A DNA stretch of 64,000 nucleotides. It comes from Microvirga sp. SRT01 (GTDB lineage Bacteria; Pseudomonadota; Alphaproteobacteria; Sphingomonadales; Sphingomonadaceae). The DNA lies in the NCBI GenBank assembly GCA_018139225.1, contig JAGSNX010000005.1:1-64000 (forward strand), written 5' to 3'. Shown one piece after another: positions 1 to 64,000 of this stretch (its first letter is position 1; each line of letters opens with the position of its first letter). Both the position numbers and the translations under genes were made by a program. The notes beneath the pieces are model-generated. The model did no database searches. It worked only from the letters and a program-made list of their open reading frames with translations, and was not told the origin of the DNA.

Positions 1-28
1 TGAGCCAATCAGCACCGTCCAGCGTCAA

Positions 29-433
29 TCAGCCGTTGCCTGTCTCAAGACCCAACACCGACTTCTTCAACACAATCACCCACAAGCAGACACTCGCGGG
101 CTCCTTGGGCCTTCCCAACTTCGGCCGTTTGTTCATGTAGGCATATCGTCGCGGACGGGATCGCATGGATATAGAGGATGCTGTCAGCCTTACGCGAACC
201 GCTCTCCGCCAGAAGCATGTCGGGCTTTGAGGATGGCCGCTTATCCGCAGGGTCGGAACGCGGTCTGATAGGGCGACGGAGCTGTCGAGCCGGCTGTGTT
301 GCTCGTCGAAGGCAAAGCGATTGGCTGCGGCACTGGATGTGAAGCGCCCGAGCAACACGCCGCTACTCTCCCGTACCGTCCACCCGCCACCGACATCCCG
401 GCCAACGACAATGATTTCGTGCTCGGCCATCAT
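29..433 (-). CDS. Small hypothetical protein whose C-terminal half reads through IS-end debris
   Basis: No function is recognised with confidence. The first ~45 residues (IIVVGRDVGGGWTVRES, then a short helix ending FAFDEQ) look like a compact beta-hairpin-plus-helix protein of the DUF2188 kind. The ATG at 431-433 shares its last base with the stop of the upstream small membrane gene (TGATG), which suggests translational coupling. Roughly residues 60-86 are encoded by the sequence at 176-252, which resembles the left end of the IS6-family element found at 28565, so the reading frame after about residue 55 is probably not native. The final part contains MNKRPKLGRPKEPA, an AT-hook-like basic stretch that may be a leftover of another gene. 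The start and N-terminal half are plausible; the C-terminal half is doubtful. Confidence 0.35.
   Translation of the reverse strand: MMAEHEIIVVGRDVGGGWTVRESSGVLLGRFTSSAAANRFAFDEQHSRLDSSVALSDRVPTLRISGHPQSPTCFWRRAVRVRLTASSISMRSRPRRYAYMNKRPKLGRPKEPASVCLWVIVLKKSVLGLETGNG
176..252. mobile_element. Probable diverged remnant of an IS6-family left end
   Basis: The stretch GCTGTCAG...ACGCGAAC...GCTCTCC...ATGTCGGGCTTTGAGG follows the same order and spacing as the left end of the complete IS6-family element at 28565 and of the truncated copy at 63581. Similarity fades before the transposase stop codon would be reached, so only an end fragment remains. The resemblance was found by eye, and the copy is clearly more diverged than the other two. 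Confidence 0.42.
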
Positions 434-729
434 CAACGCTCACGGAAATCAGACAAATAGTCCTGCGGGCGAGCCTTATAGCTTCGTCTCCACCGCGTGC
501 TGACCTGAACCTCATCGAACAGATGTTTGCCGAGCATCGCCAGAGCGGTTCCTGCGCTGGCGGAAAAGAAACCCACTGTCGCCAGCGCGTAGGCAAGCGC
601 TCCCGCCGTACGAGGCGCAACCTGCATCGCGATCAAACAGGTGAGCGCCAGATACGCCAATCCGCACAGGATCAGTCCAGAAATACGAAGGCCGATGTCA
701 GCCTTCCACGATCGATGCCACGATGCCAT
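433..729 (-). CDS. Small two-helix membrane protein, unknown function
   Basis: This 98-residue protein has two clear hydrophobic segments, about residues 16-37 (IGLRISGLILCGLAYLALTC) and 43-67, joined by a short loop with MQVAPRTAG. A charged C-terminal tail (RWRRSYKARPQDYLSDFRER) is probably cytoplasmic. No family is recognised. It lies about 115 bp downstream of kdpE on the same strand, and its stop overlaps the start of the next small gene. A ~50-bp sequence also found upstream of the porin-kdp block lies just in front of it (770-820), so the two transcription units may share a control signal. A ribosome binding site is weak (TTGAGAG). Hydrophobicity pattern and coupling support a real gene. 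Confidence 0.55.
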   Translation of the reverse strand: MASWHRSWKADIGLRISGLILCGLAYLALTCLIAMQVAPRTAGALAYALATVGFFSASAGTALAMLGKHLFDEVQVSTRWRRSYKARPQDYLSDFRER

Positions 730-769
730 GCCACAACTCTCAAGGTGGCCATCCAGCTATCGGTCCGGA

Positions 770-820
770 CGTAGCATTTCGAGATCGATTCCACGAAACT
801 GCATAGCGCTGGCGTAGCGT
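770..820 (-). repeat. Copy 1 of a ~50-bp direct repeat flanking the kdp block
   Basis: The core TTCGAGATCGATTCC, preceded by CGTAGCA, is shared exactly with 9687-9740, and partial matches continue for about 25 bp on one side (GAAA..GC.TA...CTGGC.TA). Both copies have the same orientation, and each lies upstream of a minus-strand gene: here the 98-residue membrane protein, there the porin. It could be a shared regulator site or promoter, or a relic of a duplication. Confidence 0.6.
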
Positions 821-845
821 TGCGTTGTTCGAACGACCGCAGCCG

Positions 846-1529
846 CTATTGATCGGCGCGCAATCGGTACCCAACACCAAGTTCGTTGGCGATGATGCTG
901 CCGACCGCGCCCGGCGCTTCCAGCTTTTGCCGGAGGTTGCGCACGACGATCCGCAGATACTCGACGCGGGGGTCCTCCCCTGCCCAGGCAACCGCAAGGA
1001 TGCGGTCGTGCGTCACGACGCGGCCGGCATGACGCGCCAATAGCGCGAGAACGTCATGCTCCTTGCGGGTGAGGTGTAGTTCCACTGTTCCGCGGCAGAC
1101 GAGGCGACGATCAAGATCGATCGTAACGTCACCTTTGCGAACGATCTTTGGCGCTGTCTCCGAGACCCCGCGGTGGCGAAGGGCGACACGCAATCGAGCG
1201 AGCAACTCATCCGTATCGAAAGGCTTGGATACAAAATCGTGGGCGCCAAGATCAAGCGCGGCGACCTTCTCGTCGGTTGCGTCGCGAGCAGAGACGACAA
1301 GGATAACGGTGTCGCTGTTCTGCAGGAGGAGCGGGATAAGACCCAGCCCGTCCCTATCCGGCAGGCCAAGATCGAGGAGGATCGCGCTGGGGTACTCAGC
1401 TCCGGCGCGAATAAGGGCATCGCGTCCGTCGGCAGCTTCCACAACAGCATAGCCGGCCCGCTCGAGCGTGTTGCGAAGCAAGCGGCGGATCGAGGCTTCG
1501 TCATCCACGACGAGGATCTTTGCAGGCAT
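846..1529 (-). CDS. kdpE: Two-component response regulator KdpE
   Basis: KdpE is the DNA-binding response regulator that activates kdp transcription when potassium is scarce or osmolarity is high. The 227-residue protein has an N-terminal receiver domain with the acidic pair D9/D10 (VVDDE), phospho-acceptor D53 (LLDLGLPDRDG) and K102 (SKPFDTDELLARL). An OmpR/PhoB winged-helix domain follows (LTRKEHDVLALLARHAGRVV ... VEYLRIVVRNLRQKLE). Length is normal for KdpE. It is the last kdp gene: its ATG overlaps the kdpD stop by one base, so the sensor and regulator are translationally coupled. Identification rests on sequence pattern plus operon position next to kdpD. Confidence 0.95.
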   Translation of the reverse strand: MPAKILVVDDEASIRRLLRNTLERAGYAVVEAADGRDALIRAGAEYPSAILLDLGLPDRDGLGLIPLLLQNSDTVILVVSARDATDEKVAALDLGAHDFVSKPFDTDELLARLRVALRHRGVSETAPKIVRKGDVTIDLDRRLVCRGTVELHLTRKEHDVLALLARHAGRVVTHDRILAVAWAGEDPRVEYLRIVVRNLRQKLEAPGAVGSIIANELGVGYRLRADQ

Positions 1530-4198
1530 CAGATGTGGCTCTCGGAAGTGTTGCGGACGATCAGGTCTGCAGGAAATACGAGTGTGAAGGCGGCACCTTC
1601 TCCGTCGTCACGGTTGCCAGCTTCGACGCTCATCCCCATCGCCTCGGCAAACGCCTTGACGATCGCAAGGCCAAGGCCCGTGCCGCCAATCGCACGATCA
1701 GAGCCCTCGAGGCGGCGGAAGGTCTCGAACACCTCCGCCTCTCGCCCAGGGGGTAAACCTGGTCCATGATCGAGGATGCTCAGCCGTATCTGGCCATATA
1801 GGTGGACGCCCTCGACGATGATTTCGGTACCAGGATCGCCGTAGCGCCCGGCATTGTCGAGGAGGTTGAGCAGGCAATGGTGCAGGAGTTGCGCGTCTAC
1901 GCGGACGAGCGGCAGCGACGGCGATACCTGGAGGCGTACATCATGGCCTTGCAGCGCCCGCCGGGCATCGTGCGCGGCGCCGGCGACGGCATCGCTGAGG
2001 TCGGTGGCCTCGACGTTGAGCTTCAACGCTCCAGCCTCCACCCTCGCCATGTCGAGTAGATTGGCGACGAAGCGGTTAAGCCGCGCGGACTCGCTCTTGA
2101 TGGTGCCGATGAGCTCCGGCGTCGCACCGTGATCCAGCTGATCCGCCGCGGCGATCACCGCGGTCAGCGGTGTACGCAGATCATGGCTGACCGACGATAG
2201 CAGGGCAGCGCGCAGGCGATCACGGGTCCGTACGGCATCGACGTCGCGCATCTCTGTCTCGAGCCGGAGGCGTTCGAGTACCAGCGCTGCCTGATCGATC
2301 AAGCTGGTCAGCAGCGGCAACTGATCGGCACGGATCGGATCGCCGCTATTCTCCTTCGCCACCCCGATCACCGCCAGCGCCTTGCCCCCTGCCTTGAGGG
2401 GCTGGAACAGCCATTCCGAGGCTGCAAGCGTGCCTGAACCCTTGCCCGCCGCGGTGCCGTTGTCGGATGCCCAATTGGCCGCTGCCATGTCCATCGTATC
2501 GAGGCGGTAACCGGGAGCACTCGCCGCTTGGACGGTAAGGCTGGTTCCGCCCGACGAGGTGAGCAGAACCGTCTCGACGTCGAACAGGCGCGCGACGTCG
2601 TCGCAGATCATGCGGGCAGCAACCGATGCGTCGTTGATCGCGCTTAGCTGCCGCAGGAAGCCCGCCAATGTGGCGTTCGTCCGCGCGCTGGCCGCAGCCA
2701 TATCGGCCTGAGCACGAACGCGCGAAGTCAGCTGGCTGGTGGCGGTCGCCACGCCGAGCAGCACGAATATCGACACGACGTTCTCGGGGTTGCTGACGCT
2801 CAGCGTTCCCACAGGTGGCAGGAAGAAGAAATTATAGGCCAAGCTGGATGCAATGCCTGCGAACAGCCCGGTGCGAAGGCCGAACAGACTTGCGGCAGCC
2901 ATGACGGGCAACAGGTAGAGCAGAGCAACGTTGCCGAGGTCGAGGATATGGAACAGCGCGCTGGCAAGCGCGGTGACGAATGCCACGAGCAGCAGCGTGA
3001 CGAGGTAACCGGCAGGCTTGCCCCAGTTGCCACTCTGACGACGTACCGGTGATGAACCCGGTCCTTCCTCCATCGGAAGGACGTGCACGGTGACGCCCGG
3101 CGTCTCGCGGATCAGGCGATCGACGACCGAGCCGTGCAGGAACTCGAACCAGCGCGACCGACGGGACTTGCCTACCACGAGCTGCGTAGCGCGGGCATCA
3201 GTCAGAAAACCGCGAATGCCCTCCACTACGGAAGTCGCAGGCACGGTCGCAACCGCAGCACCGAGCTGCGTCGCCAAGGTCATCACCGCGGCAACGCGCT
3301 GATGCTGCGCGTCGCTGAAATGAGCGGTCCGCGGCGTCTCGATGAAGAGCGCTGTCCAAGGTCCCCGCAGGCCATCCGCTACCCGCTTGGCCGCGCGCAC
3401 CAGGCCGTCGGCGCCAGGCAGTTCGTTGATCGCAACGACGATGCGGTCCGAACCCGCCCAGGTGCCACCGACGCCGAGCGCCCGGACATGCTCCAGCATC
3501 TGGGTATCGACCGCCTGCGCAGCTCGCCGCAGCGCCAGCTCGCGCAATGCCGACAGATTGGATTTCGAGAAGAAGTGGCTGAGCGCGCGCGTCGCCTCAT
3601 GCGGCAGGTAGACCTTGCCGGCCTTCAATCGCTCGATGAGCTCGTCGGGCGGGATGTCGACGACCTCGATCTCCGCCATCTCGAGGATGCTGTCCGGCAC
3701 CGTCTCACGAACCCGGACGCGGGTGAAACTCGCGACGATGTCGTTGAGGCTTTCGACGTGCTGGATGTTGAGCGTCGAATAGACGTCGATCCCTGCTGCC
3801 AGCAGTTCCTCGACATCCTGGTAGCGTTTGGGATGACGGCTGCCGGGCGCATTGGTGTGCGCCAGCTCGTCGACCAGTGCGAGACGTGGACCGCGCGCCA
3901 GGACGGCGTCCAGGTCCATCTCCCCCAGCGCGCGGCCCTCATAGGCGACGTTGAGCCTCGGGATGATCTCGTGGCCGCGGGTCAGCGCTTCGGTTTCGGC
4001 CCGGCCATGCGTTTCGACCACGCCGACGACGACATCGGTTCCATCACGGCGTCGTCCAGCGCCTTCCGATAGCATCTCGAAGGTTTTGCCGACGCCCGGC
4101 GCTGCTCCGAGGAATATCTTCAGGCGTCCCCTGCCCTCCTGCGCGGCTGCACGCAGGAGGGCCTCTGGATCCGGTCTGCCGTCGCCACTGACCGGCAT
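1529..4198 (-). CDS. kdpD: Osmosensitive K+ channel sensor histidine kinase KdpD
   Basis: KdpD is the membrane sensor kinase that phosphorylates KdpE. The 889-residue protein shows the usual order: N-terminal KdpD sensor domain with Walker A GAAPGVGKT (31-39) and VDELAHTN, a universal-stress-protein-like domain (about 250-375), four membrane helices of the DUF4118 type (about 395-500, from GYLVTLLLVAFVTALASALF), a GAF-like region, then HisKA with H-box SSVSHDLRTPLTAV (about 660-675) and HATPase motifs (LLNLLDNAGRYG, DHGPGLP, GGTGLGLAIVKAF). It overlaps kdpC upstream (ATGA) and kdpE downstream. All catalytic motifs look intact. The organisation matches the canonical kdpABC-DE cluster, but here with kdpDE in the same transcript direction as the transporter. 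Confidence 0.96.
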   Translation of the reverse strand: MPVSGDGRPDPEALLRAAAQEGRGRLKIFLGAAPGVGKTFEMLSEGAGRRRDGTDVVVGVVETHGRAETEALTRGHEIIPRLNVAYEGRALGEMDLDAVLARGPRLALVDELAHTNAPGSRHPKRYQDVEELLAAGIDVYSTLNIQHVESLNDIVASFTRVRVRETVPDSILEMAEIEVVDIPPDELIERLKAGKVYLPHEATRALSHFFSKSNLSALRELALRRAAQAVDTQMLEHVRALGVGGTWAGSDRIVVAINELPGADGLVRAAKRVADGLRGPWTALFIETPRTAHFSDAQHQRVAAVMTLATQLGAAVATVPATSVVEGIRGFLTDARATQLVVGKSRRSRWFEFLHGSVVDRLIRETPGVTVHVLPMEEGPGSSPVRRQSGNWGKPAGYLVTLLLVAFVTALASALFHILDLGNVALLYLLPVMAAASLFGLRTGLFAGIASSLAYNFFFLPPVGTLSVSNPENVVSIFVLLGVATATSQLTSRVRAQADMAAASARTNATLAGFLRQLSAINDASVAARMICDDVARLFDVETVLLTSSGGTSLTVQAASAPGYRLDTMDMAAANWASDNGTAAGKGSGTLAASEWLFQPLKAGGKALAVIGVAKENSGDPIRADQLPLLTSLIDQAALVLERLRLETEMRDVDAVRTRDRLRAALLSSVSHDLRTPLTAVIAAADQLDHGATPELIGTIKSESARLNRFVANLLDMARVEAGALKLNVEATDLSDAVAGAAHDARRALQGHDVRLQVSPSLPLVRVDAQLLHHCLLNLLDNAGRYGDPGTEIIVEGVHLYGQIRLSILDHGPGLPPGREAEVFETFRRLEGSDRAIGGTGLGLAIVKAFAEAMGMSVEAGNRDDGEGAAFTLVFPADLIVRNTSESHI

Positions 4199-4767
4199 CA
4201 GCGCGCGGCGGCGTCCAAAGTGCGGTTCAGGCCAAGCACGTTCACGTGCGGCTCTCCGAGGATGGAGGTTTCGGTCGATCGGGCAACGATCCCACGCACC
4301 ACATCGACCGACATTGCTCGAACGCGCGCAATGCGGGGTGCCTGAACCAGGGCGGCGGCTGGCGACAGATCAGGGTCGAGACCTGAGCCACTGGCAGTGA
4401 CGAGGTCGGCCGGCAGCGCGCCGGTCGCGCCTTCCGCCTGCCGCCTGGCGACATCGGGTTTGACCCTATCGACCAGCGCCTGAGACGCTGGGCCAAGGTT
4501 TGATCCCGACGAAGCGAGGCCGTCATAACCCTTGCCGGCCGCCGACGGCCGGGTCTGGAAGTAGCGGTCCGAGGTGAAGGCCTGGCCGACGACGGTCGAA
4601 CCGATCACCTTGCCGTTTGCGCTCACCAGGCTGCCGTTAGCCTGCGAGGGGAATATCATCTGCCCGATGCCGGTCATTGCCAGGGGGTACAGGATCCCAA
4701 GAAGGGCTGCGAAGAGGATCGTCATGACGATCGCGGGCCGCAGGGCGGAAGTGAAGTCTTTGCCCAT
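4198..4767 (-). CDS. kdpC: K+-transporting ATPase subunit KdpC
   Basis: KdpC is the single-span subunit that stabilises the KdpFABC potassium pump. The 189-residue protein starts MGKDFTSALRPAIV, has one N-terminal membrane helix (VMTILFAALLGILYPLAM), then the conserved periplasmic part: NGSLV, IGSTVVGQAF, YFQTRPSAAGKGYD, SGSNLGP and, near the end, VNVLGLNRTLD. The ATG at 4765-4767 is 11 bp after the kdpB stop and was preferred to the much longer upstream open frame, which only shadows kdpB. Its stop overlaps the kdpD start. Length and motifs are normal. Confidence 0.95.
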   Translation of the reverse strand: MGKDFTSALRPAIVMTILFAALLGILYPLAMTGIGQMIFPSQANGSLVSANGKVIGSTVVGQAFTSDRYFQTRPSAAGKGYDGLASSGSNLGPASQALVDRVKPDVARRQAEGATGALPADLVTASGSGLDPDLSPAAALVQAPRIARVRAMSVDVVRGIVARSTETSILGEPHVNVLGLNRTLDAAAR

Positions 4768-4778
4768 GATGGTTGTCC

Positions 4779-6815
4779 TTATGCGAGGCCGATGCCACCG
4801 ACGACAAGGTCGATGAGCTTGATGCCGATGAAGGGCGCAATGAGGCCGCCGAGGCCGTAGATGGCGAGGTTGCGCGCCAGTAGCGGTCCCGCCCCCATGG
4901 GCTTGTAGGCCACGCCCTTGAGCGCCAGCGGCACCAGCATCGGGATGATGATCGCGTTGAAGATGATCGCCGACAGGATCGCGCTCTGCGGGCTGCCGAG
5001 CGCCATGACGTTGAGCACGCCCAATCCCGGATAGAGCGCGACGAACATCGCCGGGATGATCGCGAAATACTTTGCCACGTCGTTGGCGACGGAAAAGGTG
5101 GTGAGCGCCCCGCGCGTCATCAGCAGCTGCTTGCCGAGGCCGACGACTTCGATCAGCTTGGTCGGGTCGCTGTCGAGGTCGACCATGTTGCCCGCCTCGC
5201 GCGCGGCCTGCGTCCCGGTGTTCATCGCCACGCCGACATCCGCCTGCGCCAAAGCAGGTGCGTCGTTGGTGCCGTCGCCGCACATCGCGACCAGCTTGCC
5301 GCCCTGCTGTTCCTTACGGATCAGCGCCAGCTTGTCCTCGGGACTGGCTTGCGCAAGGAAGTCATCGACGCCCGCCTCGGCGGCGATCGCGGCGGCGGTC
5401 AATGGGTTGTCGCCGGTGATCATCACCGTGCGGATGCCCATCTGCCGCAATTCGCCGAAGCGTTCGCGGATACCCGCCTTGACCACGTCCTTGAGGAAGA
5501 TCGCGCCGAGCAGGCGGCCATTCTTGGCGACCGCCAGCGGGGTGCCGCCAGCACGCGAAATCTCGTCGGTGATACGGCGAAGCTCGGTCGCGGCAGCCGT
5601 TTCGCCGACGCCGGGGTTGGCCTTCAGGATCGAATCCACCGCGCCCTTCTGGACCAGCATGTCCGGCGTCTGCACGCCCGATATCCGGGTCTGCGCGGTG
5701 AACGGGATGACCTCGGCACCCGCCGGCAGCTCGGTGGTGCGAACGCCGAACCGGTCGCGGGCGAGCACGACGATCGAGCGCCCTTCCGGCGTCTCGTCGG
5801 CGAGGCTGGCGATCAGCGCCGCCTCCGCCATCTCGGCGTCGGTCGCGCCGCCGACGCTGCGGAACTCGCTCGCCTGCCGGTCGCCGATCGTGATCGTGCC
5901 GGTCTTGTCGAGCAGCAGCACGTCGATGTCGCCTGCCGCTTCAACCGCGCGACCCGACTTGGCGAGGACGTTGAAGCGTACCAGCCGGTCCATCCCGGCA
6001 ATGCCGATCGCCGACAGCAACGCGGCGATGGTGGTCGGGATCAGCGTGATGAGCAGCGCCGCGAGCATAGCGACCGGGATCGATCCGCCGGCATACGCGG
6101 TGAAGCCGGGGATGGTGGCGACCGCGATCAGGAAGATGATCGTCAGCCCGACCAGCAGCAGCGTCAGTGCGACCTCGTTCGGTGTCTTCTGCCGCTCCGC
6201 GCCTTCCACGAGGGCGATCATGCGGTCGAGAAAACCCTGGCCGGGCATGACCGTCACTCTGACGCGGATCTCGTCCGAGATCACCCGCGTGCCGGCGGTC
6301 ACCGCCGACCGGTCGCCGCCTGCCTCGCGGATCACCGGCGCGCTTTCGCCGGTGATCGCCGCCTCGTTGACCGAGGCCACGCCGGATACGACTTCGCCGT
6401 CCGATGGGATCAGATCGTTCGTTTCGACCAGCACGATGTCGCCCACCTTCAGCGCGCTGGCAGGCACAGTCTCATGCTCCCGGCCGTTGCCCTTGAGGCG
6501 CTTGGCGGTCAGCTCCGCCTTGGTGGCGCGCAGCGATGCCGCCTGCGCCTTTCCGCGCCCCTCGGCCAACGCTTCGGCAAACGTGCCGAAGAGGACAGTC
6601 AGCCACAGCCAGACGACCAGCTGCAGCTTGAAGCCTGTTGTCAGCCCGTCATTGCCGATGATGAGCAGCACGGTCATCAGCGCGGCGACAGCCGCGGTGA
6701 CGAACATGACCGGATTGCGGATCAGCTCCGCCGGATTGAGTTTGACGAACGAGGCCTTGATTGCCGGCACGACGAGGTCAGCCGTGAACAGGCTTTTCGA
6801 TTGGGTCTTTGCCAT
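4779..6815 (-). CDS. kdpB: K+-transporting P-type ATPase subunit KdpB
   Basis: KdpB is the ATP-hydrolysing P-type subunit of the high-affinity potassium pump in the inner membrane. The 678-residue protein carries TGES (155-158) in the actuator domain, the phosphorylation motif DKTGT with D303, the hinge [16 protein letters not shown], and membrane helices including the [18 protein letters not shown] segment typical of KdpB. Length fits the family. It lies between kdpA (13 bp upstream) and kdpC (11 bp downstream). All motifs needed for catalysis are present. Confidence 0.97.
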
Positions 6816-6828
6816 GTCAGGCGCCCCT

Positions 6829-8532
6829 TCAGGACAGTTTGCCGCTGATCATCGCGAGATGATCGGCGATAGGGCCAAGCGCGAGGCTCGGCAGGAAAGT
6901 GAGGCCGCCCAGGATCAGCACGATGCCGACGAGCAGCCCGACCCACAGCCCGCCCGTGGTCGGGAACGAGCCGGCACTTTCCGGCGTGTACTTCTTCGCT
7001 GCCAGGCCGCCGGCGATCGCCAGCATCGGCACGATAATGAAGAAGCGGCCGACCCACATCGCAACGCCGAGCAACCCGTTATAATATGGCGTGTTGGCGG
7101 TGAGGCCTGCGAACGCAGAGCCGTTGTTCCCGACCGCGCTGGTGAAGGCGTAAAGGATCTCGCTGAACCCGTGCGGCCCCTTGTTGAGCGGCCCTGCCAG
7201 TCCCTGTTGCAGCACCGACGACAGCGCCGTCAGTCCCAGGATCATCAGCGGCAGCACGGCGATGGCGAGCACCGCGAGCTTCACCTCGCGTGCCTCGATC
7301 TTCTTGCCGACATATTCAGGCGTGCGGCCGACCATCAGCCCGGCGACGAACACCGCGAGGATGGCGAACAGCAGGAAGCCGTAGATGCCCGCACCGACGC
7401 CGCCGATCACGACCTCGCCCAACTGGATGTTGAACAGCGGGATCATGCCACCGAGTGCGGTGAAGCTGTCGTGCATGCTGTTAACGGCGCCGCACGACGC
7501 AGCGGTAGTGACAACCGAGAACAATGCGGATGCAGCGATCCCGAAGCGGACCTCCTTGCCCTCCATGTTCCCGCCCGCGACACCCAGATGATGCAGCACG
7601 GGGTTGCCCGCGGCTTCCTGCCAGTACGTCACGGTGACGCCCGCGAGGAACAGGATCACCATCGCCGACAGGATCGCCCAACCCTGCCGCGTGTTGCCGA
7701 CCGCCTTGCCGAACGTCCACGTCAGGCCGAACCCGATCAGGAAGATCGACAGCATCTGCACCAGATTGGTCAAGGCGGTCGGGTTTTCGAACGGGTGCGC
7801 GCTGTTGGCGTTGAAGAAGCCGCCTCCGTTGGTGCCGAGCATCTTGATCGCTTCCTGGCTGGCGACGGGGCCGAGCAGCAGCGACTGTTTCGCACCTTCC
7901 AGCGTCTGCACATCCACCACGCCGGACAGCGTCTGCGGCACACCGCTCGCGATCAGGAACGTCGCATAGACGATGCTAATCGGCAGCAGCAGGTACAGCG
8001 TGACACGAGTCGCATCCGCCCAGAAATTGCCGATCGCCTTAGTCTCGCGTCGTGCAAAGCCGCGGAACAGCGCGAACGCCAGCGCGATGCCGGTCGCCGC
8101 CGACAGGAAGTTGTGGATCGTCAGCCCCAGCATCTGGGACAGGTTCGACATCGTCGATTCCCCGCCATAGCTCTGCCAGTTGGTGTTGGTGGTGAAGCTG
8201 ATCGCGGTATTGAACGCGAGGTGCGGCGACAGCCCCGCCAGCCCTTGCGGATTACCCGACAGCGCGCCCTGCAACCGCAGCACCGCATAGGTGAACGCCA
8301 TCAGCGTCGCGTTGAACAGGAGCATGTGCACCGCGTAGCGCCGCCAGCCATATTCCTGATTGGGGTCGATGCCGGCCAGCTTATAAAAGCCCGTTTCGAC
8401 CGGGCCGAGGACGGTGTGCAGCGGCGTGCGGCGACCTTCGTACAGCGCGAACAGCCACGTGCCGACCGGCTTGGTCAGCGCGAGCAGGATGGCAACGAAG
8501 CCAAGGATCAGGAACCAGCCCTGGAATGTCAT
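6829..8532 (-). CDS. kdpA: K+-transporting ATPase subunit KdpA
   Basis: KdpA is the channel-like, potassium-selective subunit of KdpFABC. The 567-residue, strongly hydrophobic protein contains four pore-loop repeats typical of the SKT superfamily: [49 protein letters not shown] and [12 protein letters not shown]. The start ATG at 8530-8532 begins [21 protein letters not shown], normal for KdpA. It follows kdpF by 12 bp and precedes kdpB by 13 bp. No defects seen. Confidence 0.97.
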
Positions 8533-8544
8533 GAATCGCCCCCT

Positions 8545-8634
8545 TCAGAAGCGTTCGGGACGGATCAGGACCGCCACGAGATAAAGGAGAAGGCCAAGCG
8601 CGGTCAGCGCTGCGAGCCACAGGTCGAGGGTCAT
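8545..8634 (-). CDS. kdpF: K+-transporting ATPase subunit KdpF
   Basis: KdpF is the tiny single-span subunit of the KdpFABC pump. The 29-residue reading frame starts MTLDLWLAALTALG, continues as one hydrophobic helix and ends VLIRPERF, the characteristic KdpF C-terminus. It sits directly upstream of kdpA as in other kdp operons. It is too short for ordinary gene callers. Confidence 0.92.
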   Translation of the reverse strand: MTLDLWLAALTALGLLLYLVAVLIRPERF

Positions 8635-8643
8635 CGCATCACC

Positions 8644-8727
8644 TCAGGCGTTGTCGCACAGGCGTGCATAGGCGAGCGTTGCTGCCACCAGCCCGAGCAT
8701 GACGAGGATCCAAAGCAGGTCGTCCAT
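8644..8727 (-). CDS. 27-residue single-span membrane peptide in the kdp operon
   Basis: This frame encodes MDDLLWILVMLGLVAATLAY followed by ARLCDNA: one membrane helix with a short charged tail. It lies 13 bp after the porin stop and 9 bp before kdpF, preceded by a purine-rich GAAGAGGAAC ribosome binding site. My recollection is that comparable tiny peptides precede kdpF in other proteobacterial kdp operons, but I cannot name an established family. It may be an extra small subunit or regulator of the pump. Intact frame, good ribosome site and tight spacing support it. Confidence 0.72.
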   Translation of the reverse strand: MDDLLWILVMLGLVAATLAYARLCDNA

Positions 8728-8740
8728 CAGCTGTTCCTCT

Positions 8741-9613
8741 TCAGAAAGCGGCGGTCAGCGACACGACGAACGTGCTGCCGGCAATATTACCGGAGCCGTC
8801 CTGGCCCTTGCTGAAGCTCGGGCGCAGGTAAGTCGCCTCTCGAGCGGAGATGTCGGTGTCGATGTACGAGACGTTGAACGTGAGGTTCTTCCAGGTCGCA
8901 TCCGCACCCAGCGACCAGTCCCAATACTCGCCTGTCGGTGCGACCGCGGTGGCATTGGGACCCAGCCCGTCCTGCCCCCAGCTGTGACCGACATGTGCCT
9001 TGGCGGTGAACGGCGTACCCGTGACGGCCAACGCACCGTCGCCCCACAGGTAAAGATTGTCGTCCTTGTCGCCTGGATCGTTATAGACGCCCGCGGCTGC
9101 ATCGGCGCCGGTGTTGTACCATTTACCGATCGCCTGCTGCTTGGGCGCGTAGGCCACGCCCGCTGTGAGGGTCGCAGGTCCAGCCGTGCCAGTAAGCTTG
9201 GCGTATGGCTCGGCGAAATCGGTCTTATCCGCGCCGCCTGGATACATGTACCAGGTTAGGCCAACGTCCAGCGTCGCGTTCTCGGCAAGCTCTGCCTTGT
9301 AGCCGCCGATCAGGTCGAGCTCCATGTTGGCGCCACCGAAGGTACCCCAACCGGCAAGGTTGGATGCCCATGTGCCGATGTAGAAACCGCTGTTGTGCGC
9401 GATGGTGATCCCACCCTGCACTGCCATTTCGCGATCAGACTGCGAGACACCGCGGAAGCGATAGTCGGATGCAATCGTCGCCGATCCGCTGACGGTGATC
9501 GCAGGTGGTGGTGCTGTGTCACCGGCCACCTTGTCCTCAGGCGTCGATTGCGCCTGTGCGGCAGGAGGAACCCCAATTAGCGCAACGGCGATAAGCGGTA
9601 GTGTAAGCTTCAT
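8741..9613 (-). CDS. TorF-family putative outer-membrane porin
   Basis: The 290-residue protein has a signal peptide (MKLTLPLIAVALIGVPPAAQAQ), then amphipathic beta strands and a C-terminal Phe (STFVVSLTAAF), as expected for an outer-membrane barrel. The start SGSATIASDYRFRGVSQSD and the strand NSGFYIGTWASNLAGW are typical of the Gcw_chp/TorF family of putative porins. It is the first gene of the kdp run, with only 13 bp to the next frame, so it is probably co-transcribed with the potassium pump and may let potassium cross the outer membrane when kdp is induced. That role is inferred from context only. A repeated ~50-bp element lies about 75 bp upstream. Confidence 0.85.
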   Translation of the reverse strand: MKLTLPLIAVALIGVPPAAQAQSTPEDKVAGDTAPPPAITVSGSATIASDYRFRGVSQSDREMAVQGGITIAHNSGFYIGTWASNLAGWGTFGGANMELDLIGGYKAELAENATLDVGLTWYMYPGGADKTDFAEPYAKLTGTAGPATLTAGVAYAPKQQAIGKWYNTGADAAAGVYNDPGDKDDNLYLWGDGALAVTGTPFTAKAHVGHSWGQDGLGPNATAVAPTGEYWDWSLGADATWKNLTFNVSYIDTDISAREATYLRPSFSKGQDGSGNIAGSTFVVSLTAAF

Positions 9614-9686
9614 TCTTGCCCCCAGCGGAACTGGCTACCGCTGACTGAGCGCGGAGCCTTAGGGGCATGCGATTAGGCCTATGCGG

Positions 9687-9740
9687 CGTAGCAATTCGAG
9701 ATCGATTCCGGGAAAACGCGTATAGCTGGCATATAGCTGA
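9687..9740 (-). repeat. Copy 2 of the ~50-bp repeat, upstream of the porin-kdp operon
   Basis: It shares CGTAGCA and TTCGAGATCGATTCC with 770-820. On the minus strand it lies 74-127 bp in front of the porin start codon, where a promoter or KdpE site for the operon would be expected. An A-rich run (CCAAAAAAACG) borders it upstream. Confidence 0.6.
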
Positions 9741-10656
9741 CGTTTTTTTGGCCTTCATCCGTCGCTTCGGTTTAGCTCGTTCCGAGAATCAGGCCTCTTA
9801 CGACTGCCTTGCTGTACATCACTTGCGGTGACCGTACTTGAAGCGAAAGGTGCAACGTTCCTTTCGAACCGGTCCTACATGCTTGTACATTCAGGGTGCT
9901 GAAGAAGGAGTCTAAGGAAAGCCAAAATGGCTGCGAAACGTCCACTACAAGGCACCCACGCTCGACAGCCATCTTCCACCGCTCTGCTGCGAATAGCCGC
10001 CTTGATCGATTGATTACCGGTAAAATTTAGGTGTGCCTCAAAAGGACCAAGTTTAATTCTGCCGTCTTTGAGGCAAACCGCGACAGCTTCCAATTAACAA
10101 CCTCGTCCGGCCGGAGTTTCGTGGCTTCAGGGTGCCCGGTTTGTGATCCTGACAACGTAAGTTCGAGCTTTCGACGACACGCGCCTCGGACGGCTTTCCC
10201 ACGTCTTGCTGACCCAATTGCGGCCATTCACGCTTCCGATTTCCCTTCTCAATTTCGGTCATTCGTTCATCTGTACCATCACCATGGTGGGCAGCAGGTG
10301 AAAGCGCTCTTCTGTCTTCCGACAGAGCCGGCCGACTGCTGGTAAAGCAGCCCAGTACCCCGCTGCGGCTGATCAGCCATGGCATGAAGCCAATCGGCTG
10401 CGGCGGAGCCGACTACAACCCATACCGAAGCTGGCTCTTCCGCAGGGCCGCTCCAAGTTTACGATGGGGCTTGACGGTGTAGCGAATGCAGAGGCAAAAG
10501 GTGCAGGTCGCTCCGACGCACGTCCGCGACTGAATTGATTTGAAGGTTCGTTAAGCCGACTCGGTTACACGCTTGGACGAGCGGAACCGACATCGGATCG
10601 AGAGCATTCTTACCAACGGACGCTCCAAGGCGTCCCACAGGCCGCAAGGCAACAAC
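9741..10656. other. Non-coding gap of ~0.9 kb
   Basis: Short open frames occur on both strands, but none has a ribosome site, codon bias or a recognisable domain. The sequence is less GC-rich than the kdp genes. The motif CGGTCATTCGTTCAT near 10257 recurs in degenerate form in other gaps of this window (for example near 15640 and 26290), suggesting old decayed repeats. No RNA gene was recognised. Confidence 0.4.
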
Positions 10657-10682
10657 GACCCCCGGCGGCAACGTCGGGGGTC
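10657..10682 (-). terminator. Hairpin after the Avs-like gene
   Basis: GACCCCCG and CGGGGGTC form a perfect 8-bp stem around a 10-nt loop, two bases past the stop codon of the minus-strand gene ending at 10685. No strong U-run follows on that strand, so it may be a weak intrinsic terminator or an mRNA 3'-end stabiliser. Confidence 0.6.
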
Positions 10683-10684
10683 CT

Positions 10685-13600
10685 TCATTTCAGCTTGGCG
10701 TCGACCAGCCGTCGGTCCTTGTGTTTCACCCCGCTTTTCAGCCAGCGGATCCCGAGCGCCCACATGTCGAGCGAGGCAGTCCCATCGCGGCTCCGCATGT
10801 CCCAGATTGATCGCCAGACATACGGCCATCCCGGCATCGTGAACGCCGCCTCGTCCAACCAGCGCTCACCCAGGCGACGAAGGCCGATCGTGTCCCTGCC
10901 CCCCTTGGCACGGATCGCGGAACGCCAGATCAGGCTCCAGTTTCGATCCGAGAAGTCCGTCTGCGATAGCCACCGATGTGCCCTCGCGACGATCGCCGCT
11001 TCGGTCCAGGGAGAAGGATCGACGAGTTCGCGCCACTTCATAACGCGCAGCCAACCCTTTCCCCCGCCCGCTTCGGAGCCAAGCCACGCGTCCACGGAAG
11101 CGATCACATCGTGCGTCCCAAATCTCTTGGGTGCCACCCGCAGGAGCGCCGAGAAGACGAGGTACCATCTCTTGGGCTCGATCAGCGGCAAGGCCTCGAG
11201 GCCCAGTTCGATGAGCCGGGCGATGTGGGCGTCGTCCGTCTCGACGTCGAAGGCAGAGCGCCAGAGCAGGCCGAATCCGTATCGCTCGGCGGGCCCCTCC
11301 AGCCAGGAGCGCGCGCAGCCCAGCGCCTGATCGCGCGCGGCGCCGTCCAGCCTCAGGAGCAGCGCCGCGCAGAGATGCACCCACGCTCCGTTGTCATGCG
11401 GCTTCAGCACGGCGGCGACGGCCGGGTCACGCAGCGTCCGATCGTCGAGAAGAGCCTCTCCTTCGGGATGAATGCTCCAGACCTTCATCCACCGCTCGGC
11501 GCCACCATTGGCGCGCAGCCAGATCGTCATCCCCGCGGCGATGCCCGGGCGCCGTGCGAAGCGCTTGTCGATGGCTCGCGCCCTCAGCAGGACGCGGTCC
11601 CATCGATCGTGCGACGGTCCCGACGTAAGGAGCCATGCCGACGCGGCGTCCAGCAGTTCCGCCCAGCCGGACGGCGACTCGTGCTTGGCAAGGCCCTCCC
11701 ACAGCGACGGCCAGGATCTTCCGAGGGCATCCGAGCGGATCAGCGACATGCCCTGGTCGACCAGCGCCGCAGCGACAGCCGTCTCCGCGCGGAGGCCCAG
11801 CGCATAAGAGCAGAGGGCGGCACGACGGCGCTCCACGCCACGGCCGGACGTCAGGAAGTCGAGCGCCAAACGGGTGAGGATCTTCGTCGGGAGCCGCGCG
11901 CGGCGAGCGCCCTGCCAGACGCGGAACCATGCATCGTCATCGAGGTCCAAACCGGACAGCCGCTTCGAACAGTGAGCCTGGAACGCCTCCAGCTCGCCCG
12001 GCCCGGGATCCGACGCGATCCATGACGGGATCACCGGCAGCCATCCGGGATGGTCGTCGTGGCGAAGCAGCCAGGTGGTAGAGAGTGCACGCGCCGTTGA
12101 GATCGCGCCGGATGATCCGTCCTCGAGCAGGTAGCCGGCCACGCGGGACCAGCCGACATGCTCGCCCGGCGTCCTGCGCAACCACGTCAGACCCTGCGCC
12201 TCGATGGCGTTCCTCGTCTCATCGGGAGCCGCTTTGGCCAGCGCGAGCCAGACGTGCGCCCAGCTTCGATGCCCGCCCGACGAGCTCTCCAGCCACTCAG
12301 CCCCGAACCGCAGCGCCGTTAGCCGCTCAGCGGACTCGGTCGCGAGCAGCAGACCCTCGAAGACGAAGGCCCAGCCGAGATGCTCCGGGTCCGCCGTGGC
12401 GAGCCACTCCCGGCCGATACCCTCCAGATCCGCAACCGCGTCGCGGTCGGCACTCCGACGGGCCTCCTGGATGGCCGGGCCCCAGACATGGGACCACCCT
12501 TTGAGCTCGACGGGCGCAGACCGCAGGCGACGGACGGCTAGGGCCAGCAGTTCACCGCGCTCCCGCGGGTCGGCGTGCTCGAATACGTCGGGCCAGACCC
12601 TCGTCCAGCGCTCGTCCCCCACGTCGGACGCCTCGACCCAGTCGCGCCCGACCCCAAGCAGAAGACCGACCTCTAGGTCCCCGCCGTGGATCGCCTGATC
12701 GAGCAGACGACGCCAGATCATGTCCCAGCCGGGTGTCTCCGGACCCGCCAAGAGGCTGCTCCCCTCGGTGAGACCGAGCCAGCGCATGCCCTGCCTCCGC
12801 AGGGCGGCTGGCTGCCCCCTCCCCGTATCGATCAGCGCCGCCCAGACCCGCGGCCACGACCCCCGGTCCCGTCCTGCAGCCAGCAGACGCTGCGACAGCA
12901 CGTCCGTCTCCGCGCAGTGCCCGTGTCCGTCGATCAGGTTCGATAGGATCGAGCCCCAGCCAAACTCGTCATCGGGCGTCCGCTGCAGCCAGTCGACGAC
13001 GATGCCCCTCACCCGTTTGGACGTCTCGCCCTGAGCGAGGCCGTTCATCAGGCGCGACATTCCCCTCAGCTGCGGGGCGTCGCGCGACAGAGCGGCGATC
13101 TCGTCGAGCAGGGCCTCGCCGCCCTCCCTCGACACGTAGTCCATCGCCAGCGGCGCCCAGTCGTGCCACGGCAGGGGATCTCCCCAGCCCGCGAGCCGCC
13201 GCAGACAGCCGGAGACCGAGGCGACCGCGCGGTCACGGAAAGGACCCTCTTCGGCCAAAAGGAAATGGCAGGACAGCCGGAGTCCTCTGACCGGCTCCTG
13301 TACCTCGTCGATGGCGGTCACCAAGAGATCCGCGGGTGACGGGTTCAGCCGAAGGTCGAGAAGGCGATCGAGAGCCAGCCAGACCGGAAGGTCCTCGATG
13401 GGGTGCAGTCCGTCCGCGACTCCGTTCGCGTAGATCGAGGAGAGCACCTCCCGCAGCTCCGGTCGGATGAGATCGATGCGCGCGCGCAGCGCCGGGTCGG
13501 TCTCGCGCCCTCCCCGGTCGCGTTCGCGAGCGAGCCGACTTATCGCCCAAAAGGGGGCGTACCGTACCTCCGGTGGTCGTTCGTCGTTCACGAGGTCGGC

Positions 13601-15322
13601 CGCCAGCGATGCGGCGAGATGCCGCTTGCGCCATGGCCGGTCCGTGATCCGCCCGAACCACTCCCGGTAGATCGCGTCGGCGAGATGCGGATGGGTCAAC
13701 CTTATGCCACTCGACGACTGCGCCGTGAATTGAAAATGCGACTCCAGCTCCTGCAGCCGTATCAGCGCACTCTCCAGCGTCGGATGCTCATGCTGACTGC
13801 GGAGCAGCTCCGACATGGGATAGTCGACGTAGAGCCGGTTGAGCGCCAGGATGCTGGCGATCGCGTCGAGGACCGGGCCGTCCTGGCGGCTGTCGTCGAA
13901 GGATCTGATCCGATCCCGAAAGCGCCTGGCGAACTCGGCGATGCTGCCCTTGGTCCACTCGAACAGCTGCTGGACGAGGAGGACGTTGCCCTCCATCGGC
14001 TCAACCGACCTCCCGGTCCGAAGGCGATACCATTCGGCGAGTTCGAGAAAGTCGGCGTCCGTCTCGTTCGGCATGTCGAAGCCGTCGAAGTCAAGCTGAC
14101 CCCCGCAGGCCTCCTCGGCGGACGCCCGCTGCTCGTTCGGCCCGCAGCAGAGGAGGAGCGGTGACCGAGCCGTCTCCCCGGCACCGACGCAGATGCTCTC
14201 CCATTCTGCCTGCGCATCGGTGACCGACTTGATAAACTCGGACTGCCGCTCGGCCGTGAAGGGATCGTCGAGCACCAAGACGACGGCGCGCCCCTCCGCC
14301 GCCATCCGGCCAGCCCACCGCACGGCCGGCCCGAGCAGCTCGGGGCGGTGGCCGACCCAGAGCACCAGCCGGTCGGGGTTCTGCGCATGCAGCCTTGCCG
14401 CCACATGCAGAAGCGCGGCGCTCTTTCCGCACCCCGACCGGCCGGAGATCCAGAACACGGGCAGCTTGTAGAGCGGGCGTTCGCCCGCTAGCCGCTCTTC
14501 GCAGGCGCGCTCGATGCGATCATAGACCGCGCGCTTGGCCAGCCTGCCTTCGCGAAGATCGGACACGGACAGACGTTCCCCAATCCGGACCGCCCGCCTG
14601 TCGTCGTTCTCGCAGACGACTTGGTCGGGCGCCCTTTCCTCGCTGCTCCACAGGCCGAAGCGCCGCTCCACGGTCGCCGCCGCCAACCGGAGCGCGCGGA
14701 GCTCGGCGCGGAACTCGTCCACGACCTGATCAAGAACGCCGCCCGATGCGGCGAGGAAGCGCGACATTGCCCTGTCGAGCCTCTCGAGAGGATCGGCATC
14801 CCTGAACTCCTCGATGAGGATCTTTGCCGCCTCGAGCCGCGGAGAGGGAGTGACCGCGATGTCGACCCGCTCGCGGAACACGGCCAGCGCGTCGCCGTCC
14901 GCTCCTTCCGGGCTCCAGCGCGCGAGACTTCCGGTCCAGTCGCCGAGCGTCCGCGTGGCGGCCTGAACCCGGTAGCGGAGCAGCGGCAGCAGGTCCGGTG
15001 TCCGCTCCTTCGCGAGCAGGTGCACACCCCAAAGCTCGTCGAGCGCCGATCGAAACGCCGAACTGGAAAGGGTCCGCTTCGCCTGCGTGATCAGGAAGCC
15101 GTCGGAGCTCTCCACGATGTCGGAGAGCACCTCGATGAACGCCGCGCCGCCCTGTCCCCCAGCCTCCTGTCGCACGATGACGTGCAGTGCGCTCGCCAAT
15201 TGGAAGTCGAAGCCGGCCATGGCAGCGAGCCCGCCGATGGCGTGCCGCTTCTCGGACCAGAAGCGGCGCAGAGTGAGAAAGGACTCGAGAGCCCCGGCGG
15301 CATCACCACTCAGTACTGCCAT
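10685..15322 (-). CDS. Nuclease-STAND NTPase-repeat protein (Avs-like antiphage candidate)
   Basis: The 1545-residue protein has three parts. Residues ~35-130 look like a PD-(D/E)xK nuclease of the DUF4297/Cap4 kind: GFDFQ (37-41), E64, D68 and the QAK motif (80-82) after a beta strand. Residues ~285-520 form a STAND-type NTPase with Walker A GRSGCGKS (294-301) and Walker B VVLVLDD (347-353). From about 770 to the end run many ~42-residue helical repeats carrying WL...GW..VW signatures (for example GWSHVWGPAI, SWAHVWLALA, GWPYVWRSIW). Nuclease-STAND-repeat order is that of Avs antiviral sensors, in which the C-terminal repeats recognise phage proteins and switch on the nuclease. The gene stands alone between non-coding gaps, as defence genes often do. 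A different NTPase function cannot be excluded. An AGGAG ribosome site lies 11 nt before the ATG. Confidence 0.72.
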   Translation of the reverse strand: MAVLSGDAAGALESFLTLRRFWSEKRHAIGGLAAMAGFDFQLASALHVIVRQEAGGQGGAAFIEVLSDIVESSDGFLITQAKRTLSSSAFRSALDELWGVHLLAKERTPDLLPLLRYRVQAATRTLGDWTGSLARWSPEGADGDALAVFRERVDIAVTPSPRLEAAKILIEEFRDADPLERLDRAMSRFLAASGGVLDQVVDEFRAELRALRLAAATVERRFGLWSSEERAPDQVVCENDDRRAVRIGERLSVSDLREGRLAKRAVYDRIERACEERLAGERPLYKLPVFWISGRSGCGKSAALLHVAARLHAQNPDRLVLWVGHRPELLGPAVRWAGRMAAEGRAVVLVLDDPFTAERQSEFIKSVTDAQAEWESICVGAGETARSPLLLCCGPNEQRASAEEACGGQLDFDGFDMPNETDADFLELAEWYRLRTGRSVEPMEGNVLLVQQLFEWTKGSIAEFARRFRDRIRSFDDSRQDGPVLDAIASILALNRLYVDYPMSELLRSQHEHPTLESALIRLQELESHFQFTAQSSSGIRLTHPHLADAIYREWFGRITDRPWRKRHLAASLAADLVNDERPPEVRYAPFWAISRLARERDRGGRETDPALRARIDLIRPELREVLSSIYANGVADGLHPIEDLPVWLALDRLLDLRLNPSPADLLVTAIDEVQEPVRGLRLSCHFLLAEEGPFRDRAVASVSGCLRRLAGWGDPLPWHDWAPLAMDYVSREGGEALLDEIAALSRDAPQLRGMSRLMNGLAQGETSKRVRGIVVDWLQRTPDDEFGWGSILSNLIDGHGHCAETDVLSQRLLAAGRDRGSWPRVWAALIDTGRGQPAALRRQGMRWLGLTEGSSLLAGPETPGWDMIWRRLLDQAIHGGDLEVGLLLGVGRDWVEASDVGDERWTRVWPDVFEHADPRERGELLALAVRRLRSAPVELKGWSHVWGPAIQEARRSADRDAVADLEGIGREWLATADPEHLGWAFVFEGLLLATESAERLTALRFGAEWLESSSGGHRSWAHVWLALAKAAPDETRNAIEAQGLTWLRRTPGEHVGWSRVAGYLLEDGSSGAISTARALSTTWLLRHDDHPGWLPVIPSWIASDPGPGELEAFQAHCSKRLSGLDLDDDAWFRVWQGARRARLPTKILTRLALDFLTSGRGVERRRAALCSYALGLRAETAVAAALVDQGMSLIRSDALGRSWPSLWEGLAKHESPSGWAELLDAASAWLLTSGPSHDRWDRVLLRARAIDKRFARRPGIAAGMTIWLRANGGAERWMKVWSIHPEGEALLDDRTLRDPAVAAVLKPHDNGAWVHLCAALLLRLDGAARDQALGCARSWLEGPAERYGFGLLWRSAFDVETDDAHIARLIELGLEALPLIEPKRWYLVFSALLRVAPKRFGTHDVIASVDAWLGSEAGGGKGWLRVMKWRELVDPSPWTEAAIVARAHRWLSQTDFSDRNWSLIWRSAIRAKGGRDTIGLRRLGERWLDEAAFTMPGWPYVWRSIWDMRSRDGTASLDMWALGIRWLKSGVKHKDRRLVDAKLK

Positions 15323-15700
15323 GACCCGGACCGACCGCTCCTAACCGGGCAAGCAGACCAACCCGTTCACTCACTGTTCTAGGTCGCAGTTTGTTATCGT
15401 CAATGCGATTGGGGCCACTTCGTCGGCCTTCAACATTCCCGATTTTCATCCAGGTAGGTGATTGCCGGGTTCCACTCGGGGGTGCTCTTGGCCGTGACAG
15501 CAGCATAGGCGCCCTGCCAGCTAGCGACTAGAGCGAACCGGCACCTTATATGAGTGCTGCTCCCAACGCTTCTGAGCTCGCTTACTCAAGACCCAATACC
15601 GGACCTTCAACGGCATCTCTGCGGTGCTCGAAAACGGACGCCCGTTCATCTGAGCATCTGCAAAGTTCGCTTATCGTCTCCGGTGGCGCGATACGGCGTG
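15323..15700. other. Non-coding gap upstream of the Avs-like gene
   Basis: This holds the promoter region of the minus-strand gene at 10685-15322 and the 3' flank of the LysR gene. No convincing open frame, RNA gene or repeat was seen apart from a degenerate CCCGTTCATCTGAGC motif near 15645, similar to motifs in other gaps. Confidence 0.4.
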
Positions 15701-16603
15701 TCAGGTGGTGTGCCTGGACCTGCTCCTCAGATCGTCGAGCAGCCATGCCCCCGCGCGGCCTAGCGGCCGGCTACGCATGTGAGCTGCGTAGATCATGAGC
15801 CCGCCTGGCGGCGCGACGTCGTCTTCGATCGACAGCTGGACCAGCTCTCCCGCGGTAAGCAGCGGTGATACGAGCTCCTCGGGCATGCGACACCAGCCAA
15901 ACCCAGCCCGCAAAAAGTCCATCCGCCGGCCGAGCTCCACGAAACGCCAGGTCTGAGAGCTGAGCACGCCGTAGCTGGGGCCATCCGGCACCGTAGCATC
16001 CGACAGGACCAGCTGCACATGGGTGTCGAGATCGCCACGGGAGACTGGTCCCTGTGCCTGCCCCAGAGGGTGCGACGTCGCGACGACGGGAATCATGTTG
16101 AGGCCGAACAATGGCAATGCCGCAACGTCTTCGGGAACGGCGGGCAGCAGCACGCAGAACGCCAGCGCAGCGTCGCCGTTACGCAGGCGCCGCTCGGCGC
16201 CACGCAGCCCCTCGGTGGAAAAGCTCACCGGCAAATGGGGAAAGGTCGACCGAAGCGCGTGCAGGCTGTCGATGAAGGCAGTAGTCGGAACTAGCGGATC
16301 AATCGCGACTGTGAGCTCCGGCTCCAGTCCCTCGCGGGTTCCCGCGGCGAGTGCCTCGAACTGCTCAGCGCTTGAAAGAACCACACGAGCCTGCCTGACC
16401 AGCGCAAGGCCGATATCGCTTAGCTTTGGTCGATGGCCGCTACGGTCAAAGAGCGTGACGCCCTGGACTGCTTCGAGGTTTGCCACCGCCTGGCTGATCG
16501 CAGACTGGGCACGTTGAAGCTTGCGCCCCGTAGCCGAGAAGCTGCCCGTCTCGGCAATCGTCACCAGCACACGAAGCTGGTCAAGCGTCAGGTTGCCGAT
16601 CAT
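15701..16603 (-). CDS. LysR-family transcriptional regulator
   Basis: The 300-residue protein has the standard LysR layout: N-terminal winged helix-turn-helix (LTLDQLRVLVTIAETGSFSA, then AQSAISQAVANLEAVQGVTL) and a substrate-binding domain from about residue 90. It is transcribed away from azoR with 234 bp between the start codons, the usual arrangement for a LysR regulator and its target. Two overlapping inverted repeats lie 13-33 bp upstream of its start. It probably responds to a quinone- or azo-type electrophile or oxidant, judged only by its neighbour. Confidence 0.88.
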   Translation of the reverse strand: MIGNLTLDQLRVLVTIAETGSFSATGRKLQRAQSAISQAVANLEAVQGVTLFDRSGHRPKLSDIGLALVRQARVVLSSAEQFEALAAGTREGLEPELTVAIDPLVPTTAFIDSLHALRSTFPHLPVSFSTEGLRGAERRLRNGDAALAFCVLLPAVPEDVAALPLFGLNMIPVVATSHPLGQAQGPVSRGDLDTHVQLVLSDATVPDGPSYGVLSSQTWRFVELGRRMDFLRAGFGWCRMPEELVSPLLTAGELVQLSIEDDVAPPGGLMIYAAHMRSRPLGRAGAWLLDDLRSRSRHTT

Positions 16604-16616
16604 CCATCATCCAAAC

Positions 16617-16636
16617 CGATAGAAGCTATCGCTTCT
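16617..16636. promoter_or_regulatory. Overlapping inverted repeats, probable LysR operator
   Basis: CGATAG-AAG-CTATCG (16617-16631) and AGAAGC-TATC-GCTTCT (16621-16636) overlap in the lysR-azoR intergenic region. ATAG-N3-CTAT type dyads are typical LysR recognition sites, and the position close to the lysR start suggests autoregulation together with control of azoR. Confidence 0.55.
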
Positions 16637-16837
16637 TTATCTCTCCCGCCGCTGCTGTCGAGGGCGCAGAACGACCTCGTGCTCCCAGCCTCCACCCAAA
16701 GAACACCTGCTGTCGCTGATGTTGCCGTTGGCGCTGCGGAAGGTGATCCCGCCTTCCGTTCGCTCCCACGACCACGCCACCGCAAAGCCGACTTCCGGCT
16801 TTCGCTTCAACTTACCCATTCCTGAAAGGACACCATC

Positions 16838-17458
16838 GTGCCCAAGCTTCTTGTTGTCGAAACAAGTCCTCGCGGCGAGTACTCGATCTCGCGCAATCTA
16901 ACCCGGCGCTTTGTGGCTGAGTGGCAATCCGCCCACCCGGGTGGCAAGATCCTTGAACGCAATCTGATGACGACCGACCTGCCGTTCGTGACCGCGCCCT
17001 GGCTTCAGGCGTACTTCACGCCTGTGGAACAGCACTCTCCCGAAATGCGCGACAGGCTTCGCCTGTCGGACGAGTTGGTCGCTGAGGTGCTTGAGGCTGA
17101 TCATCTGGTGATCGCCACGCCTGTCTATAACTACAACGTTCCGGCTGCTTTGAAGGCGTGGATCGACCACATCGTTCGCAAAGGGCTGACCCTGGGGCTC
17201 GATGGCAACGGCCTGGTCCTCGGCAAAAAGGCGACTGTGCTGATGGCCTCAGGCGGCGTGTACACCGAAAGCTCGCCGATCCAGGATCGGGATATCGCTA
17301 CCCAGTACCTGCGCATGATCCTCGGCGTCATTGGGATCACGGATGTAAACATCATCGCTGCAGGCGGTGCCAAGGCTGTCGACATGGGTCAGGTCGGTCG
17401 TGAGGAGTTCCTCGACCGCTTCGAGCACGAGATCGCAGTCAAGGCCGGGGCCGCCTAG
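16838..17458 (+). CDS. azoR: FMN-dependent NADH-azoreductase
   Basis: AzoR is a cytosolic flavodoxin-fold enzyme that reduces azo compounds and quinones by two-electron transfer from NADH. The 206-residue protein shows the family's signature: [17 protein letters not shown] near the N-terminus, where FMN phosphate binds, [20 protein letters not shown] in the middle, and ASGGVYTE later. Length matches AzoR. The GTG start at 16838 is preceded by a good AAAGGA ribosome site. It is divergent from a LysR regulator, which probably controls it. Confidence 0.9.
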
Positions 17459-17590
17459 AGGGCGGCAAGGTAGAAGGTAACTAAGCCAATCAACAGGCTG
17501 TTCACGGCAGAAGCGCCTATCCGCTCGACGGCACGAGACCGCTCGGGCACTAGGTCTTCCGCCTTTGCCCAACAGCGCAGCGAGAAACTC

Positions 17591-17875
17591 ATGACTGAAG
17601 CTACCTGGAACGAAGCCTCCAAGACGCCGGAGATCGACTGGCGCATGAGTGCAGCACTCGAGAACGTGCCGCGCGGTGAAACTGACGTCGCCGACGTGAC
17701 CAGCCTGGAAGGCGCGGTCCGCGTCTGGCTAGAGCTGGATCCACAGCACCGAGTGAATGCTACGCTCACGCCCGAAAGGCCCATCTTCATCGATGGCGCC
17801 GCTCACAGCACCTTCGTGGGAGAGGGTGTTGACCTGATCGCCCAGCTCTTGCCCACTAAGCAGACGGAGGCTTGA
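17591..17875 (+). CDS. Conserved-looking hypothetical protein, 94 residues
   Basis: No domain is recognised. The protein is acidic, starts MTEATWNEASKTPEIDWRMS and has an alternating pattern in its second half (VRVWLELDPQHRVNATLTPE) that suggests beta strands. The next gene begins 3 bp after its stop codon, so the two are a likely operon. There is no signal peptide or membrane helix. Codon use resembles that of real genes here. Confidence 0.6.
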   Translation: MTEATWNEASKTPEIDWRMSAALENVPRGETDVADVTSLEGAVRVWLELDPQHRVNATLTPERPIFIDGAAHSTFVGEGVDLIAQLLPTKQTEA

Positions 17876-17878
17876 GGC

Positions 17879-18169
17879 GTGGCGCGGCCAAGTGTCTGGT
17901 TTGAACCGGGCGAATGGGAGTGGGTCGACGAGCGGGAAAGCATTGGCTTCACCGGCCATACTGAGATGGGACCCGTCGAGTTGCTGATCACGAGCGAGGC
18001 GCTTGTCGAGCTCCTCGATCCTTCGCGGGACGCAATGGACCGTGAAACCGCCATCGAGACATTCATCGAATTCGAGAGCGACATTCACAGGATCGCGCTT
18101 CGTGAATTCGTTAGCCGCCTAGGCGGCGAGCCGCCGATCCTGCTGACTTCGGCCGACGTCGCTAGTTGA
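17879..18169 (+). CDS. DUF1488-like small protein
   Basis: The 96-residue protein (GTG start) has the pattern of DUF1488 proteins: an N-terminal strand region (SIGFTGHTEMGPVELLITSE), the phrase ALVELLDPSRDAM, then a helix (TFIEFESDIHRIALREFVSR) and a final strand (PPILLTSADV). DUF1488 has no known biochemical role. It is coupled to the 94-residue gene in front. The assignment rests on pattern memory and is moderate. Confidence 0.6.
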   Translation: MARPSVWFEPGEWEWVDERESIGFTGHTEMGPVELLITSEALVELLDPSRDAMDRETAIETFIEFESDIHRIALREFVSRLGGEPPILLTSADVAS

Positions 18170-18488
18170 TTGGTGGTGCAGCTGGCCTGGACTTGGAACG
18201 CTGAGGGAGAGGCGGCTTTTGGAAGCTCGAAGCAGCCGCCGGCCCGCCTGCAGTTTGGATAGCAATGCGGGAGATCCGCAGCAGCGATGAGACCCAGAAA
18301 CGGTCATTGAGCAGGCGGTTCTGGGATTCCAGCTCCGGAAGTTTGTTCATGCCGTGGTTTGAGCCTCTGTATATGTACTCGGCTGCTTAAGCTGCCACCC
18401 TTTCCCACTTGGGTGACAAGCAGCTCTTGAGGCCAAGAAGGAGGGGCTTGAGTTCGCCAGCGGGAAGGTGGTCAATCAGATGGCTGTC
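18170..18488. other. Non-coding gap
   Basis: One minus-strand frame at 18162-18350 (62 codons, starting MNKLPELESQNRLLNDRFW) is possible, but it has no good ribosome site, and its end overlaps the stop of the preceding gene. No RNA gene or repeat was seen. Confidence 0.35.
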
Positions 18489-19928
18489 CTAGTCGTATGC
18501 GCTGACGAATGGACTCAAATGCTGCCTGTATGGAGCGGAAGAGCCCACCGACGAGGCAGAAATCGGTTGTCGCACCTGTACCGCACTTGCCGTCGTGACA
18601 GCGCGTCGTGTCAGATGCGGCGAGAAAACACCCGGCTCGACGTCCAAGTGACAATGGGCCAAGATTTTCCTGATCTCCGCTTCTGGATCGTGAACGAGCC
18701 GCTCGTACTGAACGTGCAACAATCTACTCCCAAGCAGGTCCTGCCATTTTTGTAGAAGCGATTCCTCCAGCCTAAAATGATGGGCTATGTCAGCCAGATC
18801 ATATGACCAGTTGGCGCCGCGCAAGAAAAAATGCTTGAAGCACGACCATGCCTGATCCAGAGAGTTGCGGGTGATCCATATGAGCGGAGCATCGGGCAGG
18901 CACGTAGCGAACGCGCCTAGGTAACGACTTGCATCAAGGCTCTTGTCGACTACGCGTCCGTGCTCTCCGAACCGCTGCGCGAGCAGATGAAGGTACTGCT
19001 CGGCAAGGCCCAAACGAATATCCTTCTCGGACAATTGTAATGATGGAGGAACCGAGCTCCCGCCAATTTCATTGAATAGGCGGCGAAAGATTTCGAGTTC
19101 CCCGCCCCCTGCAACGCTAGTGTGGCTTGCAAGAATTTGCTCGATGAGTGTTGTTCCGGCACGAGGCGATCCGGTGACGAGGATCGGCCGTGACGTATCG
19201 CTGGATGACCGACGGTCCCCGTCGAATGACGCTCGGGTGTACCCCTCCACTGCGCTTTCAGCCGATCGTGAATCAGCAGATCGGTCTGGATTGATCTGGC
19301 TGCGCCAGTCGGCCGATGCAGCGGCGATGACGGCGAAGGCAGCATCATGGTCACCGGCGTCACACAGCAGCTTGCCGAGCCCGTAGAGGTACTGTGCACG
19401 CTCTCGCTTCGACGCTCGCGCCATCGCGCTTCTGCTTTGCTCTAACAACATGAGGATGTCTCGGTCGCCTTTACGTGCGACCATAGCCAAAGCCAGCCAA
19501 GCTTGCCCTGAAAGCGGATCGGACGACGTGGCAACCAGCAGGTAATGACGAGCCTCATCAAGATCGCCGAGGTTCAGTGCGAAAGTGCCGCGAGTATACG
19601 CATAGGCCCCCGGAGACGGCACGTTATCAGGCACGGCGATCAGCAAACGACGTGCCTCGGCGACGGCTCCCGCGCGAGCCAACAAAATTGCCTGCTGATA
19701 AATAGCTTTAGGGTCGCGCTGTGACGAGCGTAACGCCAGGTTGCCAGCCTCTACGGCAAGACGATGCTCGCCGTTAGTCGACAGAACGTTGGCTATTGTT
19801 TGCCAGCTGCTCCCGAGGTCAGCATTCCGCCTGATGAGAATAGTGGCAGTCGCATTGACCTGTTTCCGATTCCCTTCCGAAAGAGCCTTTTGTAGCCGCT
19901 CTATAATCAATCCGATTGGGAGCATCAT
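18489..19928 (-). CDS. TPR-containing sulfotransferase family protein
   Basis: The 479-residue protein has N-terminal TPR-like helical repeats (about 1-235, for example NGEHRLAVEAGNLALRSSQR and GDLDEARHYLLVATSSDPLS) and a C-terminal sulfotransferase domain. The 5'-phosphosulfate loop TGSPRAGTTL is at 252-261, followed by IEQILASH and later WITRNSLDQAWSCFKHFF. TPR-sulfotransferase genes are common directly downstream of TonB-dependent receptors in sphingomonads, and here it lies 58 bp after one. The substrate is unknown. A strong terminator separates the two genes, so it is probably expressed by read-through or its own promoter. A weak ribosome site leaves the exact start uncertain. Confidence 0.8.
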   Translation of the reverse strand: MMLPIGLIIERLQKALSEGNRKQVNATATILIRRNADLGSSWQTIANVLSTNGEHRLAVEAGNLALRSSQRDPKAIYQQAILLARAGAVAEARRLLIAVPDNVPSPGAYAYTRGTFALNLGDLDEARHYLLVATSSDPLSGQAWLALAMVARKGDRDILMLLEQSRSAMARASKRERAQYLYGLGKLLCDAGDHDAAFAVIAAASADWRSQINPDRSADSRSAESAVEGYTRASFDGDRRSSSDTSRPILVTGSPRAGTTLIEQILASHTSVAGGGELEIFRRLFNEIGGSSVPPSLQLSEKDIRLGLAEQYLHLLAQRFGEHGRVVDKSLDASRYLGAFATCLPDAPLIWITRNSLDQAWSCFKHFFLRGANWSYDLADIAHHFRLEESLLQKWQDLLGSRLLHVQYERLVHDPEAEIRKILAHCHLDVEPGVFSPHLTRRAVTTASAVQVRQPISASSVGSSAPYRQHLSPFVSAYD

Positions 19929-19938
19929 TATCGATCAC

Positions 19939-19967
19939 AAAAAAAAGGGGCCGGTTGAACCGACCCC
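19939..19967 (-). terminator. Intrinsic terminator after the TonB-dependent receptor gene
   Basis: On the minus strand the stem GGGG.CGG...CCG.CCCC is followed by eight consecutive U residues, a textbook Rho-independent terminator 20 bp past the receptor stop codon. Confidence 0.85.
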
Positions 19968-19986
19968 TTGATCTACAGCCCTGATT

Positions 19987-22900
19987 TTAGAAGCCAACGC
20001 GGAACTGGATACGGGCAGAGCGCGGCTGCTGGTACACCAACGGCGAGCGGTAATTGGGATTGACGTCGCCGCTGTCCAAATCGCCAAACTCGTCGAAGTC
20101 GAGCGCCGACTTCGTATTAAACACGTTGAATACGTCGAACCGAATACTGGCATCGAAATCAGCAGGAACCCGGACCGAAACGGTGAGGTTCAGCTCCTTA
20201 CGCCAGTCGCTTTCAAATGACTTACCACGTTGCGTCGCCACACCTTGGCAAAAGTTGCCGGCTGCCTGGTACTGGGCCGCAAAGGGATCGACACTGGTGG
20301 GGACGACGCCGATACAGCCAAACTTCTTCGGCGATTGAAGGAGCCCGTTAGCACCAAGCGTAACGACATCGTTGAGCTGATAGCTGCCGAAAAGCTTGAA
20401 CGAATGCCGGCGATGGCCCGGGAGGTATCCATATGATCCCAGCGTCAGGCCAGGCTGATCGAAATCCTGCGTTGCGCCGGTATCCGCCTGGCCAACATCA
20501 GATTTCGCGCCGCCCTCGTAGTTACCTTTCAAGCTTGACCACGTATACGATCCTTGCACGCTCCAAACGCCGTCGAACTCGCGATTGAACGTCACGTCCA
20601 CCGCCTTGTAGGTTCTACGGGCCTTCGGGTAACCCAATTGCTGAGCCGTAAAGTCGACGACGGGCGTCGTGCCGTCGGGAAGGCCAAGCAACTGTATCGA
20701 GGCATCTTCACCGGGATTGACGAGCACGTACTGCGAGAACCCAGAATAAATTTCGCCACAGGCATCGGAGGTGAAGCCTTGCGCGGTGCAGTACGCGATC
20801 GCAGCCTGATCGATCGCCACGTCCTCGAGAACCTGACCCAGCTTACGATAGGTGAAGTTCAAGCCTACCCGGAGGCGCTGACCAATGCGGCGTTCGAAAC
20901 CAACGATGTACTCATCAAGAGACTGAGGCTTTAGACCTTGCGCAATAAACGCTGTAGGATCGGTGACCTCACCATTGCTGGTCACAGTGCAGTTTGCAAT
21001 ACCGGTATCAGGACATGGGCGGGAGTTCGACACGGTCAGGATAGGCGCACCAACGATAGGTGACCCATTGGCGTTTACGCCATCCAGAACATTGAAGCGG
21101 GAATAATCGAGTTCGCGCCCTGCACCTCGAATGTTGGTGTTAGCGGCGATAGGAACGAAGTATCGGCCGAACGATCCAAAGACTTTGTTACGGCCGTCGC
21201 CAAACGGGTCAGCCGTAAATCCAAGCCGCGGACCCCACTGGTCGCCAGACTTGTAGAACGGATCCCCGTTTGCATCCTTGTTCGTAAAGCGGTCGTTACG
21301 AATGCCAAGTTGCAACGATATTCTGTCCTGGAAGATCGACCAGCTATCCTGGATATAGAACGCCTCGTTGTTTGTTCCAAACGACCCCCCGTTTTCAAAA
21401 AAGCGCGAGGTTAAATATTGCGTGCCAATTGGCAGTCCCGTGCGATCATTCGCAGTTCTAACTTGGAAGTAGTTGATTGATCCACCGCCAATGGAAGTAG
21501 AGATCTGCGTCGCAGTGAGATTCTCACGATCATAACCGGCCCGAATGTGGTGAGAACCGAGCAGCTTGAAATAGAGATCGACATCACCGCGGTAGAACTC
21601 GCGCTTATCATCATTGGTGGTGATGCTGTTGGACGGATTGCCGATAGACGCTGACGTTCCGCTCCGCTGATCGATAACGTTCGGATTAGTTGTATCAAGT
21701 GGCAACGATCCACCACGATTCTTATTTACGCCGTACGCCGCCGATAGGGTAAGCCATGGCGCGAACGTACCAGTATACCTGCCGACGTAATTCTCGCCGC
21801 CTGAACGAACATTAGACCCCCCAGTAAAAAGGCCGCGCTCGTTAGTATCGGAATTGTAGATCGTTTGATAGGTATTTGTGGTCTGGGTAGTATTGAAATA
21901 CGTACCCTCAAGCCGATGACCCTCAAAAAGAATGGCGTCGAGCTTACCTCCCCAAAAGGGGCTAGTCGTACGCTGCTGCGTGTTCCTATTGTTGCCGGGA
22001 GTCAGCGTGCCATCTGCAGCTGCCGCACCCGTTGTGCCATTTCGTGAAATGACATCGCGAGCGTTATACAGGCCATAGAAAAATAACCGGTCCTTGATGA
22101 TTGGCCCGCTCAGCTGAAAAACGGTGTCAGTGCGATTGGAGTAGTCGCCGTCGTTATCAGCTAGGTAGGTGTTTGGCGCGTCGTCTGTTAGCGAGTTTGG
22201 CTCCCAGTTAAACAAGACGCTGCCGTGGAATTCATTGCTGCCGCGCTTGGTCGTGGCGTTGACCACACCGCCGGTCGATCGACCAAATTCGGCTTGGAAC
22301 CCTCCGGTCTTGACTTCGACGGTATCGTAAAAGTCAAACGGCACCGTTACCGGCGCAAACCCCTGGCGGAATTCCGTGATATTCAAGCCATTTACGTAGT
22401 ATGCGTTTTCCGTGAAAGACGATCCGCTGATCCCCGTCTGGTTGGCAAATGCAGCGTTTTGTCCAGACGATCCCTGGGTTGTGCCCGGTGCAAGCAGGAT
22501 CACGTCGCGCAGCGAGCGCGCTACTGGAACCCGGGCTTGCAGCTCTCCAACGTTGATGACAGCGCCGGTGGTGGTGCGATCGAAGTCAGCGATTTGCACG
22601 CGAGCGCCCGTCACGACAATGTCGCCGCCCTCGGCGGCAGGCGCTGCAGCTCCAACGGCCGCAAGGCGGAAGCTGTTACCGGACTGACTCTGACTAATGG
22701 CAACATTATCATCCACGAAGGTATCGTAGCCATCGGCGGAAATCGTGAAGGTGTAGGTCCCAGGCGGCAGCTGCGGTACACGATAGGAGCCGTCGCTTCC
22801 GACTTCAGCATCGCGGGTGAAGCCCTGATCATTCGACCGCATCTGGACCCGCGCGCCGACCAACGCTTTGCCTGCGGTATCCGTAACGCGACCTGCAGCG

Positions 22901-23037
22901 GTCACGTTGGTGTAATCCTGAGCGTAAGCAGGCGAGGCGAAGGCCATTGTTCCGCAACCAGCGCCCAGGAGTGCGATCGCTGGCAAAGCCGAACCCAGCC
23001 GCAGTGAACGACGGGCAAAATCCAATGTCGAAACCAT
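19987..23037 (-). CDS. TonB-dependent receptor with N-terminal carboxypeptidase-like domain
   Basis: The 1016-residue outer-membrane protein has a long signal peptide (MVSTLDFARRSLRLGSALPA ... SPAYAQ), a carboxypeptidase-regulatory-like beta-sandwich (GRVTDTAGKALVGARVQM ... YDTF), a plug domain starting GGDIVVTGARVQIADF and containing NAYYVNGLNITEF and TGGFQAEFGRSTGGVVN, then a 22-strand barrel ending RIQFRVGF. The start at 23037 has an AAAAAAGGG ribosome site; the longer upstream frame is out of character for a signal peptide. This receptor type, often paired with a sulfotransferase, is thought to take up peptides or large ligands. No transporter gene is adjacent, so the ligand is open. Confidence 0.9.
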   Translation of the reverse strand: MVSTLDFARRSLRLGSALPAIALLGAGCGTMAFASPAYAQDYTNVTAAGRVTDTAGKALVGARVQMRSNDQGFTRDAEVGSDGSYRVPQLPPGTYTFTISADGYDTFVDDNVAISQSQSGNSFRLAAVGAAAPAAEGGDIVVTGARVQIADFDRTTTGAVINVGELQARVPVARSLRDVILLAPGTTQGSSGQNAAFANQTGISGSSFTENAYYVNGLNITEFRQGFAPVTVPFDFYDTVEVKTGGFQAEFGRSTGGVVNATTKRGSNEFHGSVLFNWEPNSLTDDAPNTYLADNDGDYSNRTDTVFQLSGPIIKDRLFFYGLYNARDVISRNGTTGAAAADGTLTPGNNRNTQQRTTSPFWGGKLDAILFEGHRLEGTYFNTTQTTNTYQTIYNSDTNERGLFTGGSNVRSGGENYVGRYTGTFAPWLTLSAAYGVNKNRGGSLPLDTTNPNVIDQRSGTSASIGNPSNSITTNDDKREFYRGDVDLYFKLLGSHHIRAGYDRENLTATQISTSIGGGSINYFQVRTANDRTGLPIGTQYLTSRFFENGGSFGTNNEAFYIQDSWSIFQDRISLQLGIRNDRFTNKDANGDPFYKSGDQWGPRLGFTADPFGDGRNKVFGSFGRYFVPIAANTNIRGAGRELDYSRFNVLDGVNANGSPIVGAPILTVSNSRPCPDTGIANCTVTSNGEVTDPTAFIAQGLKPQSLDEYIVGFERRIGQRLRVGLNFTYRKLGQVLEDVAIDQAAIAYCTAQGFTSDACGEIYSGFSQYVLVNPGEDASIQLLGLPDGTTPVVDFTAQQLGYPKARRTYKAVDVTFNREFDGVWSVQGSYTWSSLKGNYEGGAKSDVGQADTGATQDFDQPGLTLGSYGYLPGHRRHSFKLFGSYQLNDVVTLGANGLLQSPKKFGCIGVVPTSVDPFAAQYQAAGNFCQGVATQRGKSFESDWRKELNLTVSVRVPADFDASIRFDVFNVFNTKSALDFDEFGDLDSGDVNPNYRSPLVYQQPRSARIQFRVGF

Positions 23038-23397
23038 ACCAAACCCTTTTTTCGCTTCGAGCGAACCCCACTCTTCTAGCGGCAATCCCTCCAAAGGCTG
23101 TCGTCCGCGGCGCCGCACACGCGGCATTCCATGGAATTTCAACAACGTGCAGGGCCAAGGTGGCGGTGTAAAGCGACGGAGCAAGCGAGCCTGAAATTTG
23201 CAGACGCGTGTGACCGAAATGACACGGTCCCTGTCCTACTTAGATGTAGTTCTAGTTGTACTGGCCGAGGTACCAGCGCGACATCCCATCAGCGCGTTCT
23301 CCGGGGTATGGCTATGAGTTGCTGATTTCACCAAGCCAGTGAAAATACTCTGGGCTTCTCTCGGCGTTCACGCAGCCAACGTTGAAACCAGATATGA

Positions 23398-23655
23398 TTA
23401 GCCAACGTCAAACGGCTCAACCACTATCGGTCCTTCAGGATGATTCAGACGCCTCCAAGCTCGCTCCGCGGCGTTTACTTTGATTGTAAGAGCGCTCAGG
23501 TGAGGATGGCGCTGCAAGATCTCTGTTATTTGCATGATGGTTTCTGGCTGGTACCAACCTTGTAAACGAGCGGCGCCCGGCAGGGTATCATCCCTAAAGT
23601 CAAAATCGAAGTCGCCGCGTTTCACAAAGCTGTCGCAAAAGTGGTCATGTTTCAT
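23398..23655 (-). CDS. Hypothetical protein, 85 residues
   Basis: The frame encodes a soluble protein with a region rich in Asp and Phe (GDFDFDFRDD) and a helix (IMQITEILQRHPHLSALTIK). A GAGG ribosome-like sequence lies right next to the ATG, closer than ideal. No family is recognised. Composition is plausible, but support is limited. Confidence 0.42.
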   Translation of the reverse strand: MKHDHFCDSFVKRGDFDFDFRDDTLPGAARLQGWYQPETIMQITEILQRHPHLSALTIKVNAAERAWRRLNHPEGPIVVEPFDVG

Positions 23656-24133
23656 CCTCAGGCGGGATCAAGACTAGCATCTCTCGAAGCTGCCCTCGCG
23701 CGGTGCCTCTGCCATCTAACTTAGATCGCTTTATGCCGTCTCAGTCAACGATGATTTTAACCTACATTTTGCGTGAACTGATCCCTCTTCCCAACTCCGC
23801 ACGCGAACCCTCCCCCAACGCCGCAATTCCCGCACGCCAGTCCGCCGGCGCAGTCCAACAGCGAAGGCAGCCCACCATCGATCCACTCGCTCAACATTGG
23901 TGGGCCAGCTAAGATCGAAGCAGAAAGTTTCCTTGGTGAAAATCGTCTTTTAAGGCTTCGCCGGCAGCTAAGATACTCGCGGCAACAACGGGCCGCGTGA
24001 ACTCGACAGAGCTAGGTTGTAAGTTGCTTTGGGTCATGGCCCTATTGGAGGGCGGTTGCTTGACATCGGCAGCGTCGAGGCCTTTCTACCTGCTGATTCC
24101 AACCGCGAAGAGCCAAAGAGGAAGGCGTGTCGC
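23656..24133. other. Non-coding gap upstream of the secreted-protein gene
   Basis: No frame has good support. The first 35 codons of the long open frame beginning at 24029 are judged non-coding because the signal peptide starts at 24134. Confidence 0.4.
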
Positions 24134-24967
24134 ATGCCCCTGTCCTACCCGATGATGCTGGCAATCAGTAGCTTAGCTCTTGGTGCATCACTTGTCGGGT
24201 ATGAGCATCAAGCTGTGCCTCGAAGCGGTGTTCATGAGAAGTCAGACTATGATTCCGGCGCCATCGTGGTCACAGGCAAGCGGGATGATCTAAGCGAGGT
24301 TCCGGGCGTCATAACTGGCAGTGGACGTACGCGAACGCAAGACGGTGGCGACGGTCCAATCGATGTGGCATTTACCTACTCCTACGCCCGTGACGTGGCT
24401 AGATGCGCCATGAACGACGATATAAGACAAATCAAAATAGCCGTCGATGGAGCGCCAAGCTCTCCATCGCAGGTGTATGCTCAAGACTGGATTGTCCGAA
24501 ACAATATAACGTGCTCAGTAAGCGGCAACCTTCTCTCGATAGCTCCACCAGAACTAGGTCGCTCTATGTATCAGCGGGGAGCCCTTATCACTGAGGTACT
24601 TGTGAGATTTGCCCCAAACCTAATCTTGAGCCGCTCGCAGACGACTGATCCTGCGGTAATTAAGCGTTATGAAGCTCGGGAGGCGAAAAGGAACCGTGTA
24701 CGTGCACCGAGCGATCTTCGATACTTCAGGGCAGTGACGTGTATGGTTCAACTGCAGCCCGAGGCATCCGTCAAGCTTGCCTATGGCAATTTCGGATCGA
24801 AAGAAGAATCTAAAATTCGAGAGAAGATACTCGGTGGCGCTCAGTTTTGCCTGGGCAATCCGAGAAACGTCTATGTTAAGGCTCTGCAATTCCGCGTGTA
24901 TGTAGCCGACGCGGTATATAGATGGGCTGTAGCAGTGCAAAACGTGGATACGCTTATCAAGTCATGA
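24134..24967 (+). CDS. Secreted hypothetical protein with IVVTG motif
   Basis: The 277-residue protein begins with a hydrophobic leader (MPLSYPMMLAISSLALGASL), and AGAGGAAGG lies about 9 nt before the ATG, which decides this start over the longer upstream frame. The mature part contains AIVVTGKRDDLSEVPGVITG, a phrase seen in many sphingomonad periplasmic proteins, and three or four Cys residues that may form disulfides. No enzyme motif is visible. Codon use is more AT-rich than in the catabolic island. Function is unknown. Confidence 0.65.
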   Translation: MPLSYPMMLAISSLALGASLVGYEHQAVPRSGVHEKSDYDSGAIVVTGKRDDLSEVPGVITGSGRTRTQDGGDGPIDVAFTYSYARDVARCAMNDDIRQIKIAVDGAPSSPSQVYAQDWIVRNNITCSVSGNLLSIAPPELGRSMYQRGALITEVLVRFAPNLILSRSQTTDPAVIKRYEAREAKRNRVRAPSDLRYFRAVTCMVQLQPEASVKLAYGNFGSKEESKIREKILGGAQFCLGNPRNVYVKALQFRVYVADAVYRWAVAVQNVDTLIKS

Positions 24968-25427
24968 TCATCGACATCGTTCAAACTGTTATAAACGATA
25001 CGAACCTTTGACAAATACTATAATATTTTGCTTATCTATGACAGGTTTACTCGAGATTGTAGCCAATATTAAGAAGCGGGCGAGCGAAACTATGAGGGAT
25101 AGGCTTACAAGTCCGTGGTTGCGTTACCGCACAGACCCACTTCCGGCCAGTCGTACGCAGTTTGCGGCCACCAAGGTTCAGACGTTCGTTCATGTCCGGT
25201 GACGACAGCTTTCGGCAACCGTAAATTGACGTTCGAACGACCGCCGCTGTGAGGAAAACGGTCATTAGGGTTACAAATCGTAGCCCCTGCTAGCGGTCCA
25301 ACATGCCCACTAGAGCGAAGCACCACCCCCAAGCACCCCCGACAAGGCCCTCAATCAAGATGCGCCGGATCGTCCATATGGTCGGTCCTCAGGCCAACGT
25401 GGGAGGACCCCTTAAGACGGTCGACCG
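24968..25427. other. Non-coding gap
   Basis: This is AT-richer than its surroundings near 24970-25090. The part 25176-25265 carries degenerate CGTTCGTTCATGTC / GACGTTCGAACGACC motifs like those in other gaps. No gene or RNA was recognised. Confidence 0.4.
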
Positions 25428-26138
25428 TCAAGGTTTCACGGCGGGGGCAAGCCCGCCCGCCCAGGTTGCAAACCCCGGCACTAAGGCGACCGGCACCATG
25501 AACAGCGGCGAGAGGATTGCAGCCGCACCCCAGTACCAGGCCGGATGGATTCTCCCCTGGGTCCATCGTTCGTGGACTGCGCTCCAGGCGACCGGCGCGA
25601 GCATTCCCGCCTCCATCAGCAGCAGACCGATCGGCCCAAGCTGTTCCATCGGCACGATCCGGGCCCAAGCGGGAGCGACGGCGATGATCGTGGCGCACGC
25701 CAGAAGCCGACGATGCCAGTCGCTGCGCCGCCGTACACGGATTGCCAACATCACCAAGAGGGCAAACGGGATCAAGCCGCCGATGTTTGCTACGATCGTA
25801 AAGGCGGGTTCTGACTGGCGGCCACCGACGATCGAGTCGAAGGTTGTCCAGATCCCGGTTGTTACCAGCGCGACGGCGATAAACGCGCCGATCCAACCAA
25901 ACGTTCGGTGAAGCTCGCGCTGTCGCATGCCAATCAGCCATGGCTGGATGACCGCCAAAACGCACCAGGCCAAGCCGATGGTGGCATGCAGGTAGACTTC
26001 GAGTGGCAACGCGCCGTAATTTGTGCGTCCGCGCATGGGTTCCAAACCGAACCCGGCGATCACGACGAGCAACTGCGTAAGGGCAATCCCCGCGAACAGG
26101 CGCGGTTCTCCCTTTATTGACCGGAAGCTCCTGATCAC
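25428..26138 (-). CDS. Multi-span integral membrane protein, unknown function
   Basis: The 236-residue protein has about seven hydrophobic segments. Its early part (YLHATIGLAWCVLAVIQPWL, then RELHRTFGWIGAFIAVALV) carries His residues at helix ends in the arrangement seen in DUF2306-type or cytochrome b561-like small membrane proteins. The GTG at 26136-26138 is chosen because GGGAGAGG lies just before it; the TTG four codons earlier lacks a ribosome site. It stands alone with non-coding flanks. Function is not assigned. Confidence 0.7.
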   Translation of the reverse strand: MIRSFRSIKGEPRLFAGIALTQLLVVIAGFGLEPMRGRTNYGALPLEVYLHATIGLAWCVLAVIQPWLIGMRQRELHRTFGWIGAFIAVALVTTGIWTTFDSIVGGRQSEPAFTIVANIGGLIPFALLVMLAIRVRRRSDWHRRLLACATIIAVAPAWARIVPMEQLGPIGLLLMEAGMLAPVAWSAVHERWTQGRIHPAWYWGAAAILSPLFMVPVALVPGFATWAGGLAPAVKP

Positions 26139-26411
26139 GGCCTCTCCCAAACCCTAATATCGCTGATGCTACCGCCAAAGACGGGCGCTGGCGAGCGTCG
26201 GCTATTGGGGCGTTAACGAACTGGCATTTCGCGTTCGCAATGACCCACTTTCAGATGTTCAGCTTGGTTGAAGCGTCTCCCAACTCCGGTCATCCATTCA
26301 TCTGAGCCGCGGCAAAATCGTGTTCATTCTGAGCCATTCCCGCCCAGTCAGCTCGTCTGGAAGCCCCTATGTCTTACGAGAGGCGACGTCCGCGGTGGCC
26401 AGCTGGAGCGC

Positions 26412-28145
26412 TTAACCCGGAAGGGTCAGTGGCCGCGCCCGCGTGGCGCGAACCCACTGGGAAACATCCGCTGTCAGGAGTTCAGCTGTTCGCCGGATCA
26501 GGCGGCGTAAACCATCGAACCCCGGAGCCTCATCCGTGACGATCCGTCGCAATTCAGCCAACTGTGTTGCCAAAGCCGCGTTGCGCTCTGCTGCGCCTGC
26601 AAAGTCACCCTGCATGCGGATGCCGTAAATGGCTGCGCCAATTGCAGGTAGCGAGGCGCTGACCACTGTCACGCCGAGCGGAAGGCTATGCTCCGCCCCC
26701 GGCGCATGCGAAAACGTCCAGAATACCTCGATGCCCAGTACGCCCGCGCAGACCAGAGCGGTGATCGCGAACAGGGCGCCGCCGAGGCGATGCAGCCGGT
26801 GCTCCAGCCGGTGCATCCGCCCGGCCTCTCGCCGTACGTAGCCGATCTGATTGTCGAGCAGAGCGGCGAGGCTGGCATGGGCGTCCGCGAGGTAGGTTGC
26901 ATCGATTCTGGCAGATGGAAGTGCGAGCCTTCGCGCGATGACGCGCCGTTCGCGTCCGGCAGTGTCTGCCCCCTGCCCCTGCACGCCACGCAGGAACAGG
27001 TCACCGAGCGCAGCCGACACCGCTAAACAGCGAAGCTCTTCGGCAAGGGCGCGCTGATCGAGCCATCGCCCATGCCAGCCCGCCCGCGATCCCCAACTTG
27101 TAATGAGAAGGATCATTGCGATCGATGCGAACTCGCCTGCGGCGAGGAGCGGTTTCACCCCAACCGGCACGATCAGGCCGAGCAGAGCCAATGTGACCGC
27201 AAGCGCAGCCAGTGCGAAGCTGCTGACGAACGCGCTGCGGAACAGTTGTGCGGCCAGACTCGCCTCGCAATCTGCCGCGTCGAACCGAGGCCAGAGCTGG
27301 GCATCGATCCGCGCGGCCATCGAGCGGCCAGGCGCTCCGCCCGGCACTCGCGCGGCCGGGCACGGCCGGCGAAGGTCAGCAAGCCGGAAGCGCCGAACGC
27401 CCGTGAATGCGAGGAGAAGCGGATAAGCCACCGCGAAAAGCGGCGGCGCCTCGGGCACGACCCGGCGGCTTCCTTCGCTGCCACGAGTTGAGATCAACGC
27501 GCCGAGGCGCGTCATCAGCAACGGCAGGTCGTCCAGGCTTCCCCGAGCGATGGTATCGACGGCTTCCGGCCCGGTGTCATGCTGGTTCAGTCCGCTCCAG
27601 AGCAGGACCGGCGGTTGCGACGGATCGGGGTGCAGGACCAGCACGGGGATTGCCTGTGCAACAGCCTCCGCCACGATCTGGGCGGCACCTCCGCGCCCGC
27701 GGGCCGGCTCGCCGTCCCATATGGCGAGCAGGATGTCGCTCTGGGTGAGTACGACGCGACCGGCCCGTTCGTACGCTGCGGCTTCGCCGCCCGGCTCGTC
27801 GCGCCGACCCGGCAGTTCCAGCACGTTCGTGGATCGATCAAGCCTGGCGTGTAGACTCGCTGCGCCGGCACGGTCGAAATCGTCCGCATAGTCGTCGCGG
27901 GCGAATGGTAGCACGGTATCGAGCTGCCAGCCCGCGCCGAGCGCAGCATCGGCCGTCATCATGTCCGACCCTTCGGCAAGGCTGCCGATGAGGCGGAAGC
28001 GACTGTCCGGCGACGCCGCAGCCATCGCTGCCAAGACCTCGTCAATCCGCGCCTGCAATTGCGCCAGGTCGATGTTGGCGAGCCGGGCAAGCCGGTGCCC
28101 GGTTACGCCAATGGCGATGGGCGCATCCTGGATTGTTGCGGTCAT
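26412..28145 (-). CDS. SLOG-domain protein with two transmembrane pairs (possible SLATT-type effector)
   Basis: The N-terminal ~200 residues look like a SLOG/LOG-type Rossmann domain: strand and loop IAIGVTGHR (about 10-18), GSLAEGSDMM (54-63) and VVLTQSDILLAIWDGEPARG. Two hydrophobic hairpins follow, about 306-352 and 455-508, each trailed by a long amphipathic helix (WLDQRALAEELRCLAV; GAAERNAALATQLAELRRIV). SLOG fused to 2TM SLATT-like modules has been proposed in comparative genomics to sense nucleotide signals and disrupt membranes during phage infection. No nucleotidyltransferase gene is adjacent. The start is uncertain: an upstream TTG at 28223 would add 26 residues that look non-native. 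Defence function is an inference. Confidence 0.65.
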   Translation of the reverse strand: MTATIQDAPIAIGVTGHRLARLANIDLAQLQARIDEVLAAMAAASPDSRFRLIGSLAEGSDMMTADAALGAGWQLDTVLPFARDDYADDFDRAGAASLHARLDRSTNVLELPGRRDEPGGEAAAYERAGRVVLTQSDILLAIWDGEPARGRGGAAQIVAEAVAQAIPVLVLHPDPSQPPVLLWSGLNQHDTGPEAVDTIARGSLDDLPLLMTRLGALISTRGSEGSRRVVPEAPPLFAVAYPLLLAFTGVRRFRLADLRRPCPAARVPGGAPGRSMAARIDAQLWPRFDAADCEASLAAQLFRSAFVSSFALAALAVTLALLGLIVPVGVKPLLAAGEFASIAMILLITSWGSRAGWHGRWLDQRALAEELRCLAVSAALGDLFLRGVQGQGADTAGRERRVIARRLALPSARIDATYLADAHASLAALLDNQIGYVRREAGRMHRLEHRLHRLGGALFAITALVCAGVLGIEVFWTFSHAPGAEHSLPLGVTVVSASLPAIGAAIYGIRMQGDFAGAAERNAALATQLAELRRIVTDEAPGFDGLRRLIRRTAELLTADVSQWVRATRARPLTLPG

Positions 28146-28564
28146 GGTGTGCGGTGTCACCGCGTTCGTCGACGTGTTCAAGATCCTTGCACCTTCATGC
28201 GCGCGAGATGCCCGCCGATCCAAGGTTCTCGTCGATCTACATGCTCCACGCTCGTCTCCCCACCAGCGTCCGTCTCAACCCAAAGTCACCACTTCCACTG
28301 GGGAAGCGCATAGCGAGCCGACCGATCCTTGTCTGCCGCCACTGCTTTAATGGATCGCACCATCCCTGACTGTGCCCTGATGACGCTGCTGTTCCGCACC
28401 CCGGGCGGATCGCAGGTCGTATATCGCTAGATCATGAGTTCTCCATGACGTCCGGGGTCTTGCGAAACAAGGCGAGGTGCCCGACACGCGGCACGGGGAG
28501 TGCGGGGGCTACCCGCTTCGGGGGGCAATTTGTGAGCCGCTACGCCGCTTTCATCAGCTACAGC
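28146..28564. other. Non-coding gap before the IS6-family element
   Basis: No supported frame. The eight bases before the IS left end (GCTACAGC) do not match those after its right end (ACTGGCTG), so no target-site duplication is visible. Confidence 0.45.
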
Positions 28565-29400
28565 GGTGCTGTCAGTCTAACGCGAACTGCTCTCCCCAGG
28601 ATGGATGTCGGGCTTTGAGGCTAGTCGCCTAGCTGGCGAGCACCTGCCACTCCGCAAGAGCTGCGGAGCGTCGTTCGCGGTAAGTCTGTCGGTCGGTGAG
28701 ATGGCGCTCCAGGCTGAAGTGGTTGTGGACGTTGGCGTGCACGGAAGCGAACTTCTGCAGCGTCTTCATCTGCCTGAAGCGTAGCATCGCCCTCTCTCGT
28801 CGTCGGAACGGCAGGTGGGAGTTCTCGACCCGGTTGTTGGTCCAGCGACCGATCTCCTGCTTCTCCGCATTGCCGAGGTCGTTCATGGCTGCACGGTAGG
28901 AGCGCAGGCCGTCCGTGGTGATCGCCTCTGGTGAGCCGTGGCGCTTCAGCGCCTTCTTCATGAAGGTGAGAGCTGCTGCCTTGTCCCTGGTCTTGGTAAC
29001 GTAGCTCTCCAGCACCTCGCCTTCGTGATCTACCGCTCGCCAGAGGTAGACCATCTCGCCATTCAGCTTCACGTACATCTCGTCCAGGTGCCAGCGCCAG
29101 TGGCGGAAGCCACGCATGTGGCTCACCCTCTTCCTCCGCACCTCGCCTGCAAACAGCGGCCCAAACCTGTTCCACCACAGCCGCACCGTCTCGTGGCAAA
29201 TGTCGATCCCACGCTCGAACAGCAGGTCCTCCACGTTGCGCAGGCTGAGCGGAAAGCGGACGTACATCAGCACCACCAGCCGGATCACCTCCGGCGAGGA
29301 GTTGAAGTAGCGGAACGGACTGGCTGGCTTGCGCGGGCGGGGCATGCGGCGCCCTTACAATCCCCGAGTTACCGACGGGTGCATTTGCTTTGACAGAGCC
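28565..29400 (-). mobile_element. Complete IS6-family insertion sequence
   Basis: The element is ~836 bp. Its ends GGTGCTGTCA (left) and GGCTCTGTCA (right, read inward) are imperfect inverted repeats, and it contains one transposase gene on the minus strand. The right flank is a second, diverged IS right end (29401-29484), so this copy sits inside or against an older relative. No 8-bp target duplication is visible, which suggests later deletion or recombination, common for this family. Confidence 0.85.
28629..29345 (-). CDS. IS6-family transposase, full length
   Basis: The 238-residue DDE transposase carries an N-terminal helix-turn-helix (YVRFPLSLRNVEDLLFERGI), the first catalytic Asp in HLDEMYVKLNGEMVYLWRAV, the second in ITTDGLRSY and the Glu in NNRVENSHLPFRRRERAM, all typical of IS6/IS26 relatives. 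It looks intact and potentially active. IS6-family elements move by replicative cointegration and can mobilise the DNA between two copies. Confidence 0.95.
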   Translation of the reverse strand: MPRPRKPASPFRYFNSSPEVIRLVVLMYVRFPLSLRNVEDLLFERGIDICHETVRLWWNRFGPLFAGEVRRKRVSHMRGFRHWRWHLDEMYVKLNGEMVYLWRAVDHEGEVLESYVTKTRDKAAALTFMKKALKRHGSPEAITTDGLRSYRAAMNDLGNAEKQEIGRWTNNRVENSHLPFRRRERAMLRFRQMKTLQKFASVHANVHNHFSLERHLTDRQTYRERRSAALAEWQVLAS

Positions 29401-29484
29401 ACTGGCTGGCTTGCGAGAACGCGGCATGTCCGCGCCGTACCCTGCCCCGATTACCAGCCGGTGCACTTTCTTTGACGAAGCTCC
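29401..29484 (-). mobile_element. Right-end fragment of a second, diverged IS6-family element
   Basis: The sequence ACTGGCTGGCTTGCG ... GGCATG ... GGTGCACTTTCTTTGAC repeats the order of the complete element's right end (29318-29400), including the first codons of a transposase (MPRSRKPAS). It forms the left border of the F420 island. It is diverged from the complete copy, so it is not a recent duplication. Confidence 0.75.
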
Positions 29485-29498
29485 TTATCCCGGCATGC

Positions 29499-30074
29499 TC
29501 ATTCTGTTGTTCTGAGCGCAGGGTCGTCCGATCTTGGCATCGAAGCACGCCACGTTTCTAATCCCTCCGGGTAGTCTGCTGCGGCATTCCTACCGAACGC
29601 CTTCATGCGCAACTGCTCCGAAAGGATACCCGGATATTCGGCGGCAGGCGCGAAGTACAGGAAATCGAGCAGCCGGCTGCCGAACCGCCATTGGCCGTCT
29701 TGCCGGACATAGTGATCATGGTAGCGGGTGGCGCCGAGGAACCCCGTACCCTGCAGACTGCTTTCGACATGGGAGAAGACGATGCCGGTTGCGCTGTTGT
29801 CGTCCTCCAACGTGATCAGATGATCGTGCGTCCAGTGATTGGTGACACCCATGCCCGCATATCGGCTGCTGAAATGGCGGCGGATGGCGTCGCGGCCATG
29901 CGCATCGGTGGCGCCGTTGCGGCTCTGAAAGGTGCCTTCCGGCGTGAACAGCCCGGTCAGCGTATTCAGGTCGCGATCGTCGCACGCCATGCAATAGGTG
30001 CTCACCAGCGCACGGATCTCCTGCTGCGCCTCCACCCGGGCGATCCGCCGTTCCAGCGCCGCGATGTCCGTCAT
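29499..30074 (-). CDS. SnoaL-like / NTF2-family protein
   Basis: The 191-residue protein has the cone-shaped NTF2-like fold pattern: an N-terminal helix (LERRIARVEAQQEIRALVST), DDRDLNTLTGLFTPEGTFQS, HFSSRYAGMGVTNHWTHDHL and HYVRQDGQWRFGSRLLDFLY. Relatives include SnoaL-type cyclases, hydratases and isomerases of polycyclic substrates as well as non-catalytic proteins, so no reaction is assigned. Its ATG overlaps the cofC stop (ATGA), making it the last gene of the fbiC-npdG-LLM-crotonase-cofC operon. That suggests a role on the compound handled by the F420-dependent enzyme. The gene ends 15 bp from the IS border and appears complete. Confidence 0.8.
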   Translation of the reverse strand: MTDIAALERRIARVEAQQEIRALVSTYCMACDDRDLNTLTGLFTPEGTFQSRNGATDAHGRDAIRRHFSSRYAGMGVTNHWTHDHLITLEDDNSATGIVFSHVESSLQGTGFLGATRYHDHYVRQDGQWRFGSRLLDFLYFAPAAEYPGILSEQLRMKAFGRNAAADYPEGLETWRASMPRSDDPALRTTE

Positions 30075-30712
30075 TTGACCACCTCCGTTTGCATCCGGGC
30101 GTTGCCGGGCTCCAGCACCATCGCGAACTTGCGAGGAAGCGCCTCCATCTGCCCCGGCTCATCCACGTCTGCCATCAGTCCCGGGCGGCGCAGCACCGCG
30201 ACGGCGTGACCGGCCTCCCGCGTCGTGGACAGGTGGCGCCAGAAGCTGCCGGCGCCATGGCTGTAGGGGAACAGGCAGGCCGGCATCAGCATCGCATTGG
30301 TGCCGCCGCCCGCCTTGTCCGCCGCGATCACCACCGCACGATCCGATGATGCCGCGGCCAGGAGCGCCTGCACATCGCCCACCGTCAGCTGCGGCAGGTC
30401 GGTGAACAGCGACAATATGTGTGTAGCTCCCCTCGACGCCGCAAAGGTTGCCGCGCAACCCAGGGCATCGTTCAGATCGCTGTCCGCCGCTTCGGGCAGC
30501 GCACGAACGTCGTGTCGACGCGCCTGGCTCAGCACGTCCGGATCGCGCGAGATCACCACGGTGCGCTCGGGAGGGATAACCTGAGCCGCGGTGGTCAGCA
30601 CATGGTGAAGAAAGGCCCGGTTCAGAGCCGCGCGTTGCCAGGCCGGCAGGCACAATCGTGATTTGCCGTCGCGAAACGGCTTGGCAGGAACGATCAGCCA
30701 CAGTCCGTCCAT
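30071..30712 (-). CDS. cofC: CofC/FbiD-type guanylyltransferase of F420 biosynthesis
   Basis: CofC activates a phosphorylated three-carbon acid (2-phospholactate, phosphoenolpyruvate or 3-phosphoglycerate, depending on the organism) with GTP, giving the donor used by CofD. The 213-residue protein has the nucleotidyltransferase N-terminus VPAKPFRDGKSRL (8-20; K11, K17), TDLPQL (104-109) and the family signature GGGTNAM (135-141). Length is normal. It overlaps the SnoaL-like gene and follows a crotonase by one base in an operon headed by fbiC. Which acid it uses cannot be read from these motifs alone. Confidence 0.88.
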   Translation of the reverse strand: MDGLWLIVPAKPFRDGKSRLCLPAWQRAALNRAFLHHVLTTAAQVIPPERTVVISRDPDVLSQARRHDVRALPEAADSDLNDALGCAATFAASRGATHILSLFTDLPQLTVGDVQALLAAASSDRAVVIAADKAGGGTNAMLMPACLFPYSHGAGSFWRHLSTTREAGHAVAVLRRPGLMADVDEPGQMEALPRKFAMVLEPGNARMQTEVVK

Positions 30713-30713
30713 G

Positions 30714-31511
30714 TCACCGGCCCTCGAAGACCGGTGGACGGCGCTCGCCGAAAGCTAGGACCGCCTCCTCATGGTCGCGCGTTTCGTGGGCAAGCGCCTG
30801 CATCGCCGCTGACATCTCCAGCACGGCGGAAAGGCTGGCCTGCTGCGCTTGGCGCATTAATCGCTTGGTCATCCGCACCGCATGCGGCGGGTTGTCCGCG
30901 ATCTGCCGTGCCACGGCGGCCGCGGCCTCCTGCAAGGCGTCGGCCGGCACCACTTTCGACACGAGGCCGCATGCGAGCGCCTCATGCGCGTCGATCATCT
31001 CGCCCGTCAGCGCCATGTGCGTCGCCTTGGAAACGCCGACGATCCGCTGCAGCAGCCAGGCCCCGCCATCGCCGGGCACGATGCCCATCTTCACGAAGCT
31101 CTCGGCGAACTTCGCGCTGTCCGCAGCGATGCGCACGTCGCACATGCACGCCAGATCGCATCCGGCGCCGATCGCCGCGCCGTTGATCGCGGCGATCACC
31201 GGCACCTCCAGATCCTGAAAGACCAGCGGCAGGCGCTGGATGCCGTTGCGATAATTGCGCCGGGTCTGCGCCGGCAGGGCATCACGCAGCCCCCCACCCG
31301 GCACCATCTTCTTGACGTCGCCGCCTGACGAGAACGCGCTCCCCGCACCGGTGAGCACGACGGCGCGGACGGATACGTCGCGGTCCGCCTCCAGCAGCGC
31401 CGCGATGACCGCCTCGATCATGTCTGGATCGGAGATCGGGTTGCGCCGGTCCGGCTGGTTGAGCGTCAGCGTAAGGACATGGCCGTCGCGCCGGGAGAGC
31501 AGGATGGCCAT
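30714..31511 (-). CDS. Crotonase-family protein lacking the hydratase Glu pair
   Basis: The 265-residue protein has the crotonase fold with oxyanion-hole sequences FSSGGDVKKM and GAAIGAGCDLA. The two Glu residues used by enoyl-CoA hydratases are replaced: D119 in GAGCD and F139 in AESFVKMG. An acidic residue occurs instead in GIVPGDGGAWLL (D148), the position used by PaaG/ECI-type enoyl-CoA isomerases. An isomerase or another crotonase reaction is therefore more likely than hydration. It is co-transcribed with cofC and the LLM oxidoreductase. Family certain; reaction inferred. Confidence 0.85.
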   Translation of the reverse strand: MAILLSRRDGHVLTLTLNQPDRRNPISDPDMIEAVIAALLEADRDVSVRAVVLTGAGSAFSSGGDVKKMVPGGGLRDALPAQTRRNYRNGIQRLPLVFQDLEVPVIAAINGAAIGAGCDLACMCDVRIAADSAKFAESFVKMGIVPGDGGAWLLQRIVGVSKATHMALTGEMIDAHEALACGLVSKVVPADALQEAAAAVARQIADNPPHAVRMTKRLMRQAQQASLSAVLEMSAAMQALAHETRDHEEAVLAFGERRPPVFEGR

Positions 31512-31512
31512 G

Positions 31513-32445
31513 TCAGGCTGACGCCTTCACATAGGCGTCGCGCAGTTCGGCAAAGTCGCGGATGTAGTCGAGTTGCGCCTCGAGTGGATCGGGCGGGAAG
31601 CGCAGATGGACGTTGGTCACACCCACCGAGCGTAGATAGTCGATCTCCGCCATCACTTGGTGCCGATCCTTGCCATGGGGATGCAAGCTGATCTCCAATC
31701 CGAGGGTCGCGGGATCGCGCCGGGCCTCCGACATCGCTGCGCGCACGACATCCAGCGCCGCGATCTGGTCGTCGGGCAGCTTGCCCGTTGCATCGTCGAT
31801 GCGGAATAGCGGCATGAACCCATCGGCAAGGCGACCGACACGATTGAGCACGGCTGGCGGCGGAACCGGTGCATCGGTACGGCCGCCGCCCATCCAGATC
31901 GGTATTGAACGGGCCGGCGGCGCCGGATTGACGTTCACGTCGCGCAGATGATGCCAGCGGCCCTCGAACGTCACCGACTCGCCGGTCCACAACTGGCGCA
32001 GCACGTGGATCTGCTCCTCGATCCGCGGCGCGCGTTCCTTGAAGTTGAATTCCATCGCCTCGAACTCGACCGGGTTGTAGCCGATGCCCACGCCCATCAC
32101 GAAGCGGCCACCGCACAGGATGTCGACCTGCGCCGCCTGCTTGGCCACCAGCGCCGTCTGCCGCGCTGGAAGGCCCAGCACACCGGTCATGTATCCCAGC
32201 CGCTCGGTTATCGCCGACAGGTAGGCGATCAGCGTGAACACCTCGAGGAGTTCACTCTGTGCCGTGTACGGCGTCTTGTCGATGCCGCCGTGTTTCTCCG
32301 CGTCCACCCCCACGACATGATCGAGCAAGCGAAGATAATCGTAGCCAAGCCTGTCGGCCTCCTTGGCGAACGGCACCATTGAGGAAAGCCCGCCTGCATG
32401 GACGAAATGATTGCCGTTGACGGTGAACTTTAAAGCATTGCTCAA
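31513..32445 (-). CDS. LLM-class F420-dependent oxidoreductase
   Basis: The 310-residue protein is a luciferase-like TIM barrel: FAKEADRLGYDYLRLLDHVV, then TERLGYMTGVLGLPARQTAL, VAKQAAQVDILCGGRFVMGV, GIGYNPVEFEAMEF and IPIWMGGG. These are hallmarks of the bacterial F420-dependent LLM subfamily rather than FMN monooxygenases. It would transfer hydride between F420 and an unknown substrate, which may be the step that makes F420 necessary here. The TTG start at 32443-32445 (MSNALKFTVNGNHF) is chosen because AGGAG lies upstream at ordinary spacing; the intervening ATG is followed at once by a stop. It is flanked by npdG and a crotonase gene. Confidence 0.87.
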   Translation of the reverse strand: MSNALKFTVNGNHFVHAGGLSSMVPFAKEADRLGYDYLRLLDHVVGVDAEKHGGIDKTPYTAQSELLEVFTLIAYLSAITERLGYMTGVLGLPARQTALVAKQAAQVDILCGGRFVMGVGIGYNPVEFEAMEFNFKERAPRIEEQIHVLRQLWTGESVTFEGRWHHLRDVNVNPAPPARSIPIWMGGGRTDAPVPPPAVLNRVGRLADGFMPLFRIDDATGKLPDDQIAALDVVRAAMSEARRDPATLGLEISLHPHGKDRHQVMAEIDYLRSVGVTNVHLRFPPDPLEAQLDYIRDFAELRDAYVKASA

Positions 32446-32495
32446 GGCATGTCTCCTGCGACGGACGGACGGACGGCCCATGCCGGCCAGCGGGA

Positions 32496-33155
32496 TCAAA
32501 CGGCGGTGATGCGGATGCCCGATCCGGAACTCTTGTACCGACGGTTGATCGAGATCAGCAGCGAGGTCAGCGCCTCGGCCGCAGCGGAATTAACGATCGG
32601 CCCGGCATGGAAACCGCGCATTCCGATCTCGCCGATCAGCGCCACGACCGTGTCGCACGCGTCATTGTCGTCGCCGCACACCAGCACGTCGCAATCGATC
32701 GCATGGTCCAGGTCGATCAGGTGATTCCAGGAGACGTTCTGAAAGGCGGAAACCACCTTGACCTCGGGTCCCAGCAACACCTGGATCGCGGCCACTGCCG
32801 ATCCACCCTCGGGCAGCTGGACGCGCGCCACCTTGGGCGGCACCAGCGGCACCGTCGCATCCACCAGGATCTTGCCCGCCAGTGCTTCCTTGAGCGACAG
32901 GGCCGTGTGCTTCTGACCCTGATAGGGGACGGCTAGCACGACAAGATCAGCGGCAGCGACTGCATCCGCATTGGTGTGGCCGCTCACCCGATCGGCGCCC
33001 ACCTTCTCGTTGAGACGCGCCGCTGCATCGGCTGCCTTGTCCGCGTCGCGCGAGCCGATGATCACGCGGTGTCCCGCATGGGCAAAGCGCGCAGCGAGGC
33101 CGCCGCCTTCCTGTCCGGTGCCGCCGATCACGGCAATAGTACGTTGCTCGGCCAT
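32496..33155 (-). CDS. npdG: NADPH:F420 oxidoreductase (Fno/NpdG)
   Basis: The 219-residue Rossmann protein starts MAEQRTIAVIGGTGQEGGGL, has the NADP-binding GGTGxxGxG loop followed by IIGSRDADKA, and shows the family phrases VLAVPYQGQ, VDATVPLVPPKV and SAFQNVSWNHL. It would exchange hydride between NADPH and F420, supplying F420H2 to the LLM enzyme or recycling it. AAGGAG sits just before the ATG; a longer upstream frame was rejected. It lies 14 bp after fbiC. The name npdG comes from F420-dependent nitrophenol degraders and does not imply the same substrate. Confidence 0.9.
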   Translation of the reverse strand: MAEQRTIAVIGGTGQEGGGLAARFAHAGHRVIIGSRDADKAADAAARLNEKVGADRVSGHTNADAVAAADLVVLAVPYQGQKHTALSLKEALAGKILVDATVPLVPPKVARVQLPEGGSAVAAIQVLLGPEVKVVSAFQNVSWNHLIDLDHAIDCDVLVCGDDNDACDTVVALIGEIGMRGFHAGPIVNSAAAEALTSLLISINRRYKSSGSGIRITAV

Positions 33156-33169
33156 CTCTTCTCTCCTTG

Positions 33170-35581
33170 TCAGCAGGCCGCGGTGGCGAACTGCAGCGGC
33201 GTCAGCGGCGCCGCATTGATCGACTGGTTGCGCCGCCCGGCGTGGGGGGTTCCGTACAGCGTGGTGCGCTGGCGAACGGGCCGACCGACCCGCTCGCCGA
33301 ACGCCTCGATCGCGCGCGGCGACCATTCCTGGCCATGGCTGGCACCCGCGGCGCGCGAGATGCTTTCGTTCATAAGCGTGCCACCCAGATCGTTGACACC
33401 GGCGCAAAGACAGCGCTCCATTCCCGCCTCGCCCAGCTTCACCCAAGATGACTGGATGTTGGGGATCAGCGGCCCCAGCACGAGCCGGGCAACAGCGTGC
33501 ATCAATTCCACCTCGCGGAAAGTCGGTCCGCGGCGCGCCAAGCCTTTAAGGAACATGGGCGCCTCGGCATGGACGAAGGGCAAGGGCACAAACTCGGTAA
33601 ACCCGCCAGTCTCGTCCTGCAGGTCGCGGATCGCCAGCAGGTGCCGCGCGGCATCGCCATGGCCTTCGACATGGCCGAACATGATCGTCGCTGTGGTGCG
33701 CAGCCCGATCTCATGTGCGGTGCGCACGATGCGCAGCCAGCCCGCAGTGTCTAGCTTGTCCGGGCAGATCTGTGCACGAACCTTGTCGTCGAGGATTTCG
33801 GCCGCGGTGCCGGGCAGCGACCCGAGCCCCGCGTCGCGCAGCATCTCCAGATAGCGCCGCTCGCCCATCTCCAGCGTGGCCGCACCGTGCTGCACTTCGA
33901 GTGGTGAAAAAGCGTGCACGTGGATCGAGGGTTGCACTTCCTTGGCGGTCGCCAACACAGCCAGATAATCCCGGCCGGTAAAACGCGGGTGGATGCCGCC
34001 CTGCATGCACACTTCGGTTGCGCCGCGACCCCATGCTTCCGCAACGCGGCGCCCAATTTCCGCAAGCGGCAGATCATAAGGCTTGCCGCGCAGATGCTCG
34101 TGCTTCTTGCCCTTGGAAAAGGCACAGAACCCGCATTTGTACGCACAGATGTTGGTGTAGTTGATGTTGCGGTTTACCACATAGGTGATCGTGTCACCCG
34201 CCTGGCGAGCGCGTGCGGCATCGGCCGCCGCCATCACGGCCGCCGCCGCCCCGCCACGCGCATCGAGCAGCTCGGCGATGTCGCCGCTGTCGATTCGCTC
34301 GCCCCGATCCGCCCGCGCTAGGATCGCGTCGATACGCGGCCCCGCCGCCAGCAGGGTTGGCGCCGCAGGTGGCACGACGATCTCTGTTCCGCCGGGAAAC
34401 CAGCGATCCTGGCGCAGTAGCCCGGCGCCATCACTAGCGCGCAACACGACTGGGGCGACCGCCGGATCGAGCCAGCGCGAACGCTGCGCCAGATAGTCGG
34501 GGTAGACAGGCAGGCGCGGCACCAGCTCCAGTCCGGCGGCGGCCGTGATCGCGGCAAGGCGATCAGCGGCGGGCCATGCCGCTTCGGGATTTACGTGGTC
34601 GGGCGTGACCGGCGACACGCCGCCCCAATCGTCGATTCCCGCTGCCAGCAGTTCGCCAAAGCGATCGAAGCTGAGATTGGGCGGGACCTGCAGGTGAACG
34701 GTGCCGGGCAGGATCAGCCGCGCCACCGCCGCCGTCCAGAGCAGTTCGTCAAATCCTGCGGCGGGCACATCCGCCAGCTTCGTGCCCGGCTTGGGCAGGA
34801 AGTTCTGCACAATGACTTCCTGGATGTGGTCATGCCGGACATGCAGGTCACGGATAGCCAGCAGCGCATCCACGCGCTCGCTGCGTGTCTCCCCGATGCC
34901 GATCAGGATCCCGGTGGTGAACGGAATGGCGAGCGTGCCCGCCTGCTCCAGCAGCGCCAGCCGCCGCTGCGGCGCCTTGCCGGGCGAGCCGTGATGCACG
35001 CCGCCCTTCTGCGTCAACCGCTCCGACGTCGATTCGAGCATCAGCCCTTGCGAGCCCGAGGCACGACGGAATGCGGCAAGCTCGTCCACCGTCATAATGC
35101 CGGCATTAACATGCGCCACCAGCCCGAACTCGCGCTGCACCATGTCGGCCATGGCGGCGCAATAGGCGTTGGTGGTGGCATGACCGAGGTCGGCAAGCTC
35201 GGCGCGCGCCACCGAATAGCGGGCCTCTGGCTGCTCGCCCAGCGTAAACAGCGCTTCGCCGCAGCCCGCAGCCGCGCCGGCAGCGGCTATGCCGCGGATC
35301 TCGTCCGGCGTCAGATAGGCGCGGTGGCCGGGCCGGGGAACCTGCGCGAAACTGCAATAATGGCATACGTCGCGGCACAACCGGGTCAGCGGGATGAAAA
35401 CTTTTGGCGAGTAGGTTATCCGCGTTCCGTGGAAGGCGCGCGCCCGGTCCCAGGCCAGCGCGGACAAGGCGGTGATCGACAGCGGCTCGACGCGCGCCAT
35501 CCAGCTGCCGGTTTCCTCGTGGCCGGCGGCGCCTTCGCAGGGTTCGCCCTGCCCGGCCGATGTTGCTGCCCTTCCGCCCAT
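33170..35581 (-). CDS. fbiC: Bifunctional FO synthase (CofG-CofH fusion)
   Basis: FbiC makes the deazaflavin FO, the chromophore of F420, from a flavin-pathway pyrimidine intermediate and tyrosine. The 803-residue protein contains two radical-SAM domains: CofG-like with [4Fe-4S] ligands CRDVCHYC (C69, C73, C76) and CofH-like with CAYKCGFC at about 478-485, followed by FSKGKKHEH. Actinobacterial FbiC has the same fusion and about the same length, whereas archaea use separate proteins, so the gene's origin may be bacterial exchange. The ATG at 35579-35581 is preceded by CGAGGCG at normal spacing. It heads the six-gene F420 operon and is divergent from the acyl-CoA ligase gene. Confidence 0.95.
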   Translation of the reverse strand: MGGRAATSAGQGEPCEGAAGHEETGSWMARVEPLSITALSALAWDRARAFHGTRITYSPKVFIPLTRLCRDVCHYCSFAQVPRPGHRAYLTPDEIRGIAAAGAAAGCGEALFTLGEQPEARYSVARAELADLGHATTNAYCAAMADMVQREFGLVAHVNAGIMTVDELAAFRRASGSQGLMLESTSERLTQKGGVHHGSPGKAPQRRLALLEQAGTLAIPFTTGILIGIGETRSERVDALLAIRDLHVRHDHIQEVIVQNFLPKPGTKLADVPAAGFDELLWTAAVARLILPGTVHLQVPPNLSFDRFGELLAAGIDDWGGVSPVTPDHVNPEAAWPAADRLAAITAAAGLELVPRLPVYPDYLAQRSRWLDPAVAPVVLRASDGAGLLRQDRWFPGGTEIVVPPAAPTLLAAGPRIDAILARADRGERIDSGDIAELLDARGGAAAAVMAAADAARARQAGDTITYVVNRNINYTNICAYKCGFCAFSKGKKHEHLRGKPYDLPLAEIGRRVAEAWGRGATEVCMQGGIHPRFTGRDYLAVLATAKEVQPSIHVHAFSPLEVQHGAATLEMGERRYLEMLRDAGLGSLPGTAAEILDDKVRAQICPDKLDTAGWLRIVRTAHEIGLRTTATIMFGHVEGHGDAARHLLAIRDLQDETGGFTEFVPLPFVHAEAPMFLKGLARRGPTFREVELMHAVARLVLGPLIPNIQSSWVKLGEAGMERCLCAGVNDLGGTLMNESISRAAGASHGQEWSPRAIEAFGERVGRPVRQRTTLYGTPHAGRRNQSINAAPLTPLQFATAAC

Positions 35582-35851
35582 CAGATCGCCTCGTTCCACG
35601 CGGCCGCCCTGTCGACAACGTCCGTCCGTGCGATAGCATTGGAGATCTGCGACGGCACGCCCACTGTTGCAACAGGCGCCACGCCGTGCAGATCGGCTAC
35701 CGACCAGCAGGTCGGGTATGCTGCTGAATTCGGCGGCTCCGCATCGCGCTGGGTGCCCATCTTACTCTCCTGCAGGCTTTCTCGCCCTTGTCTCTGTATC
35801 CTCTATATAGAACGGATTTCGCAATAGAAAAAGATTCTTGAAGCCGGATCG
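35582..35851. promoter_or_regulatory. Divergent control region of the fbiC operon and the acyl-CoA ligase operon
   Basis: This 270-bp non-coding interval should hold promoters in both directions. It contains the perfect 12-bp palindrome CTGTTGCAACAG (35664-35675), a CTATATAG box (35803-35810) and a TTCGC-N4-GAAAA site (35818-35831) discussed as a regulator site. The AT-rich part lies beside the ligase start. Confidence 0.55.
35818..35831. promoter_or_regulatory. Candidate IclR-type operator in the divergent region
   Basis: TTCGCAATAGAAAA matches 11 of 14 positions of the reverse complement of the palindrome in front of the island's iclR gene (TTCGCAATGGCGAA). It lies 21 bp before the ligase start codon, where a bound repressor could block transcription. 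Confidence 0.4.
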
Positions 35852-37561
35852 ATGATGTGGTTTGCTGGCGACAACGACAAATCAGGCCAACGAGCCGTTG
35901 AGAGGACGCCGGCAGCTGTGCTGACCTATCCGCATTTCGAACCGCATTTCCCGCGTGACCAGTGGTCGTTACCCGCGGTTCTGGAGCACCAAGCAGTGCA
36001 TCGCGCCGACCGGCCCTGTCTGTCGTGGACGGACGTCGGCCGTGCGCACTCCTTCGGGGAAGTGAATAAGATCGCCAACCGCGTTGGGCGCGGCTTTCAG
36101 AGCCTGGGCGTGGCCAAGGGTGACTTCGTGATCCTGTTCCTGCCCAATTGTCTGGAATACGTCTTCGCATGGTATGGCTTGGCCAAGATCGGTGCCGTCG
36201 AAGTGACGATCGGCAACGATTACAAGGGGGAGTTCCTGCGGCATCAGGCCGGCCTCAGCAAAGGCCGCCTCGCCGTCACCACGCCCCAACTTGCCGCACG
36301 CATGGCCGAGATCGAGGACCAGCTGGAAGGCATCGAGCATTGCATTCTGGTGGGCGACGGTACCCCGCCGGCCTTTTCGCGGATCACCACAAGCCGCTTC
36401 GAAGACCTGCCGCAGGGCGACGGGAGCAATCCGGGCATTGAGGTCGGCCCGCGCGACACAGCGGCCGTGCTGTTCACCTCGGGCACTACAGGCCTGTCCA
36501 AAGGCGTGCTCATGGCGCACTCGCAATTCTACTTCTTTGCCGAAGAGGATGTGCAGCTTGTCCGTTTAACCGAGGACGACGTCTACTCGACCGCGTTTCC
36601 GTTGTTCCACGGCAATGCGCAGTTCCTCACGGTTTATCCGTCGCTGATCGCCGGCGCGCATTGCGTGCTGTATCCGCGGTTCAGCGCCTCCGATTTCTTC
36701 GGGCGCATCCGCCGGTCCAACTCCACCGTTTGCAATCTGCTGGGCGCAACCATGGCGTTCATCCTCGCGCAGCCGCCCTCGTCCGAGGACCGTGATCATC
36801 GGCTGACGCGGATCTATGCCGCGCCGCTGGCGCCTGATCTGGCGGAGAAGTTCGTCGCGCGGTTCGGGCCGATCACCTTCGTCGACGGCTTCGGCCAGAC
36901 GGAAATCTCCAACGTGTTCCAGACGCCATGGGGTGCGCCCCGGCCGGCGGGGGCGTCGGGCGTGCTGGTGGACCAATTTTTCGAGATCCGGCTGGCCGAT
37001 CCAGAAACCGACGAGGAAGTGCCGGAAGGCGCGATCGGCGAGTTGCTGGTGCGCCACAAGGAGCCGGGCATCATCTGCAACGGCTATCTCGGTATGCCCG
37101 AGAAGACGGTGGAGACCTGGCGTAACCTGTGGTTCCACACCGGCGACGCGATGCGCCGCGATGCGGAAGGCTGGTACTATTTCGTTGATCGCGTGAAGGA
37201 CGCCCTGCGCCGCCGCGGCGAGAACATTTCTTCGTTCGAGGTCGAGGCGGTGGTTCGCTCCCACCCGGCGATCGCCGAATGCGCGGTCATCGGATCGCCG
37301 GCGGACGAGGCCGGCGGCGAGGACGAAGTGAAGGCGTTCGTGGTGCTCAACGACTGCGCGGTGCTCGATCATCACGATCTCGCCGCCTGGTGCGACGCGC
37401 GCATGCCGTCCTACATGGTGCCGCGCTATGTCGAGGTGATCGATGCATTGCCGCAGACCCCCTCTCAGAAGGTGCAAAAAAAGGCGCTGCGCGAGTCGGG
37501 GCACGGGCCCGGCAACTGGGATCGCATGCGCGCCCGCCAGACCGCAGGAGCCACGGGATGA
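35852..37561 (+). CDS. AMP-forming acyl-CoA ligase (ANL family)
   Basis: The 569-residue enzyme activates a carboxylic acid with ATP and CoA. Motifs: P-loop FTSGTTGLSKGV (208-219), GFGQTE in the middle, HTGDAMRRDAEGWYYFVDR and RRRGENISSFEVE, and the C-terminal catalytic Lys region QTPSQKVQKKAL. The overall pattern resembles CaiC-type carnitine/crotonobetaine ligases, but substrate specificity in this family cannot be read from motifs. It is the first of ten closely packed plus-strand genes, and its stop overlaps the next ATG. The ribosome site is weak, so the true start could be a few codons later. Confidence 0.9.
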   Translation: MMWFAGDNDKSGQRAVERTPAAVLTYPHFEPHFPRDQWSLPAVLEHQAVHRADRPCLSWTDVGRAHSFGEVNKIANRVGRGFQSLGVAKGDFVILFLPNCLEYVFAWYGLAKIGAVEVTIGNDYKGEFLRHQAGLSKGRLAVTTPQLAARMAEIEDQLEGIEHCILVGDGTPPAFSRITTSRFEDLPQGDGSNPGIEVGPRDTAAVLFTSGTTGLSKGVLMAHSQFYFFAEEDVQLVRLTEDDVYSTAFPLFHGNAQFLTVYPSLIAGAHCVLYPRFSASDFFGRIRRSNSTVCNLLGATMAFILAQPPSSEDRDHRLTRIYAAPLAPDLAEKFVARFGPITFVDGFGQTEISNVFQTPWGAPRPAGASGVLVDQFFEIRLADPETDEEVPEGAIGELLVRHKEPGIICNGYLGMPEKTVETWRNLWFHTGDAMRRDAEGWYYFVDRVKDALRRRGENISSFEVEAVVRSHPAIAECAVIGSPADEAGGEDEVKAFVVLNDCAVLDHHDLAAWCDARMPSYMVPRYVEVIDALPQTPSQKVQKKALRESGHGPGNWDRMRARQTAGATG

Positions 37562-38367
37562 GCACGCTGGCAGCAACGCAGATCGAAGCCGACAGCCTGA
37601 CGCTTGCGCGCGACGGCGACATCGCGATCATCACCCTCGCGCGCTCGTCGGCGATGAACGCGGTCAACGATGCGCTGCGGATCGGGCTGGTGCGCGCGTG
37701 CGAGGAAGTGAGCGCTTCGCCCGGTATCAAGGCGGTGCTGGTGCGCGCCGAGGGCGAGCGCGCGTTCTGCGTGGGCGCCGACATCAAGGAGGATCGCCCC
37801 GCCCTTTCCCCCACCGAAGCGCGCAAGCCCCCGGCCGACCGCGATTACACCAACGCGCTGGCGGCCATGCGCAAGCCGGTAGTGTGCGCGATCCACGGCT
37901 TCTGCCTGGGGGCCGGGCTGGAGATCGCGCTAGCGTGTGACATCCGCATCGCGTCGGCCGATGCGACCTTCGGTCTGCCGGAAGTCAATCTGGGGCTGAT
38001 TCCCGGCGCCGGTGGCACCCAGCGGCTGACCCGGCTCATCGGTTCCGGCCGGGCGCTTGACATGATGCTCAGCGGCGAACGGATCGATGCCGCCAGGGCG
38101 CTGGACTATGGCCTGGTGACGCGATTGGCGCCGTCGCGCGCCGACCTGCACGACGCAGCGATCGCGCTGACCAGGGCGCTGGCCGCCAAGGCGCCGGTTG
38201 CTATCGCCTATCTCAAAGAAGCGGTGTGCGCCGGCATGGACGGCTCACTGGGAGCGGGGCTCGCCCGCGAGCGCGACCTCTTCACCATGTTGCTGACAAC
38301 CGAAGACAAGAAGGAAGCGGCGGAGGCGTTCAAGATGAAGCGGTCACCCGTCTTCCAGGGCCGATAA
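37558..38367 (+). CDS. Enoyl-CoA hydratase (crotonase family, catalytic Glu pair present)
   Basis: The 269-residue protein has both catalytic Glu residues of enoyl-CoA hydratases: E122 in LGAGLEIALACD and E142 in FGLPEVNLGLIPGAGGTQRL. The oxyanion-hole sequence is FCVGADIKED. It would hydrate a 2-enoyl-CoA to the 3-hydroxyacyl-CoA used by the next gene's dehydrogenase. The ATG overlaps the ligase stop (ATGA), and CAGGAG lies upstream. Confidence 0.92.
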   Translation: MSTLAATQIEADSLTLARDGDIAIITLARSSAMNAVNDALRIGLVRACEEVSASPGIKAVLVRAEGERAFCVGADIKEDRPALSPTEARKPPADRDYTNALAAMRKPVVCAIHGFCLGAGLEIALACDIRIASADATFGLPEVNLGLIPGAGGTQRLTRLIGSGRALDMMLSGERIDAARALDYGLVTRLAPSRADLHDAAIALTRALAAKAPVAIAYLKEAVCAGMDGSLGAGLARERDLFTMLLTTEDKKEAAEAFKMKRSPVFQGR

Positions 38368-38376
38368 GGGACAACA

Positions 38377-39269
38377 ATGACCAACACGACGAACACGGTG
38401 CTGGTGATCGGTGCCGGCATCATGGGTACGGGCATCGCGCATGGCTTTGCGGTGGCAGGCGCGAACGTGCTGCTGAACGACGCCTCGCCTGAGGCGACGG
38501 CCAAGGCGGCAGCGGCGATCGGCACCATCCTCGACGGCGCCGTTGCAATCGGCAAACTGTCGGCGGAAGACGCCGCTGCCGCGCGCGCGCGGATCACGGT
38601 GGAGCCCGATCTGGCGGCGGCCGCCTCTTGCAGCGGGCTGGTGGTGGAGACCGCATCGGAACGGCTGGACGTGAAGATCGCGATCTTCGACACAGTCAGT
38701 GTCAATGCCCCCGCTGGCGCCGTTCTGACCAGCAACACGTCTGCGCTGTCGATCACCGAACTCGCCGCCACCACGCCCGATCCGACGCGCTTTGCGGGCA
38801 TGCATTTCTTCAATCCGGTGCACAAGATGAAGCTGGTGGAGATCGTGCGCGGGCTGCAGACCTCGCCCGAGACGGTGGCGCTGCTGACCGACTGGGCGAC
38901 GCGCATGGGCAAGCAGTCGATCGCGATTGCGGAGGCACCGGGCTTCACCACCAGCCGCATGAGCGCGATGCTCGGCAATGAGGCGATGTACATGCTGCAG
39001 GAAGGCGTGGGTACCGCTGAGGATATCGACACGGCGCTGCGCATGGGGCTAGGCCATCCGATGGGCCCGTTGGAGCTGGGCGACATGACCGGCTGGGACA
39101 CGCGACTGTCCGTGCTCAAATACCTCCATTCCACGCTGGGCGAGAAGTTTCGACCCTGTCCGCTGATCGAGAAGATGGTCAAATCCGGCCGCTATGGGCG
39201 CAAGGTCGGCCACGGGGTCTACAAGTATGACGCGGGCCAGAAGGTCGCCGGCTCCGGGTTGAGCGCACG

Positions 39270-39273
<4 letters not shown>
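38377..39273 (+). CDS. 3-hydroxyacyl-CoA dehydrogenase
   Basis: The 298-residue NAD-dependent enzyme has the dinucleotide loop GAGIMGTGIA (12-21), ETASERLDVK, and the catalytic His in MHFFNPVHKMKLVEI (H143), followed by GFTTSRM and GLGHPMGPLELGD. It resembles single-domain 3-hydroxybutyryl-CoA dehydrogenases in length. It oxidises 3-hydroxyacyl-CoA between the hydratase before it and the thiolase after it. Its stop overlaps the thiolase start (ATGA). Confidence 0.94.
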
Positions 39274-40445
<1,172 letters not shown>

Positions 40446-40480
40446 GGCAGGATCGCCGACAGGGCACGAGGGAGAAGGGC

Positions 40481-41482
40481 GTGAAAACCGTACGGCTTGG
40501 CCGATCCGATCTTGAAAGCTCCGCCCTGGGGCTCGGCTGCATGGGCATGTCCGAATTCTATGGCGACGCGGATGAGGCGGAAAGCCAGGCGGTGCTGGAC
40601 CGCGCGGCCGAACTGGGCATTACCCATCTCGACACCTCCGACCTGTACGGGCGTGGGGCCAACGAGGAACTGGTCGGCCGCTTCCTTGCGCGGCATGGCC
40701 GCGACGACATGCTGATCGCCACCAAGTTCGGCATCCTGCGCGATCCGGATGGACCCGTTGGCAGCACCTACGACCGGGTGCTCGATAACTCCCCGGCGCA
40801 TGCCCGCGCGGCCTGCGAGGCATCGCTCAAGCGGCTCAAGGTCGAGGCGATCGACCTCTACTATGTCCATCGCCACGATCCGGCGATGGCGATCGAAGAG
40901 GTGGTGGGCGGCCTTGCCGATCTCGTCCGCGAGGGCAAGATCCGTGCCATCGGCCTGTCCGAAGTATCGGTAAAGACGCTGCGCCGGGCCAATGCCGAGT
41001 ATCCGATTGCAGCGCTGCAGTCCGAATATTCGCTGTTCGCGCGCGAGGTCGAGGAGGACGTGCTGCCCACCTGCCGCGAACTGGGCATCACCTTTCTTGC
41101 CTACAGCCCGCTGGGGCGCGGCATTCTGGGCGGGCAAATCCGTTCGGTCGACGATCTGGCGCCGGACGATCTGCGCCGCAACGCGCCGATCTTTTCGGCG
41201 GCGCACCTGCCCGGCAACCTTGCGCTAGTGGATCGGGTGCGCACGATCGCCAATCGGCATGGCGCGACGCCTGGCCAGGTCGCGCTGGCCTGGCTGCTGG
41301 CGCAGGATGTGGTGCCGATCGCCGGCACCAAGCGCGTGCGCTATCTGGAGGAGAATGCCGGTGCCGCAACGCTGACGCTGGATGCAGAGGATTGTCGCGC
41401 GCTCGATCAGGCGCTTGCTCCCGGGGCGGTCGGCGGAGCGGGCAAGTGGAGCACGGTTCCGCAGCCGGCCGAAGCACGGTGA
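40481..41482 (+). CDS. Aldo/keto reductase
   Basis: The 333-residue TIM-barrel NADPH oxidoreductase carries the AKR tetrad in DTSDLYG (Asp and Tyr), ATKFG (Lys) and YYVHRHDP (His), with the cofactor-binding end VVPIAGTKRVRYLEENAGA. It resembles AKR13-type enzymes. The GTG at 40481 (MKTVRLGRSDLESSALG) follows GGGAGAAGG; the 13 extra upstream codons are rejected. It would interconvert an aldehyde or ketone with its alcohol. The next gene's GTG overlaps its stop. Confidence 0.9.
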   Translation: MKTVRLGRSDLESSALGLGCMGMSEFYGDADEAESQAVLDRAAELGITHLDTSDLYGRGANEELVGRFLARHGRDDMLIATKFGILRDPDGPVGSTYDRVLDNSPAHARAACEASLKRLKVEAIDLYYVHRHDPAMAIEEVVGGLADLVREGKIRAIGLSEVSVKTLRRANAEYPIAALQSEYSLFAREVEEDVLPTCRELGITFLAYSPLGRGILGGQIRSVDDLAPDDLRRNAPIFSAAHLPGNLALVDRVRTIANRHGATPGQVALAWLLAQDVVPIAGTKRVRYLEENAGAATLTLDAEDCRALDQALAPGAVGGAGKWSTVPQPAEAR

Positions 41483-42657
41483 GCACTCGTTTTGCCCTGC
41501 GGGATCGCACCGCGATCGTGGGCCTGGGCGCGACCCCGTATGTGAAGCGCGGCCACTCCGCCCCGCAGACGCTGGAGGAACTTGTCGGCAAGGCGATCAT
41601 CGCCGCGGCAAACGATGCCGGCGTGGCGGTGCCGGATATCGACGGTTTCGCCTACTTCGCGGGCGGGTTCGACACCGGCTATCTGATGGAGACGCTGGGC
41701 ATCCGTGATTGCGGCTTCACCGCCTCGCTGACGGGCAGCGGCGGCGGATCGGCCGGCGCCGTGGGGCTGGCCTCCGCCGCGATCCTGTCGGGCCATGCCG
41801 AAACGGTCGTCGTGGTCGGAGCCGTGCAGCAGGGGACGCTGCGCTACGGCGCTATCCCGACCAGCTATGCCGCGAGCCCGGAAAGCAGCTTCTACCAGTC
41901 CGCCGGGCTTGTCGGGCCGGGGCACATGTTCGCGCTGCTCGCCCGGCGCCACATGCATCTCCACGGCACCACCCGCGACCATTTCGCCGACGTGGCGATC
42001 ACCGTGCGCGACAATGCGGTGGGCCATCCCACCGCGCTGATGCAGAAGCCGCTGACCCGCGACGAGTATTTCGCCGCGCCGATGATCAGCGACCCGCATT
42101 GCCTGTACGATTTCTGCCTGGAGACGGACGGCGCGGTGGCGGTGATCGTGACCTCGACAGAGCGGGCCCGCGACCTCAAGCAGCGGCCGGTGCTGGTTCA
42201 CGCCAGCGCGCATGGCGGCGCGGGCGAGTGGGCCCGATCGATCTACTGGATGGACATGCCGGACGAGACTTTCGCGTCCTCCGGCCATGCGGCGATCGCC
42301 CGGCGCCTGTTCGCCGCCGCGGACGTCGACGTGGGCGGGATCGATACCGCCCAGATCTACGACCATTTTACCTCGCAGGTGCTGATGCAGCTGGAGGATT
42401 ACGGCTTCTGCGGCAAAGGCGAGGGCGGGCTGTTCGTGGCCAGCGGCGCGGTCGCCCGGAACGGCCGCCTGCCGATCAACACCGATGGCGGGCAGCTTTC
42501 CGGCGGCTACATCTGGGGCATGAGCCATGTGCGCGAGGCCGTGGAGCAGCTGCGCGGCACGGCGCACCATCAGGTCGCCGGCGCCAGGACTGCGCTGGTT
42601 ACCGGCGGTCCTTCCAACGTGCCCGTCAGCGGGCTGATCCTCAGGAGCGATCGGTGA
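41479..42657 (+). CDS. Thiolase-fold lipid-transfer-like protein without nucleophilic Cys (Ltp2-type aldolase candidate)
   Basis: The 392-residue protein has thiolase-superfamily architecture (IVGLGATPYVKRG, AAILSGHAETVVVVGAV, late GGQLSGGYIWGMSHVREAVE), but where the nucleophilic Cys should be it has a Gly/Ser-rich stretch, LTGSGGGSAGA (about 84-94). Loss of this Cys and a directly following DUF35 gene are the hallmarks of Ltp2-type steroid side-chain aldolases, which split beta-hydroxy acyl-CoAs by retro-aldol reaction rather than thiolysis. The same reaction is inferred here on a branched substrate. The GTG start overlaps the AKR stop, and its own stop overlaps the DUF35 start. Confidence 0.8.
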   Translation: MSTRFALRDRTAIVGLGATPYVKRGHSAPQTLEELVGKAIIAAANDAGVAVPDIDGFAYFAGGFDTGYLMETLGIRDCGFTASLTGSGGGSAGAVGLASAAILSGHAETVVVVGAVQQGTLRYGAIPTSYAASPESSFYQSAGLVGPGHMFALLARRHMHLHGTTRDHFADVAITVRDNAVGHPTALMQKPLTRDEYFAAPMISDPHCLYDFCLETDGAVAVIVTSTERARDLKQRPVLVHASAHGGAGEWARSIYWMDMPDETFASSGHAAIARRLFAAADVDVGGIDTAQIYDHFTSQVLMQLEDYGFCGKGEGGLFVASGAVARNGRLPINTDGGQLSGGYIWGMSHVREAVEQLRGTAHHQVAGARTALVTGGPSNVPVSGLILRSDR

Positions 42658-43097
42658 CTCGGATCGCCAAGCGCCCGCCCCTTGGCGCCTTCACGCTGGC
42701 CAGTGATCGCTGGACCGAGCCGTTCTGGGACGCGGCTGAAGAGCACCGGCTGACCTGCGCCCGATGCGGCGCGTGCGGCCATTTCCGCATGCCGCCTACC
42801 CCCTTCTGCCCGGTGTGCCGCTCCCAGTCGATCGAGTGGCCGACGCTGCCGGGCACCGGCACGCTCTACAGCTACACGATCGTGGAGCGCGCCACGCTGC
42901 CGGGCACCGAGCATACGATCCCCTATGTCCCAGCGGTCGTGACGCTCGACGGCGCGGACGGCCGGCGGATGGTGACCAACATCGTCGACAGCGCGATCGA
43001 CGCGGTGCGCATCGGCGCCCCCGTCCACGTGGTGTTCGACACGCTGGAGGACGGAACCGTGATCCCGCGCTTTCGCCTGGGAGAGAGTGCCGCATGA
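42654..43097 (+). CDS. DUF35 zinc-ribbon/OB-fold protein, partner of the thiolase-fold protein
   Basis: The 147-residue protein begins with a helix (RWTEPFWDAAEEHRLTCARC), then a rubredoxin-like zinc ribbon with four Cys (CARCGACGHF ... CPVC), then an OB fold (GTLYSYTIVERATLPG). DUF35 proteins bind thiolase-like partners and are needed for their stability and for CoA-substrate binding. GTG start with a GTGA overlap to the gene before and an ATGA overlap to the gene after. Confidence 0.9.
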   Translation: MTRIAKRPPLGAFTLASDRWTEPFWDAAEEHRLTCARCGACGHFRMPPTPFCPVCRSQSIEWPTLPGTGTLYSYTIVERATLPGTEHTIPYVPAVVTLDGADGRRMVTNIVDSAIDAVRIGAPVHVVFDTLEDGTVIPRFRLGESAA

Positions 43098-44248
43098 CCC
43101 CCTCGCCAATCTGGGCCACGCCGTTCCTGGACGACCATCATCGCGCCCTGGCCGCCCGCTTGGCCGAATGGTCGATCCCGCATGTCGAGGAGGAGCCGGC
43201 TGACTTCGGCCCGCCGGTACGCACGATGCTGCGCGCGCTGGCGGACGAGGCACTGCTCGACCTGATCATTCCCGCAGCGGGCAGCACACTGGCCGTGGAC
43301 GTACGATCGGTCTGCCTGATCCGCGAGATTCTGGCGTATCGCAGCGGCGGGCTGGCTGACACCGCCTTTGTGATGCAGGGCATCGGCACCGCGCCGTTAT
43401 GGCTGGCCGGCGGCGGCGCGCTGGCCGGCGAGTATCTCGATCGTGCGCGGCAAGGGCGCACGATCGCAGCCTTTGCGCTCACGGAGCCTGACGCGGGTTC
43501 CGATGTCGCGGCCGTTGCCACCACTGCCGTTCGCGACGGCGATGATTATGTGCTCAACGGCACCAAGACCTACATCACCAATGCCGGCATCGCCGACCAT
43601 TACGTCATCGTCGCGCGTACCGGCGAGGCGGAGGGTGCGCGCGGGCTGTCGGCATTCCTGGTCGATGCGGACACGCCCGGGCTTTCCGCCGAGACACAGG
43701 ATTTCGTCGCCGCGCATGCCGGCGGCATCTTGCGCATGAACGACATGCGCGTGTCCGCCAGCCGTATGGTCGGCGCCCCCGGCAGCGCCTTCAAGCTTGC
43801 GATGCAGACCTTCGACATCTTCCGGGTTTCGGTGGGTGCCGCCGCGCTAGGCTTTGCCCGCCGCGCGCTGGACGAGACGGTGGAGCGGGTCGGCAGCCGC
43901 GCGATGTTCGGCAAGCCCATGGCCGCGATCGAGGGCGTACAGAGCAAGATCGCCGACATGACGGTCGCGCTCGAAGGCGCCGGCCTGCAGGTCTATCGCG
44001 CCGCCTGGTCCAAGGACGCCGGGCTGGGGCGCTGCACGCGAGAGGTCTCCATGGCCAAGCTGGTCGCCACCGAAGCCGCGCAGGAAGTTGTCGACACGGC
44101 GGTCCAGCTGTTCGGCGGCGCGGGCGTGCTGCGCGGCTCGATCGTGGAGCGATTGTACCGGGAGATCAGGCCCATGCGCATCTACGAAGGCGCCTCCGAA
44201 GTGCAGAAGCTGGTGATCGCGCGCGACATCCTGAAGCCGCGCTCGTGA
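43094..44248 (+). CDS. Acyl-CoA dehydrogenase with canonical catalytic Glu
   Basis: The 384-residue flavoprotein shows FAD-binding FALTEPDAGSDVAA and NGTKTYITNAGIAD, and keeps the catalytic Glu in MRIYEGASEVQKL, as in medium- and short-chain enzymes. It introduces the 2,3-double bond into an acyl-CoA. It is the only one of the island's four acyl-CoA dehydrogenase genes with this motif. It is coupled to the DUF35 gene before and the MFS gene after. Confidence 0.92.
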   Translation: MTPSPIWATPFLDDHHRALAARLAEWSIPHVEEEPADFGPPVRTMLRALADEALLDLIIPAAGSTLAVDVRSVCLIREILAYRSGGLADTAFVMQGIGTAPLWLAGGGALAGEYLDRARQGRTIAAFALTEPDAGSDVAAVATTAVRDGDDYVLNGTKTYITNAGIADHYVIVARTGEAEGARGLSAFLVDADTPGLSAETQDFVAAHAGGILRMNDMRVSASRMVGAPGSAFKLAMQTFDIFRVSVGAAALGFARRALDETVERVGSRAMFGKPMAAIEGVQSKIADMTVALEGAGLQVYRAAWSKDAGLGRCTREVSMAKLVATEAAQEVVDTAVQLFGGAGVLRGSIVERLYREIRPMRIYEGASEVQKLVIARDILKPRS

Positions 44249-45642
44249 GCCGGGCAGGGATTGCACCCTACCCCGGCGGCGCCGGTGACGTGGCAGGCCC
44301 TCGTGCCGCGCAGCCCGGCCGGGGAAAGCTGGTCTATGCGCTGCTGGTGCTGACGGCCGTCTACTGCTTCGCCTTCGTGGATCGTCAGATCCTCAACCTG
44401 CTGGTCGGCCCGATCAAGCGGGAGTTCGCGGCCAGCGACAGTCAGATCGGCTATCTGCTGGGGCCCGCCTTCATCTTCAGCTACGCATCGCTGGGCTTGC
44501 CGGCAGGCTGGTGGGTAGATCGGACCAATCGCCGCAATCTGGTGTTCGGCGCGGGCATCGTCTGGGGGCTGGGCACGATGGCGGCCGCCTTTGTCACTAG
44601 CTACGAGGCGCTGTTCCTCAGTCGGCTGGTGGTCGGCGGATCGGAAGCATTCCTGTTTCCCGCTGGCATGTCGATGATCGCCGACATGTTCGACAAGCGT
44701 CGCCTGCCGGTGGCAACCAGCGTGTTCCTGGCATCGCCCTATATCGGCGGAGGCCTGGCGCTGATCTTCGGCGGGCTGGTGCTGCAATGGACCGAATCGC
44801 TGCCGCAGGTCGCCTTGCCGCTGATCGGCGGCATTCCTGGCTGGCAGTTCACCTTCATCATCATCGGGCTGGTCGGCCTGTTGCCGGTGCTGCTGCTGCC
44901 CACGATCCACGAGCCGGCGCGCGATCGCCACGATGCCGACGAGGCGGCGGCTGACACACGGCGCTACGGCTTTGTGCAGGGGCTGGCCTATATGGCGCAG
45001 CGCTGGCGCTATTATTTCGCCTTCTTCTTCGGTGCTGCCTGTTCCTCGCTGGTGCTCACCACGGTTTCGGCTTGGGCGCCGACCTTTCTCACCCGCTCGT
45101 TCGGCATGAACCCCGCCGCGATCGGGGTGAATTACGGGTCGCTGGTGCTGGTGTTCGGACTAGGCGGCGGGCTGCTCAGCCCGATCGTCAATGCGTTCAT
45201 CGCGCGTCGCCACCCGCTCGACTCCACCATGCGCACCGTTCGGCTCGGTCCGGTGATGGTGATGCTGTCGGCGCTGTGCCTCTGGTTCAGCACGTCGCAG
45301 ACCATGGCGCTCGTCTGCCTCGCTTGCCTGACCTTCGCGTACAGCTTTCCGCTGTCCATGGCGGGCACCTCGCTCCAGCTCGCCACGCCGCCGCGGCTGC
45401 GTGGCTCTGCGTCGGCGGCGTATTTCGTCATCGTCAGCCTGATCGGACACGGCGTGGGGCCCACGCTGGTGCCGCTGGTTACGCACAACATCTTCGGCGA
45501 CGAGGCGCGCGTCGGCGAGGCGCTGGCACTGATCGCCTTTGTTTTCGGGGTGCTCGCCTTCTGCCTGCTCTCGTTCGCCTTGCGCGGTTTCCAGATCGAA
45601 CGCGGCCTGCGCGAGCACCCTGCCGTCCCCAAGGAGTTCTGA
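44245..45642 (+). CDS. MFS transporter
   Basis: The 465-residue inner-membrane protein has twelve predicted helices. The loop between helices 2 and 3 carries GWWVDRTNRRNLVFGAG, a variant of the MFS A motif, and FVDRQILNLLVGPIKREF near the start is typical of the Spinster/GudP-like branch. It probably imports the island's substrate across the inner membrane, partnering the TonB receptor encoded at 57351. The GTG start overlaps the preceding stop. Confidence 0.9.
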   Translation: MSRAGIAPYPGGAGDVAGPRAAQPGRGKLVYALLVLTAVYCFAFVDRQILNLLVGPIKREFAASDSQIGYLLGPAFIFSYASLGLPAGWWVDRTNRRNLVFGAGIVWGLGTMAAAFVTSYEALFLSRLVVGGSEAFLFPAGMSMIADMFDKRRLPVATSVFLASPYIGGGLALIFGGLVLQWTESLPQVALPLIGGIPGWQFTFIIIGLVGLLPVLLLPTIHEPARDRHDADEAAADTRRYGFVQGLAYMAQRWRYYFAFFFGAACSSLVLTTVSAWAPTFLTRSFGMNPAAIGVNYGSLVLVFGLGGGLLSPIVNAFIARRHPLDSTMRTVRLGPVMVMLSALCLWFSTSQTMALVCLACLTFAYSFPLSMAGTSLQLATPPRLRGSASAAYFVIVSLIGHGVGPTLVPLVTHNIFGDEARVGEALALIAFVFGVLAFCLLSFALRGFQIERGLREHPAVPKEF

Positions 45643-45643
45643 C

Positions 45644-47269
45644 ATGGCGCGGACATCGCCCGAAACTTTCGATTACGTCATCGTCGGCGCAGGATCGGCC
45701 GGCGCGTTGCTGGCCGCGCGGCTTGCCGAACGCGACGGCGTCACGGTGTGCGTGCTTGAAGCGGGGCCAAAGGACAGCAATCCGTTCATCGGCATACCCG
45801 CCGGCTTCCTGAAGGTAATCTTCGATCCCAAGCTCACCTGGGGTTTCACCACGGAGCCTGGCGAGCATATCGATGGCCGCACCGTGCCGGCCTTGCAGGG
45901 CCATGTCGTGGGGGGCTCCGCGGCGATCAACGGCATGGTCTATACGCGCGGCCAGGCGGACGATTTCAACGGCTGGGCGCAGCTGGGCAATCGCGGCTGG
46001 GGCTATGCCGACGTGCTGCCCTATTTCATGAAGACCGAGCGGCGGACCGACGGCGGCGGGGACGAAGGGTATCGCGGACGCAGCGGCAAGTTGCCGATCG
46101 TCGATCTCCACTGGAAGAACCCGCTGCTGGATCGCTTCTTCGAAGCCGCCGGCGCGATCGGCATACCGCGCAATCGTGACTTCAACGGCAAGGCGCAGGA
46201 AGGCGCGGGCACGTACCAGTATAATATCGGCCGGGGCAAGCGCGTGAACACCGCGCGCGCCTTCCTGAAGGATGGCATCAAGACCGGCCGCATCGACCTG
46301 CGCACCGGCGCGCGCGCCACGCGCGTCCTGTTCGACGGCACCGTCGCCACCGGAATCGAATATGTCTTTGAACGGGGCGGCACGGCGAGCAGAGTGCATG
46401 CCCGGCGCGAGGTGATCCTGTGCAGCGGTGCGCTCAACACGCCGCGCCTGCTGCAGGTGTCGGGCATCGGCGCACCCGCCTTGCTAGGCGCGCTCAACGT
46501 GCCGGTGGTCAGCGCGCTGCCCGGCGTGGGCGAGAACCTGCGCGACCATTTCACGCCGCGCACGGTGGTACGGGTCAAAGGCGCACCGACGATCAACGAT
46601 TATGCGCGCGGGCCAAAGCTGATCGGGCAAGGCGTGCGCTGGCTGACCGGCCGACCCAGCGTGGTCGGCATCGGCGTGGTGCTGGGCCATGCCTTCTGGA
46701 AATCCGATCCGGCGCTGGACCGCGCCGACATCCTGATCACCTTCACCCCCGGCAGCTTCAAGGAGGGATTCCTCGGCGTGCTGGACGATCAGCCCGGCAT
46801 GACGCTGGGCGCCTGGCAGCTACGTCCCGAAAGCTCCGGCTATGTGCGCGCACGCTCCACCGATGTCTTCGAGACGCCGGCAGTGCAGCCCAATTACCTG
46901 GCGTCGCAGAACGATCGGCGCGTGCTGCTGGCGGGACAGAAGATGATCCGCGAGCTCCTCGCCCAGCCCGCGCTCGCCCGCCACGTCGCGCAGGAGGTGA
47001 TCCCCGGGTCGGCCGTGCAGAGCGACGACGAGCTGATGGCCTATGCCCGCCGGCAGGGTCTCGGCGGCTACCATTATTGCGGCACCGCCAAGATGGGTCC
47101 AGCGAGCGATCCGATGGCTGTCGTCGACGATAAGCTGCGCGTCCGCGGTGTTCAGCGCCTGCGGGTGGTGGACGCCTCGATCATGCCGGACATCCCCTCG
47201 GGCAACACCAACGCGCCGACCATGATGATCGCCGAAAAGGCCGCGGACCTGATCCTGCAGGCGGGCTGA
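45644..47269 (+). CDS. GMC-family FAD-dependent alcohol dehydrogenase
   Basis: The 541-residue enzyme has the GMC FAD-binding start VIVGAGSAGALLAARLAER (13-31), GHVVGGSAAINGMVYTRG, the catalytic His in YHYCGTAKMGPAS and the end SGNTNAPTMMIAEKAAD. Relatives include choline dehydrogenase and sphingomonad polyethylene-glycol dehydrogenase, all oxidising alcohols to aldehydes. With the nearby aldehyde dehydrogenase and CoA ligases, this gives a route alcohol to aldehyde to acid to acyl-CoA. AAGGAG precedes the ATG. It is the last gene of the plus-strand operon; the facing SDR gene converges on it. Confidence 0.92.
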   Translation: MARTSPETFDYVIVGAGSAGALLAARLAERDGVTVCVLEAGPKDSNPFIGIPAGFLKVIFDPKLTWGFTTEPGEHIDGRTVPALQGHVVGGSAAINGMVYTRGQADDFNGWAQLGNRGWGYADVLPYFMKTERRTDGGGDEGYRGRSGKLPIVDLHWKNPLLDRFFEAAGAIGIPRNRDFNGKAQEGAGTYQYNIGRGKRVNTARAFLKDGIKTGRIDLRTGARATRVLFDGTVATGIEYVFERGGTASRVHARREVILCSGALNTPRLLQVSGIGAPALLGALNVPVVSALPGVGENLRDHFTPRTVVRVKGAPTINDYARGPKLIGQGVRWLTGRPSVVGIGVVLGHAFWKSDPALDRADILITFTPGSFKEGFLGVLDDQPGMTLGAWQLRPESSGYVRARSTDVFETPAVQPNYLASQNDRRVLLAGQKMIRELLAQPALARHVAQEVIPGSAVQSDDELMAYARRQGLGGYHYCGTAKMGPASDPMAVVDDKLRVRGVQRLRVVDASIMPDIPSGNTNAPTMMIAEKAADLILQAG

Positions 47270-47295
47270 GCCCCACCGGCAGGATCGTCGCCCGG

Positions 47296-48057
47296 TCAGC
47301 CGAAATAGGTGGCGCCGTTCACGTCCAGGATGGCGCCCGACATGAACCCAGCCGCGGGCGAGCAGAGAAAGGCAAGCGTCGCGCCGATCTCCTTGGGCCG
47401 CCCCTGCCGCCCCTGCGGATAGGCGTCGCCGGTCATGCCATTGGCGATCGCCATCGGCGTCTCGATCGACCCGGGCGCGACGGCGTTGGCAAGCACATTG
47501 TGCCGCGCGCCCTTTTGCGCGAGCCAGCGCATGAACGCGTGCAGCGCGCCCTTGGAGGCGGCATAGTGCGGACCGCAGGCAACGCCGCCCATCCGCCCGG
47601 ACACCGATCCGCACAGCGCGAACCGGCCTTCGCCCGCCGTGACCATTGCCGGCAGGTAGGCGCGCGCCAGATTGATCGGGCCGACCAGATTGGCGCCGAG
47701 CACCGCGTCATAGGCGTCCTCCCATCCCGGCGCGGTCCAATCGTCCTGCGGGCAGAAGCCCGCGGTGTCGATCACGGCAAAGACCGGGCCGGTGGCTGCC
47801 GCCATCGCCTCGACCGCCTCGCGATCTGCCAGGTTCACCTGATGATAGGCGCTACTCGTGTCGACCCTGGTCAACCGCGCACGCGCGGCGGCTTCGGGTA
47901 CCATGTCGGTCAGCGTCACGGTGGCGCCCTGCTCCTGCACGACGGCGGCGGCAGCGGAACCGATGCCGCCGGCGGCTCCCGTCACCAGGATATGCCGGCC
48001 CGAAAGGTCGAAAGGCCGCTCGAGTGCACGGTCGAGCGCGGAAAGGTCAATGGTCAT
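47296..48057 (-). CDS. Short-chain dehydrogenase/reductase
   Basis: The 253-residue Rossmann enzyme has the cofactor loop TGAAGGIG (27-34) and catalytic residues in GSVSG and HYAASKG. The usual NNAG motif reads DTAGF, a variation. It starts within the stop of the aldehyde dehydrogenase gene, so it is the last of nine minus-strand genes. It likely oxidises or reduces a hydroxy/keto intermediate; the substrate is unknown. Confidence 0.9.
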   Translation of the reverse strand: MTIDLSALDRALERPFDLSGRHILVTGAAGGIGSAAAAVVQEQGATVTLTDMVPEAAARARLTRVDTSSAYHQVNLADREAVEAMAAATGPVFAVIDTAGFCPQDDWTAPGWEDAYDAVLGANLVGPINLARAYLPAMVTAGEGRFALCGSVSGRMGGVACGPHYAASKGALHAFMRWLAQKGARHNVLANAVAPGSIETPMAIANGMTGDAYPQGRQGRPKEIGATLAFLCSPAAGFMSGAILDVNGATYFG

Positions 48058-49517
48058 CAGGCGATCGCCACATTTTTGGTGCGGATGAATTCGGCGAGCC
48101 CCTCAAGCCCGCCTTCGCGGCCGTAGCCGCTCAGTCCTGAGCCGCCGAACGGCGCGTTCTCGCGCGCGGTGGGCGCGCCGTTGACCTGGATCGTGCCCGC
48201 ATGCAGCCGATGCGCCAGCCGCAGGGTGCGACCCAGATGCGTGGAATGAATGTAGGCGCCAAGGCCAAACTGCGTGCCGTTGGCGATGCGCACCGCTTCG
48301 TCCTCGTCGCGAAAGCGCAGAATCGAAAGAACCGGGCCGAAACATTCCTCCTGCCCCAGCGGGCTGGCCGGATCGACGTCGGCAAACACGGTGGGTGCGA
48401 CATAATAGCCGCCCGGCTGCGACGCGGGACGCGCGCCGCCAGTCACGACCCGGCCATCGCCGCGCTCGCGCGCTGCATCGATGGTGGACAGCAGCCGCTG
48501 CTGCGCACCCTCGTTGACCACCGGGCCGAACTCCGTCTCGGCGTCCACGGGATCACCGATGCGCAGCGACTCCACCTCGGCCACCACGCGTTCCACGAAG
48601 GCGTCGGCGATGCTGTCCTGCACCAGCAATCGCGTCGGCAGCACGCAGCCCTGTCCGGCGAGGAACAGCGGCTGGCGGGCCGAATGGCGCACGGCAAGGT
48701 CGAGATCGGCGTCGGCGAACACCAGGTTGGCCGATTTGCCACCAAGTTCGTAGATCGCCGGCTTCATCAGCGGTGCGATCGTTGCCGCGATCCGCCGTGC
48801 GGTCGTGATGCCCCCGGTAAAGGCGATCTTCTGCACGTCCGGGTGGCGGACCAGCGCCTCGCCCGCTTCGGCACCGCCCGTCACCAGATTGAGCACGCCG
48901 GGCGGGATCCCGGCCTGCTCCGCCATCTGCAGCAGTCGATAGGCGGTGAACGGCGTCAGTTCGGGCGGCTTGATGACCAGCGTGTTGCCCGCCGCCAGCG
49001 CCGGACCCAGCTTCATGGCCAGCCCCATCAGCGGGCCGTTCCACGTGATGATCATGCCGACCACGCCGAACGGCTCGGCCAAAGTGTAGTCAAACACGGT
49101 GTCGTCCTGGAAGGTGGAGACGACGCGCCCTTCCAGCTTGTCGGCCCAGCCGGCGGCATATTTCGTCCACGCCGCGAACTTGCCCGGGATCGCCCGCACG
49201 CCGCTGATCGGGGAGCCGACTTCGCGCGCGCCGATCCAGGCGAACTCCTCGCCATGCGCCTCCACCAGGTTCGCCAGCCGGAACAGCAGGTCGCGCCGCA
49301 CCGCCGGCCGCGTCGCGCGCCAGCCGGGCAGCGCCCGTGCCGCCGCCGCGACCGCGCGTTCGACGTCGCTCGCCCCGGCAACCGGCACCACTGCCTGCAC
49401 CTCGCCCGTCGCCGCGTAGCGATGCTCGTGCGTGCCCGCGCTGCCCTGCTTCAGATATTTATCGCCGATCACGAGCCCGGCTTCGGGCAGCGAAAAGGCC
49501 GTGTTGCCCTGTTCCAT
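48057..49517 (-). CDS. NAD(P)-dependent aldehyde dehydrogenase
   Basis: The 486-residue enzyme has the ALDH core: TWNGPLMGLAMKLGPALAAG, KPPELTPFTAYRL, the general base region ELGGKSANLV and the nucleophile in FLAGQGCVLPTRLLV. It oxidises an aldehyde, probably the product of the GMC dehydrogenase, to the acid. GGAGAG precedes the ATG at 49515-49517; the extra upstream codons were rejected. It lies between the GntR and SDR genes in the operon. Confidence 0.93.
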   Translation of the reverse strand: MEQGNTAFSLPEAGLVIGDKYLKQGSAGTHEHRYAATGEVQAVVPVAGASDVERAVAAAARALPGWRATRPAVRRDLLFRLANLVEAHGEEFAWIGAREVGSPISGVRAIPGKFAAWTKYAAGWADKLEGRVVSTFQDDTVFDYTLAEPFGVVGMIITWNGPLMGLAMKLGPALAAGNTLVIKPPELTPFTAYRLLQMAEQAGIPPGVLNLVTGGAEAGEALVRHPDVQKIAFTGGITTARRIAATIAPLMKPAIYELGGKSANLVFADADLDLAVRHSARQPLFLAGQGCVLPTRLLVQDSIADAFVERVVAEVESLRIGDPVDAETEFGPVVNEGAQQRLLSTIDAARERGDGRVVTGGARPASQPGGYYVAPTVFADVDPASPLGQEECFGPVLSILRFRDEDEAVRIANGTQFGLGAYIHSTHLGRTLRLAHRLHAGTIQVNGAPTARENAPFGGSGLSGYGREGGLEGLAEFIRTKNVAIA

Positions 49518-49527
49518 GTCTCTCTCC

Positions 49528-50367
49528 TTAGCCGTCGATGTCCGACGCGCCGCCGCTACGCTGCAGCATGATCTCCATGCGATATCGGCCGGCCGGGAAG
49601 TGCCCGAGGCCAACCTCCATCACCTCGCCCGCACTGGTGATGAACTCAGTGCGCACCAGCAGCAGCGGCGATCCCGGCGCCACACGCAGCGGCGCCGCCA
49701 TCGCCGGCGTGGCGGTGCTTGCCTCGATCGATTGCTCCACTCGGCGCACCACCAAGCCGGCGCGCTGCTCGAGCTGGCGATAGATCGTCAGGCTGTCGTC
49801 GATCGTGCCGAGCGCGTCGGCATGGCGCGCGTCCACATAGATTTCGGACAATCCCAGCGGCAACTGGCCGCGCATCGGCGTGCGAAGATAGTCGAGCCGC
49901 AACCAGCGCGATCCGGCAACCACGCCCAGGCGGCGCGCCATGTCCCCGGTCGCCACCACCTCGCTCCGAGCAAGCAGGGTGGATCGCGTTCGCCCGGAAT
50001 ATTGCAGCAACTCCCCGATCGACTGCACGGAGTTGACGAAGCTGTCGGTCGGGTCGTCCGCCACCAGGATCGAGCGCGCGCCCTGCCTACGCTTGATATA
50101 CCCCATCGCGGCAAGTTCGCGCAGGCTCTCGCGCACCGTGCTGCGGCTTGCGCCGAACCGCTGCACCAGTTCGGCCTCCGTCGGCAGCGCGTCGCCGATC
50201 CGCCAGTTGCCCGCTTTGATGTCCAGGATCAGCGCCTCGGCCATTTCGCGATAGCCGATCACGCGATCCGCCCAGCCAGGCGCGGTGGTAGCCCGCACGC
50301 ACGTGTCCACCTCGTGGACCAAGGCGTGTTCGCTCGATCCGATTTCGGGCTTTTGCACCGTCGTCAC
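49528..50367 (-). CDS. GntR-family regulator, HutC/UTRA subfamily
   Basis: The 279-residue protein has an N-terminal GntR winged helix (LPTEAELVQRFGASRSTVRE, then SLRELAAMGYIKRRQGA) preceded by an unusual ~45-residue extension, and a C-terminal UTRA ligand-binding domain (RWLRLDYLRTPMRGQLPLGL ... GSPLLLVRTEF). It lies inside the catabolic operon: its GTG overlaps the ligase stop, and its stop is 10 bp before the ALDH gene. It probably senses a pathway intermediate and controls its own operon. Confidence 0.9.
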   Translation of the reverse strand: MTTVQKPEIGSSEHALVHEVDTCVRATTAPGWADRVIGYREMAEALILDIKAGNWRIGDALPTEAELVQRFGASRSTVRESLRELAAMGYIKRRQGARSILVADDPTDSFVNSVQSIGELLQYSGRTRSTLLARSEVVATGDMARRLGVVAGSRWLRLDYLRTPMRGQLPLGLSEIYVDARHADALGTIDDSLTIYRQLEQRAGLVVRRVEQSIEASTATPAMAAPLRVAPGSPLLLVRTEFITSAGEVMEVGLGHFPAGRYRMEIMLQRSGGASDIDG

Positions 50368-52478
50368 GCTCCCAGCATCACCTTAGCGTCCACGGCGATC
50401 ACGCCCTCGCCTGCCGACTGGACCAGCACGGGATTTATGTCGAATGACTCGATCCGCGGTTCCGCCAGCGCCAGCGCCCCCAGTTTGGCGACTGCCCGCG
50501 CGAGCGCGTCCAGATCATACCGCTGCCCGCGATATCCCGCGAGCAGACGGCCGAACCGGGTGCCTGCAATGGCGCTTGCCGCTTCCGCCACATCGAACGG
50601 CGGCACCAGCACCACGGCATCATCCAGCAGCTCGACCAGGATGCCGCCGGCACCCACCACCACGACCGGGCCGACCACCGGATCGCGCTGGATGCCCAGG
50701 ATCGCCTCCAGCCCGCTGCCGATCATCTCCTCGATCAGGATCGCGTTCCCGTTCGGGTCGGCCTTGGCCAGGGCGGCGGTGACCCGCTCCCATGCCGCGC
50801 GCAGCTCCTCATCGCTGCGCAGCGACAGGGCGACCAGGCCGTGTTCGGTCTTGTGCGCGATCCTGTCCGACAATCCCTTCATCACCACCGGCCGGCGAAG
50901 CGGGTCCAGCGCGTCCTGCGGGAACGCGCTCACCGGTGCCACGACGTTGGCCGGCGTGCCGATCCCGACGGCGCCCAGCAGCGCCTTGCTGCGCGCCTCG
51001 TCCACCAGCCCCGCGCCCTCGGGCAGCGCCAGCGCGGGTATTACGGGCAGTTGCCCACGGCCCGCGCGCAGCACACCGGCAGCACGATGCCGCTCGATCG
51101 CGGCCAGCGCCTTCAGCAACGCGGGCGTGTTGTCGGTCAGCAGGATGCCGGCATCGTTGAACCGCCGCCGCTCCGCCTCGTCCACTTGCGGCGACAGCGC
51201 GAACAGCTTGTCCATGCCGCGCGCCTTGGCCTCGATCAGCAGCGCGGCGACCTGATCGTTGATCGCCGGCTTCAGCAGCACCAGACCGAATAATAGCTGG
51301 TCGAACCCGTCGTTGCGGAAGATGTCGATGATCTCGGGGATCAGCGCGTTCTGCGCGGCGATGTCATAGGGGTTCACCGGGTGGCTCTGCGTCGGCAGCG
51401 CGGAGAGCGCCGCCTTGCCGGCCTCAGTCGGATCCTGCAGCGGGATGCCGAGCCGCTCCATCACGTCCGCGGTCTGCGCCGCGAACCCGCCCGAGATTGA
51501 GGCGAGGAAGCGGTTCGCCGGCTTGCCGGTGTCGGACCAGTCGTAGCGAAACAGGCATTCCGCGATCAGCGCCAGGCTTTCCAGATCGTCGGCGACATAT
51601 ACGCCCTCGTTCTCCAGGAAAGCGATCGTGTTGCGATACGATCCGGCGATCGCGCCCGTATGCGACAGCGTGGCTTTTTGCCCGCTTTCCGACTCGCCCA
51701 CCTTGATCGCGACGATCGGCTTGCCCGCATCGCGCGCGCAGGCCAGCGCCGCGCGGAAAGCGGGCATGTCGCGGATCGTTTCCAGATAGAGGACGATCAC
51801 ATCGGTATCCGGATCGTCGGCGAGGTAGGTCAGGTAATCGGCCGCACCCAGCACCAGCTCGTTGCCGCAGGTCACCGTCTTGGCGATGCCCAGCCCGCAT
51901 TGATGCAACCGGCTGAGCAGCGACGACACCATCGCGCCGCTTTGTGAAACCACACTGATACGCCCGCCCGTCGCACGCCCGGGATATTGGAAGATCGGGG
52001 CGATCGAGGTGGCAAGCCCGGTGGCGACGTTGGCCAAGCCGTTGGTGTTGGGGCCGGTGATCGCCACGCCCTGCGCGGCGAGCGCCAGCAGCCGGGCGTC
52101 GCGCTGCTCTCCCTCCGGCCCCGCCTCGCCGAATCCTTGCGCGATCACCACCATGGCGCGGATACCTTTGGCGGCGCAGGCTTCCGCCGCCTCCACCGCC
52201 GCTTCGGCCGGAACGATCAGCATTGCCAGATCGATCCCGTCCGGAAGCGCCTCAACCGAGGGGTAGCAGCGATGCCCCATCATCTCGGCATGACGCGGAT
52301 TGACGACGTGGAGATCGCCCGCAAAGCCGAGATTGCACATCGCCACGAGCGGCGAGCTGCCCAGCTTGGTCGGATCACCGGAAGCACCGATCACCGCGAC
52401 CGAACGCGCCTCGAACAGGTGCCGGATCGCATCGCGCGGATCGACCGCGACCGGCCGTTCCAGGATCGTGCTCGTCAT
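50364..52478 (-). CDS. NDP-forming acyl-CoA synthetase (fused alpha-beta)
   Basis: The 704-residue protein joins a CoA-binding Rossmann domain (SVAVIGASGDPTKLGSSPL), a succinyl-CoA-ligase-like flavodoxin domain with the phospho-His loop TLSHTGAIAGS, and a C-terminal ATP-grasp part (VMKGLSDRIAHKTEHGLVAL, EEMIGSGLEAILGIQRDP). Such enzymes make acyl-CoA with release of ADP, or run backwards to conserve ATP. In sphingomonads the feruloyl-CoA synthetase FerA belongs to this family. The ATG at 52476-52478 overlaps the preceding stop; the open frame continuing upstream is a shadow of the acyl-CoA dehydrogenase gene. Confidence 0.88.
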   Translation of the reverse strand: MTSTILERPVAVDPRDAIRHLFEARSVAVIGASGDPTKLGSSPLVAMCNLGFAGDLHVVNPRHAEMMGHRCYPSVEALPDGIDLAMLIVPAEAAVEAAEACAAKGIRAMVVIAQGFGEAGPEGEQRDARLLALAAQGVAITGPNTNGLANVATGLATSIAPIFQYPGRATGGRISVVSQSGAMVSSLLSRLHQCGLGIAKTVTCGNELVLGAADYLTYLADDPDTDVIVLYLETIRDMPAFRAALACARDAGKPIVAIKVGESESGQKATLSHTGAIAGSYRNTIAFLENEGVYVADDLESLALIAECLFRYDWSDTGKPANRFLASISGGFAAQTADVMERLGIPLQDPTEAGKAALSALPTQSHPVNPYDIAAQNALIPEIIDIFRNDGFDQLLFGLVLLKPAINDQVAALLIEAKARGMDKLFALSPQVDEAERRRFNDAGILLTDNTPALLKALAAIERHRAAGVLRAGRGQLPVIPALALPEGAGLVDEARSKALLGAVGIGTPANVVAPVSAFPQDALDPLRRPVVMKGLSDRIAHKTEHGLVALSLRSDEELRAAWERVTAALAKADPNGNAILIEEMIGSGLEAILGIQRDPVVGPVVVVGAGGILVELLDDAVVLVPPFDVAEAASAIAGTRFGRLLAGYRGQRYDLDALARAVAKLGALALAEPRIESFDINPVLVQSAGEGVIAVDAKVMLGA

Positions 52479-53461
52479 GCCAGTTGCTCCAATGCCGCAG
52501 CACCGCAGCGTGTCGTCAGAAAGGACCACAGGTCGCCCTCGCGCCGGGCCGCCTCGCCCAGCCGCGTCGCCCAGGCCCGCTCGCTTCCGTATTCCAGCCG
52601 CCAGGTCCACAGGCGCCGAGTGACGTAATGGAGCATGTGCTCGTCCGTCACGCCGATCGCGCCGTGTACCTGATGCCCGATCGTCGCCGCGATGCGCGCC
52701 GCCTCGCCCGCGCGGATCTTGGCGATGGCACCGGCATGGTCGAGTGTCCCGGCATCCAGCGCGCTCCATGCCATGTCGGACGCCGCCTGCCCCGCTGCCG
52801 CTTCCGCGGCGAGCCTGGCGAGCAGTTGCTGCACCGCTTGGAATCGGCCGATCGGCCGGCCGAACTGCTGCCGGGTGTTGGCATAGTCCACCGCCATCTC
52901 CAGCACCCGCGCAACCGCGCCCGCCATCTGGCTCGCGCGCAGCATCGCGCCTAGCGTCAGCAGGTCGGGCAGCCCGTCGGGGATCGGATGCGTCGCGATC
53001 GCTTTGCCCCCCTGCGCCACCGCATAGGGGACGCGCGCGATGGAGCCGAGCGCCGCGCCGCTCTGCACCTCGAGCGCCCAACGGCCATCGCGCTGCACCA
53101 GCACGTGGCCGACGCCCTGCGCGGCAAACGCCTGGTCACCTCCCGCGGCCAGCGCGATCGGCCCGACCGGCGCTTCTACGCCCGCGCGCGCCAGCATCAT
53201 GCGCGCCAGCATGGTCTCACCCACGGGCAGCGGCACGACATGCCGACCGAGCGAGGCGAACAGCGCACCCGCCTCGGCGAATGACAGCCCGCCGTCCTGC
53301 GCCGGCACTATCAGCGCATCCGGCAACCCGAACGCCTCGACCTGCGCCCACAGGCCCGACGGCCAGCCGCCTTGCTCCACCTCCACCAGCAACTGCCGGT
53401 CGACATGGTCGCCGAACAACCGATCGGTCTGGTCGAGCATCATCTCCAGCAGGTCACTCAT
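52475..53461 (-). CDS. Acyl-CoA dehydrogenase-like subunit, short form
   Basis: The 328-residue protein has the acyl-CoA dehydrogenase C-terminal helical bundle (DYANTRQQFGRPIGRFQAVQ, HQVHGAIGVTDEHMLHYVTR) but lacks a clear FAD-binding TEP..GSD motif in the middle domain. In steroid degradation, alpha-beta heteromeric dehydrogenases pair a normal subunit with such a reduced one, encoded side by side, and the neighbouring 382-residue gene overlaps this one by four bases. A heteromeric enzyme acting on a bulky acyl-CoA is therefore inferred. Confidence 0.85.
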   Translation of the reverse strand: MSDLLEMMLDQTDRLFGDHVDRQLLVEVEQGGWPSGLWAQVEAFGLPDALIVPAQDGGLSFAEAGALFASLGRHVVPLPVGETMLARMMLARAGVEAPVGPIALAAGGDQAFAAQGVGHVLVQRDGRWALEVQSGAALGSIARVPYAVAQGGKAIATHPIPDGLPDLLTLGAMLRASQMAGAVARVLEMAVDYANTRQQFGRPIGRFQAVQQLLARLAAEAAAGQAASDMAWSALDAGTLDHAGAIAKIRAGEAARIAATIGHQVHGAIGVTDEHMLHYVTRRLWTWRLEYGSERAWATRLGEAARREGDLWSFLTTRCGAAALEQLA

Positions 53462-54606
53462 CGCAGGCCCAATCCCCGTGCCGTCATGCCGCGCATGATC
53501 TCGCGCGTGCCACCGCGTAGCGAGAAGCTCGGCGCCGTCTGCGTGAGAAAGGCCAGCGCGTCCTCGAGTCCGCCGTCGCCAGGCAGCGCGGGCCCGATGT
53601 CCAGCATGTCCGCCAGCATGGCGGGCGTTTCCTGCTCGAGGTCGACGCCCAGATCCTTGATGAGCGCCGCTTCCTGCAGCGGCTCCAGCCCGCGCTCCAG
53701 CATGCCGGCGGTGGAGACGGACATGCCGCGCAGCGTGGCGTACCGCGCGACGAGCCGACCCAGATCGTCATCATGGCGCTCGGCATCCTCGCCCAGCCGG
53801 TCGAGCGCCGGCTGCAGCACCGGGAAGCTGGAAAGGTAGCGATCCGGCCCGCTGCGTTCATAGGCAAGCTCGGCATTGGCCTGCGCCCAGCCTTCGCCCT
53901 CGCGCCCGATCATCATCGTTTCGTCCACGATCGTGCCGTCGAAATGCACCTCGTTGAAATGCGCCTCTCCGGTGAGGTCCGCGATCGGCTTGATCGAGAT
54001 GCCCGGCAGCGTGAGGTCGATCAGGAACTGCGTCAGCCCCGCCTGGCGCGGCGCGCCCTCGCCCGTGGGAGAGGTGCGCACCAGCGCGATCATGTAGTCG
54101 GATCGGTGCGCGTTGGTGGTCCACACCTTGGTGCCGTCCAGCCGCCAGCCGCTGCCCTCCCTGGTGGCGCGCGTGCGCAGCGACGCCAGGTCGGAACCGG
54201 AATCGGGTTCGCTGAGACCGATGCAGAAGGCCAGTTCGCCGGTGACGATCCGGGGCAGCAGCGCGACGCGCTGTTTCTCCGTGCCCGATCGCAGCAGCAA
54301 CGGGCCGCTCTGCCGGTCGCCGAACCAGTGCGCCCCCACCGGCGCGCCCGCGGCCAGCATCTCCTCCAGCACGACATAACGCTCCAGGCTCGATCGCGCC
54401 TGTCCGCCATACCGGGTCGGCCAGGTCATGCCGATCCAGCCGCGCGCGCCTACCGCCCGCGAGAAGTCGCGGTCGAACCGCGTCCAGCTGTGCGCGCGAT
54501 CGAGCAGCGTCCAGCCTGCGCCCCATTCGGCGAGAAACGCGCGCACCTCGGCCCGCAACTGCTCGGCCTTGGCCGGCAGGGCGGTGGGCGGAAAGGCGAA
54601 GCTCAT
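53458..54606 (-). CDS. Acyl-CoA dehydrogenase, FAD-binding partner subunit
   Basis: The 382-residue protein has the FAD/substrate motif CIGLSEPDSGSDLASL and DGTKVWTTNAHRSDYM. Where medium-chain enzymes have the catalytic Glu (YEG), it reads LRGGTREIMR, so the base is probably elsewhere, as in steroid-type FadE enzymes. WFGDRQSGPLLLRSGTEKQR is conserved in that group. It overlaps the short-form gene downstream (ATGA) and the lyase gene upstream, consistent with equal production of two subunits. Confidence 0.9.
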   Translation of the reverse strand: MSFAFPPTALPAKAEQLRAEVRAFLAEWGAGWTLLDRAHSWTRFDRDFSRAVGARGWIGMTWPTRYGGQARSSLERYVVLEEMLAAGAPVGAHWFGDRQSGPLLLRSGTEKQRVALLPRIVTGELAFCIGLSEPDSGSDLASLRTRATREGSGWRLDGTKVWTTNAHRSDYMIALVRTSPTGEGAPRQAGLTQFLIDLTLPGISIKPIADLTGEAHFNEVHFDGTIVDETMMIGREGEGWAQANAELAYERSGPDRYLSSFPVLQPALDRLGEDAERHDDDLGRLVARYATLRGMSVSTAGMLERGLEPLQEAALIKDLGVDLEQETPAMLADMLDIGPALPGDGGLEDALAFLTQTAPSFSLRGGTREIMRGMTARGLGLR

Positions 54607-55499
54607 GCGTGGCCTCCGTGGATGCGCAGCGTCTCGCGCGCGGTTTCGACATGCGCGATGTCGACATGCTCGCCGCGGTAAATCACCGCCGCCTTGCCCT
54701 GGGCCTCGGCCTCGGCAAACGCCGCGATCATGCCCGCGAAATAGTCGCGATCCTGCTCGCTCAGGGAATAGGCCTCGTTGGCGACCGTCACGTTGGACGG
54801 GTGCAGCACGATCTCGCCGGTATAGCCCAGCTGACGATTGAAGGCGGAGAAACGCCGCATGCCCTCCAGATCGTGCACGTCCTGCCACAGCCCGCCGATC
54901 GGGAACGGCTTGCCGGCCGCGCGGCAGGCGATGATCGTCTTTGACCGGAAATAGAGCGTCTCCAGCCCCTCGGCCGACCAGGTGAAGCCCAAGGCACGCG
55001 CCACATCGGCATTGCGCGCTGCCGACGACACCAGCGTCTGCACGCGCGGGTGCGAGGCGATGGCGAACGCCAGTTCGGCTGCCCGCGCCGTTTCCAGCGC
55101 GACGACGAAGCCGATGCTGCCGATCGCCATGCCGCGGCGATGCTCGGCTTCCGCCACCAGCCGGGCGAGCACCTCGACATCCTCCGGCCCCTGCACCTTT
55201 GCGACGAACAGGCCGTTCAATCCGGGCTGCACCACTGCCTGCACATCGTCCCAATCGGGCATGTAGGTGCCCGGATTGGTGCGCACGTAAAGCAGGCCGT
55301 TCGCCGGATCGTGGCGCGCGACCGCGTCGGCGACGATGACGCGCGCTTCCACCTTGGCCGCCACTGGCACGCTGTCCTCAAGATCGAGCACCAGCGCGTC
55401 GGCCTTCGCCGCCGCGGCCTTGTCGATCCACGAGGCGCGGTTGCCCGGCACGAACAGCATGGATCGGATCGGGCGCGCCAGCGCCGCAGCGGGCGTCAT
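54603..55499 (-). CDS. HpcH/HpaI-type citrate lyase beta-like C-C lyase
   Basis: The 298-residue TIM-barrel protein starts RSMLFVPGNRASWIDKA and has ADALVLDLEDSVP, LYVRTNPG, GLFVAKVQGPEDVEV, VVALETARA and EIVLHPSNVTVANEAYS: the citrate lyase beta / malyl-CoA lyase family with its Mg2+-binding Glu and Asp residues. It would cleave or condense a beta-hydroxyacyl-CoA, or hydrolyse a malyl-type CoA. Overlaps by four bases with the gene after and one base with the gene before. A longer upstream frame is a shadow. Confidence 0.88.
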   Translation of the reverse strand: MTPAAALARPIRSMLFVPGNRASWIDKAAAAKADALVLDLEDSVPVAAKVEARVIVADAVARHDPANGLLYVRTNPGTYMPDWDDVQAVVQPGLNGLFVAKVQGPEDVEVLARLVAEAEHRRGMAIGSIGFVVALETARAAELAFAIASHPRVQTLVSSAARNADVARALGFTWSAEGLETLYFRSKTIIACRAAGKPFPIGGLWQDVHDLEGMRRFSAFNRQLGYTGEIVLHPSNVTVANEAYSLSEQDRDYFAGMIAAFAEAEAQGKAAVIYRGEHVDIAHVETARETLRIHGGHA

Positions 55500-56668
55500 C
55501 AGAACGACCTCGGCAGATGCAGCATCCGCTCCGAAATGTAGGACAGCACGAAGTTCTGCGAGATCGGGGCGATCCGCCACACCCGCGACTCGCGGAAATA
55601 GCGCTCCACATGATATTCCTGCGCATAGCCGTATCCCCCATGCGTCTGCACCGCGCGGTCGCACGCTTCGAACCCGGCCTCGGTCGCCAGATACTTGGCG
55701 ATGTTGGCTAGGTCGCCGCACGGCAGATCATTGTCGTACAGCCACGCGGCCTTGTCGCAGATCGCTTGCGCCGCCTCCAGCTTGGCCAGCGATTCCGCCA
55801 GCGGGAACTGCACGCCCTGGTTCATGCCGATGGCACGGCCGAATACCTTGCGATCGTTGGCGTAGGTCACCGCGCGGCGCAGCGCGCACCGGCCCAGCGC
55901 TACCGCTTCCCACGCCACCAGGATGCGCTCGGCGTTCAATCCGTCGAGCAGATACTGGAAGCCCTTGCCCTCCTCGCCCACCATGTCCGCCGGATCGACG
56001 GGCAGGTTGTCATAGAAGACCTCGCACGACGCAACGGCCTCGCGGCCCATCTTTGGGATCGGGCGGATGGTGACTTCGGGCCGCTGGATATCGACTAGGA
56101 ACAGCGTCATGCCGTCCGACTTCTTGGCGCATTGCTCGATCGGCGTGGTGCGCGTGAGCAACAGGCACTTCTGCGACTCCAGCGCCTTGGACGTCCACAC
56201 CTTGCGGCCGTTCACCACCCAATGGTTGCCGTCGCGCTGCGCGGTGGTCTTGATGCGCGTGGTGTCTGTGCCCGCGTCGGGCTCGGTGACGCCGAAACAG
56301 ACGTGCAGGTCGCCCGAAATCACCTGCGGCAGATATTTGTGCCGCATCTCCTCGCTGCCGAACTTCACCACCGGGGTGAGGCCGAAGATGCTCACGTGCA
56401 CCGCGGTCGCAGCACTCAGTCCGCCGCCGCTGGCGCCCACCACCTCTGCCAGCGCGATCGCCGCCTCCGTCAGCCCCAGGCCCGAGCCGCCATATTCCAC
56501 CGGCGTGACCATGCCGAGAAAACCTGCAGCGGCGAACGCGTTGTAGAACTCCCACGGAAACTGCTTCTCGCGGTCCTTTTCGGCCCAATATTCGTCGGGG
56601 AACTGCTGCATCAGCTGGTTCACCGCGTCGCGAATCGCGACCTGATCGTCGCTTGGCGTGTAATCCAT
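55499..56668 (-). CDS. Acyl-CoA dehydrogenase
   Basis: The 389-residue flavoprotein has CFGVTEPDAGTDTTRIKT, NGRKVWTSKALESQ, YANDRKVFGRAIGMNQGVQF and HGGYGYAQEYHVERYFRESR. At the place of the canonical YEG Glu it reads WRIAPISQN, common in CaiA/LCAD-like branches that use a Glu elsewhere. It follows the MaoC gene by 10 bp and shares one base with the lyase gene. It forms a 2,3-enoyl-CoA; substrate unknown. Confidence 0.92.
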   Translation of the reverse strand: MDYTPSDDQVAIRDAVNQLMQQFPDEYWAEKDREKQFPWEFYNAFAAAGFLGMVTPVEYGGSGLGLTEAAIALAEVVGASGGGLSAATAVHVSIFGLTPVVKFGSEEMRHKYLPQVISGDLHVCFGVTEPDAGTDTTRIKTTAQRDGNHWVVNGRKVWTSKALESQKCLLLTRTTPIEQCAKKSDGMTLFLVDIQRPEVTIRPIPKMGREAVASCEVFYDNLPVDPADMVGEEGKGFQYLLDGLNAERILVAWEAVALGRCALRRAVTYANDRKVFGRAIGMNQGVQFPLAESLAKLEAAQAICDKAAWLYDNDLPCGDLANIAKYLATEAGFEACDRAVQTHGGYGYAQEYHVERYFRESRVWRIAPISQNFVLSYISERMLHLPRSF

Positions 56669-56678
56669 GATCGCGTCC

Positions 56679-57158
56679 TCAGGCGGCAGCGGCAGCGGCA
56701 GCCGCAGCAGCGGCAGGGCGCTTCATCATCAGCCCGGCGCGGATGGCGCGTACCACCAGCTCCTCGCGCTGATTGTAGCCGTCGTGCTGGAACATCACGA
56801 TGCCGGCATCCGGATATTTGGCGCTCTCGCGCTTGGACACGATGGTGGTTTCGGACCGGATCGTGTCTCCGATCCGCACCGGATTGGGAAAGCGGATTTC
56901 CTCATAGCCCAGATTGCCCAGCGTCGTGCCGAGCGTCAGATCGGACACTGTCACGCCGTTCACGAACGACAGCGTCCACAGGCTGTGCACGATCCGGCTG
57001 CCCCACATGGTCTTCTTTCCGAACTCCTCGTCCAGGTGCAGCGGCTGGTCGTTGTGCGTCAGGCACGTGAACATCAGATTGTCCACGTCGGTCACGGTGC
57101 GGTGCAGCGCATGCTGGTACACCTGCCCCGGGTCGAGGTCCTCGAAATACTTGCTCAT
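56679..57158 (-). CDS. MaoC-like enoyl-CoA hydratase with poly-Ala tail
   Basis: The 159-residue hot-dog protein has the hydratase-2 motif in THNDQPLHLDEEFGKKTMWG (catalytic Asp and His) followed by SRIVHSLWTLSFV. It hydrates 2-enoyl-CoAs. TGGAGAG precedes the ATG at 57156-57158; the longer frame from 57224 is rejected. The C-terminus ends in eleven Ala encoded by GCN repeats, which look like slippage expansion. It is the first gene of the nine-gene minus-strand operon and is divergent from the TonB receptor. Confidence 0.9.
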   Translation of the reverse strand: MSKYFEDLDPGQVYQHALHRTVTDVDNLMFTCLTHNDQPLHLDEEFGKKTMWGSRIVHSLWTLSFVNGVTVSDLTLGTTLGNLGYEEIRFPNPVRIGDTIRSETTIVSKRESAKYPDAGIVMFQHDGYNQREELVVRAIRAGLMMKRPAAAAAAAAAAA

Positions 57159-57235
57159 GCTCTCTCTCCAGCCGGCGGCAACTCGCGCTTGTCTGGACAG
57201 GTTCAACGCCAATGCCGACGCCATGTCAAGCCGAC

Positions 57236-57255
57236 ATGTTCTCTCACGAGAACAT
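57236..57255. promoter_or_regulatory. 20-bp palindrome between the MaoC operon and the TonB receptor
   Basis: ATGTTCTC-TCAC-GAGAACAT is a perfect 8-bp inverted repeat with a 4-bp spacer. It lies 78 bp before the MaoC ATG and 95 bp before the receptor ATG, followed by a CTATAT box. Its core TTCTC-N4-GAGAA has the same 5-4-5 layout as the palindrome before iclR. It is the likely binding site of the island's IclR or GntR regulator. Confidence 0.7.
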
Positions 57256-57350
57256 AAGACTATATGGAAAATAGTAGTTGTGCCCTTCGATGCCCCTCGC
57301 TAGCCTTTCCTCAAGCCGGAGCCGCAGAGCATCCGGCAACGGAGGATGCG

Positions 57351-59882
57351 ATGAAGACGCTTCAGATATCTCTGTGTGCGGGCGTGTCGGCGCTCGCCCT
57401 CGCCGCAGCACCGGCATGGGCGCAGGCCGGTTCGAAGGAGCCGGCGCAGGCAGTGCCGCCACCTGCGCAGCAGGTGGGTGAAGCGCAGGCCGATCCGGCA
57501 GCGACCACGGATCGCGCGCAGCGTGGCGGTCTGGAGGACATCGTCGTCACCGCCCGCAAACGGGTGGAGAACGTTCAGAACATTCCCGTCGCCGAGACGG
57601 TGGTCTCGTCCGAGCAGCTGCAGAATCAGCAGATCACCAGCATCGAACGGCTGTCGTCGGTCGCGCCGCAGCTGATCGTCGGGCGTTCCGGCACCGGCAA
57701 CGGTGCCGCCATCGGTCTGCGCGGCATCAGCGTGAACGCCACCTCGATCAGCCTCGAACAATCGGTCGCAGTGGTCATCGACGGCGTCTATTATTCCGGC
57801 GGGCGCGCCCTCAACGAAGGCCTGTTCGATCTGGAACGGGCAGAGGTCATCAAAGGCCCGCAATCCCTGTTCTACGGTAAGAACACCACGGCCGGCGCGC
57901 TGTCCTTCACCACCGCCGATCCGACGCGGGAGTTCCACGGCATGGCACGCGTGGGCTACGAGTTCCGCGCCGATCAGGTCTATTCGGAAGGGTTCGTTTC
58001 CGGCCCGCTCAGCAGCACGCTCTCGGCCCGCCTCGCCGGCCGCGTGTCCAAGCAATATGACGGCATCATCGACAATCTGGCGACCGGCGGCACGCTGTTC
58101 ACCACCGACATCGTCACGGGCACGCGCACCGCGCATCCGTTTGCGGCGCCCTCGTCAGACGACATTCCGGCCGAAAAGCAGAAGATCTTCCGCGCCGGCC
58201 TGAAATGGACACCCGATTCCGCGCTGTCCGCCACCGTCAAAGCGACCTACAACAAGGTGGACCAGTCCACCCCGCATGCCAACGTCGTGATCGGCTTCTG
58301 CGAGCAGGGCTTCGTGCAGTCCGATCGCAATGCGCCATGCGGGCGGGACTGGCGCTCGGTGCAGCAGCGCCTGCCGGCCGACATCGCCGCCAGCAATCCG
58401 CTGCTCAATCGCCGGAACGGGCTGACCTACCTGGAATATGAGTCGGTCGGTGTGTCCGGCAACTTGCAGTATGACGGCGACAAGGTGAACATCAGCATCG
58501 TGCCGGGCTATATCGACTGGCGCACCCGCTGGCGCGGCGACAACGATTTCGTCCAGGCTTATATCCCGCCCAGCAACAGCGGCAACGGATCGGCGGAGGA
58601 TTCCTCGCTCAAGGCTTTTTCCGTCGAGGCGCGCGCTCAGTCGCGCTTCAAGGGGCCGCTTAACGTGCTGATCGGCGGCTATTACCAGGACTCGGACCTG
58701 GATTTCCAGCAGGACAATCTTTTCCCGGGAGGTGCCGAGAACTCTGCCGTCAGCGATCAGACACTGCGCTATCTCACGCTGCGCAAGGTTTCGCACACCT
58801 ATGGCAAGACCTATGCCGGCTTCGGCCAGATCCTGCTCGACGTCAGCCCCACGCTGAACCTCACAGCAGGCGCGCGCTATACGCACGAGACCAAGAGTTC
58901 GGTGTTCGCCCAGCCTTACGTGATCCGCACGGCGCAGGCGACCTATCGCCAGGATGCGATCGGCGCCGACCAGAGTTTTGACAACTTCTCGCCGGAGGGA
59001 ACCGTCACCTGGAAGCCGAGCAGCGATGTCACCGTCTATGGCAGCTACAAGACCGGCTACAAATCGGGCGGCTTCTCCATCTCGGGGCTGATCGTGCGCA
59101 ACACGACGCCGGCCGATGCCACCTTTGCGCCGGAAAAGGTCAAGGGCTTCGAAGGCGGAATCAAGACGACGCTCGCCGATCGGCAGCTGCGCGTGAACCT
59201 GAACGCGTTTAATTACAATTACAGCGATCTTCAGGTCGACTTCTTCGACGCGACGATCGTCCAGTATCTCACGCTCAACGCGGGCAAGGCGCGGACGCGC
59301 GGTGTCGAGCTGGAGGCAGAGTACGCGCCCCGTCCGGTGCCCGGCCTCACCTTGCGCGGCAGCCTGGCCTATACCGATGCCAAATACACCAGCTTCCCCT
59401 TCTCGCCCTGTCTGTCTGGTCAGCGCCCGGACGAAGGCTGCACGGTGGGGCAGACCCCCAACGGTGTCCGCAGCTTCCAGAATCTCACCGGCGAGCGCAC
59501 GCAGCAGGCGCCGGTTTGGACGGGTACAAGCAATGTCGACTATTCGCGGCCGATCGGCGGTGGGCTGAAGGTCGGGTTCACCGGCAGCATGCGCTATTCG
59601 GGCAGCTATCACACCAGTCCGTTCGCCAACTCCGAAGCACGCCGGTTTATCCAAGGCAGCTACGCGACGTTCGATCTCAACGTGCGGCTGGCCGAGGAGA
59701 ACGATCGCTGGGAGCTGGCGCTGATCGGCAAGAACCTGACCAACAGGTTCATCACCGCGGCAGCCTTCGACCTCACCTATACCGGTTCCGGCACCGCCAC
59801 GCCGGCCGGCATTCATGCCGACGGGCGCAGCTCCGTTTATGATCCGCGCACGATCGCCGTGCAGGGAACCGTTCGTTTCTGA
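57351..59882 (+). CDS. TonB-dependent receptor of the catabolic island
   Basis: The 843-residue outer-membrane protein has a signal peptide (MKTLQISLCAGVSALALAAA PAWAQ), a TonB-box-like LEDIVVTARKRVENVQNIPV, a plug (IGLRGISVNATS ... VVIDGVYYSGGRALNEGLFD, LERAEVIKGPQSLFYGKNT) and a barrel ending IAVQGTVRF. GGAGGATGCG precedes the ATG at 57351. It belongs to the common sphingomonad catabolic receptor type and probably carries the island's substrate, which would then be too large or dilute for porins. It is divergent from the nine-gene operon and shares its control region. Confidence 0.93.
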   Translation: MKTLQISLCAGVSALALAAAPAWAQAGSKEPAQAVPPPAQQVGEAQADPAATTDRAQRGGLEDIVVTARKRVENVQNIPVAETVVSSEQLQNQQITSIERLSSVAPQLIVGRSGTGNGAAIGLRGISVNATSISLEQSVAVVIDGVYYSGGRALNEGLFDLERAEVIKGPQSLFYGKNTTAGALSFTTADPTREFHGMARVGYEFRADQVYSEGFVSGPLSSTLSARLAGRVSKQYDGIIDNLATGGTLFTTDIVTGTRTAHPFAAPSSDDIPAEKQKIFRAGLKWTPDSALSATVKATYNKVDQSTPHANVVIGFCEQGFVQSDRNAPCGRDWRSVQQRLPADIAASNPLLNRRNGLTYLEYESVGVSGNLQYDGDKVNISIVPGYIDWRTRWRGDNDFVQAYIPPSNSGNGSAEDSSLKAFSVEARAQSRFKGPLNVLIGGYYQDSDLDFQQDNLFPGGAENSAVSDQTLRYLTLRKVSHTYGKTYAGFGQILLDVSPTLNLTAGARYTHETKSSVFAQPYVIRTAQATYRQDAIGADQSFDNFSPEGTVTWKPSSDVTVYGSYKTGYKSGGFSISGLIVRNTTPADATFAPEKVKGFEGGIKTTLADRQLRVNLNAFNYNYSDLQVDFFDATIVQYLTLNAGKARTRGVELEAEYAPRPVPGLTLRGSLAYTDAKYTSFPFSPCLSGQRPDEGCTVGQTPNGVRSFQNLTGERTQQAPVWTGTSNVDYSRPIGGGLKVGFTGSMRYSGSYHTSPFANSEARRFIQGSYATFDLNVRLAEENDRWELALIGKNLTNRFITAAAFDLTYTGSGTATPAGIHADGRSSVYDPRTIAVQGTVRF

Positions 59883-59891
59883 GCAGCACGC

Positions 59892-59918
59892 GCGGCGTTG
59901 CCCTGTTGGCAGCGCCGC
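59892..59918. terminator. Bidirectional hairpin between the receptor and SDR genes
   Basis: GCGGCG-T-TGCC and GGCA-G-CGCCGC pair around a CTGTT loop, 10 bp past the receptor stop and 8 bp before the end of the convergent SDR gene. U-runs are weak, but the position fits a shared terminator. Confidence 0.65.
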
Positions 59919-59925
59919 CGCTGTT

Positions 59926-60720
59926 CTAGCCCAGCGCCAGCGGCTCCGCGGGGATGGTTCCACGACCGGCGGAGGAGCCGCGGTCGATCACCAGCGACTG
60001 CCCGCTGATCCAGCGCGCTTCGTCCGACGCAAGGAACAGCACGGCTTGCGCCACGTCCTTCGGCAGCCCGCGCGGGTTGGCGGACGCGGCGATGCCCCTC
60101 ACCAGCCCGCTTCCCCTATCGCTCACATCCGGCAGGCCGACGATCATCGGCGTGTAGATGCCCGCCGGCAAGACGGCATTGCAGCGCACTGGCAGGCCGA
60201 TCTGCTGACAGTAGAAGGCCACGGTGCGCGTATAGGCATCCACCCCGCCCTTGGCCGCCGAATAGGGCGCATGGTTGGGCTCGCCGCGCGCGGCCGCGAT
60301 GGAGGCGACGTTGACGATCGAGCCGCCGCCGACCCGGCGCATGGCGGGAAGCGCGTGCTTGCACCCCCACACGACACCGTCCAGACTGACGGACAGGACG
60401 GTGTGATAGGCATCCTGCGTCACCGTCTCGGGCGTGCTCAGCCGCGCGACGCCGGCATTGTTCACCAGCACGTCCAACCGCCCTTCGATGCGTTCGCATT
60501 CGGCGACAAGGCGCTGCCAGGCTGCCTCGTCCGTCACGTCGTGCTGCACGAAGCGCGCTGCTGGCCCAAGCTCCTCCGCAAGCGCCTGACCCGCATCCGT
60601 GTCCACATCGGCCAGCACCACACGCGCGCCCTCCGCCGCGAACAGCCGGGCATCGGCTGCGCCAAGTCCCTTCGCGGCGCCCGTGATGATCGCCACCTTG
60701 CCGCCCAACCGCGCGCCCAT
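59926..60720 (-). CDS. Short-chain dehydrogenase, hydroxysteroid-dehydrogenase-like
   Basis: The 264-residue enzyme has TGAAKGLGAADARLF, DVLVNNAG, the catalytic Ser in VNVASIAAARG, and Tyr and Lys in YSAAKGGVD. The N-terminal phrase and SGQSLVIDRG end resemble 3-alpha/20-beta- and 7-alpha-hydroxysteroid dehydrogenase-like SDRs, but that group also acts on many cyclic alcohols. GGAAGG lies before the ATG. It is a single-gene unit divergent from cofE. Confidence 0.9.
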   Translation of the reverse strand: MGARLGGKVAIITGAAKGLGAADARLFAAEGARVVLADVDTDAGQALAEELGPAARFVQHDVTDEAAWQRLVAECERIEGRLDVLVNNAGVARLSTPETVTQDAYHTVLSVSLDGVVWGCKHALPAMRRVGGGSIVNVASIAAARGEPNHAPYSAAKGGVDAYTRTVAFYCQQIGLPVRCNAVLPAGIYTPMIVGLPDVSDRGSGLVRGIAASANPRGLPKDVAQAVLFLASDEARWISGQSLVIDRGSSAGRGTIPAEPLALG

Positions 60721-60800
60721 CTTGTGCCTTCCTGCCCGATCGCTCTAGTGCGACGTGTCGCTATGGAGTTGATCGTGGCAGTTCCCCAAGTTTCTCGCAA

Positions 60801-61523
60801 ATGATCCGCATCGAGCCCGTGACGGGCCTGGGCGAGATCGCGCCGGGCGACGATCTTGCCGACCTGCTGCGGCCTCGGGTCGCGCCTGCTGCGGACACCG
60901 TGCTGGTGGTGACGCAGAAGATCGTCTCCAAGGCGGAGGACCGCTACGTGGATCTGCACACCGTGAGGCCCGGGGCCACTGCGATCGATCTGGCCGAACG
61001 AACGCGCAAAGATCCCCGCCTGGTCGAACTGGTGCTCGCCGAGTCGAGCGCGGTGGTGCGCGCCGCGCCCAACGTCCTCATCACCCGCCATCGCACCGGC
61101 CATGTGATGGCCAATGCCGGTATCGACCAGTCCAATATCGGCGCCGGCGGCAACGATCGCGTGCTGCTGCTCCCGCTGGACGCCGATACGTCGGCCGCGG
61201 CGCTGCACGATGCCCTCGGCATCCCGGTGGTGATCGCCGACAGCTTCGGCCGGCCATGGCGCTACGGCACGGTGAACGTGGCGATCGGGGCCGCTGGCTT
61301 GCCGTCGCTGGTCGACCAGCGCGGGGACGAGGATCGCGATGGCCGCACGTTGCAGGTGACGCAGGTCGCGCTGGCGGACATGATCGCCAGCGCCGCCGGG
61401 CTTGCCATGGGCGAGGCGTCCGAAGGCATTCCCGCGGCGATCGTCCACGGGCTTGCCTGGCATGCCGTGCCGCGCGCGGCGTCCGCGCTGGTTCGCCCGC
61501 TTGAAGAGGATCTGTTCCGATGA
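60801..61523 (+). CDS. cofE: Coenzyme F420-0:L-glutamate ligase (CofE)
   Basis: CofE adds glutamate residues to F420-0 using GTP. The 240-residue protein starts MIRIEPVTGLGEIAPGDDL and has VVTQKIVSKAEDR, GNDRVLLLPLDAD and IADSFGRPWRYGTVNVAIGA, the family's metal- and nucleotide-binding phrases. It is a single domain: the C-terminal nitroreductase domain fused to mycobacterial FbiB is absent. No clear ribosome site precedes the ATG, although the N-terminus fits the family exactly. It overlaps cofD by four bases. Confidence 0.92.
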   Translation: MIRIEPVTGLGEIAPGDDLADLLRPRVAPAADTVLVVTQKIVSKAEDRYVDLHTVRPGATAIDLAERTRKDPRLVELVLAESSAVVRAAPNVLITRHRTGHVMANAGIDQSNIGAGGNDRVLLLPLDADTSAAALHDALGIPVVIADSFGRPWRYGTVNVAIGAAGLPSLVDQRGDEDRDGRTLQVTQVALADMIASAAGLAMGEASEGIPAAIVHGLAWHAVPRAASALVRPLEEDLFR

Positions 61524-62425
61524 AGGTGGTTGTGCTGACCGGCGGCGTGGGCGGTGCCAAGCTGGTGCTGGGATTGCAGCACGCGCTGCCGCCTGGAGAC
61601 CTGACCGCGGTGGTGAACGTCGGCGACGATTTCACGCACCTGGGCCTGCGCGTCTGTCCCGATCTCGATACCCTGCTCTACACGCTGGCGGGCAAGTCCA
61701 ACACCGAGCAAGGCTGGGGTCGCGCGGGGGAAGGGTGGCGCTTCATGGAGGAACTCCGCTCGCTCGGCGCGCCGGACTGGTTCAACCTCGGCGATCGCGA
61801 TCTGGCGATACATGTCCTGCGCACCGCCGCCCTTGCGCAAGGCGAGCCGCTGTCGGCCGTGATGGATCGCCTGCGCACCGCCTGGGCCGTGCCGACGCGG
61901 ATCCTTCCGGCAAGCGACCAGCACCTCGCCACCATGCTAGACACCGATGAAGGGCGGTTAGCGTTCCAGACCTATTTCGTGGCGCGCCGTTGCGAGCCGC
62001 AGGTCGAGCGCGTCGTGCTGGAGGGCGTCGATGCCGCGCAGATGGCGCCGGGGGTCGGCGAGGCGATCGCCGCCGCCGACGGCGTCATCCTGGCGCCGTC
62101 CAATCCGTATCTCAGCGTCGATCCGATCCTGGCCATTCCCGGCATGGCCGAGACGCTCCGCGGCGCGCATGTGGTGGCAGTAACGCCGGTGCTGCCCGGC
62201 CGATCTTTCAAGGGCCCCACCGCGCGCATGATGACCGACTTCGGGCACGCGGTCGACAGTGGGACGGTCGCCCGCCACTATGCCGAGGTCGCCAACATAC
62301 TGGTGGTTGATCCCGACGAGACGGTAGCGGGCTCGCCGATCAGGATCGCCCATGCGCCGGTGACGATGAATAGCCTGGACGAGAAGGTCGCGCTTGCCGA
62401 AGCGTGCCTTCGCCTGCTGCAATAA
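61520..62425 (+). CDS. cofD: 2-phospho-L-lactate transferase (CofD/FbiA)
   Basis: CofD joins FO to the activated phospho-acid made by CofC, giving F420-0 or a variant. The 301-residue protein has the signature N-terminus VVLTGGVGGAKLVLGLQHAL, NVGDDFTHLGLRVCPDLDTL, WFNLGDRDLAIHVLRT, LAPSNPYLSVDPILAIPG and the end VTMNSLDEKVALA. The ATG overlaps the cofE stop. With fbiC and cofC at the other end of the island, the F420 backbone pathway is complete. Confidence 0.95.
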   Translation: MKVVVLTGGVGGAKLVLGLQHALPPGDLTAVVNVGDDFTHLGLRVCPDLDTLLYTLAGKSNTEQGWGRAGEGWRFMEELRSLGAPDWFNLGDRDLAIHVLRTAALAQGEPLSAVMDRLRTAWAVPTRILPASDQHLATMLDTDEGRLAFQTYFVARRCEPQVERVVLEGVDAAQMAPGVGEAIAAADGVILAPSNPYLSVDPILAIPGMAETLRGAHVVAVTPVLPGRSFKGPTARMMTDFGHAVDSGTVARHYAEVANILVVDPDETVAGSPIRIAHAPVTMNSLDEKVALAEACLRLLQ

Positions 62426-62450
62426 GGCCGGTGCCACCACACAGGATCGG

Positions 62451-62464
62451 TTCGCCATTGCGAA
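62451..62464. promoter_or_regulatory. Palindrome TTCGC-CATT-GCGAA upstream of iclR
   Basis: This perfect 5-bp inverted repeat with a 4-bp spacer lies 53 bp before the iclR start. IclR-family operators such as those of PcaU/CatR contain TTCG...CGAA half-sites, so it is a good autoregulatory site. Related sequences are at 35818 and in the palindrome at 57236. Confidence 0.55.
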
Positions 62465-62516
62465 AGCCGTTCTAGTCACGGCATAGACCGAAGGATCGTG
62501 CCGTCGGAGCTGCCCA

Positions 62517-63344
62517 ATGTCGTCGAGTCCCTTGTCGCCTGAAATCTCCCTCGACGTTCAGGAACCTGTTGCCGCGTCGGCACGGGTCAGCAGCTTCAAG
62601 CCCGTCGGCGCGGTGGTGGCCGGGCTGGCCGTGCTGCGGTATCTCGCCGCTTCGCCCGCTCCCATGCCCCTGTCGCGCATCACCCGCGATGTCGGGCTGA
62701 ACCCCAGCACCTGCCTCAACATCCTGCGAACGCTGACGCAGGAGAATTATGTCAGCCTCGATCCGCATTCCAAGCTGTACGCCATGGGCCTTGGCGCGCT
62801 GGAACTTGTCAGCGGCGTGCTGGCGCATGGCGGGGATCTCAGCAGCGTGCGCATGCTGATGGACGGCATCTCCCGCGAGGAAAGTGCAACCGTCACCTTG
62901 TGGCGGCGTATTTCCGATCACCGCATGATGCTGATACTGGAAGCGCTGCCCGCCGGCAACGTCAGCATCAAGATGAACATCGGCCAGCGCCTGCCGCTGC
63001 TGATCGGCGCTGCAGGGCGTTTGATGGCTGCGTTCACCCGATTGAGCGAGGCAGAGCTGCGCCAGCAATTCCGCACGCTTCGCCTTGAACAGCCGATGAC
63101 CTTCAAGGAGTTCCAGGCGGATGTGGAGCAGACGATCGCGCGCGGCTATGCGGTGGACGAGAGCCACTTCTTTGTCGGGACCTCGTCCGTTGCGGTGCCC
63201 GTGCTCAACAGCGAGAACGAGGCCACCTTCGCGCTGACCGCCACCGTCTTTGCGGCTCGGTTCACGCCCGAATGGGCCGCCAGCATGGCGCAGCGCCTTG
63301 CCAAGCCGGCCGAACTGCTCGCGCGCGCGCAACCGTATCTGTGA
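62517..63344 (+). CDS. IclR-family transcriptional regulator
   Basis: The 275-residue protein has an N-terminal winged helix (AVVAGLAVLRYLAASPAPMP, LSRITRDVGLNPSTCLNILR) and a C-terminal IclR effector domain (SVRMLMDGISREESATVTLW ... LPLLIGAAGRLMAAF ... GYAVDESHFFVGTSSVAVPV). IclR regulators typically control aromatic or organic-acid catabolism and bind a pathway compound. It follows cofD by 91 bp with its own palindrome upstream and is the only IclR in the island, so it may govern the divergent promoters at 35.8 kb and 57.2 kb. Confidence 0.92.
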   Translation: MSSSPLSPEISLDVQEPVAASARVSSFKPVGAVVAGLAVLRYLAASPAPMPLSRITRDVGLNPSTCLNILRTLTQENYVSLDPHSKLYAMGLGALELVSGVLAHGGDLSSVRMLMDGISREESATVTLWRRISDHRMMLILEALPAGNVSIKMNIGQRLPLLIGAAGRLMAAFTRLSEAELRQQFRTLRLEQPMTFKEFQADVEQTIARGYAVDESHFFVGTSSVAVPVLNSENEATFALTATVFAARFTPEWAASMAQRLAKPAELLARAQPYL

Positions 63345-63386
63345 GCCTGCCTGGCGCCGCCTGACGATGCGGCTTCGGCACACGCC

Positions 63387-63580
63387 TCAGCGGGCGGCCA
63401 CCATTGTGGCGGCGATCTTCTCCGCGACCATGTAGGCCGGGAAATTGGTGTTGGCGCTCGGCACCGACGGGAAGATCGAGGCGTCAACCACGCGCAGTCC
63501 GCGCACGCCATGGACGCAACCTTGCGCGTCGGTGACGGTGATCGAATCGTCCGGCGCGCCCATCCGGCAGGGACAGGACG
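63387..63580 (-). pseudogene. C-terminal fragment of a second GMC oxidoreductase, cut by an IS
   Basis: Reverse translation gives the end of a GMC enzyme: [33 protein letters not shown], then [16 protein letters not shown] and a stop. The catalytic His codon falls right at the IS junction (63581). Everything upstream of that point, some 470 residues, is missing. The complete GMC gene at 45644 is a different paralogue. The break shows that the island once extended further right. Confidence 0.88.
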
Positions 63581-63811
63581 GGTGCTGTTAGTTTAACGCG
63601 AACTGCTTTTCACAGGATGGATGTCGGGCTTTGAGGCTAGTCGCCTAGCTGGCGAGCACCTGCCACTCCGCAAGCGCTGCGGAGCGTCGTTCCCGGTAGG
63701 TCTGCCGATCGGTAAGATGGCGCTCCAGGCTGAAGTGGTTGTGGACGTTGCCATGGACCGAGGCGAACTTCTGCAGCATTTTCATCTGCCTGAACCGGAG
63801 CATCGCCCTCT
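63581..63811 (-). mobile_element. Truncated IS6-family element, left end and transposase 3' part
   Basis: It starts GGTGCTGTTAG and carries the last ~54 transposase codons (RAMLRFRQMKMLQKFASVHG ... AALAEWQVLAS). Compared with the complete copy at 28565, roughly one base in ten differs by eye, so it is a related but distinct element. Same orientation as that copy. It ends abruptly within the transposase gene. Confidence 0.9.
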
Positions 63812-64000
63812 TGGACATGCCCCGGACGAGTGGAGAGTTCCCTTGAGGTGAAAGGCGAACTCGATAACGAAGCAGCGTAGCCTCAGCGGTGAGGTACGCC
63901 GCGGGTGGAACCACAGCATAGCGGCCATGACCCAGACCCGCTGGTCTATCACAATACGGAGCCTGTCGGAACGGGGACGCCATCTCACAAAGCTGACCAA
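63812..64000. other. Unidentified sequence replacing the rest of the IS6 element
   Basis: After CGCCCTC the similarity to the IS6 element stops, and TTGGACATGCCCCGGACGAG begins a different sequence that runs to the window's end. It contains no recognisable protein. It could be the end of another mobile element that inserted into or recombined with the IS6 copy. Confidence 0.5.

What the first reader, a model, noticed from the sequence alone, without database searches (positions are those of the whole stretch)
10685..15322. Giant nuclease-STAND-repeat protein: Avs-like defence candidate with unusual Trp-rich sensor repeats
Seen: PD-(D/E)xK-like N-terminus (E64, D68, QAK), Walker A at 294, Walker B at 347, then roughly 17 degenerate repeats with GW..VW signatures. 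Known: Avs proteins have this order and sense phage terminase or portal proteins. The repeat unit does not match the TPR-like pattern I associate with Avs1-4, so this could be a separate branch. It is a solitary gene in non-coding surroundings.
Basis: partly seen in the sequence, partly recalled or inferred. Interest (0 to 1): 0.75.

Follow-up and report, generated by a model that had tools for sequence, protein, structure and literature searches.

The report
Nuclease-STAND immune receptor with Trp-rich repeats
A single bacterial gene appears to encode a large immune receptor, a DNA-cutting domain joined to a molecular switch and a long chain of tryptophan-rich repeats; some relatives in other bacteria have repeat chains that were rebuilt recently, as in fungal immune receptors.

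Summary
ORF 10685-15322(-) is a real 1545-aa gene: an 89% identical gapless copy exists in another Sphingomonas (dN/dS 0.17). It has (i) an N-terminal PD-(D/E)xK nuclease of Cap4 (DUF4297)/LmuA type, inferred through relatives, with E64, D68, Q80 and K82 invariant in nine aligned sequences; (ii) an nSTAND_NTPase5 domain (Pfam E 2e-10); (iii) about 17 divergent ~35-aa units with a W..VW signature, modelled as an alpha-solenoid (pLDDT 77). No PADLOC model matched it. Relatives are rare and patchy; several lie on plasmids or near integrases, AbiE or a CBASS operon, others in plain surroundings; one has C-terminal S1 domains. The window gene lies in a 5.4-kb segment found at different genomic places in two species. 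In two relatives the repeats are near-identical at DNA level, so the array was recently rebuilt; in the window copy it is old and diverged, with about four times the dN/dS of the NTPase. Best reading: a one-gene, NLR/Avs-like abortive-infection receptor with a Cap4-type nuclease and an uncharacterised repeat sensor. Defence is inferred, not shown; the ligand is unknown. New variant of a known kind.

The parts
10685..15322 (-). The gene: 1545-aa Cap4-type nuclease - nSTAND NTPase - Trp-rich repeat protein
   Evidence: ORF; relative 89% identical, gapless, dN/dS 0.167
14753..15250 (-). N-terminal Cap4/LmuA-type PD-(D/E)xK nuclease domain, about residues 25-190 (the C-terminal limit is approximate)
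   Evidence: Relatives match PADLOC LmuA and, near or over the cut-off, Pfam Cap4_nuclease here; hhalign to a 7-sequence Cap4 alignment prob 75.8, E 2.3e-5
15077..15133 (-). Presumed catalytic motif E64-x(3)-D68 ... Q80-x-K82
   Evidence: Invariant in 9 of 9 aligned sequences; D and QxK align with the invariant D and QxK of seven Cap4-type nucleases
14033..14581 (-). nSTAND NTPase domain, about residues 248-430 (Pfam match 248-369)
   Evidence: Pfam PF25199 E 2.3e-10
14420..14443 (-). Walker A, GRSGCGKS, residues 294-301
   Evidence: Sequence; G294, G297, G299, K300, S301 invariant in 7 of 7 aligned sequences
14264..14284 (-). Walker B, VVLVLDD, residues 347-353
   Evidence: Sequence; D353 invariant in 7 of 7 aligned sequences
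13667..13702 (-). Conserved RLTHPHLADAIY, residues 541-552; read as the winged-helix end of the STAND module (inference from recall)
   Evidence: H544 and Y552 invariant in 7 of 7 aligned sequences
10730..12994 (-). Trp-rich alpha-helical repeat array, about residues 777-1531, presumed sensor
   Evidence: Repeat HMM from three relatives, E 3.4e-19; AF2 model of residues 741-1130 all-helical, pLDDT 77
10657..10682 (-). GC-rich hairpin just past the stop codon, possible terminator (the scan lists it on the + strand only)
   Evidence: Pattern scan; 4 such sites in the region against 2.3 expected, so weak
10211..15595 (.). Segment shared at 88% identity with Sphingomonas sp. CROZ-RG-20F-R02-07 at a different genomic place; starts and ends with GACCCA
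   Evidence: blastn; edges
15438..15525 (.). Relic resembling the end of a transposase-like ORF, upstream of the gene
   Evidence: 74% over 95 bp to L023 15689-15783, at the end of ORF L023 15728-16462, read as an IS3-type transposase by recall

Best explanation
A one-gene, NLR/Avs-like immune receptor that works by abortive infection. At rest the long Trp-rich alpha-solenoid and the STAND NTPase hold the nuclease inactive. An invader molecule, most likely a phage protein, binds the solenoid; the NTPase opens and oligomerises with ATP; the N-terminal Cap4-type nuclease domains are brought together and cut DNA, phage and host alike. Shown here: gene, NTPase domain, motif conservation, nuclease homology at family level, helical repeat (model), purifying selection strongest on the NTPase, faster change in the repeats, change of genomic place, defence-type neighbours of some relatives. 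Inferred from known STAND and Cap4 systems: oligomerisation, DNA as substrate, abortive infection, phage as trigger.
For: nSTAND_NTPase5 over the Pfam cut-off in the window protein and 4 of 8 relatives scanned, below it in 3 more, not reported in 1. Nuclease: PADLOC LmuA matches in 7 of 8 relatives scanned, E 0.04 to 3e-6; one relative (G532/L040) over the Cap4 cut-off in the genome search, 28.6 against 26.2 bits; hhalign E 2.3e-5 (for one template) aligning D and QxK. dN/dS 0.26 in 771-1130 and 0.23 in 1131-1545 against 0.06 in the NTPase and 0.11 in 1-245. L010: AbiEii, colicin V and an integrase on a plasmid; L021 and L040: a phage-type integrase nearby; L023: SMODS cyclase and two 2TM effectors about 2.4 kb away; L026: conjugative plasmid. 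Patchy: 2 of 398 sampled phylum genomes by protein, 3 of 398 by profile, the window's own genome included in both. Same cassette at different places in two species. Avs nucleases are activated by ligand-driven oligomerisation (passages read in PMC12198126; PMC12931631).
Against: No experiment. No defence gene beside the window copy and no PADLOC match to the protein. Not all relatives have defence-type neighbours: none was noticed near L002 or L022, though there I looked only at ORF starts and scanned one L022 neighbour, an AMP-binding enzyme. Neither the window protein nor its closest relative L002 reaches Cap4 or LmuA in hmmscan. No solved structure matched the single sequence; the nuclease profile's PDB hits AbpA (E 0.14), LmuA (0.44) and 6vm6 (0.86, Cap4 by recall) are not significant and the other two of five hits are unrelated. 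With a 7-sequence Cap4 HMM only 4 of 9 domain sequences (L021, L040, L002, window) rank above all 1800 shuffles, and in reverse 2 of 7 Cap4 sequences rank above all 1400; a single Cap4 sequence gave hhalign prob 0.6. N-terminal structure model unusable.
Confidence: 0.7

Rival explanations
1. Same receptor architecture, but the trigger is not a phage protein: it guards against plasmids, conjugation or other mobile DNA.
For: Relatives sit on plasmids, one right after a trb conjugation operon, and three near integrases. No relative was found in 50,697 phage records by tblastn at E 0.01 or confirmed in four viral-contig scans.
Against: Living on mobile elements is common for anti-phage genes too; nothing here points to a plasmid ligand.
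Confidence: 0.15
2. The sensor recognises RNA or a translation state rather than a protein: the solenoid and, in some relatives, C-terminal S1 domains bind RNA.
For: Pfam S1 E 3.4e-33 with four stretches in the Enterobacter relative; an S1-like end is seen by eye in the L040 protein, though Pfam did not report S1 there at E 0.01. The repeat model resembles PUF and HAT solenoids among many others.
Against: No S1 match in the window protein. Fold matches are generic: PUF, HAT, TPR and other solenoids mixed, VIA rmsd about 5 to 15 A in the rows shown.
Confidence: 0.1
3. Housekeeping or degenerate protein: the nuclease is inactive and the protein has a regulatory role unrelated to defence.
For: No defence gene beside the window copy; STAND regulators without defence roles exist (MalT, seen in a search listing).
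Against: Catalytic-type residues invariant in 9 of 9 aligned sequences, patchy distribution, different genomic places in two species, Cap4-type domain, CBASS and AbiE near two relatives.
Confidence: 0.05

Closest known systems
Avs (AVAST) proteins, types 1-4
   Same: One protein, N-terminal nuclease, STAND NTPase, C-terminal helical repeats; Avs1-4 are said to use nuclease effectors (passages of PMC12931631; the rest recalled)
   Different: No PADLOC match; NTPase is nSTAND_NTPase5; repeats carry a W..VW signature and no TPR match; ligand unknown. No Avs sequence was compared directly
Cap4 (DUF4297) nucleases, LmuA of Lamassu, AbpA, DUF4297 of HerA-DUF4297
   Same: N-terminal nuclease domain type: GG..A..GF..Q, E..SD and QxK motifs aligned; weak profile hits to AbpA, LmuA and 6vm6
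   Different: There the nuclease is joined to other domains (SAVED in 6vm6) or works with a partner protein (HerA, passages of PMC12198126); here it is fused to a STAND NTPase and repeats
Avs5 (Sir2 - nSTAND3 - TPR/Sel1/PPR repeats)
   Same: STAND receptor with variable helical repeats as sensor (passages of PMC12931631)
   Different: Effector is a Sir2 NADase and the NTPase is nSTAND3
Fungal NLRs with high internal conservation repeats (HET-E type)
   Same: Two relatives have arrays of near-identical units (mean aa identity between units 88% in L022, 374 aa, and 93% in L040, 240 aa); the fungal criterion is over 85% over at least 100 aa (passages of PMC4986451), measured there by the authors' own method
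   Different: Bacterial; an alpha-helical Trp-rich unit, not WD/ANK/TPR; the window's own array is not of this kind (mean unit identity 0.19)
Highly-repetitive prokaryotic WD40 proteins
   Same: Recent repeat duplication in prokaryotes is already described for WD40 (start of abstract; passages of PMC5587647)
   Different: Different fold; the find call on that paper returned 0 occurrences of 'NB-ARC', 'immune' and 'STAND'

Membership tests
STAND NTPase (nSTAND_NTPase5, PF25199) | Profile match over the curated cut-off, with Walker A and B | tested here: met
   40.9 bits against 34, E 2.3e-10; Walker A GRSGCGKS and Walker B VVLVLDD
Cap4-type nuclease (PF14130) | Profile match over the curated cut-off by the window protein itself | tested here: not met
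   Not reported at E up to 1
Cap4-type nuclease (PF14130) | Homology of the domain family to Cap4, with shared D and QxK motif | tested here: met
   hhalign prob 75.8, E 2.3e-5; relative G532/L040 28.6 bits in the genome search but 25.0 in hmmscan, below 26.2; relative L026 25.4 bits, just below. Against: single Cap4 template prob 0.6; HMM cross-tests separate only 4 of 9 and 2 of 7 sequences from all shuffles
Cap4-type nuclease (PF14130) | PD-(D/E)xK fold in structure | tested here: inconclusive
   Model of residues 1-640 has pLDDT 40
Avs | Match to a PADLOC model, Avs among them | tested here: not met
   0 families at E up to 1 for the window protein; Avs4 is in the library, the other Avs types by recall
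Avs | Order nuclease (or Sir2) - STAND - helical repeats in one protein | tested here: met
Avs | Activation by a phage protein (terminase, portal or other) | not testable with these tools
   Needs an experiment
Avs | Place within the Avs clades in a STAND NTPase tree | not tested
   No Avs sequences were fetched and no tree was built
TPR repeats | Match to Pfam TPR models | tested here: not met
   No TPR family for the window protein or the five W-repeat relatives L002, L007, L010, L022, L040. L022 did score over the cut-off for AKAP7_RIRII_bdg and THB with no single passing stretch, taken as artefacts of its identical units
TPR/HEAT/PUF/HAT alpha-solenoids | Same fold in a structure comparison | tested here: inconclusive
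   Many solenoid types score alike: Foldseek best E 4.8e-4, TM-score by query at most 0.47 in the rows shown; VIA Z 13.4 to 17.3 in a mixed list of 50 rows
Fungal-type high internal conservation arrays | Over 85% identity over at least 100 aa | tested here: met
   By relatives L022 (mean pairwise 88%, lowest 76%) and L040 (93%, lowest 85%); not by the window protein (19%). Mean between units, not the authors' own measure

The most novel reading that the evidence does not exclude
A separate branch of bacterial NLR-like receptors (Cap4-type nuclease, nSTAND5, W..VW solenoid) whose sensor is rewritten by repeat-level recombination: in some members whole units are copied and shuffled (102-bp and 408-bp periods in L022, 120-bp in L040), as in fungal incompatibility NLRs, so that specificity can be re-formed within a lineage, while others, like the window gene, have settled into a diverged array. 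Some relatives have further added S1 domains as a possible RNA sensor.
Probability: 0.35. Interest if true: 0.7.

Novelty: new variant of a known kind. Interest (0 to 1): 0.55.

Why it matters
If right, it adds a nuclease-STAND receptor whose sensor repeat has no model of its own in the Pfam and PADLOC copies used here, explains proteins named only 'hypothetical', 'ATP-binding' or 'S1 RNA-binding domain-containing', and gives a bacterial system in which sensor evolution by repeat recombination can be followed and tested with phages in the laboratory.

Tried and rejected
Structure of the N-terminal half: model with pLDDT 40, not used. Viral-contig relatives: 104 candidate stretches but no confirmed relative for A1; no DNA match for P0004 and P0006; 4 stretches, none confirmed, for P0008. 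Phage records: none at E 0.01. E. coli genomes, blastn with the first 3951 bases of the Enterobacter gene: none. Cap4 family in 99 order genomes: nothing, and none of 14 control genomes rang, so uninformative; in 143 genomes of the class of G532: 2. Rfam over the window: no hit. Sigma-70-like promoter scan: none in 10400-15900.

Rows dropped as unrelated or too weak: three of four genomes (G122, G181, G241; I looked only at the G122 frame, L004, which is unrelated), G340 and G356 (L008 seen, unrelated; L009 not inspected beyond ORF lengths), G900 (four stop codons inside) and the G885 match on contig C53, ten of thirteen genomes with short matches at E 2e-4 to 8e-4 (not inspected one by one). 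L002 and the unnamed G861 are the same record (100% over 19,567 bases) and count once. In one search blastn gave three further window-L002 matches (window 176-229, 28565-29318 and 63578-63811, all to L002 4425-5181), which are not the flanks of the segment and were not followed. G148, G794, G833 and G693 were the four of the left-flank matches that I fetched.

Considered and rejected: chance ORF (dN/dS 0.17, close relative); recent amplification of the window array (TRF found no tandem repeat). Excess of amino-acid-changing over silent differences among units: 7 to 0 codons in L040, 10 to 4 in L022, not claimed as positive selection because the numbers are small.

The first script comparing loci failed on file names and was redone. 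Some structure and fold-search calls returned 'not finished' and were collected later. For papers listed by searches I saw titles and abstract starts; passages were read in PMC8195603, PMC12931631, PMC10907252, PMC4986451, PMC5587647 and PMC12198126 and the outline with abstract of PMC12724215.

Full report
OBSERVATION. The minus-strand ORF 10685-15322 encodes 1545 aa. The window's own genome gave one match only. Pairwise dN/dS is 0.167 over the whole gene, so it is a maintained gene, not a chance frame.

NTPase. Pfam nSTAND_NTPase5 matches residues 248-369 with E 2.3e-10. Walker A GRSGCGKS (294-301) and Walker B VVLVLDD (347-353) are intact; G294, G297, G299, K300, S301 and D353 are invariant in seven aligned sequences, the window's included.

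NUCLEASE. The window protein itself reaches no nuclease model. The family does. PADLOC LmuA matches the N-terminal stretch in seven of eight relatives scanned, at E 0.041 (L007), 5e-5 (L010), 1.5e-5 (L011), 7.2e-5 (L022), 0.012 (L023), 4e-6 (L026) and 3.3e-6 (L040); the one without is the close relative L002. Pfam Cap4_nuclease scores 25.4 bits in L026 and 25.0 in L040, both just under the 26.2 cut-off, and 28.6 for the same G532/L040 gene in the genome search. A profile of nine domains against seven Cap4-type nucleases collected here gives hhalign probability 75.8 and E 2.3e-5 (one template, not a database E-value) and lines up GG..A..GF.FQ, E..SDIV and QAK with the Cap4 motifs; D and QxK are invariant in both sets. 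HMM cross-tests are weaker: 4 of 9 domain sequences rank above all 1800 shuffles with the Cap4 model, 2 of 7 Cap4 sequences above all 1400 with ours. Against the PDB, three of the profile's five hits are AbpA, LmuA and 6vm6 (Cap4 by recall), E 0.14, 0.44 and 0.86, not significant alone. A comparison with one Cap4 sequence gave nothing. I rate Cap4-type nuclease homology as likely, not proven by structure.

REPEATS. The C-terminal half is a chain of units with the rough consensus L..A..WL......gW..VW..L. A profile made from three relatives, not from the window protein, finds 18 segments between 777 and 1530. No Pfam repeat family is reported for the window protein; for L022 two odd models (AKAP7_RIRII_bdg, THB) score over their cut-offs without any single passing stretch and are taken as artefacts. 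An AlphaFold2 model of residues 741-1130 from two sequences has pLDDT 77.4 (the five models range from 77.4 to 55.3), pTM 0.62 and 21 helices: an alpha-solenoid, about two helices per unit. Fold comparison returns PUF, HAT, TPR and other solenoids alike, which says no more than that.

RELATIVES. Full architecture with W repeats: L002 (Sphingomonas), L007/L021 (unnamed G650, same class, 1614 aa), L022 (unnamed G885, same genus, 1665 aa), L010 (Enterobacter hormaechei plasmid, 1569 aa), L040 (unnamed G532, same phylum, 1420 aa). Shorter relatives with the nuclease part and an nSTAND match below the cut-off, without significant W repeats (E 0.07 and 0.44): L026 (Agrobacterium plasmid, 950 aa) and L023 (948 aa). 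Leptolyngbya L011 shares the nuclease domain (35% over residues 18-177) with a different NTPase and C-terminus, so the domain is shuffled. Frequency: in 398 sampled phylum genomes 4 match by protein, of which 2 are real including the window's own; by profile 13, of which 3 are strong; in 295 genus genomes 5 match, of which 3 are full-length (G000, G861, G885) and one N-terminal (G868).

NEIGHBOURS AND MOBILITY. L010 has AbiEii, colicin V and an integrase. L021 has a phage-type integrase upstream. L040 has one downstream. L023 lies about 2.4 kb from a SMODS cyclase (PADLOC E 1.2e-114) and two 2TM effectors. L026 sits after a trb operon on a conjugative plasmid. Near L002 and L022 no defence gene was noticed (ORF starts only; one L022 neighbour is an AMP-binding enzyme). 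In the window, 10211-15595 matches L002 9728-15112 at 88% identity while the adjoining flanks do not match; identity falls to background at both edges, and both edges carry GACCCA. The kdp side is conserved in four fetched relatives up to window 9741-9761 and then diverges. No integrase ORF was seen inside the shared segment.

SENSOR EVOLUTION. Between the two Sphingomonas copies dN/dS is 0.06 in the NTPase (246-430), 0.11 in 1-245, 0.26 in repeats 771-1130 and 0.23 in 1131-1545: still below 1 everywhere, about four times higher in the repeats than in the NTPase, which fits relaxed constraint as well as diversification. In L022 Tandem Repeats Finder reports 102 bp x 11.7 copies with a 408-bp higher period; in L040 120 bp x 6.8 at 97% matches; in L010 a 120-bp array of 3.6 copies at 73% and a 294-bp array of 3 copies at 86% in the S1 part; in the window none. 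Units differ at few positions, mostly by amino-acid change: 10 changing and 4 silent codons in L022, 7 and 0 in L040, too few to claim selection.

MECHANISM. By analogy with Avs (recognition of phage proteins, oligomerisation, nuclease dimerisation; passages read in PMC12931631, and PMC12198126) I read it as a one-protein abortive-infection receptor. Steps shown: domains, conservation, helical repeat (model), variability, change of genomic place. Steps inferred: ATP-driven oligomerisation, DNA cleavage, phage trigger.

LITERATURE. Searches for nSTAND_NTPase5 (0 papers), for STAND NTPase with Cap4, anti-phage, nuclease and repeats (0), for STAND with DUF4297 and Avs (1, HerA-DUF4297), for nSTAND with repeat (29, 20 listed), for NLR-like sensors (27, 20 listed), for Avs, STAND, Cap4 and terminase (11), for high internal conservation (3,558, 12 listed), for pattern recognition by bacterial NLR-like proteins (6) and for tryptophan-rich repeat (9,125, the ten listed hold the phrase 0 times) showed me no description of this combination in titles, abstract starts and the passages read. 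The library holds open-licence papers only, so this is weak evidence of novelty. I recall, without a call, that early surveys of STAND defence genes listed DUF4297-STAND fusions; if so, the domain pair is not new and only the repeat sensor is.

Noticed in passing
L010 7950-12659; L040 9295-13557: The Enterobacter relative ends in S1 domains (four Pfam S1 stretches, with a 294-bp tandem array), suggesting an added RNA-binding sensor; a similar end in L040 was seen by eye only.
   Followed up: partly
L022 3745-4953: 102-bp units arranged in a 408-bp higher-order period (three copies, 94% matches), a sign of recent block duplication.
   Followed up: partly
window 10211-10216 and 15590-15595: The shared segment begins and ends with the same hexamer GACCCA in both species; could be a recombination core or chance.
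   Followed up: partly
window 15438-15525: Relic similar to the end of a transposase-like ORF in L023 (15689-15783), upstream of the receptor gene; IS3 family is from recall.
   Followed up: partly
L023 244-2223: SMODS cyclase with two 2TM (SLATT-type) effectors about 2.4 kb from a short relative of the receptor.
   Followed up: partly
L011 7929-13280: Cyanobacterial plasmid protein with the same nuclease domain on a different NTPase and C-terminus: domain swapping.
   Followed up: no
window about 9750: The stretch after the kdp and Gcw_chp genes diverges among Sphingomonas-type genomes (four compared), a possible variable site.
   Followed up: partly
window 176-229, 28565-29318, 63578-63811: Three window stretches match one L002 stretch (4425-5181) at 78-83%: a repeated gene or element, not followed.
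   Followed up: no
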